64,000 nucleotides of DNA from Hyphomicrobiales bacterium (GTDB lineage Bacteria > Pseudomonadota > Alphaproteobacteria > Rhizobiales > OSC116), in the NCBI GenBank assembly GCA_013214705.1, contig JABSRZ010000003.1, positions 589,443 to 653,442 on the forward strand. Reading direction: 5' to 3'. Of the stretch, positions 1 through 64,000 are shown piece after piece. The notes beneath the pieces are model-generated. The model did no database searches. It was not told the DNA's origin and was given only the letters and a program-made list of their open reading frames with translations. Position 1 is the first letter of the stretch. Each line of letters begins with the position of its first letter. Position numbers and translations under genes: made by a program.

Positions 1-519
1 AGAAACCACCTGTAGTCGAAAATATAGGTCATTTCTAAATTTACCAGCTTTAACTTCTTTAAATAGGATTCTGTTGGTGGCGCATATGAAGCGAATATCC
101 ACTTCAACATCTCTTACAGATCCAATACGCCTGAATCTTCTCCTATCTAACAATCCCAATAATTTAGTTTGCGATAGATGGTTTAATTCCGGAACTTCAT
201 CTAAAAATAATGTACCGCCGTTTGCTGCATTAATAAGCCCATTATTGCGTAATAAAACGTTAGAAAGCTTGCCTCTTTCTTGACCAAAAAATTCTTGGTC
301 AAACAGATCGACAGGAATAGATGCACAATTTACATCAATAAATGGTTTTTGTGAGCGAACTGATTGTTGATGTAATTTTTCGGCAATCAAGCCTTTTCCT
401 GTACCAGTCTCACCATATATTAATACCGCCAACGCCTTGCTGCGGGCAACGCGTTGAACCATTTTCTTAACTTCTAAGATCGCGGTTGAATCACCGATAA
501 TTTCGTGGGAATACATCAT
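1..519 (-). CDS. Sigma-54-type AAA+ regulator, 5' part only, GAFTGA motif missing
   Basis: Partial gene running off the left edge; about 173 residues are visible. It is the AAA+ core of the NtrC/PspF family: Walker A GETGTGKG, Walker B GGTLFLDEV, then ICATNR and FRNDLYFRL in the expected order. No N-terminal receiver or sensor domain is present, because only seven residues precede the AAA+ fold and an in-frame stop lies at 544-546, so the architecture is PspF-like. The loop that normally reads GAFTGA and contacts sigma-54 reads GKLSNV here, with length preserved. It may therefore not activate sigma-54, or may act with sigma-70 as Rhodobacter capsulatus NtrC and TyrR do (family knowledge). It follows the glutarate operon on the same strand after a 64-base gap. 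The C-terminal DNA-binding domain is outside the window. Confidence 0.8.
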   Translation of the reverse strand, partial: MMYSHEIIGDSTAILEVKKMVQRVARSKALAVLIYGETGTGKGLIAEKLHQQSVRSQKPFIDVNCASIPVDLFDQEFFGQERGKLSNVLLRNNGLINAANGGTLFLDEVPELNHLSQTKLLGLLDRRRFRRIGSVRDVEVDIRFICATNRILFKEVKAGKFRNDLYFRLQVVS

Positions 520-583
520 ATTTTTTAAACACCAGTTAATTGGCTATTAATATCATACTTATTAGTTGAATCATTCTCCAAAC

Positions 584-1645
584 TCAAAATTTATATATTT
601 CCCATTTGTTTGAGCAAGGATTTCCAGTGCAAAATTGTAATTTCTGATCGGCGCAAAAATAAATCGCAGATGAAATAGTGTGCCCCTCACCCACCGCGCC
701 GTGGCAACATATAGATTCTGAGTTTTCACCGTGCGAGGCCATTAAATTAATGATATTATTGGCAATAAACGGTTGCTCACTAGCAGATAACACTTTATGC
801 ACTTTGTTCATACGCCCACTAGAACTTTCAAAATATCCTTGTTCAGTTTCTGCACTTTGAAATGGAATGAGGTTTGGGTCAATGTAATGATTTGTGTGAG
901 ACAAATAACCCGTATCGGCGCGCTTAATCGCTAATTCTGATTGACCAAGTTCGATGGTTGCAATATTACCAGTTTTATCGGCCAAACCAAGAGTTCCACC
1001 GCCTATATGTTGAACAGATGATAGAATTTCAATGGCATCATCTACAGTTTTTGCTTTCCACAAAATTTCGCTCATCAGAAAATACCGCAACCACCCCACG
1101 TTGGGCTTAGAGTAGCCCACATGGGTATCGGCGACTGCCAAACCATATTTATTCATACCACTTGAATACGCTCCTGGGCTACCAAGGCTGGTCACAAACA
1201 GACACTCATTGTCAGTATATTTGGGGTCTCTATGCAGCACAACTTGCTGTATTTTTAAGTGTGAAGTGCCAAAATCTCGATTTTTTGCTAAAATCGGACC
1301 TGAATCGCTATTGCTGACGGCAATAATTGTACAACCATCGTTGTTTTTACTCGCCGCATCTATGGCACTTACATGCAGATATGTAAAAAGATCGTGCGGT
1401 GAAATTCCATAGCCTTCTGCCAAACCATGTAATTCTTCCAAATGGTCATTTGCATGTTTTTCGGTGAATTTCCATTGAGCGTCAATAAAATTTTTGGCTT
1501 CAGAACTTGTTATACTGTCTTTAGCGTCTTCTAGACGTAGTTTGACAGCATCCTGAACCTGTTGATTAAGTTCGGGGCGAGCGTTTGACTGAGCCAATCC
1601 TCTTTGTCTTGAATCGCCATTGAGTATAATTAAATTTGATTTCAT
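584..1645 (-). CDS. C45-family autoproteolytic acyltransferase/hydrolase
   Basis: Ntn-hydrolase of the acyl-CoA:6-aminopenicillanate acyltransferase (peptidase C45) family. The family motif DGCT is present with Gly104-Cys105, the expected autoproteolysis site; Cys105 would become the N-terminal nucleophile. AKNRDF follows about 16 residues later, as in relatives. No signal peptide is visible, so it is probably cytoplasmic. Family members hydrolyse or transfer acyl groups on amino acids and peptides; the substrate here is unknown. The start overlaps the stop of the upstream cyclodeaminase-family gene by 4 bases, so the two are translationally coupled and probably act on related amino-acid derivatives. 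The length, 353 residues, is normal for the family. Confidence 0.8.
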   Translation of the reverse strand: MKSNLIILNGDSRQRGLAQSNARPELNQQVQDAVKLRLEDAKDSITSSEAKNFIDAQWKFTEKHANDHLEELHGLAEGYGISPHDLFTYLHVSAIDAASKNNDGCTIIAVSNSDSGPILAKNRDFGTSHLKIQQVVLHRDPKYTDNECLFVTSLGSPGAYSSGMNKYGLAVADTHVGYSKPNVGWLRYFLMSEILWKAKTVDDAIEILSSVQHIGGGTLGLADKTGNIATIELGQSELAIKRADTGYLSHTNHYIDPNLIPFQSAETEQGYFESSSGRMNKVHKVLSASEQPFIANNIINLMASHGENSESICCHGAVGEGHTISSAIYFCADQKLQFCTGNPCSNKWEIYKF

Positions 1646-2574
1646 AATTCATATGCCAATTTTGCAGCCGCTAAATCTTCCAAGGCCGCGCCTACAGATT
1701 TAAACATTGTGATTTGATGATCATTCGACCTACCCGAATGTTGGCCAAGGCACAATTGTTTAAGATCTGCCAAGATATGAGTTTTGTCAATTAAACCTGA
1801 TTCTATTGGAAACAACACATCACCACCTTCCGCTAGGGCGCCTTCTCGTGTGTCCACAAAGAGAGCTGATATCTTCACCGCTTCATCATCACTTTCTCGC
1901 ATATTTGGTTTAAAAGCGCCAACCAAGTCAATATGAGTGCCTGCTTTCAACCACTCCCCCAAAACTATTGGTTGTTGGGACAGCGTGCAACAACTAATTA
2001 TATCTGCCTCTTGAACACTATTTTTTAACGCCGAAATGGCCTGTGCATTAAAACCTAAAGCGATTGCTTGTTTGGCGATTTCTTCAGCTTGCTCGAGGCG
2101 TCGTGCCCAAATATTCACTGATTTTATATTTCTGACTTTGCAATGGGCTTGAATTAGATTTAGAGAAAGTTTGCCCGCGCCAATGATGAGGAGATTTTTG
2201 GCATCTTTCCTAGCTAAAAAATCTGCTGCTAACGCGGAGGTCGCGGCTGTACGCCGTACTGTTAATTCTGCGCCATCCATGATTGCCAGTAATTCACCGG
2301 TTTTTGCACTCGAAAGTAAGTAAGATCCTGAAATTGCAGGCAGCCCTCGCGCGGAGTTTCCTGGAATTACCATAACCATTTTTACGCCAACATATTGATC
2401 AACAGACCAAGCGGGCATTAAAAGCAACGTGCCATCTGGTTCATTTGTAATTTCAATATTATGGTGATGTCTAATCGGCATGACACAGCCGACTTTGAAC
2501 ATTTCTTTAATGCCATCTATTAGTGGTAACCAGGGCAACGCGCTCATTGTTTGTTGTTTGTCTAAATGTAGCAT
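1642..2574 (-). CDS. Ornithine cyclodeaminase / mu-crystallin family protein
   Basis: NAD(P)-binding protein of the OCD/mu-crystallin family (310 residues). It has a conserved lysine in VGVKMV (Lys65), the family segment around ELTVRRTAATSALA, and a dinucleotide-binding GAGKLS at 132-137, where relatives usually have GAGxQA. Family activities include ornithine or lysine cyclodeamination and reduction of cyclic imines such as delta-1-piperideine-2-carboxylate. Its place in a run of glutarate-degradation and electron-transfer genes makes a role in lysine or cyclic imino-acid catabolism attractive, but this is inference. It overlaps the downstream C45 gene by 4 bases and follows etfA after about 60 bases. 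Confidence 0.8.
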   Translation of the reverse strand: MLHLDKQQTMSALPWLPLIDGIKEMFKVGCVMPIRHHHNIEITNEPDGTLLLMPAWSVDQYVGVKMVMVIPGNSARGLPAISGSYLLSSAKTGELLAIMDGAELTVRRTAATSALAADFLARKDAKNLLIIGAGKLSLNLIQAHCKVRNIKSVNIWARRLEQAEEIAKQAIALGFNAQAISALKNSVQEADIISCCTLSQQPIVLGEWLKAGTHIDLVGAFKPNMRESDDEAVKISALFVDTREGALAEGGDVLFPIESGLIDKTHILADLKQLCLGQHSGRSNDHQITMFKSVGAALEDLAAAKLAYEL

Positions 2575-2635
2575 AATGGCCCATTCTATGTATTAGGGAG
2601 TTGCAAAGTTACCAACTCAAGTGGAATATGATCTA

Positions 2636-3577
2636 CTATAACTTTTGTTCTAATTCTGGCAGGGCGGTGAATAGGTCTTCTACCAAGCCATAATCTGCCA
2701 CTTGAAAAATCGGCGCGTCTTCATCTTTATTAATCGCCACGATGATTTTGCTATCTTTCATGCCCGCTAAATGTTGTATAGCGCCCGAAATGCCAACCGC
2801 TATATATAAGTCTGGTGCCACAACTTTGCCGGTTTGGCCAACCTGATAATCATTCGGCACATAGCCAGCATCGACCGCGGCGCGTGAAGCACCAATGGCT
2901 GCGCCTAGTTTATCGGCAACTTTTTCTATCAGCGCAAAATTCTCGCCACTGCCCATGCCACGGCCACCTGAAATGACAATTTTGGCCGAGGCCAATTCGG
3001 GGCGATCGGAGGATGACAATTGTGCACTCACAAAGGTGCTACTTGCGGTATTGACAGCACTATCTTGCGCGGTAATACTGGCGCTACCGTCTAACGTGGC
3101 GGTTTTAAACGCCGTGGTGCGCACGGTGATGATTAATTTATCATCTGAGCTTTCGAGCGTTTGTATCGCATTGCCGGCATAGATTGGACGCTCAAACCCG
3201 TTTGCTGAATTAACTTTGATAATTTCTGATATTTGCATAACATCGAGCAACGCCGCCACACAGGGCATGAAATTTTTAGCGGTTGTGGTCGCGGCGGCCA
3301 CCAAAGCTGAATAATTATCCATTAAACCTTTGGTCAATTGGGTTAGGTTTTCGGCCAGTGGATGTGCATATGCGGCATTATCTACATGAATAACCCTGCT
3401 AACGCCCGATATTTTGGCAGCCTGTTCGGCCACAGCTTGGCTGTTTTGCCCGGCAACCAGTGCATGAATTTCGGCATTGTCCAAATAGCTTGCTAGCTGG
3501 CTAGCGGCGGTTGCGGCTTTTAAAGTGGCTTCATTTACATCTGTGCCATCATGTTCAACATATAATAAAATGCTCAT
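2636..3577 (-). CDS. etfA: Electron transfer flavoprotein alpha subunit
   Basis: ETF alpha subunit (313 residues). The C-terminal FAD-binding half begins near residue 200 with [12 protein letters not shown] and carries [14 protein letters not shown] and the final [16 protein letters not shown] signature. With EtfB it accepts electrons from acyl-CoA dehydrogenases and passes them to ETF:quinone oxidoreductase. Its start shares one base with the etfB stop (TAATG), so the two are coupled. Being downstream of glutaryl-CoA dehydrogenase, it probably serves that enzyme, although it could also be the housekeeping ETF. Confidence 0.96.
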
Positions 3578-4323
3578 TATATCGCTCCTACTGATTTTAA
3601 TTTTGCCACCAATTCGGCAACATTTGCCACTTTAACTCCGGCTTCACGCGCGGCTGGCTCGCTGACTAAAATCACGTTATGGCGCGGGGTTAAGTCAACC
3701 CCATAATCTTCGGCCGCCAATTGCTCCATCGGTTTGCGCTTGGCTTTCATAATGTTTGGTAGGCTGGCATAACGCGGCTCATTAAGCCGCAAATCGGCGG
3801 TGACAACGGCGGGTAGGCTAAGCGATAGGGTTTCCAAACCGCCATCAACCTCGCGCGTGACGGCAATTTTGCCATCGGCCAAATTAAGTTCTGATGCAAA
3901 TGTACCTTGCGGGCGGCCCAACAGAGCGGCTAGCATTTGGCCGGTTTGGTTGCTATCATCATCAATGGCTTGTTTGCCCAAAATAACCAGATCCGCGCCG
4001 ACATCGGCGGTGATTTTTGCCAATATTTTGGCCACTGCCAATGGTTCGATGGCCGCATCGGTTTTGACCAAAATGGCTCTATCCGCCCCCATCGCCAAAG
4101 CTGTGCGCAAAGTTTCTTGACATTGTTGCACGCCAATAGACACCGCGATGACCTCCTCGGCATTGCCGGCTTCTTTAATTCGCAAGGCTTCTTCGACTGC
4201 AATTTCATCAAATGGGTTCATGCTCATTTTAACATTGGCGGTGTCGACCCCGCTGCCATCGGCTTTAAGGCGCACCTTCACATTATAATCGACCACCCGT
4301 TTTACCGGCACTAAAATTTTCAT
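3577..4323 (-). CDS. etfB: Electron transfer flavoprotein beta subunit
   Basis: ETF beta subunit (248 residues), full length. The N-terminus [10 protein letters not shown] and the ETF-beta signature in [17 protein letters not shown] followed by IMKAKRKP are both present. AMP-binding partner of EtfA in the soluble electron carrier between acyl-CoA dehydrogenases and the quinone pool. Lies 21 bases downstream of the CoA-transferase gene and overlaps etfA by one base, so it is part of the glutarate operon. Confidence 0.96.
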
Positions 4324-4344
4324 AATACTTCTTTTGGACTAAAA

Positions 4345-5508
4345 TTAGAGTTTACTTAAAATTTCTTCTGAATGTTCTGACAATCGAGGCACGCCTATTT
4401 TTAGAGACAATTCTGATCGAGAGAACTTAATTGGTGTGCGAACGCCCCGTGACATTCCGCTTTCACCGTCTTTATATGGCGTGGATATTATTAATTGTCG
4501 TGCAAGCACTTGGGGGTCAGAAAACACATCTGCTATATCGTTGATTGGCCCAGCCGGTACACCAGATTGTTCTAGAGCAAGCAGCAAGTCATCGCGTCCA
4601 TGTTTTATAGTTTCCGCTGCCAACAATTGGGTTAACTCATCCCGGTTTTCAACACGACTTTGATTGTCCTTAAATCTTACATCATTTGTCCAGGATGTGA
4701 TTTTCAAAACCTTAAGCAATTTTACAAATTGCCTATTATTGCCAACTGCTATAATCAAATGTCCATCGGAAACTTCAAATGTTTGATAGGGTGCAATGTT
4801 CGGATGTGCATTGCCCATTCTGTGAGGTGCTTTACCTGAGACCAAGAAATTTTGTGCTTGATTTGCCAAAACACCAATCGTTGAGTCCAATAGAGCCATG
4901 TCTATATGTTGGCCTTTACCAGAACGCGCGCGTTCAATGAGAGCAGACTGAATGGCTATAACTGAATATAGACCGGTAAAAATATCGGCAAATGCCACCC
5001 CAATTTTTTGTGGCTCGCCTTTTGGGTCACCCGTTAAATCCATTATGCCAGCCATACCCTGAATGATGAAGTCATAACCTGCTCGATCGGCATAAGGACC
5101 ATCCTGACCAAACCCTGTTATGGAACAATAGATAAGTTTTGGGTTGATTTTGGCCAAACTATCGTAATCAAGCCCATATTTTTTAAGCCCACCGGTTTTA
5201 AAGTTTTCAATTAGCACATCGGATTGTTTGGCAAGTTCTATAATTTGTGCTCGGCCTCGCTTGGTTTTAAAGTCTACCACAACTGATTTTTTGCCGCGGT
5301 TACATGCATGAAAGTAAGCTGCATCCAATGGGTTTCCATTTTCATCTTTTAAAAATGGCGGGCCCCATTTTCGCGTGTCATCTCCATCGGTGCTTTCGAC
5401 CTTGATAACATCCGCACCCAAATCCGCGAGCGTTTGCCCAGCCCAAGGGCCTGCGAGAATTCTGGCGAGTTCAAGAATTTTAATACCTTGCAGAGGAGAT
5501 TCAGCCAT
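4345..5508 (-). CDS. Class III (CaiB/BaiF) CoA-transferase, probable succinyl-CoA:glutarate CoA-transferase
   Basis: Family III CoA-transferase (387 residues). It starts with the family motif LELARILAGPWAGQ and has ADLGADVIKVE; the catalytic aspartate is Asp175 in FADIFTGLYS. These enzymes form an aspartyl-CoA thioester while moving CoA between carboxylic acids. The gene shares one base with the stop of the glutaryl-CoA dehydrogenase gene, the pairing seen for glutarate CoA-transferase (SUGCT/GcoT-type), so activation of glutarate with succinyl-CoA is the most likely reaction. Substrate is inferred from context, not from residues. Confidence 0.88.
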   Translation of the reverse strand: MAESPLQGIKILELARILAGPWAGQTLADLGADVIKVESTDGDDTRKWGPPFLKDENGNPLDAAYFHACNRGKKSVVVDFKTKRGRAQIIELAKQSDVLIENFKTGGLKKYGLDYDSLAKINPKLIYCSITGFGQDGPYADRAGYDFIIQGMAGIMDLTGDPKGEPQKIGVAFADIFTGLYSVIAIQSALIERARSGKGQHIDMALLDSTIGVLANQAQNFLVSGKAPHRMGNAHPNIAPYQTFEVSDGHLIIAVGNNRQFVKLLKVLKITSWTNDVRFKDNQSRVENRDELTQLLAAETIKHGRDDLLLALEQSGVPAGPINDIADVFSDPQVLARQLIISTPYKDGESGMSRGVRTPIKFSRSELSLKIGVPRLSEHSEEILSKL

Positions 5509-6704
5509 TAGAAAAATGCCTGTAAATTTGTTTGCGCACGACCTAGAATAAGCGCATGCACATCATGCGTGCCTTCATATGTATTGACCGTTTCCAAATT
5601 GATCATATGGCGCATAACCACAAACTCATCTGAAATGCCATTGCCACCATGCATATCTCGTGACATTCTGGCAATATCAAGGGCTTTGCCGCAATTGTTA
5701 CGTTTAATAAGACTGATCATTTCTGGCGCCATTTTGCCTTGGTCGAATAGATTACCAACCCGCAATGCAGCTTGTAGCCCCAACGTAATTTCCGTTTGCA
5801 TATCAGCCAATTTTTTTTGATAAAGTTGTGTTTGAGCCAGTGGGCGTTTGAACTGCTTTCTATCAAGACCATATTGACGTGCAGCGTGCCAACAGGCCTC
5901 TGCTGCACCCATCACACCCCAAGAAATGCCATAACGTGCGCGGTTTAAGCAACCAAATGGGCCAGACAAACCTTCGGCATTGGGCAACAGAGCCTCTTCG
6001 CCAACCTCCACCTCATCCATAACGATCTCGCCGGTAATTGAAGCCCTTAAACTTAATTTACCTTCAATCTTTGGCGCAGATAAGCCTTTCATACCTTTTT
6101 CCAAGATAAAGCCTCTGATCGCACCATGATGTGCATCGGATTTTGCCCAAACCACAAAAACATCTGCGATAGGAGAGTTGGAAATCCACGTTTTAGCACC
6201 ACTAAGAGAATAACCATTTTTGGTTTTAATAGCCTTTGTGCTCATTGCGCCGGGGTCGGAACCTGCATCTGGTTCTGTTAAGCCAAAGCAACCAATATGA
6301 TCGCCTGACGCCAATTTTGGCAAATATTTGTTTTTTTGCTCCTCAGAGCCATAGGCATAAATTGGATACATAACCAATGAAGATTGCACGGACATCATCG
6401 ACCTATAACCACTGTCAATACGTTCTACTTCACGCGCAACAAGGCCGTAAGCCACATATGACGCACCCACTCCACCGTATTTTTCTGGCAATGTGATACC
6501 TAATAAACCAAGCTCTCCCATTTCGCGAAAAATCTCAGGATCGGTATATTCTTTCTGATAAGCCTCTCTCACTCTGGGGCTTAATTTTTCTTCACAATAA
6601 GCGCGAGCGCTATCGGCAATCATTCTTTCTTCTTCGGTCAATTGTTGATCTAACAGGAAAGGATCATACCATATAAATGAATTTTTGTCTTTTACATTAC
6701 CCAT
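5508..6704 (-). CDS. gcdH: Glutaryl-CoA dehydrogenase
   Basis: Acyl-CoA dehydrogenase family flavoprotein (398 residues) with the glutaryl-CoA dehydrogenase pattern: [19 protein letters not shown] in the substrate region, the FAD-binding segments [13 protein letters not shown] and [13 protein letters not shown], and the C-terminal [16 protein letters not shown] with catalytic base Glu377. Oxidises and decarboxylates glutaryl-CoA to crotonyl-CoA, passing electrons to ETF, whose genes follow two genes downstream. First gene of a six-gene minus-strand run, divergent from a LysR regulator 98 bases away. An AGGA ribosome site precedes the ATG. Confidence 0.95.
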
Positions 6705-6802
6705 TACGCTTATTCCTAAATTTAAATATTCTCTGTATATTAAGGGTTTTGCCTATTTTATCAAAAGATGATATGTCATAAACTTATTACTAAAAGGAAT
6801 AA

Positions 6803-7720
6803 ATGGTGAGTAACTCCAGAAAATTATACCCTTCTATTTCGGCACTTTGTGCGTTTGAAGCGGTTGCAAGAACACTCAGTTTTACCAATGCGGCCGATGA
6901 ACTTTCACTCACTCAAAGTGCTGTAAGTCGTCAAATAAAAGCCTTGGAAAATCAACTCGGCTGTATTTTAATAGATAGAAACACTAGGTTAACGGCATTG
7001 TCGCCCGCCGGCAGGGAATATTTATCGAAAGTCTCACCTGCTTTAACAGAAATAAGAAATGCATCTTTGAATGCATTAAGCAAGAATCATCAAAGAATGG
7101 CGACCATCGCATTGCTACCAACATTTGGCACACGTTGGCTTATGCCGCGAATTCCTAAATTTTTGCAAAAATATCCCGACGTCACCTTAAACTTTACCAC
7201 ACGCATAGGGAAATTTGACTTTTTTGCCGATAAAATTGATGGGGCTATCTATCATGGGTTAGATGATTGGGAAGGCGTAAATCTTACTTTGTTAAAGCAG
7301 GAAAATGTAATTCCTGTTGCATCTCGCGATTTTTTAAAAGATCATCCTTTAAAAACACCTTATGATATTATCAATTTGCCAAAATTACACATGAAATCAA
7401 GGCCTAATGATTGGCAACATTGGTTTGAAACTCAGAATCTAAAATTCAACCAAAATTCAGGCATGGTTTTTGAGCAATTTTCATTGGTCACTCAAGCTTG
7501 CATGGCCGGAGTGGGTATTGCTTTAATGCCAGAGTTTTTAATCGAACCAGAATTGCAAAGTGGGAATTTGATTAAAATTGGTGATCGGGTTCTAAATGAT
7601 TCTGCTTATTATTATGGGGTGCCAAATTCCGGCCCACAAAATTCAGTTGCGTTAGATTTCAAAAATTGGATTTTTGAAGAAGCTTTTGGAAGGCTGCACA
7701 CAAACCAACTAAATAGATGA
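6803..7720 (+). CDS. LysR-family regulator, probable activator of the glutarate operon
   Basis: LysR-type transcriptional regulator (305 residues) with an N-terminal winged HTH: ALCAFEAVARTLSFTNAADE, then LTQSAVSRQIKALE at about residues 15-60. The C-terminal part is a periplasmic-binding-like effector domain. The sub-type (GcvA-like start SALCAFEAVAR) and its divergent position next to gcdH match the GcdR arrangement known for glutarate catabolism. The start is supported by AAAAGGA at 6792-6798. The 98-base shared intergenic region contains an ATGA-N4-TCAT dyad at 6769-6780, which could be part of its binding site. Confidence 0.9.
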   Translation: MVSNSRKLYPSISALCAFEAVARTLSFTNAADELSLTQSAVSRQIKALENQLGCILIDRNTRLTALSPAGREYLSKVSPALTEIRNASLNALSKNHQRMATIALLPTFGTRWLMPRIPKFLQKYPDVTLNFTTRIGKFDFFADKIDGAIYHGLDDWEGVNLTLLKQENVIPVASRDFLKDHPLKTPYDIINLPKLHMKSRPNDWQHWFETQNLKFNQNSGMVFEQFSLVTQACMAGVGIALMPEFLIEPELQSGNLIKIGDRVLNDSAYYYGVPNSGPQNSVALDFKNWIFEEAFGRLHTNQLNR

Positions 7721-7767
7721 AACTTGAATAGTAAACTGGACGACCTAGCAAAACATTTTCACATTGA

Positions 7768-8025
7768 TTATAGTTTATCTCTCACTGCTTCATAAGGTGT
7801 TTTTCCATTATGTGCTCCGTTAAATCTGCGGAAGTTGTAAAACTTCTCACATTCATCTGATTTTGCAACAAAATCTATGTCGCCTTTATAGCTTAGCAAT
7901 TGATAGAATTCTTGTTGATCAGATTGAAGAGATCTTTCGACTTTTCCATTCAATTGCGGCGTACCTTTTTTTAAATAAGCATGCCGTATTCCTAGGTCTT
8001 CAACATGCCAATGGAATTTGGCCCG
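7768..8025 (-). pseudogene. IS481-family transposase, C-terminal fragment
   Basis: The reading frame after a stop at 8026-8028 encodes AKFHWHVEDLGIRHAY, then KKGTPQLNGKVERS and, at the end, HNGKTPYEAV. This is the C-terminal part of the rve/DDE integrase domain of IS481-type transposases, including the GKVERS segment around the final catalytic region. About 85 of the usual 300 or more residues survive; the N-terminal HTH and the first two catalytic acids are lost. Confidence 0.75.
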
Positions 8026-8071
8026 TTAATTCGCCAACTATGCCGGTGCCATTATATTGCTGCCACCAAGT

Positions 8072-8327
8072 TTCAGTTAGTCGTATAAGTTCAGTTTTTA
8101 GTCTCTGAATCTCCGAACCCTGAGCGGCGGTTTTTTTAATCTTAGTTCTGATTGGCTATAAACCCGCCCCCATCATAAGGTGATTTGGTGCAAATACCCA
8201 ACCGCTCAGAAACTTCCTGCACTGAATAACCTCGATCCGTGATTTGAACCACGGCATCACGCTTAAATTCCTCGGAGCAGCGACTGCATGACATACTTAG
8301 ACACTTTGCTTCAATTGTAACCCCCAA
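8072..8327 (-). pseudogene. IS3-family OrfA fragment, frameshifted
   Basis: Encodes the IS3 OrfA helix-turn-helix start (SEEFKRDAVVQITDRGYS, then VQEVSERLGICTKS). The frame breaks where relatives read KSLYTW. A second frame continues with the leucine-zipper-like SEIQRLKTELIRLTE and then runs into unrelated DNA. No OrfB follows. Non-functional remnant. Confidence 0.75.
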
Positions 8328-8338
8328 GCTGTCTACTA

Positions 8339-8651
8339 AATTAGGGGCGATTCAGTCATTGGATTTGAAGGTTAGAGAATTCGAATTAGAGCCAAATTAT
8401 TGAAACCCTCTGTGAAGTGACAATCCCGCGGAATAATTTGATTGTCACTAACAAATGACACATAATATAACACAATGACACCCACCACCACTCTCGCCCC
8501 TATTCAGGTGGTGAAAAAGTTCGCAAAAACCAATGTTATCGGAGTTAATCCCATTTAACATGGCGAATTTTGAGAGCATTCGTTGGTATATTTGCCATAT
8601 TTGATCAACAAAAATGATTATTAAAATTTAATCTAGATCAATAACCTCTTA
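8339..8651. other. Intergenic stretch without a recognisable gene
   Basis: No credible coding frame. It holds a 9-bp inverted repeat, GTGACAATC at 8417-8425 and GATTGTCAC at 8440-8448 with a 14-base loop, and a 7-bp repeat CACCACC/GGTGGTG around 8483-8518. Neither is followed by a clear T-tract. Probably decayed flank of the IS relic; I cannot assign a function. Confidence 0.5.
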
Positions 8652-8867
8652 CTATAAGCGGGGTTTTTTAGTGAAAGGTTTTAATGAACTACTCGCCACC
8701 CACACCAAAAAGATAAAGAAAAAATTACTCGCAATCAAATACACATGTTTATAGGTAAAATTTGAGAATAGGGCATTTTCTGAAATAAGCACATAGGCGA
8801 TGAACCCCAGCCACAGCACGCTCAATGTACATAATATTGCAAAAATAATTCCAGATTTATTTTCCAT
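8652..8867 (-). CDS. Small two-helix membrane protein, unknown function
   Basis: 71 residues with two hydrophobic segments, about 7-28 and 42-60, separated by a short polar loop, and a basic C-terminus (FTKKPRL). Topology suggests an inner-membrane hairpin. I do not recognise the family. It stands alone between the IS relic and the NTF2-like genes. ATG start, no strong ribosome site seen. Confidence 0.5.
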   Translation of the reverse strand: MENKSGIIFAILCTLSVLWLGFIAYVLISENALFSNFTYKHVYLIASNFFFIFLVWVASSSLKPFTKKPRL

Positions 8868-9071
8868 CTCAATAGCCCCCTTTTAAGCATCCACCACGGT
8901 GCTCTGAATATCCATAAATATTTAATCAAATTTGAATGAATATCCAGCTTAAGAGAAAATTAACCTTAACTGTTAAGGATGTCAGTAAAATTGGCGATAT
9001 TATGCGGACACGGGGCTAGGCCAATAACTATGCCATAAATTTGCATAACCGACTATTATGTGGTGATGTTA

Positions 9072-9533
9072 TTAAACGAACTTGACCGAACTATTTAGTT
9101 TTTCAATTTTCAAGATCGCCTGTTGGATAGACGAATTGTCGTTACCTATATTATCATAGATAACCGTAACCCGCTCGATCAGGCTTCTGACGACGAGGAA
9201 TGTCATCTCACCCCCACAATATAAAACGCGTTGTTCAACGCGCGGCACAATAACGCTTAGCCTTGCGGTGAAAAATATATCATCGTCTGAAATTGGTTGT
9301 TCAAAACAGATAGAAATATGTTTTTGCATAAAGTTTTTACGTTTAGCATAATTATCAAAATCTATTTCTGGGCCATTATCAACCGAAAACTTGAAAGTCG
9401 TAGACACTAAGTTTTCAAGCCGAGAGTCAACGCTCGTGTAAAAATTATCAATAAAAAATTTAACTAATTTGTGATTTTGATGCACCAAAATATCCGATTC
9501 TGAACCATATGTTTCCCAACATACAAATAGCAA
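9072..9533 (-). CDS. Probable NTF2-like (SnoaL-type) small protein
   Basis: About 153 residues if read from the TTG at 9533; the start is uncertain because no ATG fits and a GTG at the DILVHQNHK segment is an alternative. The pattern of N-terminal helices (HKLVKFFIDNFYTSVDSRLENLVS), a central variable segment and C-terminal beta strands resembles the NTF2/SnoaL fold. It may be a paralogue of the next gene and of the protein at 38924-39346. Function unknown; no catalytic signature is evident. Confidence 0.5.
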   Translation of the reverse strand: MLFVCWETYGSESDILVHQNHKLVKFFIDNFYTSVDSRLENLVSTTFKFSVDNGPEIDFDNYAKRKNFMQKHISICFEQPISDDDIFFTARLSVIVPRVEQRVLYCGGEMTFLVVRSLIERVTVIYDNIGNDNSSIQQAILKIEKLNSSVKFV

Positions 9534-9568
9534 GAATTGATTGAACTTTAGTTAATGAAACCTGAATA

Positions 9569-9973
9569 TTAAAGTTTAAAATCGGGGAATATTTCTCGAT
9601 TTCTGGTGATCAAATGCCCAATGTCTAGGTTAGAGCCAGCAGAGATTATTTCTAACTTGGTTATTAATTTTCCGTTGAAATCAACTTTGGTACAGCCGAC
9701 AAAATCACTGCGGTATTTACGGGCATTATCAACAGCGTGAATTTTATATCGAACTAAGTATGAAAGTTCATTCAATTCCTCGATTTCTGCGCCATTAAAT
9801 TCATATTCGGGCAGTAGCTTGTTGAAATATGCCATCCACTCAAATATAGGCATTTCGCGCCCTAAAACCGTTTTGACCATGGCATTGTCTGCAATCATAT
9901 GTTTCACATCGTCCACATTACCAGTGATGATGGCCGCAAAGACGCTCTCTACGCTTGTTCTATTCTCACTCAT
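9569..9973 (-). CDS. NTF2-like (SnoaL-type) small protein
   Basis: 134 residues with NTF2-like architecture: helical start (VESVFAAIITGNVDDVKHMIA), a central segment EWMAYFNKLLPEYEFNGAEIEE, and strands ending LITKLEIISAG. Such proteins are ketosteroid-isomerase-like cone folds used as small enzymes or binding modules. A purine-rich AGGAGG lies just before the ATG on the minus strand. It sits 35 bases upstream of another NTF2-like gene on the same strand, so the two are probably co-transcribed. Confidence 0.6.
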   Translation of the reverse strand: MSENRTSVESVFAAIITGNVDDVKHMIADNAMVKTVLGREMPIFEWMAYFNKLLPEYEFNGAEIEELNELSYLVRYKIHAVDNARKYRSDFVGCTKVDFNGKLITKLEIISAGSNLDIGHLITRNREIFPDFKL

Positions 9974-10129
9974 TTAAGTCCTCCTGCAAGCATCAATAAT
10001 AAACTCAAACTCTTGAAACGCTACCAAAAAAAACTACTCAAACAAAAAAAATGGGTTGAAAAAATCTATGTTGCAACGGGTAGGATATGAGCGTAGCTCA
10101 TCCCGCATTAAATACGGCATAAACTGGGT

Positions 10130-10705
10130 TTAGCTGCGTATGCCCGTTACGCTGTAAGTACAGATTTGAGCGCCATCATTGCTAAATATTCGGTCTTGGG
10201 CTGCGCCGAGTTGCAACACATCACCCGGTTGCAAAAGGTGAGTTTGGTCGAGTTCTATAAAGGTGAGACGGCCGCTAAATACCCAAATAATTTGGCAGTG
10301 ATGCATAAAACTCGCCGCTTTATAGGCAATGCTTTTGCCTGCGGGTAATTCTATTTTGGCAATGTCGAGCGGGAATTTGGCATCGGTTCTGGAAATTACC
10401 TGCGTGCGAATGTAACCCGTTTCAGGGTCGACCCATCGGGTTTGATCGACCTCGCGAATGAGGCCGACATTGTCGATATTTTCGGCACGGGCGAGCAGAG
10501 TGGAAAGATTTAACCCAAATGCACCCGACAATCTGCCAAGTAGAGCGGCAGTCGGGCTGCTTTGGCCGCGCTCAACTTTATTGATCATGGCGCGCGATAC
10601 GCCCGATTTTTCGGCCAAATTTGACAATGACCAACCCCGTAAAATGCGCTCTTGTTTTAGCCGTGCGCTCAAGCGTTGATCTAAATTATTTAACGGTTTG
10701 GTCAA
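10130..10705 (-). CDS. XRE-family regulator with C-terminal cupin
   Basis: 191 residues: N-terminal HTH (LKQERILRGWSLSNLAEKSG, then VSRAMINKVERGQSSPT at about 15-55) and a C-terminal cupin (FPLDIAKIELPAGKS, then VFSGRLTFIELDQ and LQPGDVLQLG at about 110-185). This MerR/XRE-cupin design usually senses a small metabolite and controls an adjacent catabolic gene. The ATG overlaps the stop of the upstream PLP-lyase gene by 4 bases, so regulator and enzyme are co-expressed. Confidence 0.88.
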   Translation of the reverse strand: MTKPLNNLDQRLSARLKQERILRGWSLSNLAEKSGVSRAMINKVERGQSSPTAALLGRLSGAFGLNLSTLLARAENIDNVGLIREVDQTRWVDPETGYIRTQVISRTDAKFPLDIAKIELPAGKSIAYKAASFMHHCQIIWVFSGRLTFIELDQTHLLQPGDVLQLGAAQDRIFSNDGAQICTYSVTGIRS

Positions 10706-11814
10706 GATAAATCATCCAACACGGCCTGCATATTTGACCATAGAATTTTGGTTGGTTCTATGCCCAAGGACAGGCGTACATAACCCTCAGCCACGTCATC
10801 GCCCCATCTAGCGCGGCGTTCGGCCGAAGTGTGGATGCCGCCAAAACTTGTAGCCGCAACGATGAACTCGCACTCATTGATAAACCGTTCGGCAATATGT
10901 GCATTGCGAAACTCGACCCCTATTAAAGAGCCAAAACATTGCATTTGAGTTTTGGCCAATTGATGTGCTGGGTGGCTGGTTAGGCCAGGATAAACAACCG
11001 ATGAAACCACAGGGTAATTGCTGAGCTGAGTGGCGACAAAGCTGGCATTTTGGCACATGCGCTCAAAGCGAATTTCGAGTGTTTCTAGGCCGCGATGTAC
11101 CAACCATGCGTCATGCGGGCTGACGATGGCGCCGGTGATTTTGCGCCATTCACGTATATTTTCGATAATGTCTGCATTGCGGCTGGCCACATGGCCAAAC
11201 AAAGTGTCGCTATGGCCGTTTAAGGCTTTGGTGTCAGACGCGACCACTATATCTGCACCCAGATCGAGCGGTTGCTGACCCAAAGGCGTCATGGTGGTAT
11301 TATCGACCACCAATAAGACGTTTGCTGCTTGGCATTTGGCGGCGATTTTTTGCAGATCGCAAAGGTCTAATTTGGGGTTTGACGGGGTCTCGAGCAAGAC
11401 CATACGATATTGCGAAAAATCTTGAGATTCAATATTCAAAGTTGAGCATTCTTGCACAATCACCCCCAATGGCTTGAGAAATTTTTCGGCCATGACGCGG
11501 GTGACATAATAACCATCGGACGGTATCAGCAACTTGTCATTGGGTTTGAGAATTGAGAGTAAAACCGCAGAAATAGCCGCCATGCCTGATGGAAACGTAA
11601 CAACCGGAGCGTTTTCTAACATAGAAATGATGTTTTCGGTCGCATCCCAGGTGGGGTTAGACACGCGGCCATATTGATAATCACCCTCGGGAATGTTGGG
11701 TAATTTATAGGTTGACGCGGGCACAATGGGCACCGATATCGGTTCGCCAGTGTCTATGTGATTTTGGCGGTGATGTAGAGCTTTGGTGAAGCTGGTTTTT
11801 GGATCGAATGTCAT
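10702..11814 (-). CDS. PLP-dependent cystathionine gamma-family lyase
   Basis: Trans-sulfuration (Cys/Met metabolism) PLP enzyme, 370 residues. The YGRVSNPTWDATE motif that binds the cofactor phosphate of the neighbouring subunit, FPSGMAAIS, VVDNTTMTPLGQQP and the Schiff-base Lys196 in ASDTKALNGHSD are all visible. The family covers cystathionine beta/gamma-lyase, methionine gamma-lyase and related C-S lyases; substrate cannot be decided from sequence. Coupled to an XRE-cupin regulator, which suggests an inducible rather than biosynthetic role. Confidence 0.87.
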   Translation of the reverse strand: MTFDPKTSFTKALHHRQNHIDTGEPISVPIVPASTYKLPNIPEGDYQYGRVSNPTWDATENIISMLENAPVVTFPSGMAAISAVLLSILKPNDKLLIPSDGYYVTRVMAEKFLKPLGVIVQECSTLNIESQDFSQYRMVLLETPSNPKLDLCDLQKIAAKCQAANVLLVVDNTTMTPLGQQPLDLGADIVVASDTKALNGHSDTLFGHVASRNADIIENIREWRKITGAIVSPHDAWLVHRGLETLEIRFERMCQNASFVATQLSNYPVVSSVVYPGLTSHPAHQLAKTQMQCFGSLIGVEFRNAHIAERFINECEFIVAATSFGGIHTSAERRARWGDDVAEGYVRLSLGIEPTKILWSNMQAVLDDLS

Positions 11815-11902
11815 AGTTTCCCTTATATAATGTTATATTGGTACACTATATGAGACAAATTACTATGCAATGGATTATTAAAAAATAAACAAATGAGTTG
11901 GT

Positions 11903-13282
11903 TTATCTATCTATTTCCAACCCACTGGGTACAGAATCTGGCACGCCAAGTGGCAGGTTATAGGCTTGATTGCCGGTTAAGCTGGCCATAAAATCTACCA
12001 GATTTGTCACTTGTTTTGCAGTCAATGCAACGGGCACAATGTCGATTTTATTTCTGACCCGCGCCATCTCTCTGCTGTCAGCCTGAACTAAAAAGTCAGC
12101 CTTTTTAAGCCAACTAATGGGCGGCAATTCGGCTAGGTTTTGTGTCCAATTGTCGAACATGAGTTGGGGGGTTAAATGATGTTTTATGATGCCTTCTAGG
12201 GTCGGATATGCGCCATTATGGCCGTAAGGTGCGGTTAAAACCACGTTGCGCAATGAAGGTGTGCGAAATCTATAAGCGTCTTCTAGGCGGTCACTCGCGC
12301 CCATTCTGCCGACGTCTCGAGCATAGGGGTCAAACCGTCTGGTGCGCCCTGGCCCAAAGGGAGGAATGGCCAAGGCATAAAAATTTTGGTCGCTCAATAA
12401 TGAGCCAGAATGGCATTTGGCGCAATTGGCTTGGCCATAAAATAAATCTAATCCCGCCATTTGGCTGGTGCTTAATGCTTGTTTATCCCCTGCCAAATAA
12501 GCGTCAAATGGCGAGTCGATGCTGAACCATTCGGTGCCGATAAACGCCGCCAAGGCTTCACCAATTTCGACAATCGAAACTTGTTCGGGCTTAGATATAT
12601 GGGCAAACGCATCGACAAATAATTCTCCATATTCTGGAATGATGCGAACCCGCTTGGCAAGGATTGGCCAGACTTTATCTATCCGATCAAATGCCGCGCC
12701 CGCAACTTGATTTTCTCTGGGGTTACCGGCCATTTCAAATTGCGATGTTAGTGGCAAAAGCGCTTGCGCGGCGACTAAATTTGACAGGCCTTTTGGTAAC
12801 CATTCTTCGGCTGGCGAGTTGAAGCCATTTTCATAAAAATCTGATTTTGAAAGCCGACCATCATGAAACAGCAACTTGATTTCTTTGGCGCCTAAATTCC
12901 ATAAAGCGGGTGCATTGCGCGGGATTCGTTTTTGTATACGGTCATCTTTTATACCTGCAGTGCGTTGTTTTCCAAGGCCAATTCCACCCTCACCTATGCC
13001 CAATGACAAGCCATCGCTGCCACCTAATTTTTGATGATGGCAACTACCGCATGAAATATTTTGGTTGCCGGAAAGGATTTTATCATAAAATAATAATTGA
13101 CCTAACTGGGCTTGCTTCTGATCAAAAACTATGAAATCATTTGAACTCATTAGCTTGGGAAGTGGATATTTTAACCCTTCTGCATGCGAAATTGAGACCG
13201 AGATAAGCATTAGAAAGAGAGAGCAAAAATGCAAAAATTTGTAATTTATTCCACCTGCGTAATGATGATATTTTCGAGCCAT
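11903..13282 (-). CDS. Periplasmic di-haem cytochrome c peroxidase family protein
   Basis: From the ATG at 13282 the protein has 459 residues: a signal peptide (hydrophobic FLHFCSLFLMLISVSI, cleavage after SHA34) and two c-type haem sites, CGSCH at 78-82 and CAKCH at 287-291, in the MauG/bacterial cytochrome c peroxidase arrangement. It reduces peroxide with electrons from small c-type cytochromes or acts as a MauG-like oxidase. The frame is open for about 130 further codons upstream, but that part lies under the opposite-strand Sel1 gene and is rejected. The chosen start still overlaps that gene by 54 bases; a later start at 13210 would leave a very short signal. Confidence 0.88.
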   Translation of the reverse strand: MARKYHHYAGGINYKFLHFCSLFLMLISVSISHAEGLKYPLPKLMSSNDFIVFDQKQAQLGQLLFYDKILSGNQNISCGSCHHQKLGGSDGLSLGIGEGGIGLGKQRTAGIKDDRIQKRIPRNAPALWNLGAKEIKLLFHDGRLSKSDFYENGFNSPAEEWLPKGLSNLVAAQALLPLTSQFEMAGNPRENQVAGAAFDRIDKVWPILAKRVRIIPEYGELFVDAFAHISKPEQVSIVEIGEALAAFIGTEWFSIDSPFDAYLAGDKQALSTSQMAGLDLFYGQANCAKCHSGSLLSDQNFYALAIPPFGPGRTRRFDPYARDVGRMGASDRLEDAYRFRTPSLRNVVLTAPYGHNGAYPTLEGIIKHHLTPQLMFDNWTQNLAELPPISWLKKADFLVQADSREMARVRNKIDIVPVALTAKQVTNLVDFMASLTGNQAYNLPLGVPDSVPSGLEIDR

Positions 13283-13714
13283 ATTGTGCACGCCGAAATT
13301 GAAACCGGACGCGATTTTATGGATGCCGGAAATTTTGAACAAGCGATGAAAGAGTTTATACCAGCCGCCAGAACCGGCAACGCAGATGCAGAAGAATTGA
13401 TTGGCGTTTTGTACGCCATGGGTTTGGGTGTTGAGCGCGATGATGTGCGGGCGTTCGAGTGGTATATGCGGGCTTCTTTGAAGGGGCATGCTGGCGCGCA
13501 AAGTGGCATTGGTTGGTATTACGAAGTTGGCCGAGGTATCAATGCGCCCGATCTGGTTAGAGCCTACACATGGTATGTTTTGTCGGCGATCGGCGGTGAC
13601 CCTGACGCGGCGATTAGCCAAGAAGAGGTGGTTAAAAAAATGACGGTTGAACAAATTAATAAAGCGCATGTTTTAATCGATGATTATAAGGTATGGTTAT
13701 ACCCGTTTCGTTAA
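13229..13714 (+). CDS. Exported Sel1-repeat (TPR-like) protein
   Basis: 161 residues. Signal peptide of about 20 residues ending VHA before EIETG, then Sel1-like repeats: GNADAEELIGVLYAMGLGVE and GHAGAQSGIGWYYEVGRGI are clear repeat cores. Such proteins mediate periplasmic protein interactions. A purine-rich AGAAAGAGAGAG precedes the ATG at 13229. Divergent from the di-haem peroxidase with overlapping 5' ends. Confidence 0.85.
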   Translation: MQKFVIYSTCVMMIFSSHIVHAEIETGRDFMDAGNFEQAMKEFIPAARTGNADAEELIGVLYAMGLGVERDDVRAFEWYMRASLKGHAGAQSGIGWYYEVGRGINAPDLVRAYTWYVLSAIGGDPDAAISQEEVVKKMTVEQINKAHVLIDDYKVWLYPFR

Positions 13715-13726
13715 ATTTTTGGCATA

Positions 13727-13752
13727 TGAGAGCCATATAATTATGGCTCTCA
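13727..13752. terminator. Hairpin between convergent genes
   Basis: A perfect 11-bp inverted repeat (TGAGAGCCATA and TATGGCTCTCA) around a 4-base loop, between the stops of the Sel1 gene and dctP, which converge here. It suits a bidirectional terminator, although neither side has a strong T-tract. Confidence 0.55.
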
Positions 13753-13765
13753 AATCTTGTAAAGT

Positions 13766-14833
13766 TTAGTTCAGATCTTTGGCATTGGCTGCGCCAATTG
13801 AAGCCTCAGCATCTGACACAGCAGATGTTAATGCGTCAAAAATGTCCTGACCGCCTTTAACATTGCTAGTGAACCATTCATAAACCGGGGCTGCAGCGGC
13901 TTTAAATTCGGCTTTTTCAGCAGGTGTTGGTACATATAAATCACCACCACCAGCTACAAATTCTTCATAAGCGGCGATAGATTTACGTTTTGGTGAAGCA
14001 AATGTTGCTTGTTGCAATGCAGAGAAACCATCCACAATCACTTGGCGTAATTCTTCAGACATGCCTTTAAACTTGTCATTATTCATCCACCATAACGCAC
14101 CCATATAGGCATGGCCATCTAGGGTTACATATTTTAAGCCAGCGTCTGGGAATTTCATGCCCATTATGTCGGTAATGCCGTTTTTAGAACCTTCGACCAC
14201 ACCAGTTTGGAATGATGTGAACAATTCAGGCCACGGGATAGGTGTTGGTGAAGCGCCCATGGCTTTTACCAATTCTTGCGGCAGATCTGCCACCACTGTG
14301 CGAATTTTTAGGCCTTTCATATCGGCTGGTGATTGCACACGACGTTTTGTGTTGGCAAAGTTGCGCCATCCACCAGTGTTACCAATGGTCATTAAGCGAA
14401 TTTTGTCACCAGAATCAGCTAGTGCCATGCCGCGCATTGTACGGGTGAAATCACCAGACAATACATGTTCGGCAACACGGTCGCTGGCCATCAGATATGG
14501 CAAATCTAGAACTTGCACATAAGGGAATGCGCCAGCTGCACCGCCGGATGTAGATATATAAATATCAATCGTACCATCGGCTATGCCTTGTAGGCATTCT
14601 GCGCCTTTTGAACATAGTTGAGTGCCAATGAATAACTCCACACCAATTTTGCCGTTTGAAGCTGATTCAACATAGTTTTTAAACACCACGAGGCCATCAT
14701 AATCTTCATCATTTTCATTTGAGTTGGCGGTGGCACGGATGTTAATTTCGGCAGCGTAACTTGCCGCAACGCCGCTTAATATAAGCCCTGCTCCTAACGC
14801 AGCGGTGCCCATAGTTTTAAGCAATTTATTCAT
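13766..14833 (-). CDS. TRAP transporter substrate-binding protein (DctP family)
   Basis: 355 residues from the ATG at 14833, chosen because AAGGAGGAAG lies just upstream and a typical signal peptide follows (MNKLLKTMGTAALG, then AGLILSGVAASYAAE). The DctP family pattern is present: LFIGTQLCSKGAECLQGIADG, RTMRGMALADSG, NFANTKRRVQSPADMKGLKIR with the conserved substrate-carboxylate arginine, and FQTGVVEGSKNG. Periplasmic receptor for the DctQM permease encoded upstream. The island context suggests an anionic sulfonate ligand. Confidence 0.93.
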   Translation of the reverse strand: MNKLLKTMGTAALGAGLILSGVAASYAAEINIRATANSNENDEDYDGLVVFKNYVESASNGKIGVELFIGTQLCSKGAECLQGIADGTIDIYISTSGGAAGAFPYVQVLDLPYLMASDRVAEHVLSGDFTRTMRGMALADSGDKIRLMTIGNTGGWRNFANTKRRVQSPADMKGLKIRTVVADLPQELVKAMGASPTPIPWPELFTSFQTGVVEGSKNGITDIMGMKFPDAGLKYVTLDGHAYMGALWWMNNDKFKGMSEELRQVIVDGFSALQQATFASPKRKSIAAYEEFVAGGGDLYVPTPAEKAEFKAAAAPVYEWFTSNVKGGQDIFDALTSAVSDAEASIGAANAKDLN

Positions 14834-14850
14834 TTCTTCCTCCTTTTTAA

Positions 14851-14896
14851 GAACCGTTTTGGTTCCTTTAATTGGCTTCAATATTTTGATTGAAGC
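14851..14896 (-). promoter_or_regulatory. Tandem intercistronic hairpins between dctM and dctP
   Basis: Two adjacent stem-loops: an 8-bp stem GCTTCAAT/ATTGAAGC at 14875-14896 directly after the dctM stop, and GAACC/GGTTC at 14851-14865 just before the dctP ribosome site. Without a U-tract they look like mRNA-processing or stabilising elements that would raise receptor expression over permease expression (inference). Confidence 0.5.
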
Positions 14897-14897
14897 A

Positions 14898-16424
14898 TTA
14901 GAACATCGCCCCTAGGATTGGCCCCAGGAGATCTGCATCTTTTACAAATCCTAACCATGTGGGTATTCCCAGTGATATCACTGGAAAATAAGTGATGAGA
15001 AAAATCACAAACACCTCGACGGCTAGAAACGGTAAAATGGCTCGGGAAATGGCCTCGACCTTAACCCCCGACACTGCCGAGGCGACAAATAACACCAGCC
15101 CCATCGGCGGTGTTGCCAACCCAACGGTTAAATTGACTGACATTATCATGGCGAAATGCACGGGGTGTACGCCCATATTTATAAATATGGGTGCCAAAAT
15201 AGGCCCTAATATAATGATGGCTGGCCCGGCATCTAAAAACATGCCAACAACGAATAAAAGTATATTAATCAGAAATAATAACATTATTGGGTCATTGGTC
15301 AGAGCCACAATCATGTTGGCCAAATCTTCGGCGGCGTGGGATAAGCTAACCACGGTTTTGAAGGCCATAGCCGCACCAACCAGTAGTAAGACCACACCAG
15401 AGATGATCGCCGCACGGCTCAAAACGCCCGACAAATCAGATATTTTTAAAGTTTTTAATACCACTAGCCCAAGAAATGCCGCATAAGCCACCGCTAGCGC
15501 CGAAGCTTCGGTTGGAGTGGCAACGCCGCCCAAAATACCACCCAAAATTATCACCGGTGTAAGCAGTGGCAAAATCGCGCGTTTGGAAACAATTCTGAAA
15601 CCTTCAGACATTAAACGACGTTGAAGCATTAAAAACAATTCGGCAGATATAAAACCTAATACCCAAACTATGGCGACAAACGTCCACCCATCGGTTTCAC
15701 CTAAGCCCGTAATTTTTGCGAATAGTGGGTATACTGCTCCTGCCAATAATATACGGGTAATTATTCTAGCAGAAATATCTTCAAACGGCGAAATTGTTAC
15801 ATGGGTAAAAACCACCTTTTTGGCGGGTGGAAAATCATAATGATTGGCCATGGCGCGGGTGACGATCATCAACCCTAAGCCGACCAATATGCCCGGAATA
15901 ACGCCACCAGCAAACAATGCGGCAACAGAAACCTCCATCACATAGGCGTAAATAATCATGATGCCAGAGGGCGGGATTATCGGCCCGATGACAGAAGATG
16001 CGGCGGTAATTGCGGCCGAAAATTTACGGGTATAACCTTCCTTTTCCATCGCCGGGATGAGCATGCTGCCCAGCGCCGAAGTGTCGGCAACGGCCGAGCC
16101 GGACATGCCAGCAAATAACATGGATGAGAGAATATTCACCTGTGCCAAACCACCCCGAAACGAGCCAATAATGGCCTGTGAAAACGTCACCAAACGTTCC
16201 GTTATGCCGCCTCTATTCATTAACTCGCCAGCCAACATAAAAAATGGAATTGCCAACAATACGCCATTGTCCATACCGTTAAAAATATTTCGGTACATCA
16301 GTGCCAAATCGCGCTCTTGGCCGTTAATGTATAAAATAAACCCGGGGGCAACCAACATGGCAAAAAACACTGGCACGCCGATGAGCAGCAATATTAAAAA
16401 TAGGGGTAAAAACAGTGCTAACAT
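14898..16424 (-). CDS. TRAP transporter large permease (DctM family)
   Basis: 508 residues from the ATG at 16424, preceded by GGAGGG. A polytopic membrane protein of about 12-13 helices with DctM family signatures: LAGELMNRGGITERLV, SGSAVADTSALGSMLIPAM and IGPIIPPSGIMIIYAY. Couples substrate import to the sodium gradient with DctQ and the DctP receptor. Starts one base after the dctQ stop, so translation is coupled. An in-frame extension to 16460 would overlap dctQ and is not needed. Confidence 0.93.
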   Translation of the reverse strand: MLALFLPLFLILLLIGVPVFFAMLVAPGFILYINGQERDLALMYRNIFNGMDNGVLLAIPFFMLAGELMNRGGITERLVTFSQAIIGSFRGGLAQVNILSSMLFAGMSGSAVADTSALGSMLIPAMEKEGYTRKFSAAITAASSVIGPIIPPSGIMIIYAYVMEVSVAALFAGGVIPGILVGLGLMIVTRAMANHYDFPPAKKVVFTHVTISPFEDISARIITRILLAGAVYPLFAKITGLGETDGWTFVAIVWVLGFISAELFLMLQRRLMSEGFRIVSKRAILPLLTPVIILGGILGGVATPTEASALAVAYAAFLGLVVLKTLKISDLSGVLSRAAIISGVVLLLVGAAMAFKTVVSLSHAAEDLANMIVALTNDPIMLLFLINILLFVVGMFLDAGPAIIILGPILAPIFINMGVHPVHFAMIMSVNLTVGLATPPMGLVLFVASAVSGVKVEAISRAILPFLAVEVFVIFLITYFPVISLGIPTWLGFVKDADLLGPILGAMF

Positions 16425-16425
16425 A

Positions 16426-17028
16426 TTAGCTGCCCTCCGAATTAGGTGAATCTGTTCCATCTTCTATGGTCAAATTTGGCCAAAATAATTTTTGGAATTT
16501 CTTCAAAAATAATTCAAACGAAACCGCAAGCATGAGCACCAGTAAAATGGTCATGGCAAAATAAATATAGGAGGTGGTGAATTTTAAATTGGTGCCGAAT
16601 AATTGGTTGATGCCGGTAGATTGTAGCAACATATTCAAACCCGAGGAATCAAATAAAAGCGGGGCTGAAAAATGTGCCCACGCGTGGGACAGCATAACAA
16701 TAATCACCAATGTACTAAGTGCCAAAATTAAGAAATTCAGCACGCTGCTGGCGCGCTTTGGCAACATGTCTGCGAGCATTTCAATGGCCACAAACCCTTG
16801 GTTTCTGTAGGCTGTCGGCGCGATGAGTGCCATCATCCAGATCATCAGCGCGCGCGCCGCTTCTTCGGGCCAAGGCAAGGCATTATTTAATACATAACGG
16901 AAAAATATTTGTAGTAAAATGGCCACTACCATGAGCGCCATAGCCAATATAGCAAGCCTACGCGCGGCATTTAATGCCACATCGTTAATCCGGCATACTA
17001 GCTGAACAAATAGTGAATATATTGCCAA
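16426..17028 (-). CDS. TRAP transporter small permease (DctQ family)
   Basis: 200 residues with four transmembrane segments and the DctQ motif LPWPEEAARALMIWMMALIA. I place the start at the TTG at 17028 because AAGGAGGG at 17033-17040 is correctly spaced for it; that ribosome site would be inside the gene if the upstream TTG at 17046 were used. Middle gene of the permease operon, between the flavin reductase gene and dctM. Confidence 0.88.
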   Translation of the reverse strand: MAIYSLFVQLVCRINDVALNAARRLAILAMALMVVAILLQIFFRYVLNNALPWPEEAARALMIWMMALIAPTAYRNQGFVAIEMLADMLPKRASSVLNFLILALSTLVIIVMLSHAWAHFSAPLLFDSSGLNMLLQSTGINQLFGTNLKFTTSYIYFAMTILLVLMLAVSFELFLKKFQKLFWPNLTIEDGTDSPNSEGS

Positions 17029-17087
17029 TTTTCCCTCCTTAACCAATAGTCAACAATGGTTGAATTCCCTAGTGGTTTTATTAAAAA

Positions 17088-17645
17088 CTATGCCTCTTGA
17101 TTGCCTGTAAAAGTGCCAAATTTACCAGCAGAAAATAATAATGGTTGCCCTTGACGCTGCGAAAATCTTAACACCCGGCCGACCAAGATACTATGGTCGC
17201 CAGCATCATGTGAAACTTCATTGGCGCATTCGAACCTAGCCAATGCCATTTTTGCCAAGGGTATATTGTCTTGACTTAGGTCCCAATCGGGCGCTTCAAA
17301 CATGTTGGCATTTTTGGCAAATGTCATGGCCAATTCCATCTGATTTTCGGCCAAAATATGGATTGCAAAATGGGTAGCATCTCGAAAAGCTGCATAACGG
17401 CCAGATTTTTTGGCGACCGACCATAATACCAATGCTGGGTCTAGAGACACTGATGCAAATGAATTCACCGTAATGCCAATTGGGCCTTGGTCTGTTTGGG
17501 TGGTGATGAGCGTAACCCCGGTGCCAAATTTGCCAAGCGCGTCCCTATAATCGCGCACAGCATCGCCATTGGCAGTGATATTTTGGGTGCGCATCGCGTG
17601 GGCATTTTGCAGTGTATTTTCATCAATATGGGTCTGTGTTTGCAT
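17088..17645 (-). CDS. NAD(P)H:flavin reductase of the sulfonate island (SmoA/SsuE-role)
   Basis: Flavin reductase-like FMN-binding domain protein (185 residues from the ATG at 17645). Family motifs: LGKFGTGVTLITTQ, GPIGITVNSFASVSLDPALV and HSILVGRVLRFSQR. Supplies reduced FMN to a partner monooxygenase. It lies in one operon with an SsuD-like monooxygenase two genes upstream, the classical two-component pairing, and occupies the position of SmoA in the sulfoquinovose monooxygenase pathway. Confidence 0.87.
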   Translation of the reverse strand: MQTQTHIDENTLQNAHAMRTQNITANGDAVRDYRDALGKFGTGVTLITTQTDQGPIGITVNSFASVSLDPALVLWSVAKKSGRYAAFRDATHFAIHILAENQMELAMTFAKNANMFEAPDWDLSQDNIPLAKMALARFECANEVSHDAGDHSILVGRVLRFSQRQGQPLLFSAGKFGTFTGNQEA

Positions 17646-17698
17646 ATTATGTCTCACTAATTATAAATAATATTCGGCGCGTAACCTCGTTTGATAGG

Positions 17699-18601
17699 TT
17701 AAGCCACTTCGAAACCTTGCGCAGCCGTGTAGATTTCAAACCAAGTTTGGCGGTCGATTTTCAGTTTAAATGCATCTGACAACTTTTGAATCCGGCTTAA
17801 ATTATTTGTGCCCATTATTGGTAAAATACCGGCAGGATGCGCCATTAACCAAGCCACCGCAACCGCATCGATGCCGACCGAATGCTGTTGAGCTATTTTT
17901 GTCAATATATTTTGCACCGCGGCGAGCATTTTGGTTTCTGGGTCGAATAATGCACCACCACCCAGTGGCGACCAAGCCATGGGATGAATTTTATGTTGTT
18001 GTAAAAACGCAATGTCGCCATTAACAAAGGCGTTTCTGGCCAACACGCTCAACTCAATTTGATTGGTGACCAAATTTTCGGCCATGCTAGATTGCAATAA
18101 ATTCCAATCGTGGGGTTTAAAATTAGAAACACCGACATTCAACACTTTACCGGATTTCATCAAATCGTCTAATGCGCGGCCGGTGTCAATATGATCCATA
18201 AGCGGGTCTGGGCGGTGAATGAGCAGCAAATCAATATGGTCTGTATGCATGTCTGTCAGCGAAAGTTCGACAGAATTTTTTATATGTTGAGCCGAGCTGT
18301 CATAATATTTCACCCGCGCGTCACTATAGCGGCCAGCCGGGGCGATGATGCCACATTTGGTGATGATTTCGACCCGGTCGCGCAAATGCGGCGCGGCGGC
18401 GAAGCAAGTGCCCAAAACCGCCTCGGCTTCATAACCGCCATAAATATCGGCTTGGTCTAAGCTGGTAATGCCTTGCTCCAAACAAGCCTCAATTTTGGCC
18501 TGAACATGCTTTGGCGAGGTGTCTTTATCATCACCAATTCGCCACATGCCGTAAATAATTTGGCTCAATTCAAGCCGATCTGAAAGTTTTATACGTTGCA
18601 T
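17699..18601 (-). CDS. Aldo/keto reductase (SmoB-like candidate)
   Basis: Aldo/keto reductase (300 residues) with the catalytic tetrad Asp49, Tyr54, Lys82 and His129 (DQADIYGG, ITKCG, LLIHRPDP), and the NAD(P)-binding end WSPLGGG and PIMGTNNLSRIQKL. Its start shares one base with the monooxygenase stop (TAATG). In the sulfo-SMO pathway an AKR (SmoB) reduces the aldehyde 6-oxo-glucose formed when sulfoquinovose is desulfonated; reduction of an aldehyde released by the adjacent monooxygenase is the simplest reading here. Substrate unproven. Confidence 0.88.
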   Translation of the reverse strand: MQRIKLSDRLELSQIIYGMWRIGDDKDTSPKHVQAKIEACLEQGITSLDQADIYGGYEAEAVLGTCFAAAPHLRDRVEIITKCGIIAPAGRYSDARVKYYDSSAQHIKNSVELSLTDMHTDHIDLLLIHRPDPLMDHIDTGRALDDLMKSGKVLNVGVSNFKPHDWNLLQSSMAENLVTNQIELSVLARNAFVNGDIAFLQQHKIHPMAWSPLGGGALFDPETKMLAAVQNILTKIAQQHSVGIDAVAVAWLMAHPAGILPIMGTNNLSRIQKLSDAFKLKIDRQTWFEIYTAAQGFEVA

Positions 18602-19758
18602 TATTTGCGCACTCCATTGCCCAGTGGCGTGGCGGGCGTGCTGGCTGGCCGCCGGCCATGTAATTCTGGTAATGAGCAGGTTTCTAACTGAGGTAATACC
18701 CGTTTGCCGAATGATTCACACTCATCTAAATGTGGGTAGCCCGAAAATATGAACGCCCGGATGCCCATTTTTTTATATTCTTCAATTTCCGATAATACTT
18801 GGTCGGTCGAGCCAACCAATGCCGCGCCGCAGCCAGAACGCGCCCGGCCAACGCCGGTCCATAAATGTGGTTCGATATAACCTTCTAAATCGGCCAATTC
18901 TCGGTTTTTTGCTTGATGAGACACACCTAGTGATGATGAATCTAAAGCCCGTTCGCGTATGATGCGGCCTTGTTCATCGTCTAATTTTGATACCAATTCT
19001 CGGGCATATTCTTTGGCTTCGGCTTCTGTGTCGCGCACAATCACGTGCATACGCAGGCCATAATCTAACAATCTATTATATTTTTCGGCCTGTTTATGCA
19101 CGGCTTTCATGCGCTCGGCTAATTCTTGCTTTTTTTCCGGCCACATTAAATAAACATCACAATGTTCGCCGCATAAATCTAGCGCGGCAGGTGAATAGCC
19201 ACCAAAATACATAAGTGGCCCGCCATTTTGCTGATATGGTTTTACCGGGTCGGTGGTTAAACCACTGAAATTATAAATCTCGCCTTGAAAATTAATTTCG
19301 TCTTGAGTCCAAGCTTGTTTTAAAATTTCGACCACTTCACGCGAGCGTTGATAACGATATATACTCTCTTCTTTTTGCCCGGGAAAATCTGAAGAAATGA
19401 TGTTGATGGTCAGGCGACCCTTCATCATATGATCTAATGTGGCAATTGTGCGCGCCAACATAATGGGTTGCACTTCGCCGCAGCGCACCGCAGCCAACAT
19501 ATTAATATTTTCGGTCAAAGGTGCATTGCCGGCAACAAAGGTCAGCGTGTCCTGCCCGACTTGGTACGATGAGGGGCAAAGAATGTTGCGAAAGCCCAAT
19601 TTATCGGCGGTTTGAACTATTTTGCTTGTGCTTTCCCAAGATGAACGCAAATCGCCTTCTGGCACACCCAAATGGCGATAATCATCTGAACATAAGGGCG
19701 CAAACCATGCAACTTCAACTGCATTTGTGTCCGCTGATTTCACTGGAACTATAGACAT
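18601..19758 (-). CDS. FMNH2-dependent sulfonate monooxygenase, SsuD/SmoC-like
   Basis: LLM-class flavin monooxygenase (385 residues) aligning along its length with alkanesulfonate monooxygenase SsuD. Active-site residues appear at a constant offset of ten from E. coli SsuD: Trp206, Arg236 and His238 (LRMH), Arg307 (GRARSGCGAALVG), Tyr341 and His343 (SGYPHLDE). I see no clear equivalent of SsuD Cys54, and the His11 region reads PLCSDD. The family cleaves the C-S bond of sulfonates to aldehyde plus sulfite. First gene of the six-gene minus-strand operon; GGTGAGG precedes the ATG. The exact sulfonate is inferred. Confidence 0.88.
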   Translation of the reverse strand: MSIVPVKSADTNAVEVAWFAPLCSDDYRHLGVPEGDLRSSWESTSKIVQTADKLGFRNILCPSSYQVGQDTLTFVAGNAPLTENINMLAAVRCGEVQPIMLARTIATLDHMMKGRLTINIISSDFPGQKEESIYRYQRSREVVEILKQAWTQDEINFQGEIYNFSGLTTDPVKPYQQNGGPLMYFGGYSPAALDLCGEHCDVYLMWPEKKQELAERMKAVHKQAEKYNRLLDYGLRMHVIVRDTEAEAKEYARELVSKLDDEQGRIIRERALDSSSLGVSHQAKNRELADLEGYIEPHLWTGVGRARSGCGAALVGSTDQVLSEIEEYKKMGIRAFIFSGYPHLDECESFGKRVLPQLETCSLPELHGRRPASTPATPLGNGVRK

Positions 19759-19801
19759 ATAACCTCACCCCATTTAACATTGGTAAAAATAAATCATCTG
19801 A

Positions 19802-19852
19802 TTTGACGCAAATCAAATAGCTAAAAAACCGCCAAATTTGATGCAAATCAAT
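19802..19852. promoter_or_regulatory. Two dyad operators between divergent sulfonate-island operons
   Basis: Two near-identical palindromes, TTTGACGCAAATCAAA at 19802-19817 and TTTGATGCAAATCAA at 19837-19851, each a TTGAY-GCAA-ATCAA dyad, with starts 35 bases apart. They lie between the monooxygenase and the GntR gene, where a GntR dimer would control both directions. Further TGTATCAAT direct repeats occur at 19870-19890. Confidence 0.65.
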
Positions 19853-19913
19853 AAATCACTTGTGCATCACTGTATCAATGGTGTATCAATTTATCAACCC
19901 CAATCGGAAAAAT

Positions 19914-20654
19914 ATGCCAGAAACTTTCAAAACATCATCAAATCGGTTATCGCGCCATGTGGAAATAAGTGAAATGCTGGCGCGCGAGATTCAGGCCGGA
20001 ATATTATTGGATGGCAGCCGCCTTGCACCAGAACGTCAAATGGCCGAAAAACTGGGCGTAGCGGTCGGTACACTGCGCAAAGCCTTGTTAGATTTGACCG
20101 AAAAAGGCTTGCTCGAACGGGTGCATGGTTCGGGCAATTATGTGCGCAGCCGTGGCACCACCAAAGAAGCTCAAGCCAATACAATTTATAGTTTTTTTAG
20201 GTTGGAACTAATTGCTGGTGGTGGCTTACCAACCGCCGAAGTGGTGTCTGTGGATAAGTTAGTAAAACCAGATGATATTGGCGACATCGGTCCGGATGAT
20301 TTTGGCCATCGGATAAGACGGCTAAGGCGATTGAACGGCATTGACGCCGCGCTCGAAGAAATTTGGATAGACGGCAACAAGCGTGAAATAATTCGCAAAG
20401 AGGAATTATCGGACTCTTTATATCTTTTTTACAAAGAAGAGCTTGGTCATTGGATTACCAACGCCCACGACAATGTGAGCATTTTGCAGACACCGGAGTG
20501 GAAGCCCGATGATTTTGGCAGCAAAAACAGCGACAACTCGCAGGTTTGGGGCTATATTGAACGGTTTAGTTTCGATCAAAATAACCAATGTGTGGAATTT
20601 TCTAAAACTTGGTTTGACCCTCAGACCACGCGATTTGTCGCCCGCTGGAAATAA
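19914..20654 (+). CDS. GntR-family regulator of the sulfonate island
   Basis: 246 residues from the ATG at 19914 (an upstream TTG frame is less likely). N-terminal GntR winged HTH: LAREIQAGILLDGSRLAPER, then QMAEKLGVAVGTLRKALLDL and GLLERVHGSGNYV, at about 15-85. The C-terminal part is a UTRA-type ligand-binding domain (RRLRRLNGIDAALEEIWID). Lies divergent from the monooxygenase operon, next to two dyad operators. Probably a repressor released by the imported sulfonate or a breakdown product. Confidence 0.88.
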   Translation: MPETFKTSSNRLSRHVEISEMLAREIQAGILLDGSRLAPERQMAEKLGVAVGTLRKALLDLTEKGLLERVHGSGNYVRSRGTTKEAQANTIYSFFRLELIAGGGLPTAEVVSVDKLVKPDDIGDIGPDDFGHRIRRLRRLNGIDAALEEIWIDGNKREIIRKEELSDSLYLFYKEELGHWITNAHDNVSILQTPEWKPDDFGSKNSDNSQVWGYIERFSFDQNNQCVEFSKTWFDPQTTRFVARWK

Positions 20655-20702
20655 CATTGGATGTAACATTAAAAATAACAAACTAACGAAAAGGCTAGTT
20701 TT

Positions 20703-21794
20703 TTGAAAAAATTACAATATGGATTCATTGGCTGCGGCATGATGGGCCGTGAACATATCCAAAATATTAAATTGCTTAAAAATACCGCCATCGTTGGCAT
20801 TGTTGAACCTGATGAACATATGCGCGCTGAAGCTATGAAGCTTTTGCCAGGCGTACAGTTTTACTCAACTATTGCGGAATTGCTGGCCATAAAAACGCTA
20901 GATTGTTTGGTCATTGTTAGCCCTAACCATATGCATGTGGAACAATTGCAAGAGATTGCCACCACCCGCCCATTGCCAATTTTGGTGGAGAAACCACTGG
21001 CCACCAGCCCAGAGCAAATTGAGCTTATCGAAAATTTAATAGAAACTTATCCTGAGCCAATATGGGTGGCGATGGAATACCGATATATGCCGGTGGTGGC
21101 CAAATTAATCGAGCAAGCCGAAGAGGTGACAGGCGGCATCGACATGCTTTCAATTCGCGAACATCGGTTTCCATTTTTAGAAAAAGTCAATGACTGGAAC
21201 CGGTTTAACCAGAATTCTGGCGGCACATTTGTCGAAAAATGCTGTCACTTTTTTGATTTAATGCGACTGATTATAAAATCAGAACCGGTGAGCATTATGG
21301 CATCCTGCGGCCAAGCTCATAACCATTTAGATGAAGTTTATGACGGCCGAGTGCCGGATATATTAGACCATGGCTATGTGATTGTGAATTTTGAATCTGG
21401 CGCACGGGCGATGCTCGAGTTATGCATGTTTGCCGAAGGCTCACGCTATCAAGAAGAAATTTCGATTGTCGGGGCGAAGGGCAAAATTGAATGTTTCGTG
21501 CCTGGCCCTGGGCGGTTTTGGCCAGAACATTTGGGCGCAGCGCCGGTGGCGCAAGTTATTTTATCACCTCGCAAACCGCAAGGGCCGCAAGTGTTGGAAA
21601 TAGCAGTGGACCCACAATTGCTCGATGCGGGCGATCATAACGGCTCGACATTCTACCAACATCAGAAGTTTCAGCAGGTGGTATTGGGCAACCAAGCGCC
21701 AGAAGTTAGCCTTAATGATGGCCTAATGGCCGTGCGCATGGGGTTGGCGGCTCAAAAATCTTCGGCAACTGGCGAAACTGTCAAAATCAATTGA
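20703..21794 (+). CDS. Gfo/Idh/MocA-family oxidoreductase of the sulfonate island
   Basis: NAD(P)-dependent sugar-type dehydrogenase (363 residues). Rossmann motif GFIGCGMMG at residues 7-15 and the family EKP motif (LVEKPLATSP) are present, with an acidic/His-rich substrate region SGGTFVEKCCHFFDL. The start is a TTG at 20703 because no ATG precedes the Rossmann motif; AAAAGG lies upstream. It follows the GntR gene after 48 bases. Likely acts on a sugar-like or polyol intermediate after desulfonation, consistent with a sulfosugar substrate. Confidence 0.88.
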   Translation: MKKLQYGFIGCGMMGREHIQNIKLLKNTAIVGIVEPDEHMRAEAMKLLPGVQFYSTIAELLAIKTLDCLVIVSPNHMHVEQLQEIATTRPLPILVEKPLATSPEQIELIENLIETYPEPIWVAMEYRYMPVVAKLIEQAEEVTGGIDMLSIREHRFPFLEKVNDWNRFNQNSGGTFVEKCCHFFDLMRLIIKSEPVSIMASCGQAHNHLDEVYDGRVPDILDHGYVIVNFESGARAMLELCMFAEGSRYQEEISIVGAKGKIECFVPGPGRFWPEHLGAAPVAQVILSPRKPQGPQVLEIAVDPQLLDAGDHNGSTFYQHQKFQQVVLGNQAPEVSLNDGLMAVRMGLAAQKSSATGETVKIN

Positions 21795-21861
21795 TTAACC
21801 TATTTTACTTTATTAACTTATTTCACTTAATATCGCTCATTAATTTTATAGAAAAATACTT

Positions 21862-22884
21862 ATGTCATTTGCACAACAAAAAATTGCCGAAACCAAAGAA
21901 AATGTCAAGAAACTATTTCCGGGCTTGCTGGTGGCGGTTTTGGTGGCAATCACCGCGCAATTTATTGCCGACCATTATGGCGCGCCGGCCATGCTAATGG
22001 CTTTGTTATTGGGCATTGCTTTGCATTTTTTATCTGAAGAAGGCCCAACCGTAGAAGGTGTGCAATTTGCCGGATCTTCACTTTTGCGCATCGGCGTTTG
22101 TTTATTGGGCGCACGAATTAATGTCGAATTAATCTCGATGTTGGGTTTTAACTTTGTCATGTTGATCATTGCCGGGGTTGTCATCACCATATTATTCGGC
22201 TGGTTGATCGGCTTATTATTTGGCGCTGATTGGCGATTTGCAGTTTTAACCGCGGGGTCAGTTGCCATTTGCGGGGCATCAGCGGCCATCGCAATCTCTG
22301 CGGTTTTGCCCAAAACCAAGGGCTCAGAACGCAATTTAATTTTTACAATTTTAAGCGTAACAGTGTTGAGCACCATTGCCATGATCGGTTATCCAATACT
22401 AACAAGATTTATTGGATTGGATGAAATTACAACCGGTGTATTTATTGGTGGCACCATACATGATGTGGCACAGGTGGTTGGCGCAGGCTTTTCAATTTCT
22501 GAAGAAACCGGCGAATTTGCCACCGTTAGCAAGTTGATCAGGGTGTCGATGTTGGCGCCTATAGTGCTGATTCTATCGATAATTGTACGGTTAAAAACTG
22601 GTTCAGACCAAAGCCACGGCAAAAAGGCCCCTCTGATTCCGTTATTTGTATTGGGGTTTTTGGCATTGGCGGCCATCAATTCTATGGGCTTGTTAAGCCA
22701 TGAGGTTGTCGAATTCATCAACTCGATTTCTCGCTGGGCTTTGTTGGTGGCTATTGCAGCAATTGGCATGAAAACATCACTCAAACGTGTGATGGACGTT
22801 GGCAGTTCGGCGATTATTCTCATCGTTACCGAGACAGTTTTTCTAGCCATATTCATTCTAATCGGGATTGGATATTTAAGTTAA
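21862..22884 (+). CDS. YeiH-family putative sulfate/sulfite exporter
   Basis: 340-residue polytopic membrane protein of the YeiH/UPF0324 family (putative sulfate exporter). Characteristic segments: SLLRIGVCLLGARI, GSVAICGASAAIAISAVLP, GVFIGGTIHDVAQVVGAGFS and ALLVAIAAIGMKTSLKR. About ten hydrophobic segments. In a cluster that would release sulfite inside the cell, an exporter for sulfite or sulfate is expected, which supports the desulfonation reading. AT-rich 67-base gap after the dehydrogenase gene; ATG start. Confidence 0.9.
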   Translation: MSFAQQKIAETKENVKKLFPGLLVAVLVAITAQFIADHYGAPAMLMALLLGIALHFLSEEGPTVEGVQFAGSSLLRIGVCLLGARINVELISMLGFNFVMLIIAGVVITILFGWLIGLLFGADWRFAVLTAGSVAICGASAAIAISAVLPKTKGSERNLIFTILSVTVLSTIAMIGYPILTRFIGLDEITTGVFIGGTIHDVAQVVGAGFSISEETGEFATVSKLIRVSMLAPIVLILSIIVRLKTGSDQSHGKKAPLIPLFVLGFLALAAINSMGLLSHEVVEFINSISRWALLVAIAAIGMKTSLKRVMDVGSSAIILIVTETVFLAIFILIGIGYLS

Positions 22885-23017
22885 TTATCGTCAAATATTC
22901 ACACAATAGCCGGCAAAGCATCTGAAAATGGACGCATTAGCAATTATTTAAAGACTAGATTGTAGACTGGCACAAAAACAGATGACTACTTAATAATTTT
23001 TTGAAAATACCTGCCAA

Positions 23018-24298
23018 ATGCATCCATTAGTCACCAAAACAAAAATAATGTCTGGAAGGACTGCCCCGGCCGGCAACAAATTGGTAAACAACAACCTGCA
23101 AGAGTGCCACATTAATGATGGTGGAACCCAGGTTTTGTTGAAATTTAGCAATAATTTAGCTGAAGTTCAGGCCTGTTGGCAGTCATTTGAAACCACATCC
23201 TGGCATTCCTCTTTTCAAACCTTTAATTGGGTACAAGCATGGCTAGATGTAGAAACTAAAAACCGTAATTTGCAACCGTTAATTATACGCGCTTATCAGG
23301 CTGATAAGTTGGTATTCATCATGCCATTGGTTATTGAACAAAAACACGGGTTTAAGCAAATGAGCTGGATGGCAAATGAGCTAAACGATTATAATATGCC
23401 ACTGGCATTGGCAGAGTTTATAACCAGTGCTTCGCCACAACTAATGAAAAAAATTTGGCAGAACATTGGCTTAAACCAAGCAGATGTTGATTTGTATAGC
23501 GTCTCAAGACAACCACAATATTGGAAAAAACTTAGAAACCCGTTCATTATTGAACCTTCATTTCAAAGTTCGTGCTCAACTCATTTGATGAGTTTAAGAA
23601 AAAACTGGGCTGAATTATATGATGAGATGCGCGGTAAAAAAACTCAAAAACGCCTAAAACAAAAACTAAATAAATTAAAAAATATTGGTCAAGTTAGTTT
23701 TAGAAGCCCGAAAAAACAAATTGAGAAACAGGAATTGTTAGAGGTTATTTACGCGTGGAAAATAGACCAATTGGCTCAAAAAGGTGATAGAAAACCAGCG
23801 GTATTTACCTCATTGCACACAATTCTTGAAACATTAGTGAGCCAAAAAAATAGCAAATTTGTTAGACTTTTAGGGCTATATCTGGATGGCAAACCGATAG
23901 CCGGAATGGTGGTATTTATTGACAATAAAAACTTTAGTTTTTTTAACACTGCCTATAAACCTGATTTTGTGCCCAATTGTTCTGTCGGTAAAATATTATT
24001 GGTCAAAAGTATGGAATTGGCCGCCAGAGGCGGGTTTGAAAATTTTGATTTTATGGCTGGTGATGAAGTTTACAAGTCAGAATGGGCCAATCAATCGATT
24101 GTGCTGGAAGACAATTTCTTTGGCTTAAGCGCTAAAGGAAAATTATACGCCCATTATAAATATTTAAAACTAAACCTTAAAAAGAAGCTTAAAAACAACC
24201 AATCGGCCATGGTTTTTTTACGCAGATTTAATATTATTCGACGTAAAGTAAATGATATTTTAGGGAATATTGGTCAAGATAAAAAAATTAGAAAGTAA
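23018..24298 (+). CDS. BioF2/CelD-like GNAT acyltransferase
   Basis: 426 residues with an Acetyltransf_6 (BioF2/CelD) domain: SWHSSFQTFNWVQAWLDV near the N-terminus, then a basic stretch (KTQKRLKQKLNKLKNI) and the core GLYLDGKPIAGMVVF, SVGKILLVKSMELAARGGFE, FDFMAGDEVYKSEWA. Such proteins occur in exopolysaccharide and envelope loci and transfer acyl or aminoacyl groups. No membrane segment. The start may instead be the ATG at 23048. First gene of a five-gene plus-strand cluster. Confidence 0.8.
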   Translation: MHPLVTKTKIMSGRTAPAGNKLVNNNLQECHINDGGTQVLLKFSNNLAEVQACWQSFETTSWHSSFQTFNWVQAWLDVETKNRNLQPLIIRAYQADKLVFIMPLVIEQKHGFKQMSWMANELNDYNMPLALAEFITSASPQLMKKIWQNIGLNQADVDLYSVSRQPQYWKKLRNPFIIEPSFQSSCSTHLMSLRKNWAELYDEMRGKKTQKRLKQKLNKLKNIGQVSFRSPKKQIEKQELLEVIYAWKIDQLAQKGDRKPAVFTSLHTILETLVSQKNSKFVRLLGLYLDGKPIAGMVVFIDNKNFSFFNTAYKPDFVPNCSVGKILLVKSMELAARGGFENFDFMAGDEVYKSEWANQSIVLEDNFFGLSAKGKLYAHYKYLKLNLKKKLKNNQSAMVFLRRFNIIRRKVNDILGNIGQDKKIRK

Positions 24299-24332
24299 CG
24301 ATTTTACTAAATTCTAATAGATTGGATGAATC

Positions 24333-25007
24333 GTGGATTTTTACAAACTAATGGCCGAGGCTAATAAATCTAATTTCTCTCGTAAAACGAATATATTGAT
24401 TAGATCGTTAACATTTATTTTGCCAGCCATATTTCTTGTCATTATACTCAACCAACCTTATGTAGATTCAAAATGGATGTTTTGGGACGCGTTAACCGCG
24501 GCAGAAAGATCCGACGATTGTTGCCACACTTATTTTGGGTTTGTATCAAACCTAGGCATAATGCTTTGGAGTGGCACGGCCGCTATAATGCTGGTATCGG
24601 CGTGGATTTTTTACAGAATTGGTAAAAAAGACCTGTTCCGTTTTGCCGCTTCGGCCGGTGTTTTGACTGGAATATTAGCGTTTGATGATACCTTTATGGT
24701 TCATGAATTGGTTTTTCCTTCGCTTGGAGTTCCCCAAAATTTAGTCCTCGCGACATATGTCTTATTGGCCATAATTTACGTTGTTACAAGTTGGCGCATT
24801 GTCCTTAGAGCCGATTTTTGGATTTTATTTGTGGGCGGTCTAGCACTGGCTATTTCGCTTTTTGTCGATATTTATTTCCATAGTTTAATACCTTCTTTGA
24901 TTTATCTGGAAGATAGTGCAAAATTTTTCGGCATCGTATGTTGGGCATCTTTTCACATTACGACCCTATATTCCTTGCTATTAATTGAATTGAAAAGCAA
25001 TGAATAA
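24333..25007 (+). CDS. Integral membrane protein, unknown function
   Basis: 224 residues with about six hydrophobic helices (near 25-41, 70-94, 100-118, 128-150, 158-178, 195-215). I do not recognise the family. Conserved-looking polar residues inside the membrane part (CCHTYFG, AFDDTFMVHE) suggest a functional core rather than a simple anchor. GTG start at 24333 after GGATGA. Overlaps the ATP-grasp gene by 8 bases, so the two are translationally coupled. Confidence 0.65.
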   Translation: MDFYKLMAEANKSNFSRKTNILIRSLTFILPAIFLVIILNQPYVDSKWMFWDALTAAERSDDCCHTYFGFVSNLGIMLWSGTAAIMLVSAWIFYRIGKKDLFRFAASAGVLTGILAFDDTFMVHELVFPSLGVPQNLVLATYVLLAIIYVVTSWRIVLRADFWILFVGGLALAISLFVDIYFHSLIPSLIYLEDSAKFFGIVCWASFHITTLYSLLLIELKSNE

Positions 25008-26211
25008 TAACCCAGTTAAGCAAACCATATTATTATTAGGAAATTACCGACCAACCTTAACGTTGGCTCGAAATTTTTCGAAACTGGGCTATTACATAAT
25101 TTCTGGTTTGGAAGGTTGTGATGGTGGCGCCGAACACTCGAATGCCGTGAATGAAATTTGGGATCATCCGTCTATTGCCGTCGATCAAGACGGTTTTATT
25201 GCGGCTTTTAATGAATATGTTAAACAAAAAAATGTTAATCTGGTGTTTCCAGTGTCCGAGGAATTTGTAAGATTTTTTGGAGAAAATAGTCAAATAGACT
25301 TAAACACAGCCAAACTGGTTGGTGTAGATTTTGACCTCGTCAATAAATGTCTTGATAAAATAAGTATGATGACATTAGCCAAGGAGTGCCAAATACCGAT
25401 TTTGCCATTTGCACGGGTAATAGATCATCCGGAACTCATAAAAGTCGCCCGCCAAATCGGCTATCCTTTGGTTATTAGACCTGAAAAATCAACCATTAGA
25501 CTTGGCAATAAAAAGGCATTATTCTTAAAAAATGAAGACCAGTTATTAGAACAAATTAAAATTTGGCCTAAAGGCCAGTCGGCTTTAATATTGCAACAAG
25601 AAGCCAAAGGCAAGCGCCATAACATTTATTTTGCTGCCAAAGATGGTGAATTTTTTCGCTATCTACATTCCGTTATTTTAAAGACAGATGCAATAGACGG
25701 TTCTGGATTGGCTGTAGAAGGTGTCACGATTGACCCCATGGAAAATTTAGCCAAATATTCAACAAGTTTAGTTAAAGCCCTAAATTATACTGGCATTGGG
25801 TTAATACAATTTTTGGTAGATGAGGCGACTGGCAAGATTAATTTTTTAGAAATTAACTCTAGAATTGTCGGCAGCCATGCCGTCCCAGAATATGCAGGCC
25901 TTGAATTAGGTACATTCCAGTTAGATCTAGCTTTAGAAAATCAAATTGATAACCATAATTTTGTGGGCAAAGCTGGTATTAAATATGTTTGGGCGATTGG
26001 CGACATACAGGCCACTAAAATTGCTTGGCTTAACAAAACAATCTCAACACGCCACGCCCTGAAAATGGTTTTCAAGGCCTTTATAGCCTCATGCAGGTCA
26101 GAATTGGATATGGTGTTTTCTATCAAAGATCCAAAACCCGGGCTGATGGCGCTGAAAAATCAATTTCCGAACCTGCGCAAATTGCCCAAGACTTTAAAGG
26201 CACGTCGCTGA
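25000..26211 (+). CDS. ATP-grasp ligase of a surface/envelope cluster
   Basis: 403 residues with a carbamoyl-phosphate-synthase-like ATP-grasp domain: N-terminal pre-ATP-grasp (TILLLGNYRPTLTLARNFSK), lysine in IGYPLVIRPEKSTIRLG, and the metal-binding end INFLEINSRIVGSH with Glu and Asn. These enzymes ligate a carboxylate, often of an amino acid, to an amine through acyl phosphate. Its partners here are two acyl/aminoacyl transferases and a flippase, so it may activate or ligate an amino-acid decoration for a lipid-linked molecule (inference). Confidence 0.83.
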   Translation: MNNNPVKQTILLLGNYRPTLTLARNFSKLGYYIISGLEGCDGGAEHSNAVNEIWDHPSIAVDQDGFIAAFNEYVKQKNVNLVFPVSEEFVRFFGENSQIDLNTAKLVGVDFDLVNKCLDKISMMTLAKECQIPILPFARVIDHPELIKVARQIGYPLVIRPEKSTIRLGNKKALFLKNEDQLLEQIKIWPKGQSALILQQEAKGKRHNIYFAAKDGEFFRYLHSVILKTDAIDGSGLAVEGVTIDPMENLAKYSTSLVKALNYTGIGLIQFLVDEATGKINFLEINSRIVGSHAVPEYAGLELGTFQLDLALENQIDNHNFVGKAGIKYVWAIGDIQATKIAWLNKTISTRHALKMVFKAFIASCRSELDMVFSIKDPKPGLMALKNQFPNLRKLPKTLKARR

Positions 26212-26241
26212 AACAACCCCTGTTTATTGAGTGTTTAACAA

Positions 26242-27336
26242 ATGAATATGATAGCCGATATACCCAACAAATTAGCCACCGAAATGCACTATCTTGACGG
26301 CAAACAATGGGACGCCATTGCCGTAGATTTTGATGATGTCGTGCATGAACAAGTGGATAGCTTTAATGCCGCCCGTTGGGGCGAACATAGATGTAAATAT
26401 TTTATTTTCAAACAAGGTGACACCGTAATTGGTGGTGGTTGCGCGATAATATTGCCAGCTAAATTGCTTAAAACCGGCATCGCCATTATTAAATGGGGGC
26501 CATTGTGGCGGCATGAAAACCAACAGATTGACCTTGAAAATTATCGCACAATTGTGGCTTTATTGATGACTGAGTTTGCCGAAAAACTTGGTTTGCATCT
26601 GACTGTTATGCCGCATGCTGACCGATATTCTGAGCAGATATGCGATATTTTAACCGAATTTGGGTTTAAAAATGGTTCAAGCCTGTCCGCGCCAGAGCGC
26701 TACATCGTCAATGTTGGCATCGACGCTTTGGAAGTGAGAAAATCTTTAGCGCAAAAATGGCGCTATCATTTAAAAAAATCTGAAAAAAATGAGTTTGAAT
26801 TTGAATTTTCGACCGCGCCGGAAGCTTATGATACTTTTATGAGCCTATATACAATTATGCTTGAGCGGAAAAAGTTTTTTGACCATTCGGCAATTTACAC
26901 ACTCAAAGCGCTGATGGCCACAAATGTTGCGGCATTGCGGCCGCAAGTTGTGTTGGTATCGCATAATGGTACGGTTACGGCTGGTGGAATTTTTGACCTT
27001 AGCGGCGATAGAGCCATCTATTTATATGGCGCAACAGACAATAGAGCGCTGGCGTTAAAAGCCGGCTACGCCATGCATTGGCACATTGTAGAATATATGT
27101 GCGAAATTGCGCGTATAAAACATTATGACTTAGGTGGCAGTGATAACGACCAAGGCTTACACCAATTTAAAAAGACATTTGTGGGCAAGGAGGGTTACAT
27201 ATTAACCACACCGCCAATTTACCATTATTCTACGAATGTGAGGGCAAAAATAGCGGGTTTTGTTGTATTTAAGGGCAAAGATTTAAAAACAAAATTTGAT
27301 AAATGGCGCAGAGGATTCAAGGTATTTAGTCGATGA
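26242..27336 (+). CDS. FemAB-like GNAT aminoacyl/acyltransferase
   Basis: 364 residues of the FemAB/FemX-like GNAT group. Visible parts: ALEVRKSLAQKWRYHLKKSE (basic motif typical of FemAB-like proteins), VVLVSHNGTVTAGGIFDLSG, IYLYGATDNRALALKAGYAM and YDLGGSDNDQGLHQFKKTFV. Fem proteins add amino acids from tRNA to lipid II or peptidoglycan. Its stop overlaps the flippase start by 4 bases, which points to a lipid-linked substrate that is then flipped. Confidence 0.82.
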   Translation: MNMIADIPNKLATEMHYLDGKQWDAIAVDFDDVVHEQVDSFNAARWGEHRCKYFIFKQGDTVIGGGCAIILPAKLLKTGIAIIKWGPLWRHENQQIDLENYRTIVALLMTEFAEKLGLHLTVMPHADRYSEQICDILTEFGFKNGSSLSAPERYIVNVGIDALEVRKSLAQKWRYHLKKSEKNEFEFEFSTAPEAYDTFMSLYTIMLERKKFFDHSAIYTLKALMATNVAALRPQVVLVSHNGTVTAGGIFDLSGDRAIYLYGATDNRALALKAGYAMHWHIVEYMCEIARIKHYDLGGSDNDQGLHQFKKTFVGKEGYILTTPPIYHYSTNVRAKIAGFVVFKGKDLKTKFDKWRRGFKVFSR

Positions 27337-28631
27337 AATTTTTAAACGACAAAACGTTTATGCTAAAAATATCGATTTTGACCGGCGGCCGGCTGTTAGG
27401 CGCATTCGCAACCTTTTTATCTAGCCTGTTAATCGCCCGTTATTTCGGCTCAGATATATTGGGCCAATATTCGATTTTTCTCGCTTTGGCTAGTGTGTTG
27501 GCAGTTATTGCTGCTGGCGGTTTCCCTTCTATTGCCACCGTATTCACAACATCATTTATATCCAAAAACAAATATGCAGAGTTTAAGGGTTTTATAAATA
27601 TCGCCACAACCCAAACCATATTTTTCGGATCAATAATTGTGCTGGGGTTTTTCTTTTATAATTTATTTGTAGATGATCGACCTTTCATTTATGCCCTCGG
27701 AATTTCTATAATATTAGCCACAATTATTTGGACAAGTTTTCTTTGTAACTTTTATGGTTTGATATTAGTGGGCCTAGAAAAACAAACCCATGGCTTGTTA
27801 CCAGAAATTTTGTTTAAACCCATATTGTTTTTTACAATTATGATTGCCGTTGCCCTATTGGGCATATCAATTGATACGTTTTCACTATTGGCCATTCTGG
27901 CGTTTGTGTTCGTTATCACTACACTAATATTACAGAGATCTTTTCTAAAATTTACGGCTGATTTGCTGCCCTCACATGCAAATTATGACCATAAGACCCA
28001 GTGGCGGCATGCCGCCTACCCGTGGATATTAACCACCATAATTTGGGATTTTTTTGTTGAACTACATATCCTCATGGCAGGCTTTTTGGCAAGTTCGGCC
28101 GAAGTGGCGATACTACATATCGCCTTTAGGTTTAGGATGTTAGCGAGCTTCGGTATGCGTTCAGTATATATGTTATACATGCCCAAAATAATCGCCGCAA
28201 ACGCTAAAGGTGATGAGACAGAAATTTACACCTTGCTCAGCAAGTTAAATAGAATCTCGATTCTATATGCTGTAGCTACGATAATGTTTTTTGCCATTTT
28301 TGGAAATTTTTTACTCAGCATATTTGGTGAAGAATTTATACGGGGGTGGGCATTGTTAATGACTGTTTTATCGACAATATTAATACGCGCCATCATGGGG
28401 CCATCAAATATGATATTGTCTATGAAGGGTTTTCAAAAAACATCGGCTGTTGTGATGGTGGGTTGTCTGTGCATTTCAATAATAATGGTGTATTTTTTAT
28501 ACCCAATATTGGGTTTGTTGGGGATTGCCATTGCCTATGCGGTGTCTAATTTTGTGGCTTCGGTCACCTTGTGGGGTTGCGCGATAAAATTTACAAAAAT
28601 TAATAGCAGCATCCTGACATTTAAATTATAA
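27333..28631 (+). CDS. MOP-superfamily flippase (Wzx/polysaccharide exporter type)
   Basis: 432 residues, 12 or more transmembrane segments, starting LTGGRLLGAFATFLSSLLIA, with the family pattern of paired helices and short loops through SSAEVAILHIAFRFRMLASFG and LFAIFGNFLLSIFGEEFI-like segments. Likely flips a lipid-linked saccharide or aminoacyl lipid across the inner membrane. Last gene of the cluster, 4-base overlap with the upstream transferase. No glycosyltransferase is encoded nearby, so its cargo is unclear. Confidence 0.85.
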   Translation: MKFLNDKTFMLKISILTGGRLLGAFATFLSSLLIARYFGSDILGQYSIFLALASVLAVIAAGGFPSIATVFTTSFISKNKYAEFKGFINIATTQTIFFGSIIVLGFFFYNLFVDDRPFIYALGISIILATIIWTSFLCNFYGLILVGLEKQTHGLLPEILFKPILFFTIMIAVALLGISIDTFSLLAILAFVFVITTLILQRSFLKFTADLLPSHANYDHKTQWRHAAYPWILTTIIWDFFVELHILMAGFLASSAEVAILHIAFRFRMLASFGMRSVYMLYMPKIIAANAKGDETEIYTLLSKLNRISILYAVATIMFFAIFGNFLLSIFGEEFIRGWALLMTVLSTILIRAIMGPSNMILSMKGFQKTSAVVMVGCLCISIIMVYFLYPILGLLGIAIAYAVSNFVASVTLWGCAIKFTKINSSILTFKL

Positions 28632-28662
28632 GCCTGCAGTTGCTAACATATTTACAGCTAAT

Positions 28663-28815
28663 TTAGTTTTTATATGTCGGCAATATTTTTCCGCTACATT
28701 CACCAAAACCGATGGTATAGCCAGCGCCGACAGCCTTGCCAGTTATAATTATGGTGTCGCCAATGGCCACACCGCAGCGGGCTGATTTATCGGCGGCAGA
28801 AAAATGCCCATAAGG
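28663..28815 (-). pseudogene. Fumarylacetoacetase C-terminal remnant
   Basis: The last 50 or so codons read like the end of fumarylacetoacetase: IGDTIIITGKAVGAGYTIGF, followed by GECSGKILP, corresponding to the family end DEVxxxGYCxGxGYRIGFGxCxGKVLP. The remaining 350 or more residues are absent. The upstream part of the frame (MTLWPSWVLFANSK) is not FAH-like. It lies head-to-tail after a homogentisate dioxygenase fragment, as expected for a deleted hmgA-fahA operon. Confidence 0.7.
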
Positions 28816-28819
28816 CAAA

Positions 28820-29194
28820 TTATTGAACAGAAATGGATAGGTTTTGGAATTTGCGAATAAGACCCATGATGGCCATAAAGTCATATATTTTTTTTCTAAA
28901 TTTAGACAAAAACCGACTTACAAACATAAATGACAGGGTATTGTCTAAACATTGCGGTTTCATCTCTTCATTTGAGGCACTATCAAATGTCTGTGCATCC
29001 AGCCTGTATGGGATCATCATATTATGTAAGCTAAGGCCACCGGGCGCAAAACCTTCGGGTTTGGCGTCATAAATGCTGATGATATTTCCCATTAATTCTG
29101 ACATATAATTGAGTGTATTATCTGGGTTTGATAAAGGGTTTTGGCTCTGAATTTGCTTGGGCATTGAATATTCCATTGATTTTAAATGGTTCAA
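28820..29194 (-). pseudogene. Homogentisate 1,2-dioxygenase C-terminal remnant
   Basis: Codons in 28910-29110 match the C-terminal cupin of HmgA: MSELMGNIISIYDAKPEGFA, then PGGLSLHNMMIP, ASNEEMKPQCLDNTLSFMF. The normal 300-residue N-terminal part, with most iron ligands, is missing and the C-terminus is replaced by an unrelated tail. Non-functional. Together with the adjacent FAH remnant it indicates loss of the lower tyrosine pathway at this locus while hppD next door stays intact. Confidence 0.75.
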
Positions 29195-29378
29195 TATATA
29201 GCCTATATTGCAAATTTATTAGTTACAGCCAAAACTATAGATTTTTGGGAGACTGAATATGTATCGGCTAATATGAATGGAAAACTAATTTAATGTGGAC
29301 AAAAAGACCCGATCGCGTTATATTTTATTAGTTACAAATGAAACTAAATATAATTTACTAATTTTGGAGTTTGTTATT

Positions 29379-30473
29379 ATGGGACCATTTCCACATGACG
29401 GGCCTAAGGCCGAGATTAATGATGATAATATTGCCGGCACTGACGGCTTTGAATTTGTAGAATTTGCCCATCCAGACCCCAGCGTATTGGCGGAATTATT
29501 TGTTAATATGGGCTTTAAAGAGGTGGCCACACACAAAACCAAAGACATTTCGCTTTATCGCCAAGGTTATGTAAATTATATTCTCAACCGCGAACCAAAC
29601 AGCCACGCGTCGGAATTTATCGACCATCATGGGCCCTGTGCGCCGGGTATGGCGTGGCGGGTGGTGGATGCACAACATGCGCTAAAGCGTTGTTTGGACT
29701 ATGGCGTCAAAGAATATACCGGCGACGCCAAAGCTTTGGATGTGCCTGCGGTTTATGGCATTGGCGGATCATTGCTTTATCTGGTGGAAAAATATGGCGA
29801 TGACGGCTCGGCCTATGAAGATGAATATAATTGGATTGGCGAGCCTGACCCAAAACCACAAGGCGCGGGTTTTTATTATCTTGACCACCTCACCCATAAC
29901 GTGATGCGCGGAAATATGGACACTTGGTATAAGTTCTACCATGACGTGTTTAATTTTAAAGAAATTCAATATTTTGACATTCAGGGTAAAATAACTGGTC
30001 TGTTTTCGCGCGCCCTCACCTCGCCAGATTTAAAAATTAGAATTCCGATTAACGAAAGCGCTGACGCAAAAAGCCAAATCGAAGAATATTTAAAACAATA
30101 TAATGGTGAAGGCATTCAACATATCGCCATTGGCAGTGAAGATATTTATGCCGGCACAAATATTATTTCTGAAAATGGCATTAAATTTATGCCCGCCCCG
30201 CCTAGCACCTATTATGAGATGTCACAAAAGCGCGTAACTGGGCATCAAGAACCGATCGAGGAGATGAAAAAACACGGAATTCTGATCGATGGTGAAGGGG
30301 TTTTGAATGGTGGGGAAACCAAAATTCTGCTGCAAATTTTTTCTCAGACGGTCATTGGGCCGATATTTTTTGAATTTATTCAGCGCAAAGGCGATGATGG
30401 GTTTGGCGCTGGTAATTTTAAGGCATTATTTGAAAGCATTGAAGCTGACCAAATTGCGCGCGGCGTCATTTAA
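29379..30473 (+). CDS. hppD: 4-Hydroxyphenylpyruvate dioxygenase
   Basis: 364 residues from the ATG at 29379 (GGAG upstream). Two vicinal-oxygen-chelate domains. Iron ligands are visible: His in YYLDHLTHNV, His in GEGIQHIAIGSEDI and Glu in GPIFFEFIQRKGD; the C-terminal helix GFGAGNFKALFESIEADQ is typical of HPPD. Converts 4-hydroxyphenylpyruvate to homogentisate in tyrosine breakdown. The next steps (hmgA, fahA) survive here only as fragments on the opposite strand, so homogentisate must be handled elsewhere or accumulate as pigment precursor. Confidence 0.95.
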   Translation: MGPFPHDGPKAEINDDNIAGTDGFEFVEFAHPDPSVLAELFVNMGFKEVATHKTKDISLYRQGYVNYILNREPNSHASEFIDHHGPCAPGMAWRVVDAQHALKRCLDYGVKEYTGDAKALDVPAVYGIGGSLLYLVEKYGDDGSAYEDEYNWIGEPDPKPQGAGFYYLDHLTHNVMRGNMDTWYKFYHDVFNFKEIQYFDIQGKITGLFSRALTSPDLKIRIPINESADAKSQIEEYLKQYNGEGIQHIAIGSEDIYAGTNIISENGIKFMPAPPSTYYEMSQKRVTGHQEPIEEMKKHGILIDGEGVLNGGETKILLQIFSQTVIGPIFFEFIQRKGDDGFGAGNFKALFESIEADQIARGVI

Positions 30474-30499
30474 CCCATAAGGCGTCATTTAACCCGAAT
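30462..30499 (+). repeat. 19-bp tandem duplication over the hppD stop codon
   Basis: GGCGTCATTTAACCC occurs at 30462-30476 and again at 30481-30495, a 19-base period that duplicates the last hppD codons and its stop in the short gap before the Rieske gene. Looks like recent slippage. Confidence 0.8.
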
Positions 30500-30512
30500 A
30501 TTGAGATTATTT

Positions 30513-30878
30513 ATGACTGATGACTGGAAAAACCACGCCAATGCACCCAAGGTTGGGCAGTTTATTTGCCATTCAAATGATATTGAAAATAATGGATATA
30601 AAAGCCTGCTGCTCAATGAGTATCCCATAATCGTCACCAAAACTGGCAATGGCATAAATGCCTTTGTCAATATGTGCCCGCACCAATATCTGCCGTTTGA
30701 TTATTTGGGCACTGGCATAATTAGCCAAGACGGATCAGCTATTATGTGCAGTTCACATGCGGCTAAATTTTGCATTAAAACCGCCAAAGGCACAGATGGT
30801 TTTGGCCTTGGCCACGCTTTAGAGCGCATCCCATTATCGATTGATGAAGGCGGCCGGGTTTGCGTTGCAGATATATAA
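30513..30878 (+). CDS. Rieske [2Fe-2S] ferredoxin-like protein
   Basis: 121 residues from the ATG at 30513 (an in-frame TTG at 30501 is less likely). Rieske cluster ligands: Cys and His in MCPHQYLPFD, and Cys and His in MCSSHAAKF, that is C-x-H and C-x2-H. Small soluble electron carrier. It sits between hppD and a MarR regulator; a Rieske protein is not required by HPPD, so it may serve an oxygenase elsewhere or be a redox/sensor partner of the tyrosine pathway. Confidence 0.85.
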   Translation: MTDDWKNHANAPKVGQFICHSNDIENNGYKSLLLNEYPIIVTKTGNGINAFVNMCPHQYLPFDYLGTGIISQDGSAIMCSSHAAKFCIKTAKGTDGFGLGHALERIPLSIDEGGRVCVADI

Positions 30879-30954
30879 TGAAATTTGGAATATGTTTAGA
30901 CATCGTTTTTATTCTAATCTATTAATGGCTTATCTATAATTGATTGGAAATTAT

Positions 30955-31416
30955 ATGTCATTTATTCTAGAGAGATTTTTGCCTTATAGATTGCGCATAC
31001 TTTATGATTCTGTCGCCAGTTCGTTTTCGGCAATGTATGTGAAACAATTTGATTTGGTGCCCTATGAATGGCGCATATTGGCCAGCATTTCACAAAACAA
31101 AAGCTTTACCGCCAAGCAACTTAGCCAGCATAGCCGGATGCACAAAACCCGCGTTAGCCGCGCCATTAACAAATTATCTAGCAAACAAATGATTGAAAAA
31201 ACTGTCAATCAAGATGACAAAAGAGAGACTTTTTTAAAGCTGACCGATAAAGGCTTGCAAACTTACACCAAAATAGCGCAATTGGCGGAGCAATTTGATG
31301 AAGACATTTTAAAATGTTTAACCAGCAAAGAACAAAAATCATTATCGCTGATAATTGACAAGTTACAGCAACATGCCGAAACCAATTTTTATAGATCTGG
31401 CGCTAGTGATTCTTAG
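30955..31416 (+). CDS. MarR-family regulator
   Basis: 153 residues from the ATG at 30955. Winged HTH core: YEWRILASISQNKSFTAKQL, HSRMHKTRVSRAINKLSSKQ and the wing NQDDKRETFLKLTDKG. Downstream of hppD and the Rieske gene on the same strand, so a candidate regulator of aromatic catabolism (HmgR/HpaR-like role is inference). 75-base gap from the Rieske stop. Confidence 0.86.
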   Translation: MSFILERFLPYRLRILYDSVASSFSAMYVKQFDLVPYEWRILASISQNKSFTAKQLSQHSRMHKTRVSRAINKLSSKQMIEKTVNQDDKRETFLKLTDKGLQTYTKIAQLAEQFDEDILKCLTSKEQKSLSLIIDKLQQHAETNFYRSGASDS

Positions 31417-31437
31417 TTTAGTTTGCTCAGCTCCAAG

Positions 31438-33108
31438 TTAATCGGCTAATATAGCTGGCAAATTGAGTTTATGCTCACGGGCGCAATCTATTGCGGTTTG
31501 ATAACCCGCGTCGGCATGGCGCATCACCCCGGTTGCCGGGTCATTCCATAAAACACGTGCCAACCTTCTGTCGGCATCTTCGCTGCCGTCGCAACAAATC
31601 ACCATGCCTGAATGTTGAGAAAAGCCCATGCCTACGCCGCCGCCATGGTGAATTGAAACCCATGTTGCGCCACTAGCGGTATTGAGTAAGGCGTTTAACA
31701 ATGGCCAATCTGACACCGCGTCTGAGCCGTCTTTCATGGCTTCGGTTTCGCGGTTTGGCGAGGCGACGGAGCCAGAATCTAGATGGTCGCGGCCAATGAC
31801 TATCGGCGCTGACAATTCGCCGGTGCGCACCATTTCATTAAATGCCAAACCTAATTTATGGCGAATACCAAGCCCGACCCAACAAATTCGTGCGGGCAAG
31901 CCCTGAAATTCGATGCGTTCTCGCGCCATATCGAGCCAATTGTGTAGGTGTGCATCCTGGACAATCTGTTTGACCTTGGCATCGGTTTTATAAATATCCT
32001 CCGGGTCGCCAGACAAGGCAACCCATCTAAATGGCCCAATGCCACGGCAAAATAATGGCCGAATATAAGCCGGGACAAAACCCGGAAACGCAAAAGCATT
32101 TTCCAAACCTTCATCTAGAGCCACTTGCCTAATGTTATTGCCATAATCAAACGTTGGCACGCCTGAATTGTGAAAATCGACCATGGCAGCCACATGGATT
32201 TTCATCGATTTGCGAGCTGCAGCCTCGACTTGTTTGGGTGCGGTTTCTTGTTTGGCCTGCCATTCGGCCACGCTCCAACCTTGCGGCAAATAGCCATGTA
32301 GCGGGTCATGCGCGCTGGTTTGATCGGTCACCATATCTGGTTTGATTCCGCGTCTGTATAGCTCGGGGAATATATCGGCAGCGTTGCCAAGCAAGCCGAC
32401 CGATTTGGCCAAACCGGCTTTGGTCCATTTGTCGATTAGAGCCAAGGCATCATCTAAATTATCGGTTTTTTCATCGACATATTTGGTGCGCAGTCTGAAA
32501 TCAATGCGGCTCTCATCACACTCGACCACCAAACAACAAGCCCCTGCCATAACTGCGGCCAATGGTTGCGCGCCGCCCATGCCGCCAAGGCCGCCAGTTA
32601 ATATCCATTTGCCTTTTAAACTGCCGTTATAATGTTGGCGGCCAGCCTCGACAAAGGTTTCATAAGTGCCTTGCACAATGCCTTGCGCGCCGATGTAAAT
32701 CCACGATCCGGCGGTCATTTGGCCATACATAGCTAGGCCTTTTTTATCCAATTCATTAAAATGGTCCCAATTTGCCCAATGCGGCACTAAGTTTGAGTTG
32801 GCAATCAATACCCGGGGGGCATCTTTATGGGTTTTAAACACCCCCACTGGCTTGCCCGACTGCACCATTAAGGTTTCGTCATCTTCTAATTGTTTGAGAC
32901 TTTCAACAATTTTATCGAAATCTGCCCACGTGCGGGCGGCGCGGCCAATCCCACCATAGACCACCAATTCATGCGGTTTTTCGGCCACATCTGGGTGCAA
33001 ATTATTCATCAACATGCGCAGTGGCGCTTCGGTTAGCCAGCTTTTGGCTATTAATTTGTTACCAGTTGGCGGAAATATATCGCGTGAATTTTTTCTATCA
33101 TCATTCAT
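31438..33108 (-). CDS. hutU: Urocanate hydratase
   Basis: 556 residues, full length. NAD-binding and active-site segments typical of urocanase: [39 protein letters not shown] then [32 protein letters not shown] and [18 protein letters not shown]. Converts urocanate to imidazolone propionate, step two of histidine degradation. Last gene of the minus-strand hutIHGU operon, one base after hutG. Confidence 0.97.
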
Positions 33109-33109
33109 T

Positions 33110-33916
33110 TTAATGGCCTTTCGAGTGCATAGGCAGGTTTAATTCGATTAAGGATTTTAAGATTTTGGCCAAATGCGGCCTGACTTTTGTTGCGACATCG
33201 GGTAAATAATCCCACTCTGGATATTCTTGCATATAGGCGGCTTGCGAAATTTCCATTTGGATTGCATGTACGCCATCATCTGGTTGGCCATAGTGACGGG
33301 TTGTCCAGCCACCTTTAAAGCGGCCATTGAGCACAGATGTGTAGTTTTCGGCGGCTTGGCAAATGTCGACAGTCACAGTTTCGATGATCGAAGTGCAAGT
33401 TTGTCCATCATTGGTACCAATGTTAAATGTTGGCAATTCACCAGCAAATAGAAATGGGATTTTTGAGCGTATCGAATGGCAATCGAACAATATGGCGTAG
33501 CCATGGATGGCTTTTACCCGTTCAATCTGCTCGCTCAATGCCTGATGATAGGGCGCGTGGAATTTATCAGCCCGGCGGTTAATTTCGTCTAGGGTAGGTT
33601 GTTGGTTAGGTTGCCAAATGTCTTTGCCATCAAAATCTGTCAGTGGGCATAGGTTTGTGGTATTTTGCCCGGGGTAAAGCGACATGCCTTTTGGGTCTCG
33701 GTTGGCATCTATCACATAACGGTGGAAACTGGCCTTAACTATGGTCACATCGGGCGCTAAATCTTGGTAAACCCGGTCAATATGCCAATCGGTATCGGCC
33801 AAAATTTTACCATTGTCGTTAAGCTTGACAAAAATATCAGCCGGCACATAAGTGCCGCCATGTGGCATGGCCAATATAAGCGGGCTTTGGCCATTTTGAA
33901 CGGTTACTGGTTGCAC
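33110..33916 (-). CDS. hutG: N-formylglutamate deformylase
   Basis: 268 residues, N-formylglutamate amidohydrolase family. N-terminal [39 protein letters not shown] and the metal-binding FDCHSIRS are present. Last step of the five-step hut route: N-formylglutamate to glutamate and formate. This matches the presence of HutF, which makes N-formylglutamate. Start shares one base with the hutH stop. Confidence 0.94.
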
Positions 33917-35466
33917 TAAGTTAACTCCGGCAGTTGAGAATTGGCAAAATTTATAATGTCCAGCGAGCCGACCAATTTAAACGCCGCCTCAATATCTGGC
34001 GCTAAATAGCGGTCATCACCGATGGTTTCTACATCTTGGCGCAGGCGTTTTAACACGCCTTGTAGTGGTTTGCTGGTCAATAGTGGCGCTCTAAATTCTA
34101 TGCCTTGCGCGGCGCATAATAATTCCACCGCCAATATATAATTTAGGTTTTCGGTCATTCTTAACAAGCGCCGCGCGCCATGCGCGGCCATAGATACATG
34201 ATCTTCTTGGTTGGCGCTGGTGGGGGTGCTGTCGGTAACGCAGGGGTTGGCCAAATGTTTATTTTCGCTCATCAATGCCGCTGTGGTCACTTCGGCAATC
34301 ATCAGGCCAGAATTTAGCCCGGGGTTTGGGGTTAAAAAGGGTGGCAAATCATGGCTCAAGGTTGGGTCGACCATCAAGGCCACGCGCCGTTGGGCAATTG
34401 CGCCAATTTCAGACACCGCCAAGGCAATCATATCGGCGGCAAAACCAACCGGTTCGGCATGAAAATTACCACCCGATACAATCAACCCGGCTTTGGTCAA
34501 AACCAACGGGTTATCGGTAGCGGCATTGGCTTCGATTTCTAACGTATGGCTAGCTTGGCGCAGCACGTCCATTGCGGCACCTGTCACTTGCGGTTGGCAT
34601 CTGATGCAATAAGGGTCTTGCACCCTTGTGTCGCCCTCTATGTGGCTTTTACGGATGATAGAGCCATCGAGCAGAGCGCGGATGGCAGCGGCGGCATCTA
34701 TCTGCCCCCGGTGGCCGCGCAGGGCATGAATTTCGGGGTGTGTGGGCGCAGTTGAACCCATTATAGCATCGGTCGACATGGCCGAGATGATCAGCGCATT
34801 TTGCGCCGCACGCCAAGCTTCGAACAGGCCAGCCAAAGCGTAAGCGGTTGAAAATTGTGTACCATTGATGAAGGCTAAACCTTCTTTGGGGCCAAGTTCA
34901 ATTGGCGACAGGCCAGCCATTTTTAAAGCCTCTGCGCCGGGGTAAATGACGCCGTTATATTCGGCCTCGCCCTCGCCAATGATCACGGCTGTCATATGGG
35001 CTAACGGCGCTAAATCGCCAGATGCACCCACAGAGCCTTTGATGGGAATGATGGGGGTAACGCCTTTGGCCAACATTTGCTCAAGCATTATGATAAAACA
35101 CCAGCGCACGCCGGATGCCCCACGGCCAAATGACAATAGTTTAAGTGACATCATGAGGCGCACAATGTGGGTGGGCACGGCTTCGCCGACACCACAACAA
35201 TGGCTTAAAATTAAATTACGTTGTAAAATGGCGGCGTCGGCGCTGGCTATTTTGATGCTTGCCAGTTTGCCAAAGCCGGTATTGACGCCATAAACCGGCT
35301 CATCACCTTGGGCAGCGGCTTTGATGCAGCTTGCCGCTTGTTCAATGGCATCTTGGCAATTGCGGTCTAATTTAACATTGGTTTGTTGCCAATAGATTTG
35401 CGCCAATTGTGCCAAATTTACTGACGCTGGGGTTAGTGTCATGTTAGACATATTGTCTTTACGCAT
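33916..35466 (-). CDS. hutH: Histidine ammonia-lyase
   Basis: 516 residues. The Ala148-Ser149-Gly150 tripeptide ([15 protein letters not shown]) forms the MIO cofactor; [11 protein letters not shown] and the region [16 protein letters not shown] are also conserved. Deaminates histidine to urocanate. The ATG at 35466 is preceded by a strong AGGAGG at 35472-35477 and lies 8 bases inside the end of hutI. Confidence 0.97.
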
Positions 35467-36676
35467 AATGGCCTCCTAAAATACGTTGTGCTAAATTATT
35501 AATGCCCAGCCGATAGCATAATTCGGCCGGTTGGTTCACATTCCATATGGCCAAGTCGGCACGCAAGCCGGGCTTTATTATGCCGGTATCTTGCAGCCCC
35601 AAGGCCAAAGCTGCATTGCCGGTTACGCCTGCCAAGCTTTCTTCTGGGGTTAGGTTAAACAACGTGCAGGCCATATTCATGGTTAGCAAAAGTGAGCTAT
35701 TGGGCGATGAACCGGGGTTGCAATCGGTGGCTATGGCCATTGGTACATTATGTTTGCGCAACAAATCTATCGGCGGAACTTGGGTTTCCTTAAGCGTGTA
35801 AAACGCGCTTGGCAATAATGTTGCCACCGTGCCACTATTGGCGATGGCTTTCACCCCGGCCTCATCTAAATATTCTATATGGTCGACAGACAACGCCGCA
35901 TAAGATGCGGCCAATGCTGAACCGCCTAAATTTGTCAATTGTTCCGCATGTAATTTGACTGGCAGGCCTAATTGTTTGGCAACATCAAATAGTTTGGCGA
36001 TTTGCGCCGGGCTAAACGCAATGGTTTCGCAAAAACCATCTACGGCATCGACCAAGCCTTCGGCATGGGCGCGTTTTAGAGTCGGGATGCAAACCTGATT
36101 TAAATATTCATCTGAACGTCCGCTAAATTCTGGCGGAATGGCATGTGCACCCAAAAAGCTGGTGACCACACGAATATTGCGTGAATTGCCGATGCGCCTT
36201 GCGACCCGCAACATTTTAAGCTCGCATTCAACATCTAGACCATAGCCAGATTTAACCTCTATCAGGCTCACGCCTTCGGCCAATAGCGCGTCTACACGTT
36301 GCAACGCGCTGGTTAATAGCTGATCCTCTGTTGCGCTGCGGGTGGCCTTAACGGTCGAGATTATACCACCGCCGGCCTTGGCTATGTCTGCATAAGACAC
36401 GCCGGTTAAACGCATTTCAAATTCTTCGGCACGGTTTCCACCGGCCACAATGTGGGTATGGCAATCTATAAACGCCGGGGTGATGAGCCGGTCGGCAAAA
36501 TCTTTAACCATCAATGAATTAAATTTTTTAGGTAAATCGGCATGTTGCCCAACCCACGAAATGAAACCATTTTCGATGACAATCGCTGCGTCTGTTAGCA
36601 AACCATAGGCGGCAGCTAGAGTAGGATCCATGGTGGCTACGGTTTGACATTTTAAAATATAAGTTTGGGTTTTCAT
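35459..36676 (-). CDS. hutI: Imidazolonepropionase
   Basis: 405 residues, amidohydrolase superfamily. Metal-binding HTH in [20 protein letters not shown], the substrate segment [37 protein letters not shown] and the metal Asp in [12 protein letters not shown]. Hydrolyses imidazolone propionate to N-formimidoylglutamate. First gene of hutIHGU; its start is 12 bases from the HutC operator region. Confidence 0.96.
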
Positions 36677-36687
36677 ATAGGTCGCCT

Positions 36688-36740
36688 GTTATTATGTATA
36701 GACATAACTGGGTTTTTCTATTATGTCTATACATAATAAC
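36688..36740. promoter_or_regulatory. HutC operator region, perfect 20-bp inverted repeat
   Basis: Two exact 20-base arms (36688-36707 and 36721-36740) separated by 13 bases. Each arm contains a HutC-like box, TGTATAGACA at 36695-36704 and its complement TGTCTATACA at 36724-36733, with centres 29 bases apart. It fills the gap between the divergent hutI and hutF starts, so HutC bound here would control both operons. Confidence 0.85.
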
Positions 36741-36756
36741 ATTTTGAAGGGTTATC

Positions 36757-38124
36757 GTGAATATTTTTGCAAAACAAGCGTGGCTGGCCGATGGTTGGCA
36801 TAAGAATGTGCGCATTGGCCTCAAAAACGGCCATATTGACGGCATCACTCACGGCACATCAGCACAAGTTGGTGACATATGCGTTGACACTTTGTTGCCG
36901 GCATTGGCAAATTTGCATAGCCATACATTCCAACGCGCCATGGCCGGCATGAGTGAGCAAAAAGTTGCCGATAAAGACAGTTTTTGGACATGGCGTAGGT
37001 TAATGTACAAATTTTTGGAGCACATAACACCGCAGCATTATGAGGCCATAGCAGCCCTCAGCTTTATGGAAATGCAAGAAGCTGGTTATGCCTCTGTGGG
37101 CGAATTTCATTATGTACATCATCAGCATAACGGGGTGCGCTATGCCAATATTGCCGAATTGTCTGACCGGGTTATGGCCGCCGCGGCAACCACCGGCATT
37201 GGCCTGACTCACCTGCCCGTGCTTTACAGCTATGGCGGGGTTAAACGCGCCGCATTAAGCGGCGGGCAAATGCGGTTTGGCAATGATGTTGAACAATTTG
37301 CTAACTTGGTCGAACAAGCCAATCAGGGTTTAAAACATTTAGCCGATGACGCTAAAATTGGCATAGCGCCGCACTCCTTGCGTGCCACATCGCCAGAAAT
37401 TCTCAATGAAATTCTTAGCTTATGCAACGCTAGCCGCATTCATATGCACATTGCAGAACAACCCAAAGAGGTGCGTGAGGTGAAAGCTTGGTTGGGCGCC
37501 AGACCGGTTGAATGGTTGTTGGATAATTATGACATAAATGCCAATTGGTGTCTTATCCACGCCACGCATATGACCGAACAAGAAACTCTTAATTTGGCAA
37601 AAACTGGTGCTATAGTTGGCCTTTGCCCGATAACCGAAGCCAATTTGGGTGATGGTATATTTAACGGCGCGCAATATCTAAATGCCGGCGGCCGTTTTGG
37701 CATTGGTTCGGATAGCAATATACGCATATCGATGATCGAAGAATTACGCACGCTCGAATATTCACAGCGGTTAAGAGATTTAGGCCGCAATATATTAGCC
37801 GATGAACGCGGCTCGGTCGGCGCAACCATATATAACCAAGCCGCCATTGGCGGCGCGCAAGCGCTAAACCGCAAAGCTGGCAAAATTGCCGTTGGCTATT
37901 TGGCCGATTTAATATCTATAAATAGCGATGATGTGCAATTGGTCGGCCTGCAAACAAACCAAATATTTGACGGCCTGTGTTTTGCTGCCACCGACCGCGT
38001 GGTCAAAAACGTGTGGTCAGCCGGGCGGCACATGGTGCAAGATGGCCAGCATATATTAAAATCTGAAATCAGCAAAAATTATGTGGCCGCCATGCAAAAT
38101 TTAATGAATAAAATTAACGCTTAG
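36757..38124 (+). CDS. hutF: Formimidoylglutamate deiminase
   Basis: 455 residues, amidohydrolase superfamily. PALANLHSHTFQRAMAGMSE carries the metal-binding HSH; DSFWTWRRLMYKF is the HutF signature; IHMHIAEQPKEV, LIHATHMTEQE and FGIGSDSNIRISMIEELRTL give the remaining metal ligands. Converts N-formimidoylglutamate to N-formylglutamate and ammonia, feeding HutG. GTG start at 36757 after GAAGG. Confidence 0.95.
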   Translation: MNIFAKQAWLADGWHKNVRIGLKNGHIDGITHGTSAQVGDICVDTLLPALANLHSHTFQRAMAGMSEQKVADKDSFWTWRRLMYKFLEHITPQHYEAIAALSFMEMQEAGYASVGEFHYVHHQHNGVRYANIAELSDRVMAAAATTGIGLTHLPVLYSYGGVKRAALSGGQMRFGNDVEQFANLVEQANQGLKHLADDAKIGIAPHSLRATSPEILNEILSLCNASRIHMHIAEQPKEVREVKAWLGARPVEWLLDNYDINANWCLIHATHMTEQETLNLAKTGAIVGLCPITEANLGDGIFNGAQYLNAGGRFGIGSDSNIRISMIEELRTLEYSQRLRDLGRNILADERGSVGATIYNQAAIGGAQALNRKAGKIAVGYLADLISINSDDVQLVGLQTNQIFDGLCFAATDRVVKNVWSAGRHMVQDGQHILKSEISKNYVAAMQNLMNKINA

Positions 38125-38171
38125 GCCAAAACACTGTATAATTTTGATGATTCTATTATGACAGGCACATC

Positions 38172-38885
38172 GTGAAAAAAACCAGTACCCAACCCCTACA
38201 TTTGCGCATATTGAATGACGTTCAGAACAATATATTGTCTGGCAAATGGCAACCGGGTTTTAACATTCCGTTTGAAACTGAAATGGCGGCGCAATATAAT
38301 TGCTCGCGGATGACTGTCAATAAAGCCCTGACCCAGCTTACAAAATCTGGCTTGCTGGAAAGGCGGCGCAAATCTGGCACATTTGTCAAACGCCCACAAT
38401 CGCTTAGCGCCGCGCTGGAAATTACCACCATTCAAAGTGAGGTCGAAAAACTAAACCGGCGCTATTCCTACCGGCTGATGAGTGACCAGCTCAGAGCCAT
38501 TGAAACCATTGATCAAATATATTTAGACATTGCTGATGGCAAGAACATTCGCGACATTAACTGCCTGCATTTTGCCGATGAGCAGCCTTTTTGTTTTGAA
38601 CAAAGGCTCATTAACATCGATGCCGTACCAGACATTAATAATGTTAAGTTTAACGATGAAGCGCCGGGGGCTTGGCTGCTTAAAAAAGTGCCGTGGAGCC
38701 GCGCAAACCACCAAATATTTGCGGTTGCGGCAACAGATTCGGTGGCTCAAAATTTAAACATTAATAACGGCGACCCGTGTTTGGTTATTGAGCGAACCAC
38801 CCAAAATAATGCCGAAAAAATCACTTGGGCAAAATTATCTTATTCTGGCGCCATGCATAATTTGCAAGCCACCTTCACGCCTTAA
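38172..38885 (+). CDS. hutC: Histidine utilisation repressor, GntR family
   Basis: 237 residues. GntR winged HTH: LSGKWQPGFNIPFETEMAAQ, YNCSRMTVNKALTQLTKSGL, ERRRKSGTFVKRPQ, at about 20-75; C-terminal UTRA ligand-binding domain (ENA-type end ITWAKLSYSGAMHNLQATFTP). HutC responds to urocanate in characterised species. GTG start at 38172, 47 bases after hutF. Expected to bind the palindromic boxes at 36688-36740. Confidence 0.93.
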   Translation: MKKTSTQPLHLRILNDVQNNILSGKWQPGFNIPFETEMAAQYNCSRMTVNKALTQLTKSGLLERRRKSGTFVKRPQSLSAALEITTIQSEVEKLNRRYSYRLMSDQLRAIETIDQIYLDIADGKNIRDINCLHFADEQPFCFEQRLINIDAVPDINNVKFNDEAPGAWLLKKVPWSRANHQIFAVAATDSVAQNLNINNGDPCLVIERTTQNNAEKITWAKLSYSGAMHNLQATFTP

Positions 38886-38923
38886 ACTAAGTTTAACACT
38901 CGCCAGTAAAATAGGCTTTAAAG

Positions 38924-39346
38924 TTAGACGGTTGGGTTATACCGAAGGGATAGGAATTTTTTCATATAGTTCACATCTTGGTCAGTCGATTTATATTTCA
39001 TCGACAGGCTTTTAAGCAGCTGGTTATCGAATTCAAAAGTGGCTGTGGCTTTCATCTCTGAAAAATAATTTAAACTATTGTCGATAATGGTGATGTCTAA
39101 ATACACAATCACTTGGTCATCAATAACTTGATTATCCCGAACTTTGGTTTCGAAACATTCGCTAATATTGGCTACATATTTGCAATATTCAGCAAAATCA
39201 ATGCGACCGCGCACCGGGCTAATGAATACAAAATCAGCACTCACCAGTTCTGCAATTTTACTCAACTGGTTTGCGTTTAGCAGCTCTAAAAAGCTACTAA
39301 CAATAAGTAATTTATCATTCAAAACTAATTTTTTCTCCAAGAGCAC
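38924..39346 (-). CDS. NTF2-like (SnoaL-type) small protein
   Basis: 140 residues with NTF2-like layout: helices (KLLIVSSFLELLNANQLSKI, then AELVSADFVFISPVRGRIDF), central YCKYVANISECFET and beta strands DQVIVYLDITIIDNS and EMKATATFEFDNQ. Resembles the pair at 9.1-10 kb in size and layout. GTG start at 39346, uncertain; later TTG codons are alternatives. Function unknown, stands alone convergent with hutC. Confidence 0.55.
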   Translation of the reverse strand: MLLEKKLVLNDKLLIVSSFLELLNANQLSKIAELVSADFVFISPVRGRIDFAEYCKYVANISECFETKVRDNQVIDDQVIVYLDITIIDNSLNYFSEMKATATFEFDNQLLKSLSMKYKSTDQDVNYMKKFLSLRYNPTV

Positions 39347-39642
39347 ATTAATTACCCCGCCACATCGTTCTGTAATTATAAAGCAAAGAATGCACCATTA
39401 AAATAGTCCGTTAGGATAACAAAACCACACATATAAACCATTTGAAGCGGTTTTATACGCAAAATGTAATGCTAATGAACTAAAAAAATGCCTCGATATT
39501 GGTTTTTAAATTCACAAATATCTGATTTATTCCCGCAGTGGAAACTAAAGTTATGCTGCTATGTGTAACTAATAATTCATTCAGCAGAGGAGATCATCAT
39601 CACACATATTAAACAATTCAACCCAAAAATTAGGAGCTGCGT

Positions 39643-40908
39643 TTGATCTATTCTACCTCTCTGCGGGCTCAAAATAGGCATTTCAACCAAGGTGCCGTAC
39701 GCATATACGATTTTATACGTGACCAGATTATATCGAAAACTTCTTTTGGCCATATTATTGATGAAATGAGTTATACCCGCGCCAGTGATCTGACCATTAG
39801 TGATGCCCAAGGCAATTACAGCACATTTGCCGCCAATGATGTGGCACAAAACGATTTAGGCATGGTGTTGCAACCTAGTGTGAATAATCTGATTAAAAGC
39901 TCTGGCATGGGCGGCGCTTTTATTGGCGTGGTTGGCAGTGGCGGTAGCTTGCCCACGGGGTGGAATTTTGGCGATTTTGACACTTTAGAAGTTTTGGATA
40001 TTGGAGTTGAGGCGGGGTTGCCATTCATTGAGTTAGATATGTCTAAAGATAATATATCTGGCGGCGGCACAACTTATTCAAGCATCGCACACCCGACAAT
40101 TACTGTTAATGATGCCGATACGTGGACTTACATAACCCGTTATAAGCTAATTTCGGGCACGTTAGATAACAACCAGCATCATTCACAAATCAAAGTGGCT
40201 GGCACAAGTGGCACGGGCTATACAGACATAAATGTTACCGCACAGGTTGGGGTTATTCAGCCGGTTTCTGCTTCAATTACAATTTCAAACACCGCCCCAA
40301 TAACCTTAGAATATAGAATGTTTAAAGCCGATTTATCTGTTGGTGAAGCCTTTAGCGCTATAATTCGCTTATACGCCCCGCAACTCGAAATTGGCGCTTA
40401 TGCCAACAACCCGGTTATCACCGGCGCGGGTATTACCGGCAGCAGCGCGCCAGTTGTGGCAGATAATGATGTGAGCGCTTGGGATTTAAGCCAAGCCACA
40501 ATTGTAATTGATGCCGATATAAATAACATGATCGGCTATGCCTACCTGTTTGGTCTCGATGATGATGCCGCGAATGCCAATAGAATAGTGTGCTACACAA
40601 ATGACAGCTCATCTTTGGTTAATTTTAGAACCACAGTTGCTGGCGTAACGGTTACCAACGGGTTTGCCGTGCCGAATGGATTGTTTAAATTTGCCATTAA
40701 ATATGATGCGAGCCAAGCCAAACTATTTGTTAATGGTGTGCTTATATCCACCATCACACTGGCGACGGCTTTTGGGGCAAGCGTGTTTAAGCGGCTTCGG
40801 TTTGCATCGCCAAACGGCTTTGGTTATGTCGCAAATGGTGTGTACCGGCATGCGGTGCTCTATGACCAAGCGCTAACCGATACACAATGTATTGAGGCTA
40901 CGGTATAA
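39643..40908 (+). CDS. Phage-type fibre/spike protein with LamG-like C-terminus
   Basis: 421 residues. The middle carries the phage tail-fibre pattern YAPQLEIGAYANNPVITGAG and a preceding galactose-binding-like beta domain (WTYITRYKLISG); the C-terminal 150 residues are concanavalin/LamG-like (KFAIKYDASQAKLFVNGVLI, then YRHAVLYDQALTDTQC). The TTG start at 39643 has a well-spaced AGGAG. No signal peptide. Would sit on a virion or GTA-like particle. No other structural phage gene is nearby. Confidence 0.7.
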   Translation: MIYSTSLRAQNRHFNQGAVRIYDFIRDQIISKTSFGHIIDEMSYTRASDLTISDAQGNYSTFAANDVAQNDLGMVLQPSVNNLIKSSGMGGAFIGVVGSGGSLPTGWNFGDFDTLEVLDIGVEAGLPFIELDMSKDNISGGGTTYSSIAHPTITVNDADTWTYITRYKLISGTLDNNQHHSQIKVAGTSGTGYTDINVTAQVGVIQPVSASITISNTAPITLEYRMFKADLSVGEAFSAIIRLYAPQLEIGAYANNPVITGAGITGSSAPVVADNDVSAWDLSQATIVIDADINNMIGYAYLFGLDDDAANANRIVCYTNDSSSLVNFRTTVAGVTVTNGFAVPNGLFKFAIKYDASQAKLFVNGVLISTITLATAFGASVFKRLRFASPNGFGYVANGVYRHAVLYDQALTDTQCIEATV

Positions 40909-40934
40909 ACTCCTCAAAATAAACTAATAACCAA

Positions 40935-40974
40935 CCGCGAACGCCTTTTAGCATGGTGTTTCGCGGCATTTTTT
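40935..40974 (+). terminator. Rho-independent terminator after the fibre gene
   Basis: CCGCGAA/TTCGCGG stem (40935-40941 with 40960-40966), extended by four more pairs after a bulge, followed by CATTTTTT. It lies 26 bases after the fibre gene stop and marks the end of that transcript. Confidence 0.75.
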
Positions 40975-41116
40975 CGGCCTGGCCAAAAGACTGAGTTAAT
41001 CAGTTGGTTCGACATTAAATATATTTATCAACAGTGCCACAAACCGCTTTGGTTTTTAGTCAAATTCATTAAACTAGACTTATATTAGCGTTAACTTAGA
41101 ATTGATGAGAAACCGA

Positions 41117-41902
41117 ATGACAATAAAAACAGTGGTGTGGGGCGAAAATGTCCATGAACAAGAAAATAAAATAGTTGGTGATTTATACCCCAATGGCATA
41201 CATGGCTGCATTGCCGATGCGTTGAATAAAAACCCCAATATTAGCGCCTCTACTGCCACATTGCAGCAAGCCGAACATGGTTTAACGGCCGAACGTTTGG
41301 CCGATACTGACGTGTTGTTATGGTGGGGGCATGCCGCGCATGAGCAAGTTTCAGATGAGATTGCCCTACGGGTGTGCGAGGCTGTGTGGGCTGGCATGGG
41401 GTTGATTATATTGCATAGCGCGCATTTTTCTAAAATATTTAAGCGGCTTATGGGCACGCCTTGCAACTTAACTTGGCGCGAAGCTGGCGAACGTGAACGG
41501 TTGTGGGTAACCTCGCGCAACCACCCGATTGCTCAGGGTTTGCCAGAATATTTTGAACTTGAGAATGAAGAAATGTATGGCGAGCCATTTGGCATTCCTG
41601 AGCCGTTGGAAACTGTGTTTATTAGCTGGTTTCAAGGTGGTGAAGTGTTTCGTTCTGGCGTCACATATAAGCGCGGGGCAGGCAATATATTTTATTTCCG
41701 CCCGGGGCATGAAACTTACCCAACTTATTATGATGAGAATGTGCAACTGGTTTTGGACAATGCGGTGACTTGGGCACATAATTCAGCAGCCAAAATTCAA
41801 AATGTTACCGATGCGCCTAATGTACCGGTCGAAGATGCGATAGAAAAAATCAATAGCCGCGGCGCAAAGCTGCATCAAGATGGCGAAGCGGGGTTTAAAT
41901 AA
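41117..41902 (+). CDS. ThuA-like (trehalose-utilisation type) protein
   Basis: 261 residues from the ATG at 41117 (ATG at 41105 is an alternative). ThuA family, glutamine-amidotransferase-like fold: VVWGENVHEQENKIVGDLYP, DVLLWWGHAAHEQVSDEI, GMGLIILHSAHFSKIFKRLM, NIFYFRPGHETYPTYYD. In rhizobia ThuA works with the Gfo/Idh/MocA dehydrogenase ThuB on 3-keto-disaccharides; here too a Gfo/Idh/MocA gene starts 6 bases later. Substrate not known. Confidence 0.87.
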   Translation: MTIKTVVWGENVHEQENKIVGDLYPNGIHGCIADALNKNPNISASTATLQQAEHGLTAERLADTDVLLWWGHAAHEQVSDEIALRVCEAVWAGMGLIILHSAHFSKIFKRLMGTPCNLTWREAGERERLWVTSRNHPIAQGLPEYFELENEEMYGEPFGIPEPLETVFISWFQGGEVFRSGVTYKRGAGNIFYFRPGHETYPTYYDENVQLVLDNAVTWAHNSAAKIQNVTDAPNVPVEDAIEKINSRGAKLHQDGEAGFK

Positions 41903-41907
41903 ACCCT

Positions 41908-42951
41908 ATGCCAAATAATTTATCCAATATCCGGATCGCCATTATTGGCACCGGTGGCATGGCGGCGCAACATGTAGCTGCTTATCAAAAAATGCCAAAT
42001 GTAACCGTGGTTGCCGGTGTTGATACCAATGAAAATTCATTAAACCAGTTTTGTGCCACACATAATATCGAGCATAAATTTAGCTCAGTGGCAAATCTGG
42101 TGAGCTGGGGTGAATTTGATGGCGTGTCAAATGTAACGCCAGACAGCGTGCATTATGCAACAAGTCTGGAGTTAATGGCCGCCAAAAAACATATATTATG
42201 CGAAAAACCCTTAGCCTCCAACTTTGCCCATGCGGACGAGATGGCCAAAGCCGCAGCAAATGCTGGCATTGTAAATATGGTCAACCTGTCTTATCGGAAT
42301 GTTGGGGTTATCGACAAAGCCGCCACATTAGTGGCAGATGGCGCGATAGGTGAGGTCAAACATATTGAGGCATCTTATTTACAAAGCTGGTTGGTGCAGC
42401 CCGCTTGGGGCGATTGGAAAACTGAACCCCAATGGCTGTGGCGCTTGTCTACACTGCATGGCTCAAAAGGTGTGTTGGGCGATGTTGGCGTGCATATTCT
42501 AGATTTTGCGACTTATGTGGCCGGCAGTTTGCCCAAACATTTAAGCTGCCAATTGCATACATTTCATAAGGCTGACAATGACAAAATTGGCGACTATAAA
42601 TTAGACGCGAATGACAGTTTTGTCATGCAATTTCAGCTAGAAAATGGCGCATTGGGTACATTAAGCGCCACGCGTTTTGCCAGCGGCCATATAAATGATT
42701 TGCGGCTCAGAATATTTGGCGATAAAGGCGGCTTAGAAATTGATTTAAATAGTGAACAAGGCCAAATACGTGGTTGTTTGGGCGATGACCTCGAAGCTGC
42801 CATATGGCGTGACATTGAATTTGATGAGGTGAAAACCAATTACCAAAAATTTGTTGACGCCATGCGCACCCATACACAATGCGAACCGAGCTTTAAACGC
42901 GGCGCAGATTTGCAAAGAATATTGGATGCGGCCGAAGCCAGTTCGAGCTGA
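41908..42951 (+). CDS. Gfo/Idh/MocA-family oxidoreductase paired with ThuA
   Basis: 347 residues. Rossmann IIGTGGMAAQHVAAYQ near residue 13, the EKP motif (ILCEKPLASNF) and the substrate-binding GDVGVHILDFATYVAG with conserved Asp and His. NAD(P)-dependent dehydrogenase of a sugar or polyol. Directly downstream of the ThuA gene (6-base gap), the ThuB-like arrangement. Confidence 0.88.
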   Translation: MPNNLSNIRIAIIGTGGMAAQHVAAYQKMPNVTVVAGVDTNENSLNQFCATHNIEHKFSSVANLVSWGEFDGVSNVTPDSVHYATSLELMAAKKHILCEKPLASNFAHADEMAKAAANAGIVNMVNLSYRNVGVIDKAATLVADGAIGEVKHIEASYLQSWLVQPAWGDWKTEPQWLWRLSTLHGSKGVLGDVGVHILDFATYVAGSLPKHLSCQLHTFHKADNDKIGDYKLDANDSFVMQFQLENGALGTLSATRFASGHINDLRLRIFGDKGGLEIDLNSEQGQIRGCLGDDLEAAIWRDIEFDEVKTNYQKFVDAMRTHTQCEPSFKRGADLQRILDAAEASSS

Positions 42952-43054
42952 CTGGTGATGCAAACCTGACGCCAAACTGAAGCAAATTAGGTGTTTGGTT
43001 CAGCATGGTGTCAGCTAAGCCATATATATCTTCTTTATTACCAAAGGAGATGAT

Positions 43055-43525
43055 ATGAAAAAGCTTGCCCAAATATTTCTATTCACCACAGCCATTTGGC
43101 TGCCACAATTTGCCGAGGCGCGGCCGGTTACCATCACCGCTGAGGTTGCAAGTTACCGCGGGCCAGCCGCTTATGTGGTGGTTTATTTAACCGGGCCAGA
43201 TAAAAAATTTCACTCGACCATTTGGTTGGCATCAGAAAAACAGAAATATCTGCCGCATTTGCGCGGCTGGCATAACGCCGCACTTCGAAATGGCATGCAA
43301 ATTGACGGCATTTCTGGCGCAAGTGTGGGTGCTGGCAGAACCCTGACCATTAACACCGACATTGCCGATGCGTTGATTGATGCAGGCTATATTTTGCATG
43401 TCGATGCGGCGGCAGAAGATATTGGCGCCTCTGCACGCGATATATCGGTGGCGTTAAACAGCGATGATAAAACCCAAAATCTACGCGGGCGGCATTTCAT
43501 CCGCTCATTCAGCGTGAAAATGTGA
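43055..43525 (+). CDS. Periplasmic DUF2271 protein with a flavinylation-like motif
   Basis: 156 residues with a Sec signal peptide (MKKLAQIFLFTTAIWLPQ, cleavage after AEA). DUF2271 layout: strands VTITAEVASYRGPAAYVVVY and the block FHSTIWLASEKQKYLPHLR. Residues 84-90 read DGISGAS, resembling the D-x-x-S/T-G-A-S/T motif to which ApbE attaches FMN, and an ApbE gene lies two genes downstream. Probably the flavinylated periplasmic electron carrier of this operon. Start preceded by AAAGGAGA. Confidence 0.82.
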   Translation: MKKLAQIFLFTTAIWLPQFAEARPVTITAEVASYRGPAAYVVVYLTGPDKKFHSTIWLASEKQKYLPHLRGWHNAALRNGMQIDGISGASVGAGRTLTINTDIADALIDAGYILHVDAAAEDIGASARDISVALNSDDKTQNLRGRHFIRSFSVKM

Positions 43526-43538
43526 GCGGGGTATTATT

Positions 43539-45734
43539 ATGATACGTCAATTACATTCATTGCCCGGGCTGTTTATTGCCATTTTGGTTATAGTTTTGGC
43601 GGTATCGGGTGCAATATTGTCGCTCGAGCCCGTTTTAGATAGGTTTAACGCAGTTTCGCTTAAGCCAACAAAATTAGCCGCACCGCTAAATGTCGCCGAG
43701 GTGAGCGCCAAAATTGTGCAAAACCATGCCAATGTCAGCGCCATCTCCCGCAGTGCCAATGGCACAATTTCGGTGCAATATATGAGCGATGCTGGGTTTG
43801 AAAATGACATTATCGACCCCCAAACAGGTTTGAGCCTTAAAGCCAAACAGCAATCTGCTCTGTTCACATTTATGAAAAGCTTACATCGGTCATTTTTTAT
43901 CAATAAAACTGGCAACGCGCTGGTGGGCGGCACGGCGGTATTTTTGCTACTGACCTGCATTTCTGGCTTGTTTATGTTGGCAAAAAGCTTGGGCGGATGG
44001 CGCAATTTGGCCAGCAAATCACGCGGTAAAAAATCATCTCGATTGCATATAGACATAAGCCGCATCATTATTATTGGGTTGCTCATCACCAGCTTAACCG
44101 GCGGTTATATGGCGTTGGTGCGGTTTGATTTTATCGGCAATGGGGGCGAAGAGTTTTTGCCATTTCCGGCAGATGTAGCGGGCAGTCCTGCCGCGCCGAT
44201 TGGTCAATTGACTGCCCTAAAAAACATTCCGATAACAGATTTACGAGAATTGCGCCTGCCATTTGCCGATGACCCGTTTGATGTTTTTAGCATCACCACT
44301 CAATTTGGCCAAGGCTATATAGACCAAGCCAGCGGCGAAATGCTGATATTTGCTAATAATGGTTTAGGCCAAAATATTTATGAATTTATTTATATGCTGC
44401 ACACCGGGCAAGGTCTGTGGTGGTGGGGGCTTTTGCTCGGCATCGCCTCTTTGGGCATGGTCGCGCTGGCGATAACTGGCACTTATATTTGGTGGCGGCG
44501 CAAGGCCTCTGCGGTTAGCATCCGCCATAACGTGACTAAAGCCAAGGCAGAAACCATCATTTTGGTCGGCAGTGAAGGCAATGCAACTTGGGGGTTTGGC
44601 CAGCATCTACAGCAAAAACTAACCAATTTAGGGGTTAAAACTCACATTTCGGCGATGAATGGTTTTGCGCCGCATTTATATGGCCAAGCCAAGCATTTGA
44701 TTATCCTCAGCTCGACTTATGGCGATGGCAACGCGCCTTCAAATGCCACGCAATTTATGCAAAAATTAGAAAATTTTACCAAATGCCCAAGTTATGACTT
44801 CACTATTTTGGGGTTTGGTGACAAGCAATTTAGCCATTTTTGTAAATTTGCACATGATGTGGAATTGGCGCTGCTACGCAAAAGCTGGCAACGCTTAATG
44901 CCGATCACCAGTATCAACCAGCAATCGGCGCAAAGTTTTGAACAGTGGGGTATAGAACTGGGGCAAGCTTTGCGGCTTAATTTAGGGCTTAGCTATAGCC
45001 CGCCTCACCCCAGCACATGCCAATTGCGGTTAGAAAAACGCCTAGAATACCAACATGATGGACAGCATAATACTTGCATTCTGACATTTGCGGCATCCAA
45101 AGGCCTACAAACCTTCGCCGCTGGTGATTTATTGGCCATATTGCCACCGACCAGCCAAATTGCTAGGTTTTATTCGCTCGCGTCTTGCACAAATGATGGA
45201 AAGGTCGAAATTTGCGTGACGCTACAAAAAGGCGGGCTATGTTCGACATTTTTACATGGTTTAAACTTAGGCGATGACATAGAGGCCTATATCCAAACCA
45301 ATAAGAATTTTAGGCCAGCCGACGGCCAAAAACCGCTTATTTTAATTGGCGCCGGCACCGGCATTGCGCCGTTTATGGGCTTTATTCAGGAAAATAATGA
45401 CAATCGAGATATTCAGCTTTACTGGGGCGGCAGACACCCAGATTCGGATTTTTTATATAGAGATAAATTATATAACCAGTTGAAGAATAACAAATTAACT
45501 CAACTCAACACAGCATTCTCGCGGTTAGGCAGTGGCAAATATGTGCAAGACCAACTGGTTTTGAATGCCAACAATATACGCCAAACCATTCGCCAAGGTG
45601 GGCAGATTATGATTTGTGGCGGGCGCAATATGGCGCAAGGGGTTCGGCAATCGCTTGATGAAATATTGGCCGCAGATGGTTTGAATATAGCGGCCTTAAA
45701 AACTCAGAAAAGGTATAATGAAGATGTCTATTAA
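43539..45734 (+). CDS. PepSY-flavodoxin-ferredoxin reductase fusion (membrane flavoreductase)
   Basis: 731 residues in three parts. 1-320: PepSY-TM domain with about four membrane helices (near 8-28, 128-148, 172-194, 288-312). 335-480: flavodoxin-like FMN domain (TIILVGSEGNATWGFGQ, LSSTYGDGNAPSNA). 500-731: CysJ/P450-reductase type FAD and NADPH domain (RFYSLASC, GAGTGIAPFMGF, YWGGRHPDSDFLY). It should move electrons from NADPH through FAD and FMN across the membrane. Related PepSY flavoreductases reduce ferric siderophores. 13 bases after the DUF2271 gene, overlaps apbE by 17 bases. Confidence 0.88.
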   Translation: MIRQLHSLPGLFIAILVIVLAVSGAILSLEPVLDRFNAVSLKPTKLAAPLNVAEVSAKIVQNHANVSAISRSANGTISVQYMSDAGFENDIIDPQTGLSLKAKQQSALFTFMKSLHRSFFINKTGNALVGGTAVFLLLTCISGLFMLAKSLGGWRNLASKSRGKKSSRLHIDISRIIIIGLLITSLTGGYMALVRFDFIGNGGEEFLPFPADVAGSPAAPIGQLTALKNIPITDLRELRLPFADDPFDVFSITTQFGQGYIDQASGEMLIFANNGLGQNIYEFIYMLHTGQGLWWWGLLLGIASLGMVALAITGTYIWWRRKASAVSIRHNVTKAKAETIILVGSEGNATWGFGQHLQQKLTNLGVKTHISAMNGFAPHLYGQAKHLIILSSTYGDGNAPSNATQFMQKLENFTKCPSYDFTILGFGDKQFSHFCKFAHDVELALLRKSWQRLMPITSINQQSAQSFEQWGIELGQALRLNLGLSYSPPHPSTCQLRLEKRLEYQHDGQHNTCILTFAASKGLQTFAAGDLLAILPPTSQIARFYSLASCTNDGKVEICVTLQKGGLCSTFLHGLNLGDDIEAYIQTNKNFRPADGQKPLILIGAGTGIAPFMGFIQENNDNRDIQLYWGGRHPDSDFLYRDKLYNQLKNNKLTQLNTAFSRLGSGKYVQDQLVLNANNIRQTIRQGGQIMICGGRNMAQGVRQSLDEILAADGLNIAALKTQKRYNEDVY

Positions 45735-46704
45735 AGTGAAACCACCGATAAATAAACAACGGTTTGTGATAAATGGCCAGACTATGGGCACACGCTTTTG
45801 CGCTATATTTTTTGCAGATATAAATTATGATGCCAAACTATTGGCAGATGAGTTGCAAGCTTGTGTAGATAAGGTCGACGCCGAAATGTCGAACTTCAAG
45901 CCCGAGTCTGACCTATCTCGGTTTAACAATTCTGCTTGCGATATTTGGGTTGAAATGCCAAAAAACTTATTATATGTGGTCAATGAGGCGATGAAAATCA
46001 GTCAAATATCTAACGGATCTTTCGACATAAGTGTTGGCGACATTGTCAACGCTTGGGGCTTTGGCGCGGCCAATAACCAGCCGGATGAAAAATCAATCGC
46101 CACAGTCGCTATTGGCAACCGACCCAATATATTAGAGCATTTGGATATAGATTTCGACCTGAAACGCATGCGAAAAACCCAAGCCATGACTTTAGATTTA
46201 TGTGGCATTGCCAAGGGCTTTGGGGTCGATGAATTGGCAAAGGTTATGACAGATGCCGGTACTGAAAATTTTCTGGTGTCTATAGATGGCGAAATGCGGG
46301 CAGCAGGCCACAAGCCAGATGAGGAAAACTGGAGCATCGCCGTTGAAAAGCCGCTTAAAGTCCAGCGTGATGTTTCGCACTTGCTGACACTTTGCAATGA
46401 ATCCATCGCCACATCTGGCGATTATCGCCATTTGCGCAGCTTTGCAAACCGCCAAGTTTCCCACACTATAAGCCAGCATAAGGCAGCGCCGCTCGACAAT
46501 AATATAACTTCATTAAGCGTCATAATGCCCACCTGCCTGTTGGCTGACGCATGGGCGACGGCGCTAATGGTGATGGGATTTGAAACCGCGCTAGAATTTG
46601 CCAACCGGCATGAAATGGAGGTATTATTTATGTTGCATAAAAATGGTTATTTTGTAGAATTTGGCACAGGCCGGTTTGATAAAACTGATAATCATGCGGG
46701 CTAA
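45718..46704 (+). CDS. apbE: FAD:protein FMN transferase (ApbE family)
   Basis: 328 residues. ApbE signatures: QTMGTRFCAIFF, MSNFKPESDLSRFN, GSFDISVGDIVNAWGF, LDLCGIAKGFGVDELAKVM, SIDGEMRAAG and a C-terminal TSLSVIMPTCLLADAWATAL with the conserved Asp-Ala. Attaches FMN to a threonine or serine of a partner protein, here probably the DUF2271 protein. Unlike most ApbE proteins it shows no signal peptide or lipobox. The ATG at 45724 is an alternative start. Confidence 0.92.
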   Translation: MKMSIKVKPPINKQRFVINGQTMGTRFCAIFFADINYDAKLLADELQACVDKVDAEMSNFKPESDLSRFNNSACDIWVEMPKNLLYVVNEAMKISQISNGSFDISVGDIVNAWGFGAANNQPDEKSIATVAIGNRPNILEHLDIDFDLKRMRKTQAMTLDLCGIAKGFGVDELAKVMTDAGTENFLVSIDGEMRAAGHKPDEENWSIAVEKPLKVQRDVSHLLTLCNESIATSGDYRHLRSFANRQVSHTISQHKAAPLDNNITSLSVIMPTCLLADAWATALMVMGFETALEFANRHEMEVLFMLHKNGYFVEFGTGRFDKTDNHAG

Positions 46705-46717
46705 CAAAAGGTGTATT

Positions 46718-47371
46718 ATGCGGGTATTGTTGATAGAAGATGACCATGTTTTAGGCTCGGCGATTAATGATTATATCATTGCCGAGGGCCATGGTGTTGA
46801 CTGGATGAAGCGCTTAGACGAGGCTCAACTCGCGCTAGACACCACAAATTATGAACTGATTTTGCTAGATTTAGGCTTGCCAGATGGACGGGGGTTAGAC
46901 CTGTTAAAATCTCTCCGCGCTGCCGACAACCAAGTGCCAGTGATTATCACCACCGCGCAAGACCAAGTGGCGGTGCGGATAGAAGGTCTGAACTCTGGAG
47001 CCGATGACTATTTGGTAAAACCGTTTGATTTGGGTGAATTAAATGCGCGCCTTTCGGCCGTAGCCAGACGCTATAGCCAAGTGGCCGCACCGCAAATTAC
47101 AATCGCCGATTTGTCGATAGATTTGAGCCGCAAAAGCCTACGCAAAAACAGCAAAGCCATTATACTAACCTCGCGTGAATGGGCGGTATTGACGTGTTTA
47201 TTGCGCAAACGCGGGGCGATTGTGGCAAAAGCCGACATCGAAAATTCACTTTATGCGTTTGGCGCGGAGGTGGCCAGCAATGCGGTTGAGGTTTATGTCA
47301 GCCGGCTGCGCAAAAAGCTGGGCAAGGATTTTATCACCACCATTAGATCGATGGGATATCAGATAGAATGA
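46718..47371 (+). CDS. OmpR-family response regulator
   Basis: 217 residues from the ATG at 46718 (AAAAGG upstream). Receiver domain with acidic pair in LLIEDDH, phospho-acceptor Asp51 (LILLDLGLPDG), Thr in VIITTAQDQ and Lys in YLVKPFDLGE; C-terminal winged helix (LTSREWAVLTCLLRKRGAIV, VEVYVSRLRKKLGKDF). Overlaps the downstream kinase by 4 bases. Probably controls the DUF2271-flavoreductase-ApbE operon it ends. Confidence 0.93.
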   Translation: MRVLLIEDDHVLGSAINDYIIAEGHGVDWMKRLDEAQLALDTTNYELILLDLGLPDGRGLDLLKSLRAADNQVPVIITTAQDQVAVRIEGLNSGADDYLVKPFDLGELNARLSAVARRYSQVAAPQITIADLSIDLSRKSLRKNSKAIILTSREWAVLTCLLRKRGAIVAKADIENSLYAFGAEVASNAVEVYVSRLRKKLGKDFITTIRSMGYQIE

Positions 47372-48714
47372 GCGACACTTTAAAGTCAAAGAAACCAACA
47401 TCTATCGCCATGCGATTGGCCATTGGGCTGACCATAGGCACTGCCATTTTATGGTTGGGCGCGGCGGTTATTGCTGGTTTGGTGATGCAAAGCGAAATGA
47501 ATGAAACCATGGATGAAACCATGCAAAAGAATGCCCAATTATTGCTGCATGTGGCAGTATTAAAGGGAGTAAATGGTCAGTCATTGTCGAAGGATGACAA
47601 AGCATTAAATGAGGTTTTGAGCCAAACCAAGTTTATATTATTGTCAGCTGCCGGCAATCTTCTTTTTGCCAGCCAGTCCGATAATGATAAGAAAATCGCT
47701 AAAATCTTACAATCTGCGCCATTGGGGTTTTCAGATGCTGGCCAATGGCGGGTCTACAATTATATAGACCCTCTAACCAGCAATAACATTATAATGTCTG
47801 AGGATAATCACGAGCGCGAAGAATTGCTAAAAGATAGTTTGACCGCGTTGATTTTACCTTTGTTGGCGCTCATACCGATGATTGCCATCGGCATTTGGTA
47901 CGGGGTTAAATTGTCTATGGCGCCGGTCGATAAGTTACGCAAAGACATTGCAAAACGTGGCGGGCACAATTTAACCCCACTGAATTCTCAAGCTCACCCC
48001 AAAGAATTTGCACCCATCGCCAAAGAGGTTGAAAACCTGATGGCGCGGCTAGAGGCTGCCTTGCAAGCCGAACGAAATTTTGCCGCCAGCAGCGCCCACG
48101 AATTGCGCACGCCGTTGGCTGGTGCATTGGCACAAACCCAATTATTGATGCAAGAACTAACCGATATAGAGGCGTTAAAACGGCTGACTGAAGTTGAGCG
48201 TTCGCTTAAACATTTGTCGGATTTATCGGAAAAATTATTGCAATTATCGCGGTTGGAAGCCGGCTTTGCCAAAACCGATCAGGTCATCGATTTATTGCCG
48301 ATCGTTAACATGGTGATTGACGAATTTAGATTTGACCAGAAATTGTTTAAACGCATAAAGTTAACAATGCCTACTAATTCGGGGCTTAGCGCCGCCATAC
48401 ATGCCGATGCATTCTTTTTGGCGTTGCGCAATTTGCTGCAAAATGCCTTTATTCACGGCACAGACACTGGTGAAATACACATTATTATAGATGAAAATAA
48501 CCGCATTCATGTGCAAAATTCTGCCAAAGTTACGGCTATTGAGCAGATGCATAAAATTGGCAAGCCCTTCATGCGAGGCACAACCACTACAGTTGGGTCT
48601 GGTCTTGGATTGTCTATCGTATGTTCTATAATGGAGCAAACGGCCGGACAAATAATATTTAACTCACCCATTGATGGCAAACCAGATGGTTTTGAGGTTA
48701 TTTTATCTTGGTAG
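47368..48714 (+). CDS. Sensor histidine kinase
   Basis: 448 residues. Two membrane segments (about 18-40 and 160-180) flank a periplasmic sensor of roughly 115 residues. HAMP-like linker, then HisKA with His244 (SSAHELRTPLAGALAQ) and HATPase_c (ALRNLLQNAFIHG, GSGLGLSIVCSIME). QseC/PmrB-like class. Partner of the regulator encoded just upstream; the signal is perhaps metal or redox state given the operon. Confidence 0.92.
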   Translation: MSDTLKSKKPTSIAMRLAIGLTIGTAILWLGAAVIAGLVMQSEMNETMDETMQKNAQLLLHVAVLKGVNGQSLSKDDKALNEVLSQTKFILLSAAGNLLFASQSDNDKKIAKILQSAPLGFSDAGQWRVYNYIDPLTSNNIIMSEDNHEREELLKDSLTALILPLLALIPMIAIGIWYGVKLSMAPVDKLRKDIAKRGGHNLTPLNSQAHPKEFAPIAKEVENLMARLEAALQAERNFAASSAHELRTPLAGALAQTQLLMQELTDIEALKRLTEVERSLKHLSDLSEKLLQLSRLEAGFAKTDQVIDLLPIVNMVIDEFRFDQKLFKRIKLTMPTNSGLSAAIHADAFFLALRNLLQNAFIHGTDTGEIHIIIDENNRIHVQNSAKVTAIEQMHKIGKPFMRGTTTTVGSGLGLSIVCSIMEQTAGQIIFNSPIDGKPDGFEVILSW

Positions 48715-48811
48715 CCAACAAATATTGCATAATTAACTTATTCCCGGTTTGAGAAATAGACTTATCCTATCCTCAAATTGATCCAAATTACAATTTATAC
48801 GGGAACTGGAT

Positions 48812-49549
48812 ATGCAAATTTCTATAAAGGGCCTAAACCTGATTAAAAAATTCGAAGGTTTGCAGCTCAATGCCTATAAATGCCCGGCGGGTATTTGGAC
48901 AATCGGTTATGGCCACACTCACCAAGTCAAAAAGGGTGATGCCTTAAGCGAAGCCATGGCAACCGAATATTTGGTTAAGGACATTCGACATGCCCAAAGC
49001 GCGGCCAAACAATATGTTCTGGTGGCGCTAACTCAATGGCAGTTTGACGCTTTGGTGAGTTTGATTTTTAACATCGGGGTTGGTCATTTTAAAAGTTCGA
49101 CATTGTTAAAAATGCTGAACCAAAACAACTTCGCCAGCGCAAGCGGGCAATTTGCCAGATGGAATAAAGCAAAAGTTGGCGGCAAATTGGTGCCTTTAAA
49201 AGGCCTAACACGTCGCCGCAATGCCGAAGCTGATTTGTTTGAAAACCAGCAAATTACTGGCAATGTACAAGCCGTTGCCGCACCAAAAGTTGCCAGCAAA
49301 CTCACCAGTAAAACCAACTTTGTGTCGCTGTTGGGCGCGTGTGGCATTATGACAACTCAGTTAGATGCGGCCAAAAAACTTGTCGATCAGGCGGGCAAAA
49401 TATCCGCCAAAGGTGGAGATTTAGCCGACCAAATTGGCGGCATTACCAGCTCCATCACCTGGCCGGTTGCTATGGTTTTGGTGACGGTGGCACTGTTTGT
49501 TTTCATCATTTTTGAGCGCAATAAAAAAGTCGACATTTATGGGCTTTAA
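48812..49549 (+). CDS. Phage-type endolysin (GH24 lysozyme) with C-terminal membrane helix
   Basis: 245 residues. GH24 lysozyme domain at 1-145: Glu15, Cys24 and Thr30 occupy the Glu-8-Asp-5-Thr spacing of T4 lysozyme (FEGLQLNAYKCPAGIWTIGY); Cys in place of Asp is common among phage relatives. FNIGVGHFKSSTLLKMLN and GLTRRRNAEADLF complete the domain. A linker leads to one transmembrane helix at about 216-234. Followed by two spanin-like genes, which forms a lysis cassette; no prophage structural genes are adjacent. Confidence 0.9.
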   Translation: MQISIKGLNLIKKFEGLQLNAYKCPAGIWTIGYGHTHQVKKGDALSEAMATEYLVKDIRHAQSAAKQYVLVALTQWQFDALVSLIFNIGVGHFKSSTLLKMLNQNNFASASGQFARWNKAKVGGKLVPLKGLTRRRNAEADLFENQQITGNVQAVAAPKVASKLTSKTNFVSLLGACGIMTTQLDAAKKLVDQAGKISAKGGDLADQIGGITSSITWPVAMVLVTVALFVFIIFERNKKVDIYGL

Positions 49550-49550
49550 C

Positions 49551-49829
49551 ATGTTATTTTCGCTGGTTCGGCATATACCCAAATGGCTTATCATTGCCAG
49601 TATAGCTGTAATTTTTGCCTATTTTAGTGGCATTTCGCAGGGGCATGCGCCGTATAAATTAGCCCAGAAACTAAGTGTGGTGCGGGTTCAGTCTAGTGTC
49701 AAACAGTTGCAAATTAGCAATAGGTTATTGGTTTCAAAGAAAGACAAAGCGGTTGAAATATTTGCAGATTATAATTGTTTTATTGATGACATTGGGGCAA
49801 ACGGCTTGTCAAACATACAAGCTAATTGA
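49551..49829 (+). CDS. Candidate inner-membrane spanin (Rz-like)
   Basis: 92 residues from the ATG one base after the endolysin stop (ATG at 49539 is an alternative). One N-terminal transmembrane helix (about 11-28, WLIIASIAVIFAYFSG) and a polar, probably helical remainder. Size, topology, position and the embedded lipoprotein frame match phage Rz i-spanins, but sequence similarity is not evident to me, so this is a contextual call. Confidence 0.55.
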   Translation: MLFSLVRHIPKWLIIASIAVIFAYFSGISQGHAPYKLAQKLSVVRVQSSVKQLQISNRLLVSKKDKAVEIFADYNCFIDDIGANGLSNIQAN

Positions 49830-49977
49830 GTTGCCCGATTTATTAAAAAACCCATGCCCAACATTTAATTTTAAAGCCGGCAGATTGACACCGCAAGTCA
49901 TCAAATTAAAACTTAGCTATGAACAATGCAAAATGAAACATTTGGCCGTGGTTGAGCTGATAATGAGCCCCCAATAA
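49753..49977 (+). CDS. Candidate outer-membrane spanin lipoprotein (Rz1-like), overlapping out of frame
   Basis: 74 residues from a TTG at 49753: lipoprotein signal KYLQIIIVLLMTLGQTAC with probable lipidated Cys19, then a short mature part with prolines (LPDLLKNPCPTF). The first 77 bases overlap the Rz-like gene in a different frame, the classical Rz/Rz1 arrangement. The lipobox (QTAC) is not canonical and the start is inferred, so confidence is moderate. Confidence 0.5.
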   Translation: MKYLQIIIVLLMTLGQTACQTYKLIELPDLLKNPCPTFNFKAGRLTPQVIKLKLSYEQCKMKHLAVVELIMSPQ

Positions 49978-49989
49978 CCAGCCGCAAAA

Positions 49990-51648
49990 TTAGCCGTTTA
50001 CGGTAATTTTAGGCCTTTCTTTTTGCTCTAACTCTTGTTGCATTTGCAAATAGGCTGCGCGTTTCTGTTCGGCTTTTATGGCTTCATCGCTGTGGCTAGT
50101 TGCCGTTTCTGCCACCACCTCGTTAGCCACCTGCTGCATCACCACGCGGTTTTTCGGCATATGTACAGTCACCACTGTCCCTTGGCCCAACTCACTTTGC
50201 AACGAAAACTTTCCATCATGCATTTCTACCAATCCCCGGATGATGGGCAGGCCAAGCCCTGCGCCTTCGGCCGCTGTTTCATGGGCTAAGCTGCCTTGGC
50301 CAAATTGGCTTAATATATGTGGTATTTCATCTTTGGGTATTCCCGGCCCGTCATCGCGCACAGCGATAGACAGGCCGTTTAATTTATCTAACCATGCGTA
50401 AACAATTATATTGCCATTATCGGGGGTGAATTTGCTGGCATTGGACAATAAATTCAATAAAATTTGATGAAACGCTTTCGGATCTACCCACAGGTTAGGT
50501 AGGTTATCCTGAATTTTACGGGTGATTTCTATGCCCTTTTCATTGGCTCTTAACTCAACTAGGCGAATGGATTGTTCAATGGCTTCGCTTACATTGATAA
50601 CCTCTTCTTGCAAGGTATAGCGCCCCGCTTCTATGCGAGATAAATCTAATATGTCGTTGATCAATTTGAGCAAATGCCCGCCAGATTTATGAATATCACC
50701 TGAATATTCCTTATAAACCGGGTTGCCATGCACGCCGAATATCTCTTCCTTCATCACCTCCGAAAAACCAATTATGGCATTTAAAGGTGTGCGCAATTCA
50801 TGGCTCATGGTGGCTAGAAACCTCGATTTGGCAATGTTAGCTTCTTCGGCGCGGCGTCTGGCGTCATCGGATATTATTTTGGCCTGTTCTAATTCGCCAA
50901 ACAGTGCTTCTTTTTCGGCACGGAATGACAGCATGGTGACCGAGGTCTGAAACTGGCGGCGGGTGTAAGCCGAATAATAATATTGCGCGGTGATGATGAG
51001 GCCAATGAAAAACAAACTCGACATATTCCAATCATATAAATAGACTGCCACTGTCGAAATACTGATGGGCAAACTTGACGAATACATCATGATGAGTGAA
51101 TTGTTGGCCATAATCATCCGCAAGCTCATGACCAAAATAACAAAGCCAAATATAACCGCATCGACAAAATTGCCCGAATATTGCGCTGGCACGGTGCCGA
51201 CTAACATAAATAAGGCTGCGCCCGCAATTGATACGCCGCAAAAAAATTCGGCTACCGAAAACCTATCTTCCCACGCAGAGGGTTGGGCCTGATTTGGTTT
51301 TTTTTTCAAGAAAACGCGGCATAGAATGAGCAAAATAATGTGAGTCATGAACACGGCAGCAAGCCACAGAGATACATATAAAATAGGTACCCAAATGGTT
51401 GAAATGGTTGCGAAAATTGAGCTGATGATGAGCATCGCAGTGGGTATTGATAATTGATGACGCGCATATAATACCAGCAATTCACGCCTAAAAATGACAG
51501 TCGGTTTGCGGCTCATAAACTCGGGCTGGCGGGCGGCATTTAAATCGTAATGATTGGCGGTAGAGGCTGGTTTTCCAGCCCGACCATCACGTTCTGTGTT
51601 CACACCTATATTAATGGGGTCTTTGGATTTTCTTTTACGCCACTGCAT
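49990..51648 (-). CDS. Membrane-bound histidine kinase (DivJ/PdhS-like)
   Basis: 552 residues. N-terminal cytoplasmic tail, six hydrophobic segments between about 66 and 225, a coiled coil (AEKEALFGELEQAKIISDDA), HisKA with His283 (MSHELRTPLNAIIGFSEVMK) and HATPase_c (LNLLSNASKFTP, DDGPGIPKDEI, GAGLGLPIIRGLVEMH). The phospho-acceptor segment with EEIFGVHGNPVYKEYSGDIH resembles alphaproteobacterial DivJ/PleC/PdhS kinases that act on DivK-type regulators. No response regulator next to it, so an orphan kinase. Unusual charged C-terminal tail of about 50 residues. Confidence 0.88.
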   Translation of the reverse strand: MQWRKRKSKDPINIGVNTERDGRAGKPASTANHYDLNAARQPEFMSRKPTVIFRRELLVLYARHQLSIPTAMLIISSIFATISTIWVPILYVSLWLAAVFMTHIILLILCRVFLKKKPNQAQPSAWEDRFSVAEFFCGVSIAGAALFMLVGTVPAQYSGNFVDAVIFGFVILVMSLRMIMANNSLIMMYSSSLPISISTVAVYLYDWNMSSLFFIGLIITAQYYYSAYTRRQFQTSVTMLSFRAEKEALFGELEQAKIISDDARRRAEEANIAKSRFLATMSHELRTPLNAIIGFSEVMKEEIFGVHGNPVYKEYSGDIHKSGGHLLKLINDILDLSRIEAGRYTLQEEVINVSEAIEQSIRLVELRANEKGIEITRKIQDNLPNLWVDPKAFHQILLNLLSNASKFTPDNGNIIVYAWLDKLNGLSIAVRDDGPGIPKDEIPHILSQFGQGSLAHETAAEGAGLGLPIIRGLVEMHDGKFSLQSELGQGTVVTVHMPKNRVVMQQVANEVVAETATSHSDEAIKAEQKRAAYLQMQQELEQKERPKITVNG

Positions 51649-51768
51649 CTATGAATCCTGCAATATCTCAAACGGATATGAAACTAGAGCCTAGATTAGG
51701 AGCAAGTGGTTAATTTCTGATGAGGATTTTGAAAATTAGCTAGGCAAAACAAGGTTTAACAAAAATTC

Positions 51769-52419
51769 TTAGCCACGTAATGTGGCAATATTTTCCGCCA
51801 ATTTTTGGTTGCCACCTTTAAACACTGCCGTGCCGGCCACCAAAACATCTGCACCGGCTTCGATGCATAATTTCGCCGTTTCGGCATTTACGCCGCCATC
51901 GACTTCTAAGCGAATGTTGCGTTCGCCAATCATTTTTCTTATTTGGCTCATTTTTGCGAGTTGCGCTGGCATAAATTTTTGGCCTCCAAAACCTGGATTT
52001 ATGCTCATCACTAATATCAACTCAATTTCATCCATTAGATATTCTAATGCAGAAACTGGGGTTGTGGGGTTAAGCGCTACGCCGGCTTTAACGCCAAACG
52101 ACTTTATGAGTTGTATTGTGCGGTCTAAATGAGTGGTGGCTTCGGCATGTACGGTTATATAGTTAGCCCCGGCTTTGGCAAAAGCTTCGATATAATCGTC
52201 AACTGGCGAAATCATCAGATGTACGTCGAATGGTTTATCGGTATAATCGCGAATGCTGCCCATAATGGCCGCGCCAAATGAAATATTAGGCACAAAATGA
52301 CCATCCATCACATCGATATGCATCCAATCTGCCCCTGCCGCATCCAAGGCTTGAATGTCGCGGCCTAAATTGGCAAAATCGGCGGATAAAATAGACGGAG
52401 CGATGAGAATTTTTGACAT
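51769..52419 (-). CDS. rpe: Ribulose-phosphate 3-epimerase
   Basis: 216 residues, TIM barrel. Signatures: [68 protein letters not shown] and [20 protein letters not shown]. Metal-binding His and Asp residues are in place. Interconverts ribulose 5-phosphate and xylulose 5-phosphate. Monocistronic in appearance. Confidence 0.97.
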
Positions 52420-52568
52420 AATGCAATCCTAATAAGTGAGCCCAAGCTGATATTCAACGAGTTAAACCATTTAAAGTTGTTTGACAATAGTATTTAATTG
52501 CCTGCCACCCCTTTAAATTTAACCGCATCGAATATATATTGGTATCACACACAGATTAGGTGAGCTTT

Positions 52569-52862
52569 ATGACAACGACACTGACTATTTTATCGATTTA
52601 TACTGGGATGAGTTTGCTGTGTTTCATCTTGTTTTTTATCGACAAAACACGCTCAGAAGCCAACGGTTGGCGGATAGCTGAACTTTACTTACATATCGTG
52701 GAACTATTAGGCGGCTGGCCGGGTGCATATTTGGGGCAAAAATACATTCGCCACAAAACCAAAAAACTAAAATATAAGCTTATATTATGGCTTATAACCT
52801 TTATTCACCTAGCTTTTTGGGCATATTTAATTTATGGCCTGTCGACCAAATTTTGGTGGTAA
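52569..52862 (+). CDS. DUF1294 family small membrane protein
   Basis: 97 residues from the ATG at 52569 (AGGTGAG upstream). Two or three hydrophobic segments; the family core FFIDKTRSEANGWRIAE, then LHIVELLGGWPGAYLGQKYI and RHKTKKLKY. Function of DUF1294 proteins is unknown. Convergent with glnE. Confidence 0.85.
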   Translation: MTTTLTILSIYTGMSLLCFILFFIDKTRSEANGWRIAELYLHIVELLGGWPGAYLGQKYIRHKTKKLKYKLILWLITFIHLAFWAYLIYGLSTKFWW

Positions 52863-52874
52863 ACAGCTGTTCAC

Positions 52875-55802
52875 TCACTCATAAGCGCCAATAAATTCGG
52901 TAAAAATTTTACTGGTTTTTGCCTGCAATTCACGCAATGTTTGTTCTAAATATTTGATATCGGGGCTGTTGGTAACCGCCAGCAACAAACGTTCTAACCC
53001 ATCAGGTATGGTTTCTGCCTCAAAATCTCCATCTATCGTCACTCTGATGATTTGCGAAATTTCTGAATATAATTTTAGGCTTATCGATAGGTTTTCATAT
53101 TGTTCTGCCGAAATATATTGATTTTCGAAAATATATTGCAACGATTTTAGACTATTAATTTGCAGAATTTCTGGCGTTTTCTGGGCATGAATTAGGCTCA
53201 GATATTGAATGATGAATTCAATGTCGATGATGCCGCCCTTTATGGGTTTAACCGACCATATATTATCGGTTTTCTTTTCGGCATTTATTCGTCCGCGCAT
53301 TTCCAACACTTCGGCTTTGATTTTTTGTTCATCGCGTTGTTGCGCCAGTGTGCGTCTGATTGTCGCCTCTACTTTGGCGGCTAATTTTTTGTCGCCAGCC
53401 ACCACCCGGGCGCGGGTTAAAGCCTGATGCTCCCATACCCAAGCTTGGTTTTGTTGGTAATTTTCAAAACTTTCAAACCTTGTCGCCACTGGGCCTTTTT
53501 TGCCCGAGGGGCGTAGCCGCATATCGACCTCAAATAACGCGCCTTCGGTGGTCGGTACGGTTAAAGCCGAAATTAAACTTTGGGTTAGTTTGGTAAACCA
53601 TAAAGTCGAATTCAGGGATTTTTTCCCATTAGAAACAACATGTTCATCGGCTACATCATATATTACGATTAAATCTAAATCAGATGTGCAGGTTAATTCT
53701 TGGCTGCCCAATTTGCCCATGCCCACAACCACCAATTCACCATCTATCTCGCCAAATCGCCGGGCAATCTCTTGTTTAGCAACGTCTAACATGGTTGCCA
53801 CCAGGCAATCCGCAAGGTCAGAATATGCCAAGGCAATTTCATCACCTCTGGTGATTTGCGAAATCTGATGCACGCCAATTTGAAATTGAGCTTCTTGGCC
53901 AAAAATACGCGCAACATTTAGCCTGCCTTCAAAATCATCCACCGCTTGCATGGCTTTAGCAAGCGCCAGTTGATATTGCAATTTAGTTGGTAAATCCTGC
54001 ATAAAGCTGGGGTTGATAACCGCATCAAACAACTGACTCTTGTGCGATAACTGGCTAGCTAATTTAGGTGCAGTGATGAGAATGTTGACAAATAAATTGA
54101 ACAGGTCGGCATTGTTTATAAATAGTGAAAAAAGTTGAACCCCCGCCGGCAAACCCATTAAAAACCGATCGAATGCCAATAAGGCGTTATCTGGGTTAGA
54201 AGCTTTAGACAATTGTTGCAATATTGTTGGTACCATTTCTGTTACCAGTGAGCGCGTGCGAGAGGTGCGAAGGCAAGGATAGCGGGCAAAATGCCACTGG
54301 CGCACCATATCTGAGGTGCGCGATGGAAACTCATAACCTAAGCGGCTTAAGGTGGTTAATGTTTCCTCATCATGCTCAGCACCGGTAAACACCAAATTGC
54401 CTAATTCGGCATTTAATTGGGGGGCGTTTTCAAACAAAGCCGCATAATGTTCTTGAACTTTATTTAAATGTCGCAACATGTCTTGGCGAAATGACTCCAA
54501 ATTATTATAGGCGCAAAATCTAGCAAAATTTTCTAACTTGGGTAAATCGGTGGGCAAGGTCTGGGTTTGTTCATCATTCAGCATTTGCAATCTATGCTCT
54601 ACATTGCGCAGAAATATATAACATTCCTTTAAATCCACCGCCACTTGCGGCAATATCCATTTGGCCTGAGTCAGGCTATCTAGCATTTCTAAAGTGCCAG
54701 ACTTGCGCAATTCCGGCTGCCGGCCACCCGCTATAAGCTGTTGAGTTTGTACGAAAAATTCTATTTCTCGGATGCCACCACGGCCCAATTTAATATTATG
54801 CCCATCAACTTTAATTTCACCATGGCCTTTGTGAATGTGGATTTGCCTTTTCATGGCGTGGACATCGCGTATCGACGCAAAGTCTAAATATTTTCGCCAA
54901 ATAAAGGGCTGCAATTGCTGCATAAAATCCTGCCCAAGTTTTTGGTCACCGGCGCATATTCTGGCTTTTATCATCGCCGCGCGTTCCCAATTTTGGCCGA
55001 TAGATTCGTAATAACTGAGCGCAGCATCGTAACTTATGGCTATTTGGGTGGCACCGGGGTCGGGTCGCAAACGCAAGTCCACCCTAAATACATAGCCATA
55101 TTCATTACGTTGTTGAATGTATTTCACCAATTTTTTGGTCAATTTAATGGCAAATTTATAAGGGTCCTTGCCGTCAGCTAGGTTTAATTTATTGGGGTCG
55201 AAAAAAACGATCAGGTCGATATCTGACGAATAATTAAGTTCAAAAGCACCGTGCTTGCCCATGGCAATTACAAATAAACCACAATGGCGGCTTATCGCGT
55301 CGATATTATCAGTTTCAATTTTTCCTTCGGCAACCAACTGTTTTAATATATATTTTAAAGATACTTCTATCGAATAATCTGCAAACCGGCTTAAAATATC
55401 GGTTATTTTGGCTTGTGGCAACTGGCCTTGCAAATCCCATATCGCCAAACAAAGTGCCAATTTCTGTTTGCCGATGCGCAAATGCATCATCAACTCGTCT
55501 TCATTACTTGCCGCATTAATTTTGACGTCCAAATCTGCTTTAAATATTTTAAATATTATATCGGTTTTTTGGCGCAAAATGTCCAGCGTGAATTGTGGAA
55601 ATTTGACAATAATCGAACTTAAATATGGCGATGAGACAAGTATGATTTTAAGCAGAGATTCTAACTGCTGATTATGATTCAAAAATTCATAATCAAAATT
55701 ATTATCGGCAAATAATTGTTTTAAGTCGGCATATTTAGTTTCGGCTTTTTCTTCATCCATAGCGGGCGGAAATTGGACAAATTCAGAAGTTTCTAATGTC
55801 AT
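52875..55802 (-). CDS. glnE: Bifunctional glutamine synthetase adenylyltransferase/deadenylase
   Basis: 975 residues from the ATG at 55802 (GAGG upstream). Two nucleotidyltransferase domains, each with the GlnE signature: VIAMGKHGAFELNYSSDIDL in the N-terminal deadenylase half and VVGMGKLGSQELTCTSDLDL in the C-terminal adenylylase half. LGRGGIREIEFFVQTQQLI is the domain-linking GlnE motif. Controls glutamine synthetase activity in response to PII. Not linked to glnA or glnB here. Confidence 0.96.
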   Translation of the reverse strand: MTLETSEFVQFPPAMDEEKAETKYADLKQLFADNNFDYEFLNHNQQLESLLKIILVSSPYLSSIIVKFPQFTLDILRQKTDIIFKIFKADLDVKINAASNEDELMMHLRIGKQKLALCLAIWDLQGQLPQAKITDILSRFADYSIEVSLKYILKQLVAEGKIETDNIDAISRHCGLFVIAMGKHGAFELNYSSDIDLIVFFDPNKLNLADGKDPYKFAIKLTKKLVKYIQQRNEYGYVFRVDLRLRPDPGATQIAISYDAALSYYESIGQNWERAAMIKARICAGDQKLGQDFMQQLQPFIWRKYLDFASIRDVHAMKRQIHIHKGHGEIKVDGHNIKLGRGGIREIEFFVQTQQLIAGGRQPELRKSGTLEMLDSLTQAKWILPQVAVDLKECYIFLRNVEHRLQMLNDEQTQTLPTDLPKLENFARFCAYNNLESFRQDMLRHLNKVQEHYAALFENAPQLNAELGNLVFTGAEHDEETLTTLSRLGYEFPSRTSDMVRQWHFARYPCLRTSRTRSLVTEMVPTILQQLSKASNPDNALLAFDRFLMGLPAGVQLFSLFINNADLFNLFVNILITAPKLASQLSHKSQLFDAVINPSFMQDLPTKLQYQLALAKAMQAVDDFEGRLNVARIFGQEAQFQIGVHQISQITRGDEIALAYSDLADCLVATMLDVAKQEIARRFGEIDGELVVVGMGKLGSQELTCTSDLDLIVIYDVADEHVVSNGKKSLNSTLWFTKLTQSLISALTVPTTEGALFEVDMRLRPSGKKGPVATRFESFENYQQNQAWVWEHQALTRARVVAGDKKLAAKVEATIRRTLAQQRDEQKIKAEVLEMRGRINAEKKTDNIWSVKPIKGGIIDIEFIIQYLSLIHAQKTPEILQINSLKSLQYIFENQYISAEQYENLSISLKLYSEISQIIRVTIDGDFEAETIPDGLERLLLAVTNSPDIKYLEQTLRELQAKTSKIFTEFIGAYE

Positions 55803-55823
55803 ATCTAGCCTCAATTATGCCGA

Positions 55824-56243
55824 CTAATCTTGGTTGTTGAATTTTCTATTCATGTTCTTAAAGTAAAAAAATGCGAATAGAAATGCAATAGATAAAAATA
55901 TAATCGGAGTGAACCATAACAAATAATTTCGCAGAGAAAACAGTGGTTTCAACAGCACAAATTCGCCATATCGATCGACTAGAAATTGTTTAATCTGTAA
56001 ATCTGTTTTGCCCTGTGATATTTGCTCACGCACCAAAATTTTTAAATCCACCGCCAAATCGGCATCGCTAGACTCGATGGATTGATTTTGACACACCAAA
56101 CAGCGTAATTCTAACGACAGGTTTTTGGCACGCTGTTCTAACACCTCATTTTCTAATGGCACCACTTTTTCGGCGGCAACCATCGAGGGTATAAAAAGCC
56201 ATATAAGCATTAAAACTATAATTGGTTTCAACAGCTTATTCAT
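55824..56243 (-). CDS. ccmH: Cytochrome c maturation protein CcmH (CycL)
   Basis: 139 residues from the ATG at 56243, which overlaps ccmF by 8 bases (GAGG upstream). Signal or anchor helix at 5-23, then the redox motif LRCLVCQNQSI with Cys48 and Cys51, the helical domain DLKILVREQISQGKTDLQIK and QFLVDRYGEFVLLKP, and a C-terminal membrane helix. Periplasmic thiol reductant for apocytochrome c. Confidence 0.95.
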   Translation of the reverse strand: MNKLLKPIIVLMLIWLFIPSMVAAEKVVPLENEVLEQRAKNLSLELRCLVCQNQSIESSDADLAVDLKILVREQISQGKTDLQIKQFLVDRYGEFVLLKPLFSLRNYLLWFTPIIFLSIAFLFAFFYFKNMNRKFNNQD

Positions 56244-58221
56244 TTTCCACCTCACTATTATTTAGCTTTGTTAGCCTTATTTTACGCCCCTGCCTGTCGG
56301 TTAAAGACAATAAACCACCCAGCATCATTATCAATGGCCCCAGCCAAATAAATAAAACCAAGGGGTTATAATAGGCACGCAACTGCACTTTATTATCTTC
56401 GCCCAGCTGCCCAAAGGCCACATAAATCTGGCCCAAATTATGGTTATATAGGCCGACTTCTGTGGTGGGTGTGTCGCGTTTTAAATAGCGGCGTTTTGAG
56501 GTTTTTATCACCCCCAAGGCTTCGCCGTCTTTAGACAATAAAAAATTGCCAACAATTTCATTATAATTGTCGCCAGTCACATTTTCAATGCTGTCAAATT
56601 CCAGTTCAAACCCGGCAATGGTCATATGATCGCCAATGGTCATATCTTTGATATTTTCCACCCGCCAAGCGCTCATGGCGGCGAGGCCAAGCACCATGAT
56701 GCCAACGCCCATATGCGCGCACATGACGGCGAATTTTGCACGACGCAAATTTAACAACCGCCGCAGTGCGATGTGCCATTGCAACTGGCCAAAGCGGGCT
56801 GAATATAATATTTCGAACAATGCGCCAAAAATTAGCCATATGCCCAGCAGCATGCCTGCCCACGCCATAATGGATTTATAACCGCTGAGATAGTAGAAAA
56901 TTAGAACGGCCGCAAAGCTGGCGAAAAATACCCATAGCAGCAGCCTTAAAGCCTCGCCAAGGTCGCCACGTTTCCACTTTAACATGGTGCCAATGGGCAA
57001 TAATATTAATAACGGTACAGCCAGTGGGATGAATGTCTGATTGAAAAAAGGCGCCCCGACCGATAGTTTACTCCCGCCAATGGCGTCGATGAATAACGGG
57101 TATAAAGTGCCGACAAACACCGTCACCAGCATCACCGAAATAAGCAGGTTATTTAACAATAATGCGCCTTCGCGGCTGATGGGGGCAAAAATACCACGTT
57201 GTTTTATATGGCCACTTTTAAAAGCATATAGGCTAAAAGCACCGGCCATAAAGTAAAATAATATGCCCAAAATAACCAAGCCACGTGCCGGGTCGACGGC
57301 AAAGGCATGCACCGAAGTTAATATGCCGGAGCGGACTAAGAAAGTGCCCAATAGGCTCAACCCAAAGGCGATGATGGCCAGCAAAATTGTCCAACTACCC
57401 AAAGCGCCGCGTTTTTCCATCACGATGGCGCTGTGCAGCAATGCGGTGGCGGCTAACCACGGCATTAGTGAAGCGTTTTCAACCGGGTCCCAAAACCAAA
57501 AACCACCCCAGCCGAGCTCATAATATGCCCAGTAAGAGCCAAGCGCGATGCCACCCGTGAGGCAAGACCAGGCAAATAATGTCCAAGGCCGCACCCATTT
57601 TGCCCATTGTTCATCTATTTGTTCGGTCAGCAAGGCGGCAATGGCAAATGAGAATGGAATGGATAGGCCGACATAGCCTAAATATAAAAGCGGCGGGTGG
57701 ATGGCCAGCGCCCAATCTTGCAACAAGGGGTTGAGGTTATTGCCCTCTAGTGGGACGATAAATAACCGCTCGAACGGATTAGAAGTGAACAGGATAAACC
57801 CAATAATCGCAACCGCCAGCATGGCCTGAATGGCCAAACTGAGGGTGATGAATTTGTCATCTAATTTGCGCCCAAACAATGCCAAAAACCCACCAAGTAG
57901 CGAAATAATTAAGGCGAATAATAATATAGAGCCTTCATGATTGCCCCATGTGGCGGCAAGTTTGAAAAATAACGGTTTTAAACTGTGCGAATGCTCAAAA
58001 ATTATTTTTATCGAAAAATCTGAGCTGGCAAATAAAATCAGCAATATCGCAAAGCTAATGCCGATTAATATAGCCTGTAATTTAGCCGCGCGCTGAGTGG
58101 CATTGCGCAAATTAACATGGTGCAATGGCGATGATAATAACGGCAAAAGCCCGATTGTGGTTTGAAACAAAGCCACAAAAAAACTTAAAATAAGGGTAAA
58201 TTGTCCGAATTCAGCTAGCAT
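56236..58221 (-). CDS. ccmF: Cytochrome c haem lyase subunit CcmF (CycK)
   Basis: About 661 residues from the ATG at 58221; a TTG at 58230 that overlaps ccmE is an alternative. Polytopic membrane protein with the haem-handling WWD-type motif WGGFWFWDPVENASLMPW and conserved GNHEGSILLFALI and LFLLSKDG-containing periplasmic part near the C-terminus. Ligates haem from CcmE to apocytochrome c together with CcmH and CcmI. Confidence 0.96.
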   Translation of the reverse strand: MLAEFGQFTLILSFFVALFQTTIGLLPLLSSPLHHVNLRNATQRAAKLQAILIGISFAILLILFASSDFSIKIIFEHSHSLKPLFFKLAATWGNHEGSILLFALIISLLGGFLALFGRKLDDKFITLSLAIQAMLAVAIIGFILFTSNPFERLFIVPLEGNNLNPLLQDWALAIHPPLLYLGYVGLSIPFSFAIAALLTEQIDEQWAKWVRPWTLFAWSCLTGGIALGSYWAYYELGWGGFWFWDPVENASLMPWLAATALLHSAIVMEKRGALGSWTILLAIIAFGLSLLGTFLVRSGILTSVHAFAVDPARGLVILGILFYFMAGAFSLYAFKSGHIKQRGIFAPISREGALLLNNLLISVMLVTVFVGTLYPLFIDAIGGSKLSVGAPFFNQTFIPLAVPLLILLPIGTMLKWKRGDLGEALRLLLWVFFASFAAVLIFYYLSGYKSIMAWAGMLLGIWLIFGALFEILYSARFGQLQWHIALRRLLNLRRAKFAVMCAHMGVGIMVLGLAAMSAWRVENIKDMTIGDHMTIAGFELEFDSIENVTGDNYNEIVGNFLLSKDGEALGVIKTSKRRYLKRDTPTTEVGLYNHNLGQIYVAFGQLGEDNKVQLRAYYNPLVLFIWLGPLIMMLGGLLSLTDRQGRKIRLTKLNNSEVENE

Positions 58222-58226
58222 AAGTT

Positions 58227-58676
58227 TCAATCATTGGTTGGTGGGGTTTGGCCTTGCCAATGGCCTTGATCTTTTAAACTATCCGCTACTTCTTTGGGCA
58301 TATAATTTTCGTCATGTTTGGCCAACAGACTGTCGGCGACGAATAGTTTATTGGGGGTTAAATAACCTTCTAATACAACACCCTGACCTTGTTTAAAAAG
58401 GTCGGGTACCACGCCTTTATAGCTGATATTTAAATTCATATTATTGTCAGTTATTTGAAAAGTCAGCACTTCATTTTGGCGCTCAATAGAGTCAATTACA
58501 ACCAGCCCACCAATGCGCAACCGGGTGGTTGGGTCTAAATTTTCGGTCATTATTTGGGTTGGCGTTTTAAAAAAAGAAATCCCATCTTTCATCGCGGTTA
58601 AAATGAGCGCGATGGCCACTCCTAACAGCAGCAAACCGACAATGATAAACGTAAATCTTTGTTGTTTTCTGGTCAT
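58227..58676 (-). CDS. ccmE: Haem chaperone CcmE (CycJ)
   Basis: 149 residues. N-terminal membrane anchor (about 8-28) and OB-fold periplasmic domain; the covalent haem site is His121 in the HDENY motif (HxxxY). Carries haem from CcmC to CcmF. ATG at 58676 shares one base with the ccmI stop. Confidence 0.96.
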   Translation of the reverse strand: MTRKQQRFTFIIVGLLLLGVAIALILTAMKDGISFFKTPTQIMTENLDPTTRLRIGGLVVIDSIERQNEVLTFQITDNNMNLNISYKGVVPDLFKQGQGVVLEGYLTPNKLFVADSLLAKHDENYMPKEVADSLKDQGHWQGQTPPTND

Positions 58677-59365
58677 TAATTCGCTTCCTGCTGCATTATA
58701 CTGGTCAATATATTGTTTAACGGCGCCACTTGTTCGGCATCCAGATTGTGAACCGCTATAAATTCTTCAACTTCAGTTTTTGCCTGTGCCGTATCGCCCA
58801 TATTTTGCAGCATAGAGGCATAATAAAACATGGCTTCCACATTGTCTGGCATTTTTTCGTGTGCTTTGCCAAACGCCACCGCTGACATGTCGCCAAACAC
58901 TCCGCGGTTAATTTGCAAATCTGCCTTGCCCAAACCAAGCCAATTTGAGCCATTGCTGTTGCCAAATTTTATCGCATTGGCAAACGCCGCAAAGGCTTTT
59001 TGCGGTTGGTTTAAACTCAAATAAGTTGGCGCGACCACTTGCCAACCATCTGCATCTTCTGGATTATCGGTCAAATGGGTTTCAATTTCGGCAATAATTC
59101 TTTGAATTTTCTCATCAATAAGCGGGGTTTGTTTGGCTTGAAAGGTTGAGGGCGCGCCTATATAGGCATATATGCCAATGCTGCCAAAAATCAGCAAGCC
59201 ACTGAAAAGAAACAATAATAATTTTGAATTTGTCGGCAAGCTAACTGCCGTTGTGGTGGTTTGTATAATTGGCAGTTTTGCCAATATCGGCATCGTTAAA
59301 TATACAAATGAAGCCGTAGCCAATATAGTTATAGAGACCCAAAAAAATATTTGCATGTAAAGCAT
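58676..59365 (-). CDS. ccmI: Cytochrome c biogenesis protein CcmI (CycH)
   Basis: About 229 residues from the ATG at 59365 (59356 also possible). Two N-terminal membrane helices (FFWVSITILATASFVYLTM and LLLFLFSGLLIFGSIGIYAY) followed by a periplasmic TPR domain (DADGWQVVAPTYLSLNQPQK, AEVEEFIAVHN-like end). Apocytochrome c chaperone. First gene of ccmIEFH; ccmABCDG are not in the window. Confidence 0.9.
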   Translation of the reverse strand: MLYMQIFFWVSITILATASFVYLTMPILAKLPIIQTTTTAVSLPTNSKLLLFLFSGLLIFGSIGIYAYIGAPSTFQAKQTPLIDEKIQRIIAEIETHLTDNPEDADGWQVVAPTYLSLNQPQKAFAAFANAIKFGNSNGSNWLGLGKADLQINRGVFGDMSAVAFGKAHEKMPDNVEAMFYYASMLQNMGDTAQAKTEVEEFIAVHNLDAEQVAPLNNILTSIMQQEAN

Positions 59366-59480
59366 ATCCAACCAAAAGTGTAAATCGCCCAATTCAAACG
59401 ATGGGTATTTTTATAAGCTATATAATTTATAATGCAACGCGGCATTATGCCCCATTTAACCATAATTATAAGTTATAAAC

Positions 59481-60899
59481 TTAATTTATGATGGCGGTTT
59501 TAGCTGCCAATAGACCACCTTTATGGTATATAGCGGCTTGGCTTTCATCTTTAATAATGCTTATTAATTCGGTCGCTAGCTCCAAATACGGAAATAATGC
59601 GTTTCGTTTGTTGCCAACTTCATTGCGCAACAATTCCACAATAGATTTAGAATATAATTCAATTGAACCAAGCGCTCTCTTATAATGCTCGGTATATATG
59701 GCGCTGCATAAACTGGCCGAAATATAATTTTTCAAGCCATGCAAAAGGTGCAAATTGTTCGTCAATTCTACCACATCAAATGGGTCTGGTATTGCCGCAG
59801 CTTTGCCAGATGGTATTTTTTGAAACCCACCCAAAGTAGATTTTAGTTGCCGCCCCAAAGCGGTGATGTTTTTTTCTAATTCGGTGGAAACCTGCGTCCG
59901 CAATTCGATAATATCACGCCCCCAACTGCTGATGGCAGAAATTTCATATTCTCTTTCAACACCTAGTACAATGTTGGCATAATCTTTGTAATATTCCAAT
60001 TTTTTATGCGGCTTTTTTTTATCAAACTCGCAAGTTACAAAATTATTTGCCGCAACACGCGCCTTAAATAATATCATTTCACCAATTATGGCTAAATCAC
60101 ACTGTGCTGCAGCCGAGGCATTGTCTATTCGATAATATTTTAATATAATGCGTAATGCATGCGCCGGGTATTTTAGCGAGTTCAACATTAGGCTGATATA
60201 TAGTGGTAAGAATGCCGGCAGTTCTTTTTTCAGGCGCAACATTTCATCGGTTGCTTTGTGCAAATAATTGCCGTTCAATTCGGTAATTTCGTCAGGGAAA
60301 AACTTCAAGGCGGTTTCAACATCCCGCATGTTTTGTAAATAAAAACTCAAATCCTCGGCATCTGCGGCAATATTTTCATTGCCAATAATCATGGTGAAAC
60401 GAGTCCATTCCTTATAATCTTGCTTACTTGAAACAATTATTTCATTGAGTTTCTGCCCAGCCAAACGGTTAAATTCATTGACCACAATTTTGGCTCGTTT
60501 CATTTCTTTTTCTAAAACGGCCATTCTGAAACTAAGTTCAAACTCATCAATTTCATCTGGCATAAGTTTTAGTAAGATAAAAAACCAAATTTTTTCCATA
60601 GCAAATCGAGAAATCATGCCCGCCTTGCGTTCATCCAAATTGCCATCGAATAATATCTTGGCAAACGGCAAATAAAAATAACGGCGTAAATTATATTTAC
60701 GTTTTTCAGGTGGTAATAGTTTTTTTTCTTGGTCTGCTAAGGTTTTTGTTGCAAGTTCGGCAATTTTGAGCATTTGCGGCCGTTCGGGCGTGTCAGGCGA
60801 CATGTCCGAAATCTGTGTAAGCAAATATTTCAATGCCTCTGGTGGCAAATGTGATATTTTCTTAAACATTTTTGGCTCAAGAAATTTGGTAATGTCCAT
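59481..60899 (-). CDS. Large hypothetical protein next to the ccm operon
   Basis: 472 residues, soluble, mainly alpha-helical and charged; no signal peptide, membrane helix or catalytic motif recognised. Segments such as LPPEALKYLLTQISDMSPD, RKYNLRRYFYLPFAKILFDG and KYPAHALRIILKYYRIDNAS look like a conserved helical scaffold. Alone, 89 bases upstream of ccmI on the same strand and separated from the FeuQ-like kinase by 140 bases. I do not recognise the family. Confidence 0.75.
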   Translation of the reverse strand: MDITKFLEPKMFKKISHLPPEALKYLLTQISDMSPDTPERPQMLKIAELATKTLADQEKKLLPPEKRKYNLRRYFYLPFAKILFDGNLDERKAGMISRFAMEKIWFFILLKLMPDEIDEFELSFRMAVLEKEMKRAKIVVNEFNRLAGQKLNEIIVSSKQDYKEWTRFTMIIGNENIAADAEDLSFYLQNMRDVETALKFFPDEITELNGNYLHKATDEMLRLKKELPAFLPLYISLMLNSLKYPAHALRIILKYYRIDNASAAAQCDLAIIGEMILFKARVAANNFVTCEFDKKKPHKKLEYYKDYANIVLGVEREYEISAISSWGRDIIELRTQVSTELEKNITALGRQLKSTLGGFQKIPSGKAAAIPDPFDVVELTNNLHLLHGLKNYISASLCSAIYTEHYKRALGSIELYSKSIVELLRNEVGNKRNALFPYLELATELISIIKDESQAAIYHKGGLLAAKTAIIN

Positions 60900-61038
60900 T
60901 ATATGCCGAATCCATTTTACACCCTTTTAAATTAGGGTTAATTACACCTTAGGCCAATGTATAATATTTTAATTAAAACTCTCCTAAATTGCGCTTTAAT
61001 GATGTGCATTTAAATCAAACCAATGACGGTGTTTTGAT

Positions 61039-62406
61039 TCACGCCATTGGCAACCACAATTCAGCTTTTAAACCAGCAAGTTGACTTTTGCTTAGGGTGA
61101 ATTTTCCTTTGTACAATTCTGTCAATTCTTTGACAATCGAAAGCCCCAAGCCCGAACCAATCATGTTTTCATCGATTCTATGCCCACGTTGCATTACTTT
61201 TTTAAGTTCCTGGGCAGGCATAAACGGCCCGTCATCTTCGACAATGATATGTAATTTTTGCTGGTTATCTATTTGTGCCACTCCGATAGCAATGCTCACC
61301 CTGCGGTTACACCATTTGAAGGCATTATCAATTAAATTTCCGATCAATTCTTCTAAATCTTGGCGCTCGCCATAAAAACAAATTTCATCTTCTAATTTCA
61401 AATCAACTTTTACATTCTTATCAAAATTTATTTTTTTCAGCGCATTGACAATAGAATTAACGATCGGGCTGACTTGTATTTTGGTGGCGACGGTGTCGTG
61501 GCTAGCAATCATCCTTGCGCGGTTTAAATGATGCGCCACCTGAACATTCATTAAGCCAACTTGTTGTTTCACAAGTTTCGAGTTTTCATCGAGCTTGTTG
61601 TCGCTGGCGTTTAACAACACAGAAAGTGGCGTTTTAAGTGCATGAGCTAAGTTGCCAACATGGGTTCTGGCGCGCTCAATCACTTGTTCATTGGCGGCGA
61701 CAAGGTTATTTATTTCATTCACCACCGGCATTAATTCTTGCGGCAATTCCGCCTCTATCGATTTTCCTTCACCAATTCTAATTTTGGCCAAATAATTTTT
61801 TAAATGCTCCAAAGGTTTTAACACAAAGCGCAACTGAAAATATGTACCTAAGGTTAACCCCGCCACCAGCAGGGACAAGCCAGTGGCAATCATCCAATAA
61901 AATGATCTGGCCTCTGAGCTTAATATACGTGAATTGCCAGACACAATGTAGAGCAATGGCTCCTTTAACTCCGGAAACGAAATATATTGGGCATAAACCC
62001 TAATTTCATTTTGCACCGGGCCGACAAAATAAAAGTTAGAAACGTCTTGCCTATTTTGCGCCATTTGGTTTTTAATATCGTCTGTCAGCAATGAAATTAG
62101 TGACGAGTCGTGCAAAGATTGCGATTTAAACAGGCTTTTGGTTTGATTATTTTCGACAATTTGCCAATACCAACCCGAATATAAATTAGAAAATTGCGGC
62201 CCCAATTGGCGCAGACTCAATTCGACTTGGTTGTTTGTTATCACCGTAGCGCCGACCAGTTCGGTCAGTGTGGTTTGCAAACGTTGGTCGAACTGTTTTT
62301 CGGTTGATATGCTAAATATTACCGACAAAAACAAGCCCGTGGTGAGGGTGAGAATGACGCTGCCCACTAAGGTCGATAATAATAATCTGCGTCTAAGGGA
62401 GGTCAC
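61039..62406 (-). CDS. Sensor histidine kinase, PhoQ/FeuQ-like
   Basis: 455 residues. Two membrane helices (about 9-30 and 165-190) around a periplasmic sensor, HAMP-like linker, phospho-acceptor motif NLAHALKTPLSVLLN (the PhoQ-type HAxKTPL) and HATPase_c (LIGNLIDNAFKWC, GSGLGLSIVKELTELYKG). GTG start at 62406 immediately after the regulator stop (TAAGTG). Pair resembles FeuP/FeuQ of rhizobia and Brucella. Confidence 0.9.
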   Translation of the reverse strand: MTSLRRRLLLSTLVGSVILTLTTGLFLSVIFSISTEKQFDQRLQTTLTELVGATVITNNQVELSLRQLGPQFSNLYSGWYWQIVENNQTKSLFKSQSLHDSSLISLLTDDIKNQMAQNRQDVSNFYFVGPVQNEIRVYAQYISFPELKEPLLYIVSGNSRILSSEARSFYWMIATGLSLLVAGLTLGTYFQLRFVLKPLEHLKNYLAKIRIGEGKSIEAELPQELMPVVNEINNLVAANEQVIERARTHVGNLAHALKTPLSVLLNASDNKLDENSKLVKQQVGLMNVQVAHHLNRARMIASHDTVATKIQVSPIVNSIVNALKKINFDKNVKVDLKLEDEICFYGERQDLEELIGNLIDNAFKWCNRRVSIAIGVAQIDNQQKLHIIVEDDGPFMPAQELKKVMQRGHRIDENMIGSGLGLSIVKELTELYKGKFTLSKSQLAGLKAELWLPMA

Positions 62407-63072
62407 TTACGCGCTTTCCTCAATTAATTGATAGCCCAAACCTCTAACGGTTTGCAGCATATTCACCCCGAGTTTTTTCCGAATGCGGCCGACAAAAACT
62501 TCTATTGTATTTGAATCTCGGTCAAAATCTTGGTCGTATAAATGCTCTACCAATTCAGTGCGCGAGATAACCCGCCCCTGTTGGTGCAGCATATATGACA
62601 AAAGTCTAAATTCTAATGAAGTTAATTTAACTTGCAATTCATTTACATAAATGCGCGACGTCTTGGTATCAAGCAATATCGGCCCGCAGGATATTTCACT
62701 CGACGCATGGCCAGCCGCGCGCCTAATGAGCGCTCTTAGCCGCGCTAGCAGCTCTTCCATATGAAACGGTTTGGCCACATAATCATCAGCACCCGCGTCA
62801 AACCCGGCTACTTTTTCATTCCATCTATCTCGAGCAGTTAAAATAAGCACAGGCATTTTTCTGTCTTCACGCCGCCAACTTTCTAATATCGATATGCCAT
62901 CCATAAGCGGCAAGCCAAGGTCTAATATAACCGCGTCATAATTCTCTGAACTGCCTAAAAAATGGCCATCTTCGCCGTCAAAAGCTGCATCAACAACATA
63001 ACCACCATCTTCTAAAGCGGCTTTTATTTGCCGGTTTAAATCTTTGTCATCTTCAACCAGTAAAAGTCGCAT
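62407..63072 (-). CDS. OmpR-family response regulator, PhoP/FeuP-like
   Basis: 221 residues. Acidic pocket LLVEDDKDLN, phospho-acceptor Asp51 (VILDLGLPLMDG), LTARDRWNEKVAGFDAGADD and KPFHMEELLARLRALIRRAA; winged helix LTSLEFRLLSYMLHQQGRVI, VEHLYDQDFDRDSNTIEVF, VGRIRKKLG. The run from RDRW to RRAAGHASSEI is typical of FeuP/PhoP-type regulators of alphaproteobacteria. Co-transcribed with the kinase downstream and a PepSY protein 8 bases upstream. Confidence 0.92.
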   Translation of the reverse strand: MRLLLVEDDKDLNRQIKAALEDGGYVVDAAFDGEDGHFLGSSENYDAVILDLGLPLMDGISILESWRREDRKMPVLILTARDRWNEKVAGFDAGADDYVAKPFHMEELLARLRALIRRAAGHASSEISCGPILLDTKTSRIYVNELQVKLTSLEFRLLSYMLHQQGRVISRTELVEHLYDQDFDRDSNTIEVFVGRIRKKLGVNMLQTVRGLGYQLIEESA

Positions 63073-63080
63073 AAAAGCTC

Positions 63081-63416
63081 CTAGTCCAATATTTCACCAG
63101 TGGTATTATCTATGTAAACATATCTAACTTTGCCAGTTTTTTGGTTAAAAATGCGCAACCTCAAAGCTTCAACATTGTTGTAAATCACAATTGTATGCTC
63201 ATGAATAATATCATTATTTTTCATAATATATGGCAAAATTTTCGACAAATCAACCGCGGCGATTTGCAAAAATTCAGAATTAACGATGCGTTTTATCTGG
63301 AGCGATGGTGAGTTTTTTGCAGTCGCGGCGTTGGTGGCCGTTGCCATAGTTGCGCTGGCCAAGATCAGAGCGAGGCTCAACTTACATAATTTTACTATTT
63401 GTATATATTTGTTCAC
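63081..63416 (-). CDS. Small periplasmic PepSY-like protein beside FeuPQ-like system
   Basis: 111 residues from the GTG at 63416 (an open frame to 63491 lacks a sensible signal). Signal peptide with hydrophobic LCKLSLALILASATMATA, cleavage near ATNA, and a PepSY-like C-terminal half ending VRYVYIDNTTGEILD. Being first in the operon before the regulator and kinase, it may modulate the kinase in the periplasm, as FeuN does for FeuQ (inference). Confidence 0.78.
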   Translation of the reverse strand: MNKYIQIVKLCKLSLALILASATMATATNAATAKNSPSLQIKRIVNSEFLQIAAVDLSKILPYIMKNNDIIHEHTIVIYNNVEALRLRIFNQKTGKVRYVYIDNTTGEILD

Positions 63417-63569
63417 TATAGTCTCTTCTAATGATGTTTGACCAAATATAGGCCATCCAACATGAACATTGGCTGAATGAATAATTAACATTTGTAATAA
63501 TTATTCTCGTCACCATTATGTTGAATTTATTAATAAAAAAATTAATGTTCTTGAAATAGGCGTAACTTA

Positions 63570-64000
63570 ATGACAAAAATATTTCCAAATTGGCAACCCA
63601 AGAATTCAGAACTATTTAGCAAACATATTGTTAAAGAACAACATAGTCTGCACCAACATGAATTGTTTACAGATGATGCGTTGGCGAAGCTAATCGAAAA
63701 GACACCGCGGTCAAATTATCACGTCAATACGCATGATCTGGTCAACATCCATAAGTCTACTTGGCGCGATGGAGAATTTGGAGACCTGAGCGGCAAACAA
63801 GTGTTACAAGCGGTTCGGGATGGCCATATTTGGATCAACATTCAAAAGCCATGGGAGGCCGACCCGGCTTATGGTGAAGTATTAGATCAAATGTTCGAAG
63901 AATTCGAAGCCAATGTGAGTGATTTCAGTACATTTCACGATAAAAATAAAATGACGATATTGATTTCATCGCCAAAAATTAAAGTTTTTTACCATTGTGA
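63570..64000 (+). CDS. Probable cupin/JmjC-like protein, 5' part only
   Basis: Open frame from the ATG at 63570 to the window edge, 143 residues, no signal peptide. Visible text includes HDLVNIHKSTWRDGEFGDLS, WINIQKPWEADPAYGEVLDQ and ILISSPKIKVFYHC at the edge, which resembles the segment leading into the HxD metal site of cupin-like/JmjC-type proteins. Divergent from the PepSY-FeuPQ operon. The decisive metal-binding part is outside the window. Confidence 0.6.
   Translation, partial: MTKIFPNWQPKNSELFSKHIVKEQHSLHQHELFTDDALAKLIEKTPRSNYHVNTHDLVNIHKSTWRDGEFGDLSGKQVLQAVRDGHIWINIQKPWEADPAYGEVLDQMFEEFEANVSDFSTFHDKNKMTILISSPKIKVFYHC

Follow-up and report, generated by a model that had tools for sequence, protein, structure and literature searches.

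A predicted sulfo-SMO gene cluster for sulfoquinovosyl glycosides with a TRAP importer and a linked di-haem/Sel1 gene pair in a Hyphomicrobiales bacterium

Sulfoquinovose (SQ) is the sulfur sugar of photosynthetic membranes. In Agrobacterium, Novosphingobium, and the Roseobacter clade, it is degraded by the sulfo-SMO pathway (sulfo-ASMO), in which a monooxygenase, an aldo-keto reductase (AKR), and a flavin reductase are encoded in one operon and the C-S bond is cleaved directly. We analyzed a stretch of 64,000 nucleotides from a Hyphomicrobiales bacterium, here called the window, that contains the same three genes in one operon and where direct C-S cleavage is likewise expected. The window differs from the known sulfo-SMO clusters by the addition of a YeiH-family gene and of a gene pair encoding a di-haem protein and a Sel1-repeat protein. 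It also encodes a TRAP importer, whereas the available text of PMC9594981 describes an SQGro ABC transporter in Agrobacterium. From the sequence, we consider it very likely that the window holds a sulfo-SMO island that handles sulfoquinovosyl glycosides and is self-contained.

A sequence-only reading of this DNA had listed nine genes in the island, and all nine ORFs were found at the positions it gave, with domain calls that agree. The spacing is operon-like: on the minus strand, neighboring genes overlap by up to 35 bases or are separated by up to 41, and the intergenic gaps on the plus strand are 48 and 67 bases. The gene at 18601-19758 (minus strand) encodes a 385 aa FMN-dependent monooxygenase of the SmoC type that is 72.4% identical to 7oh2, a structure named 'alkanesulfonate monooxygenase' in the PDB that we take to be SmoC. 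In a tree rooted on 13 of 14 more distant relatives, the window SmoC and 7oh2 fall together in an SMO clade of 55 rows (98 SH-aLRT) and all 14 more distant relatives lie outside it; this tree leaves out L091, which has an in-frame stop, and 31 of the 84 SmoCs from SMO loci. Thus, the protein belongs among the sulfonate monooxygenases, as had been supposed. W206, R236, H238, and H343, which we chose as residues presumably important to SmoC, are kept. Next to it, the AKR at 17699-18601 (minus strand) shares 64.6% identity with 7bby (PDB name 'aryl-alcohol dehydrogenase'), which we assume to be SmoB, and contains the D/Y/K/H residues that we take to be the AKR tetrad. It is thus a SmoB-type protein that probably converts 6-dehydroglucose to glucose. 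The flavin reductase at 17088-17657 (minus strand; PF01613; best PDB match 4xhy) is likely to have the SmoA role of supplying FMNH2 to SmoC. These identities support the sulfo-SMO-type chemistry that had been suggested. Because they reach 72% to 7oh2 and 65% to 7bby, we regard the locus as a sulfo-SMO SQ cluster and not as the new sulfonate pathway offered as the other option.

The earlier reading had found no sulfoquinovosidase and had assigned a Gfo/Idh/MocA protein (20703-21794, plus strand) to the processing of a desulfonated sugar or polyol, with the free sulfonate as the likely substrate. None of this was borne out. The three best PDB matches of this protein are 8zn9 ('oxidoreductase, putative'; 62.6% identity), 8qc2, and 8qc3; of these, 8qc2 and 8qc3 are SqgA structures according to the accessible part of PMC10755693. 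Identity to ArSqgA (8qc3) is 49.4% over 358 aligned residues. Nine active-site or sulfonate residues are named in that part of PMC10755693, and the eight that can be placed are all kept in the window protein, where K97, Y126, R155, L159, K161, E178, H182, and H312 match K107, Y136, R166, L170, K172, E189, H193, and H321 of ArSqgA. The ninth, Glu163, falls by offset on a Val in ArSqgA itself, with a conserved Glu one position further. The protein thus resembles the GH188 SqgA enzymes of Arthrobacter and Flavobacterium, and it is predicted to be an NAD+-dependent sulfoquinovosidase of the SqgA type. At the position of SqgA L170 it has the usual Leu; Tyr variants occur elsewhere, as the available portion of PMC11465081 describes. 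GH188 genes in Roseobacter sulfo-SMO clusters have already been reported (PMC10755693, in the part available). Given this GH188 identity, SQ glycosides are the likely substrates, the processing of a desulfonated sugar is not the job of this enzyme, and glucose is the expected product. A glucokinase gene is located elsewhere in the source genome. The genome also encodes one GH31-family protein outside the island, which we count against the island reading, and it has no match to a molybdenum sulfite dehydrogenase of the PF03404 type.

A GntR/UTRA regulator (PF00392 and PF07702) is encoded at 19860-20654 on the plus strand. The divergent promoter contains an operator-like site, TTGATACA-NN-ATTGATA, at 19873-19889 on the minus strand that matches perfectly a motif derived from the upstream regions of the loci described below. 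Since this site falls inside the ORF as called, the regulator probably starts at the ATG at 19914. Within 160 bp upstream of SmoC the site is present in 62 of 79 loci, and 67 of 68 motif matches are located there. When the window is searched alone, there is one match at up to 2 mismatches, which is not significant (0.43 expected); across the genome the site is the sole match at up to 1 mismatch, and a reversed control pattern gives 2. We suggest that GntR binds here to control the divergent promoter.

The TRAP import that had been proposed agrees with the domain matches, which identify all three subunits on the minus strand: the solute-binding protein DctP at 13766-14881 (PF03480; likely start ATG at 14833), the large permease DctM at 14898-16460 (PF06808, TIGR00786), and the small membrane subunit DctQ at 16426-17046 (PF04290). 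To see how common this arrangement is, we compared the 80 SMO loci nearest to the window SmoC, a sample that leans towards relatives of that SmoC. With stricter thresholds, 43 of the 80 have a TRAP importer and 11 a clear ABC importer, with no overlap, so a TRAP importer in the place of an ABC importer is not unusual. A looser count of the 80 loci (at least two genes, any identity) gave TRAP in 44, ABC alone in 17, both in 6, and neither in 19; one locus counted there as TRAP (L080) has an unrelated DctP (23%). The ABC importer of the Agrobacterium system is not essential to sulfo-SMO. All six minus-strand genes were detected in 42 of the 43 TRAP-bearing loci, and in 42 of 42 they follow the order SmoC-AKR-FlvR-DctQ-DctM-DctP on one strand. 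Conserved linkage in other genomes had been set beforehand as a check, and this result shows that the grouping is beyond chance. Phaeobacter italicus (L044), a cultured Roseobacter relative, also carries the syntenic island. Homologues of the AKR (76), GntR (77), flavin reductase (68), and, with stricter thresholds, GH188 (66) are also frequent among the 80 loci. Overall, the enzymes are of known kind and the gene kit looks complete for SQ uptake and breakdown.

The same TRAP family is found outside sulfo-SMO loci. We fetched 14 loci from genomes in which no SmoC was matched at an E of 1e-140 or less, and in these loci the TRAP genes are part of sulfo-EMP2-like SQ operons, beside genes for a PfkB kinase (14), a LacD/DeoC aldolase (13), an SQ isomerase-like protein (12), GH188 (12), an aldose epimerase (9), and an aldehyde dehydrogenase (8). 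The EMP2-linked DctPs, represented by 11 of the 14 since L119, L120, and L122 were left out of the tree, do not form one clade (AU p 0.0036), and the starred branches force at least 3 label changes. A TRAP family common to both pathways, with EMP2-linked members that are not one clade, favors a cargo of SQ or an SQ glycoside, as judged from genomic context. DctP itself is the proposed receptor. Built from 36 similar sequences, its AlphaFold2 model is of poor quality (mean pLDDT 70.2), and a structure search with it confirms a TRAP receptor only. R157, R178, and N218, numbered from the start at 14833, are invariant in 36 sequences including that of the window and align with R/R/N at the anion site of the isethionate receptor IseP (8t9t).

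An alternative is that the cluster degrades another sulfonate, such as an alkanesulfonate or sulfofucose, by SmoC-like enzymes of shifted specificity. Substrates vary among LLM monooxygenases, and the PDB holds TRAP receptors named for C2 and C3 sulfonates, 8t9t for isethionate and 24gc for DHPS. The window DctP is 22% identical to 8t9t by structure alignment and differs from both receptors in that its cargo is probably a C6 sulfosugar or its glycoside. The closeness of SmoC and the AKR to 7oh2 and 7bby, the presence in the same block of a GH188 sulfoquinovosidase that keeps the sulfonate-site residues R, L, and K, and the sharing of the TRAP family with sulfo-EMP2-like operons argue against another sulfonate, which we consider very improbable. 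The role of the YeiH-family membrane protein (21862-22884, plus strand; PF03601, 2.3e-66) is less clear-cut. That it is an unrelated neighbor is a real possibility, although not the reading we favor: PF03601 homologues occur in just 4 of the 80 SMO loci and its TIGR00698 score of 142.5 bits is under the cut-off of 232.6. On the other hand, homologues with 51-55% identity directly follow DctP in three loci (L028, L072, and L077). Among 28 listed hydrophobic ORFs, 8 are annotated, and these include PF03601 in L028, L077, and L079 and TauE in L023 and L064. We therefore keep the protein as a weak candidate for a sulfite or sulfate exporter, a function that is plausible although such homologues are rare at SMO loci.

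The conserved unit extends beyond DctP to about 11903, adding the Sel1 and di-haem genes. The di-haem CCP/MauG-family protein (11903-13234, minus strand; start TTG at 13234 or ATG at 13282) and the divergent Sel1-repeat protein (13229-13714, plus strand; PF08238) are both apparently secreted, the latter from a signal peptide recognized by eye. Codon-position diversity of 0.204/0.129/0.543 in 39 sequences marks 13229-13714 as the coding frame, and a longer di-haem ORF to 13669, antisense to Sel1, is probably spurious. The Sel1 protein ends in W-L-Y-P-F-R, and W-x-Y-P-F-R is found in all 28 sequences aligned out of 40. Like the CCP, MauG, and MbnH families, the di-haem protein has PF03150, two CxxCH motifs, and, by structure match of a modest model (mean pLDDT 73.3), a fold like that of MacA, bacterial CCP, 6e1c, and MauG. 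It differs from them in its Sel1 partner, in scores below three NCBIfam cut-offs (MauG TIGR03791, 101.1 against 443.85 bits; MbnH family TIGR04039, 133.9 against 362.85; TIGR03981, 241.8 against 340), and in a His at what we take to be the axial Met position of CCP. All three printed alignments show this replacement, and the His is conserved in 90% or more of 19 sequences. The pair accompanies TRAP in both SMO and sulfo-EMP2-like pathways, which is new here. Among the matches listed, the available parts of the sulfoquinovose literature describe neither this TRAP family nor the di-haem/Sel1 pair, and TRAP genes of Roseobacter SQ clusters may already appear in published gene maps.

What the pair does can be read in several ways. 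It may be a passenger, an ancestral neighbor that moved together with the TRAP genes and plays no part in SQ uptake, since for 13 of 69 di-haem matches in 248 genomes the available stretch contains neither an SQ gene nor a TRAP gene. In addition, among 36 TRAP SMO loci whose downstream sequence reaches 8 kb or more, 14 lack the di-haem gene in that stretch. By contrast, it is found in none of the 26 non-TRAP SMO loci with a flank of that length, it is present in both pathways, and it occurs with TRAP in records from Hyphomicrobiales and Gammaproteobacteria (L002-L005, L008, L009, L011, and L013), where binning errors are possible because these are MAGs. In L098-L100, moreover, a relative with 50-54% identity lies directly after the flavin reductase. 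We regard a passenger as unlikely, if worth keeping in mind. This last arrangement, together with best structure matches to the family of di-haem peroxidases from bacteria (MacA, YhjA, and CCP), would fit a periplasmic peroxidase that removes H2O2 to the benefit of cells using a flavin monooxygenase. Yet the gene is also within sulfo-EMP2-like operons whose fetched stretches have no SmoC or flavin reductase homologue, and the His at the CCP axial-Met position speaks against a peroxidase, leaving this role doubtful as well. MbnH acts on MbnP. By analogy, the di-haem protein might oxidize the W-x-Y-P-F-R tail of Sel1, and the modified Sel1 might be required to capture sulfosugars, to mature the receptor, or to gate uptake by redox state. 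The two proteins would then be a dedicated periplasmic oxidation pair in the service of the SQ-type TRAP importer; we hold this specific proposal to be quite improbable.

Returning to the sulfo-SMO reading, DctPQM would import SQ glycosides such as SQ-glycerol, SQ, or both, as suggested by context. The GH188 enzyme would then release SQ from the glycoside, using NAD+ as its catalytic cofactor, as its identity to ArSqgA (49%) and kept residues predict. With reduced flavin from the flavin reductase, SmoC and O2 would split the C-S bond to give sulfite and 6-dehydroglucose, to judge from the resemblance to 7oh2, and the SmoB-like AKR would yield glucose for the glycolysis of the cell itself. Sulfite might exit through the YeiH-family protein. 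TRAP, the di-haem protein, and Sel1 are shared with sulfo-EMP2-like operons and may act as a portable uptake cassette.

The distribution of the TRAP family indicates one uptake unit exchanged between C-S-cleaving and C-C-cleaving pathways, an exchange that points to uptake and breakdown evolving as independent blocks. Should the TRAP unit be an importer of SQ or SQ glycosides, it would be a pathway-independent marker of sulfosugar uptake in marine genomes and metagenomes. In the di-haem/Sel1 pair there is a concrete target that can be tested and, if the tail oxidation is true, the two proteins would form a new system of protein modification, linked to the uptake of sulfosugars and common to two catabolic pathways.

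The nine open reading frames that the sequence-only reading had placed at 13766-22884 are present at those positions and their Pfam and NCBIfam assignments match the names given to them. Comparison of the LLM monooxygenase (18601-19758, minus strand) with PDB entries returned 7oh2 (E 2e-197; 72.4% identity across 384 residues) and 7olf (E 8e-194), with the E. coli-type SsuD 1m41 far weaker (E 2e-55). The PDB name of 7oh2 is 'alkanesulfonate monooxygenase' and we take it to be SmoC. A quick tree was built from 69 rows (the window protein, 7oh2, 53 of the 84 proteins from SMO loci, which are loci with a SmoC relative, and 14 more distant relatives) and rooted on 13 of the distant relatives, among which it has several long branches. 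The window protein and 7oh2 fell within one 55-row clade (SH-aLRT 98) and 14/14 distant relatives fell outside it. A same-order genome contains an LLM monooxygenase that is 47% identical to SmoC and lies outside this clade (L083). The AKR (17699-18601, minus strand) is 64.6% identical to 7bby, which is named 'aryl-alcohol dehydrogenase' in the PDB and is presumably SmoB; YdhF-type proteins were far behind. The closest models to the flavin reductase were those of FerA, with a score below the cut-off.

The top three PDB matches of the Gfo/Idh/MocA protein were 8zn9 (62.6% identity), which bears only the name 'oxidoreductase, putative', 8qc2, and 8qc3 (49.4%). The latter two are GH188 NAD+-dependent sulfoquinovosidases (Kaur et al. 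2023, PMC10755693). Eight of the nine ArSqgA residues named in that paper could be placed by alignment and all eight are kept in the window protein (K107, Y136, R166, L170, K172, E189, H193, and H321). By the numbering used, the ninth, Glu163, lands on a Val in ArSqgA, with a conserved Glu at the next position. These matches and residues identify a GH188 sulfoquinovosidase where the earlier reading had found none, and its deduction that a free sulfonate is the substrate therefore falls, while its proposal of a sulfo-SMO pathway with a TRAP importer stands. This part of the island is already known, since the same paper describes GH188 as near-universal in the sulfo-SMO clusters of Roseobacter (PMC10755693).

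Genome contigs were scanned with SmoC and the best 80 of 189 confirmed stretches were taken, which tilts the sample to kin of the window SmoC. Using tblastn with the window proteins, we found the AKR in 76/80 of these loci, GntR in 77/80, and the flavin reductase in 68/80. A stricter count of the same best 80 of 189 (thresholds: TRAP, 30% identity and 9 kb; ABC, 40%; GH188, 50%; GH31, 40%) gave 43 loci with TRAP, 11 with ABC, none with both, 66 with GH188, and 4 with GH31. Absences in these counts are soft, as the contigs are often short and the same loci supplied the ABC queries. The 43 TRAP loci are from Rhodobacterales (32), Hyphomicrobiales (5), Gammaproteobacteria (5), and an unplaced alphaproteobacterium (1). 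Gene order was intact in 42/42 loci where all six genes were detected.

Inspection of the upstream regions gave a motif, TTGATACA-NN-ATTGATA, that lies no more than 160 bp upstream of SmoC in 62/79 loci. With up to two mismatches allowed in approximately 1.41 Mb, 67 of the 68 matches fall within this distance. The sole match in the host genome at up to one mismatch is perfect (19873-19889) and a reversed-pattern control gave two matches in that genome. One match in the window at up to two mismatches is within chance (0.43 expected; 39/100 shuffles). The weight of the motif rests on conservation across loci rather than on the window or genome match, and it is most simply a putative GntR operator.

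The strongest evidence that sulfoquinovose (SQ) or an SQ glycoside may be the TRAP cargo is the association of one uptake unit with two SQ pathways. We sampled 248 genomes, taken evenly out of a larger group, from the family of Phaeobacter italicus (G085, carrying L044). SmoC (E <= 1e-140) occurred in 105/248 genomes, an orthologue of the di-haem gene that neighbors the island (E <= 1e-125) in 68/248 with 69 matches, and both in 47/248 (Fisher p 2.8e-7, which is no independent-sample probability because the genomes are related). The 21 genomes with the di-haem gene and without SmoC had 22 matches, and 21/22 neighbourhoods were examined. In 14/21, the TRAP family of the window lies beside genes like those of sulfo-EMP2, the C-C-cleaving SQ pathway. 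Query sequences drawn from those same loci detected a PfkB kinase in 14/14, a LacD/DeoC aldolase in 13/14, an SQ isomerase-like protein in 12/14 (a representative scored 252 of 700 bits against NF048012), GH188 in 12/14, an aldose epimerase in 9/14, and an aldehyde dehydrogenase in 8/14. The remaining neighbourhoods had TRAP without either pathway (3/21) or neither TRAP nor pathway (4/21). L111 (G240), which has TRAP without a pathway, has the order GH188-GntR-TRAP-Sel1-di-haem and an operator-like site, with no SmoC, AKR, or flavin reductase between GntR and DctQ.

A quick DctP tree of 53 family members, with one long branch and with EMP2-linked rows from 11 of the 14 loci, rejected a single EMP2 clade (AU p 0.0036); at least three label changes are forced by starred branches and eight by parsimony. 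All of 36 DctPs share R157, R178, and N218 (numbering begins at the ATG at 14833). These residues align with R, R, and N of the isethionate receptor 8t9t, which makes an anion site in DctP likely.

Just beyond the DctP end of the island is the di-haem gene (11903-13234, minus strand), encoding a CCP/MauG-family protein (PF03150), and a divergent gene for a Sel1-repeat protein (13229-13714, plus strand) that overlaps its 5' end. By eye, both proteins look secreted. Codon-position diversity across 39 sequences (0.204/0.129/0.543) marks the Sel1 frame as coding, which makes the N-terminal extension carried by the 588-aa di-haem ORF a probable artefact. Where an SMO locus has 8 kb or more of downstream sequence, the di-haem gene occurs in 22/36 with TRAP and 0/26 without. 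Remoter paralogues (mostly 40-46% identity) lie at other sites in many of the genomes concerned, also where the SMO locus lacks TRAP. In 36 of the 47 co-occurrences among the 248 genomes, the di-haem gene shares the strand of SmoC and lies no more than 15 kb downstream of it. The neighbourhoods of 68 of the 69 di-haem matches in these genomes were covered: 55/69 are tied to SMO, EMP2-like, or TRAP genes and 13/69 have no such linkage in the stretch seen, two of these being on contigs under 7 kb. Sel1 is present in 30/35 neighbourhoods examined. The five without it (L098, L099, L100, L110, L114) carry 50-54% di-haem relatives, which in three directly follow the SMO flavin reductase. The genome that carries L110 has no match to SmoC, and at L110:8142-11556 the 50% relative adjoins flavin reductase and PfkB kinase genes. 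Past the di-haem gene, L098:11226-15308 encodes an ABC ATPase, an FtsX/MacB permease, and a CrtC-family lipocalin (Pfam, L098 only), and L115 has the same ORF clusters. These presumably resemble lipid-handling Att-like systems and are possibly linked to sulfolipid.

The boldest reading is that the di-haem enzyme modifies the Sel1 tail, which ends in W-[LMI]-Y-P-F-R in 28/28 aligned proteins (28 of 40 sequences; one with an additional residue). The predicted di-haem model matches MacA, CCPs, MauG, and 6e1c, named 'MauG-like protein associated with copper homeostasis' and which we take to be MbnH, with peroxidases ranking first; the protein is below the cut-off of all three NCBIfam models listed. 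At what we take to be the axial Met position of CCPs, the window protein has His in 3/3 printed alignments, as do at least 90% of 19 di-haem sequences. MauG-type chemistry is not favoured because the MauG residue there is, we assume, Tyr294. An enzyme that modifies the Sel1 tail is less likely than a passenger or a simple peroxidase.

Sulfite export by the YeiH-family protein (PF03601) is plausible as a candidate function. The protein missed the TIGR00698 cut-off and homologues occur in four of the best 80 of 189 loci, directly after DctP in three; that in L079 is only 28% identical. At least two further loci have TauE. In the stretch covered, neither a di-haem nor a Sel1 gene occurs in L028, L072, and L077, where the PF03601 gene directly follows DctP; the window has both. 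Just past the island, at 10130-11814, are a cystathionine gamma-lyase-like gene (NF005758 over cut-off), with a possible sulfur link, and an HTH regulator.

The host genome is alphaproteobacterial (3.5 Mb; alpha_tmRNA above cut-off). The island looks accessory because SmoC has a single match in this genome and none at E <= 1e-20 in five same-genus genomes, two of them only 71-75% complete. The pathway is a variant of a kind already known, and the portable uptake unit with its di-haem and Sel1 companions is the part worth following.
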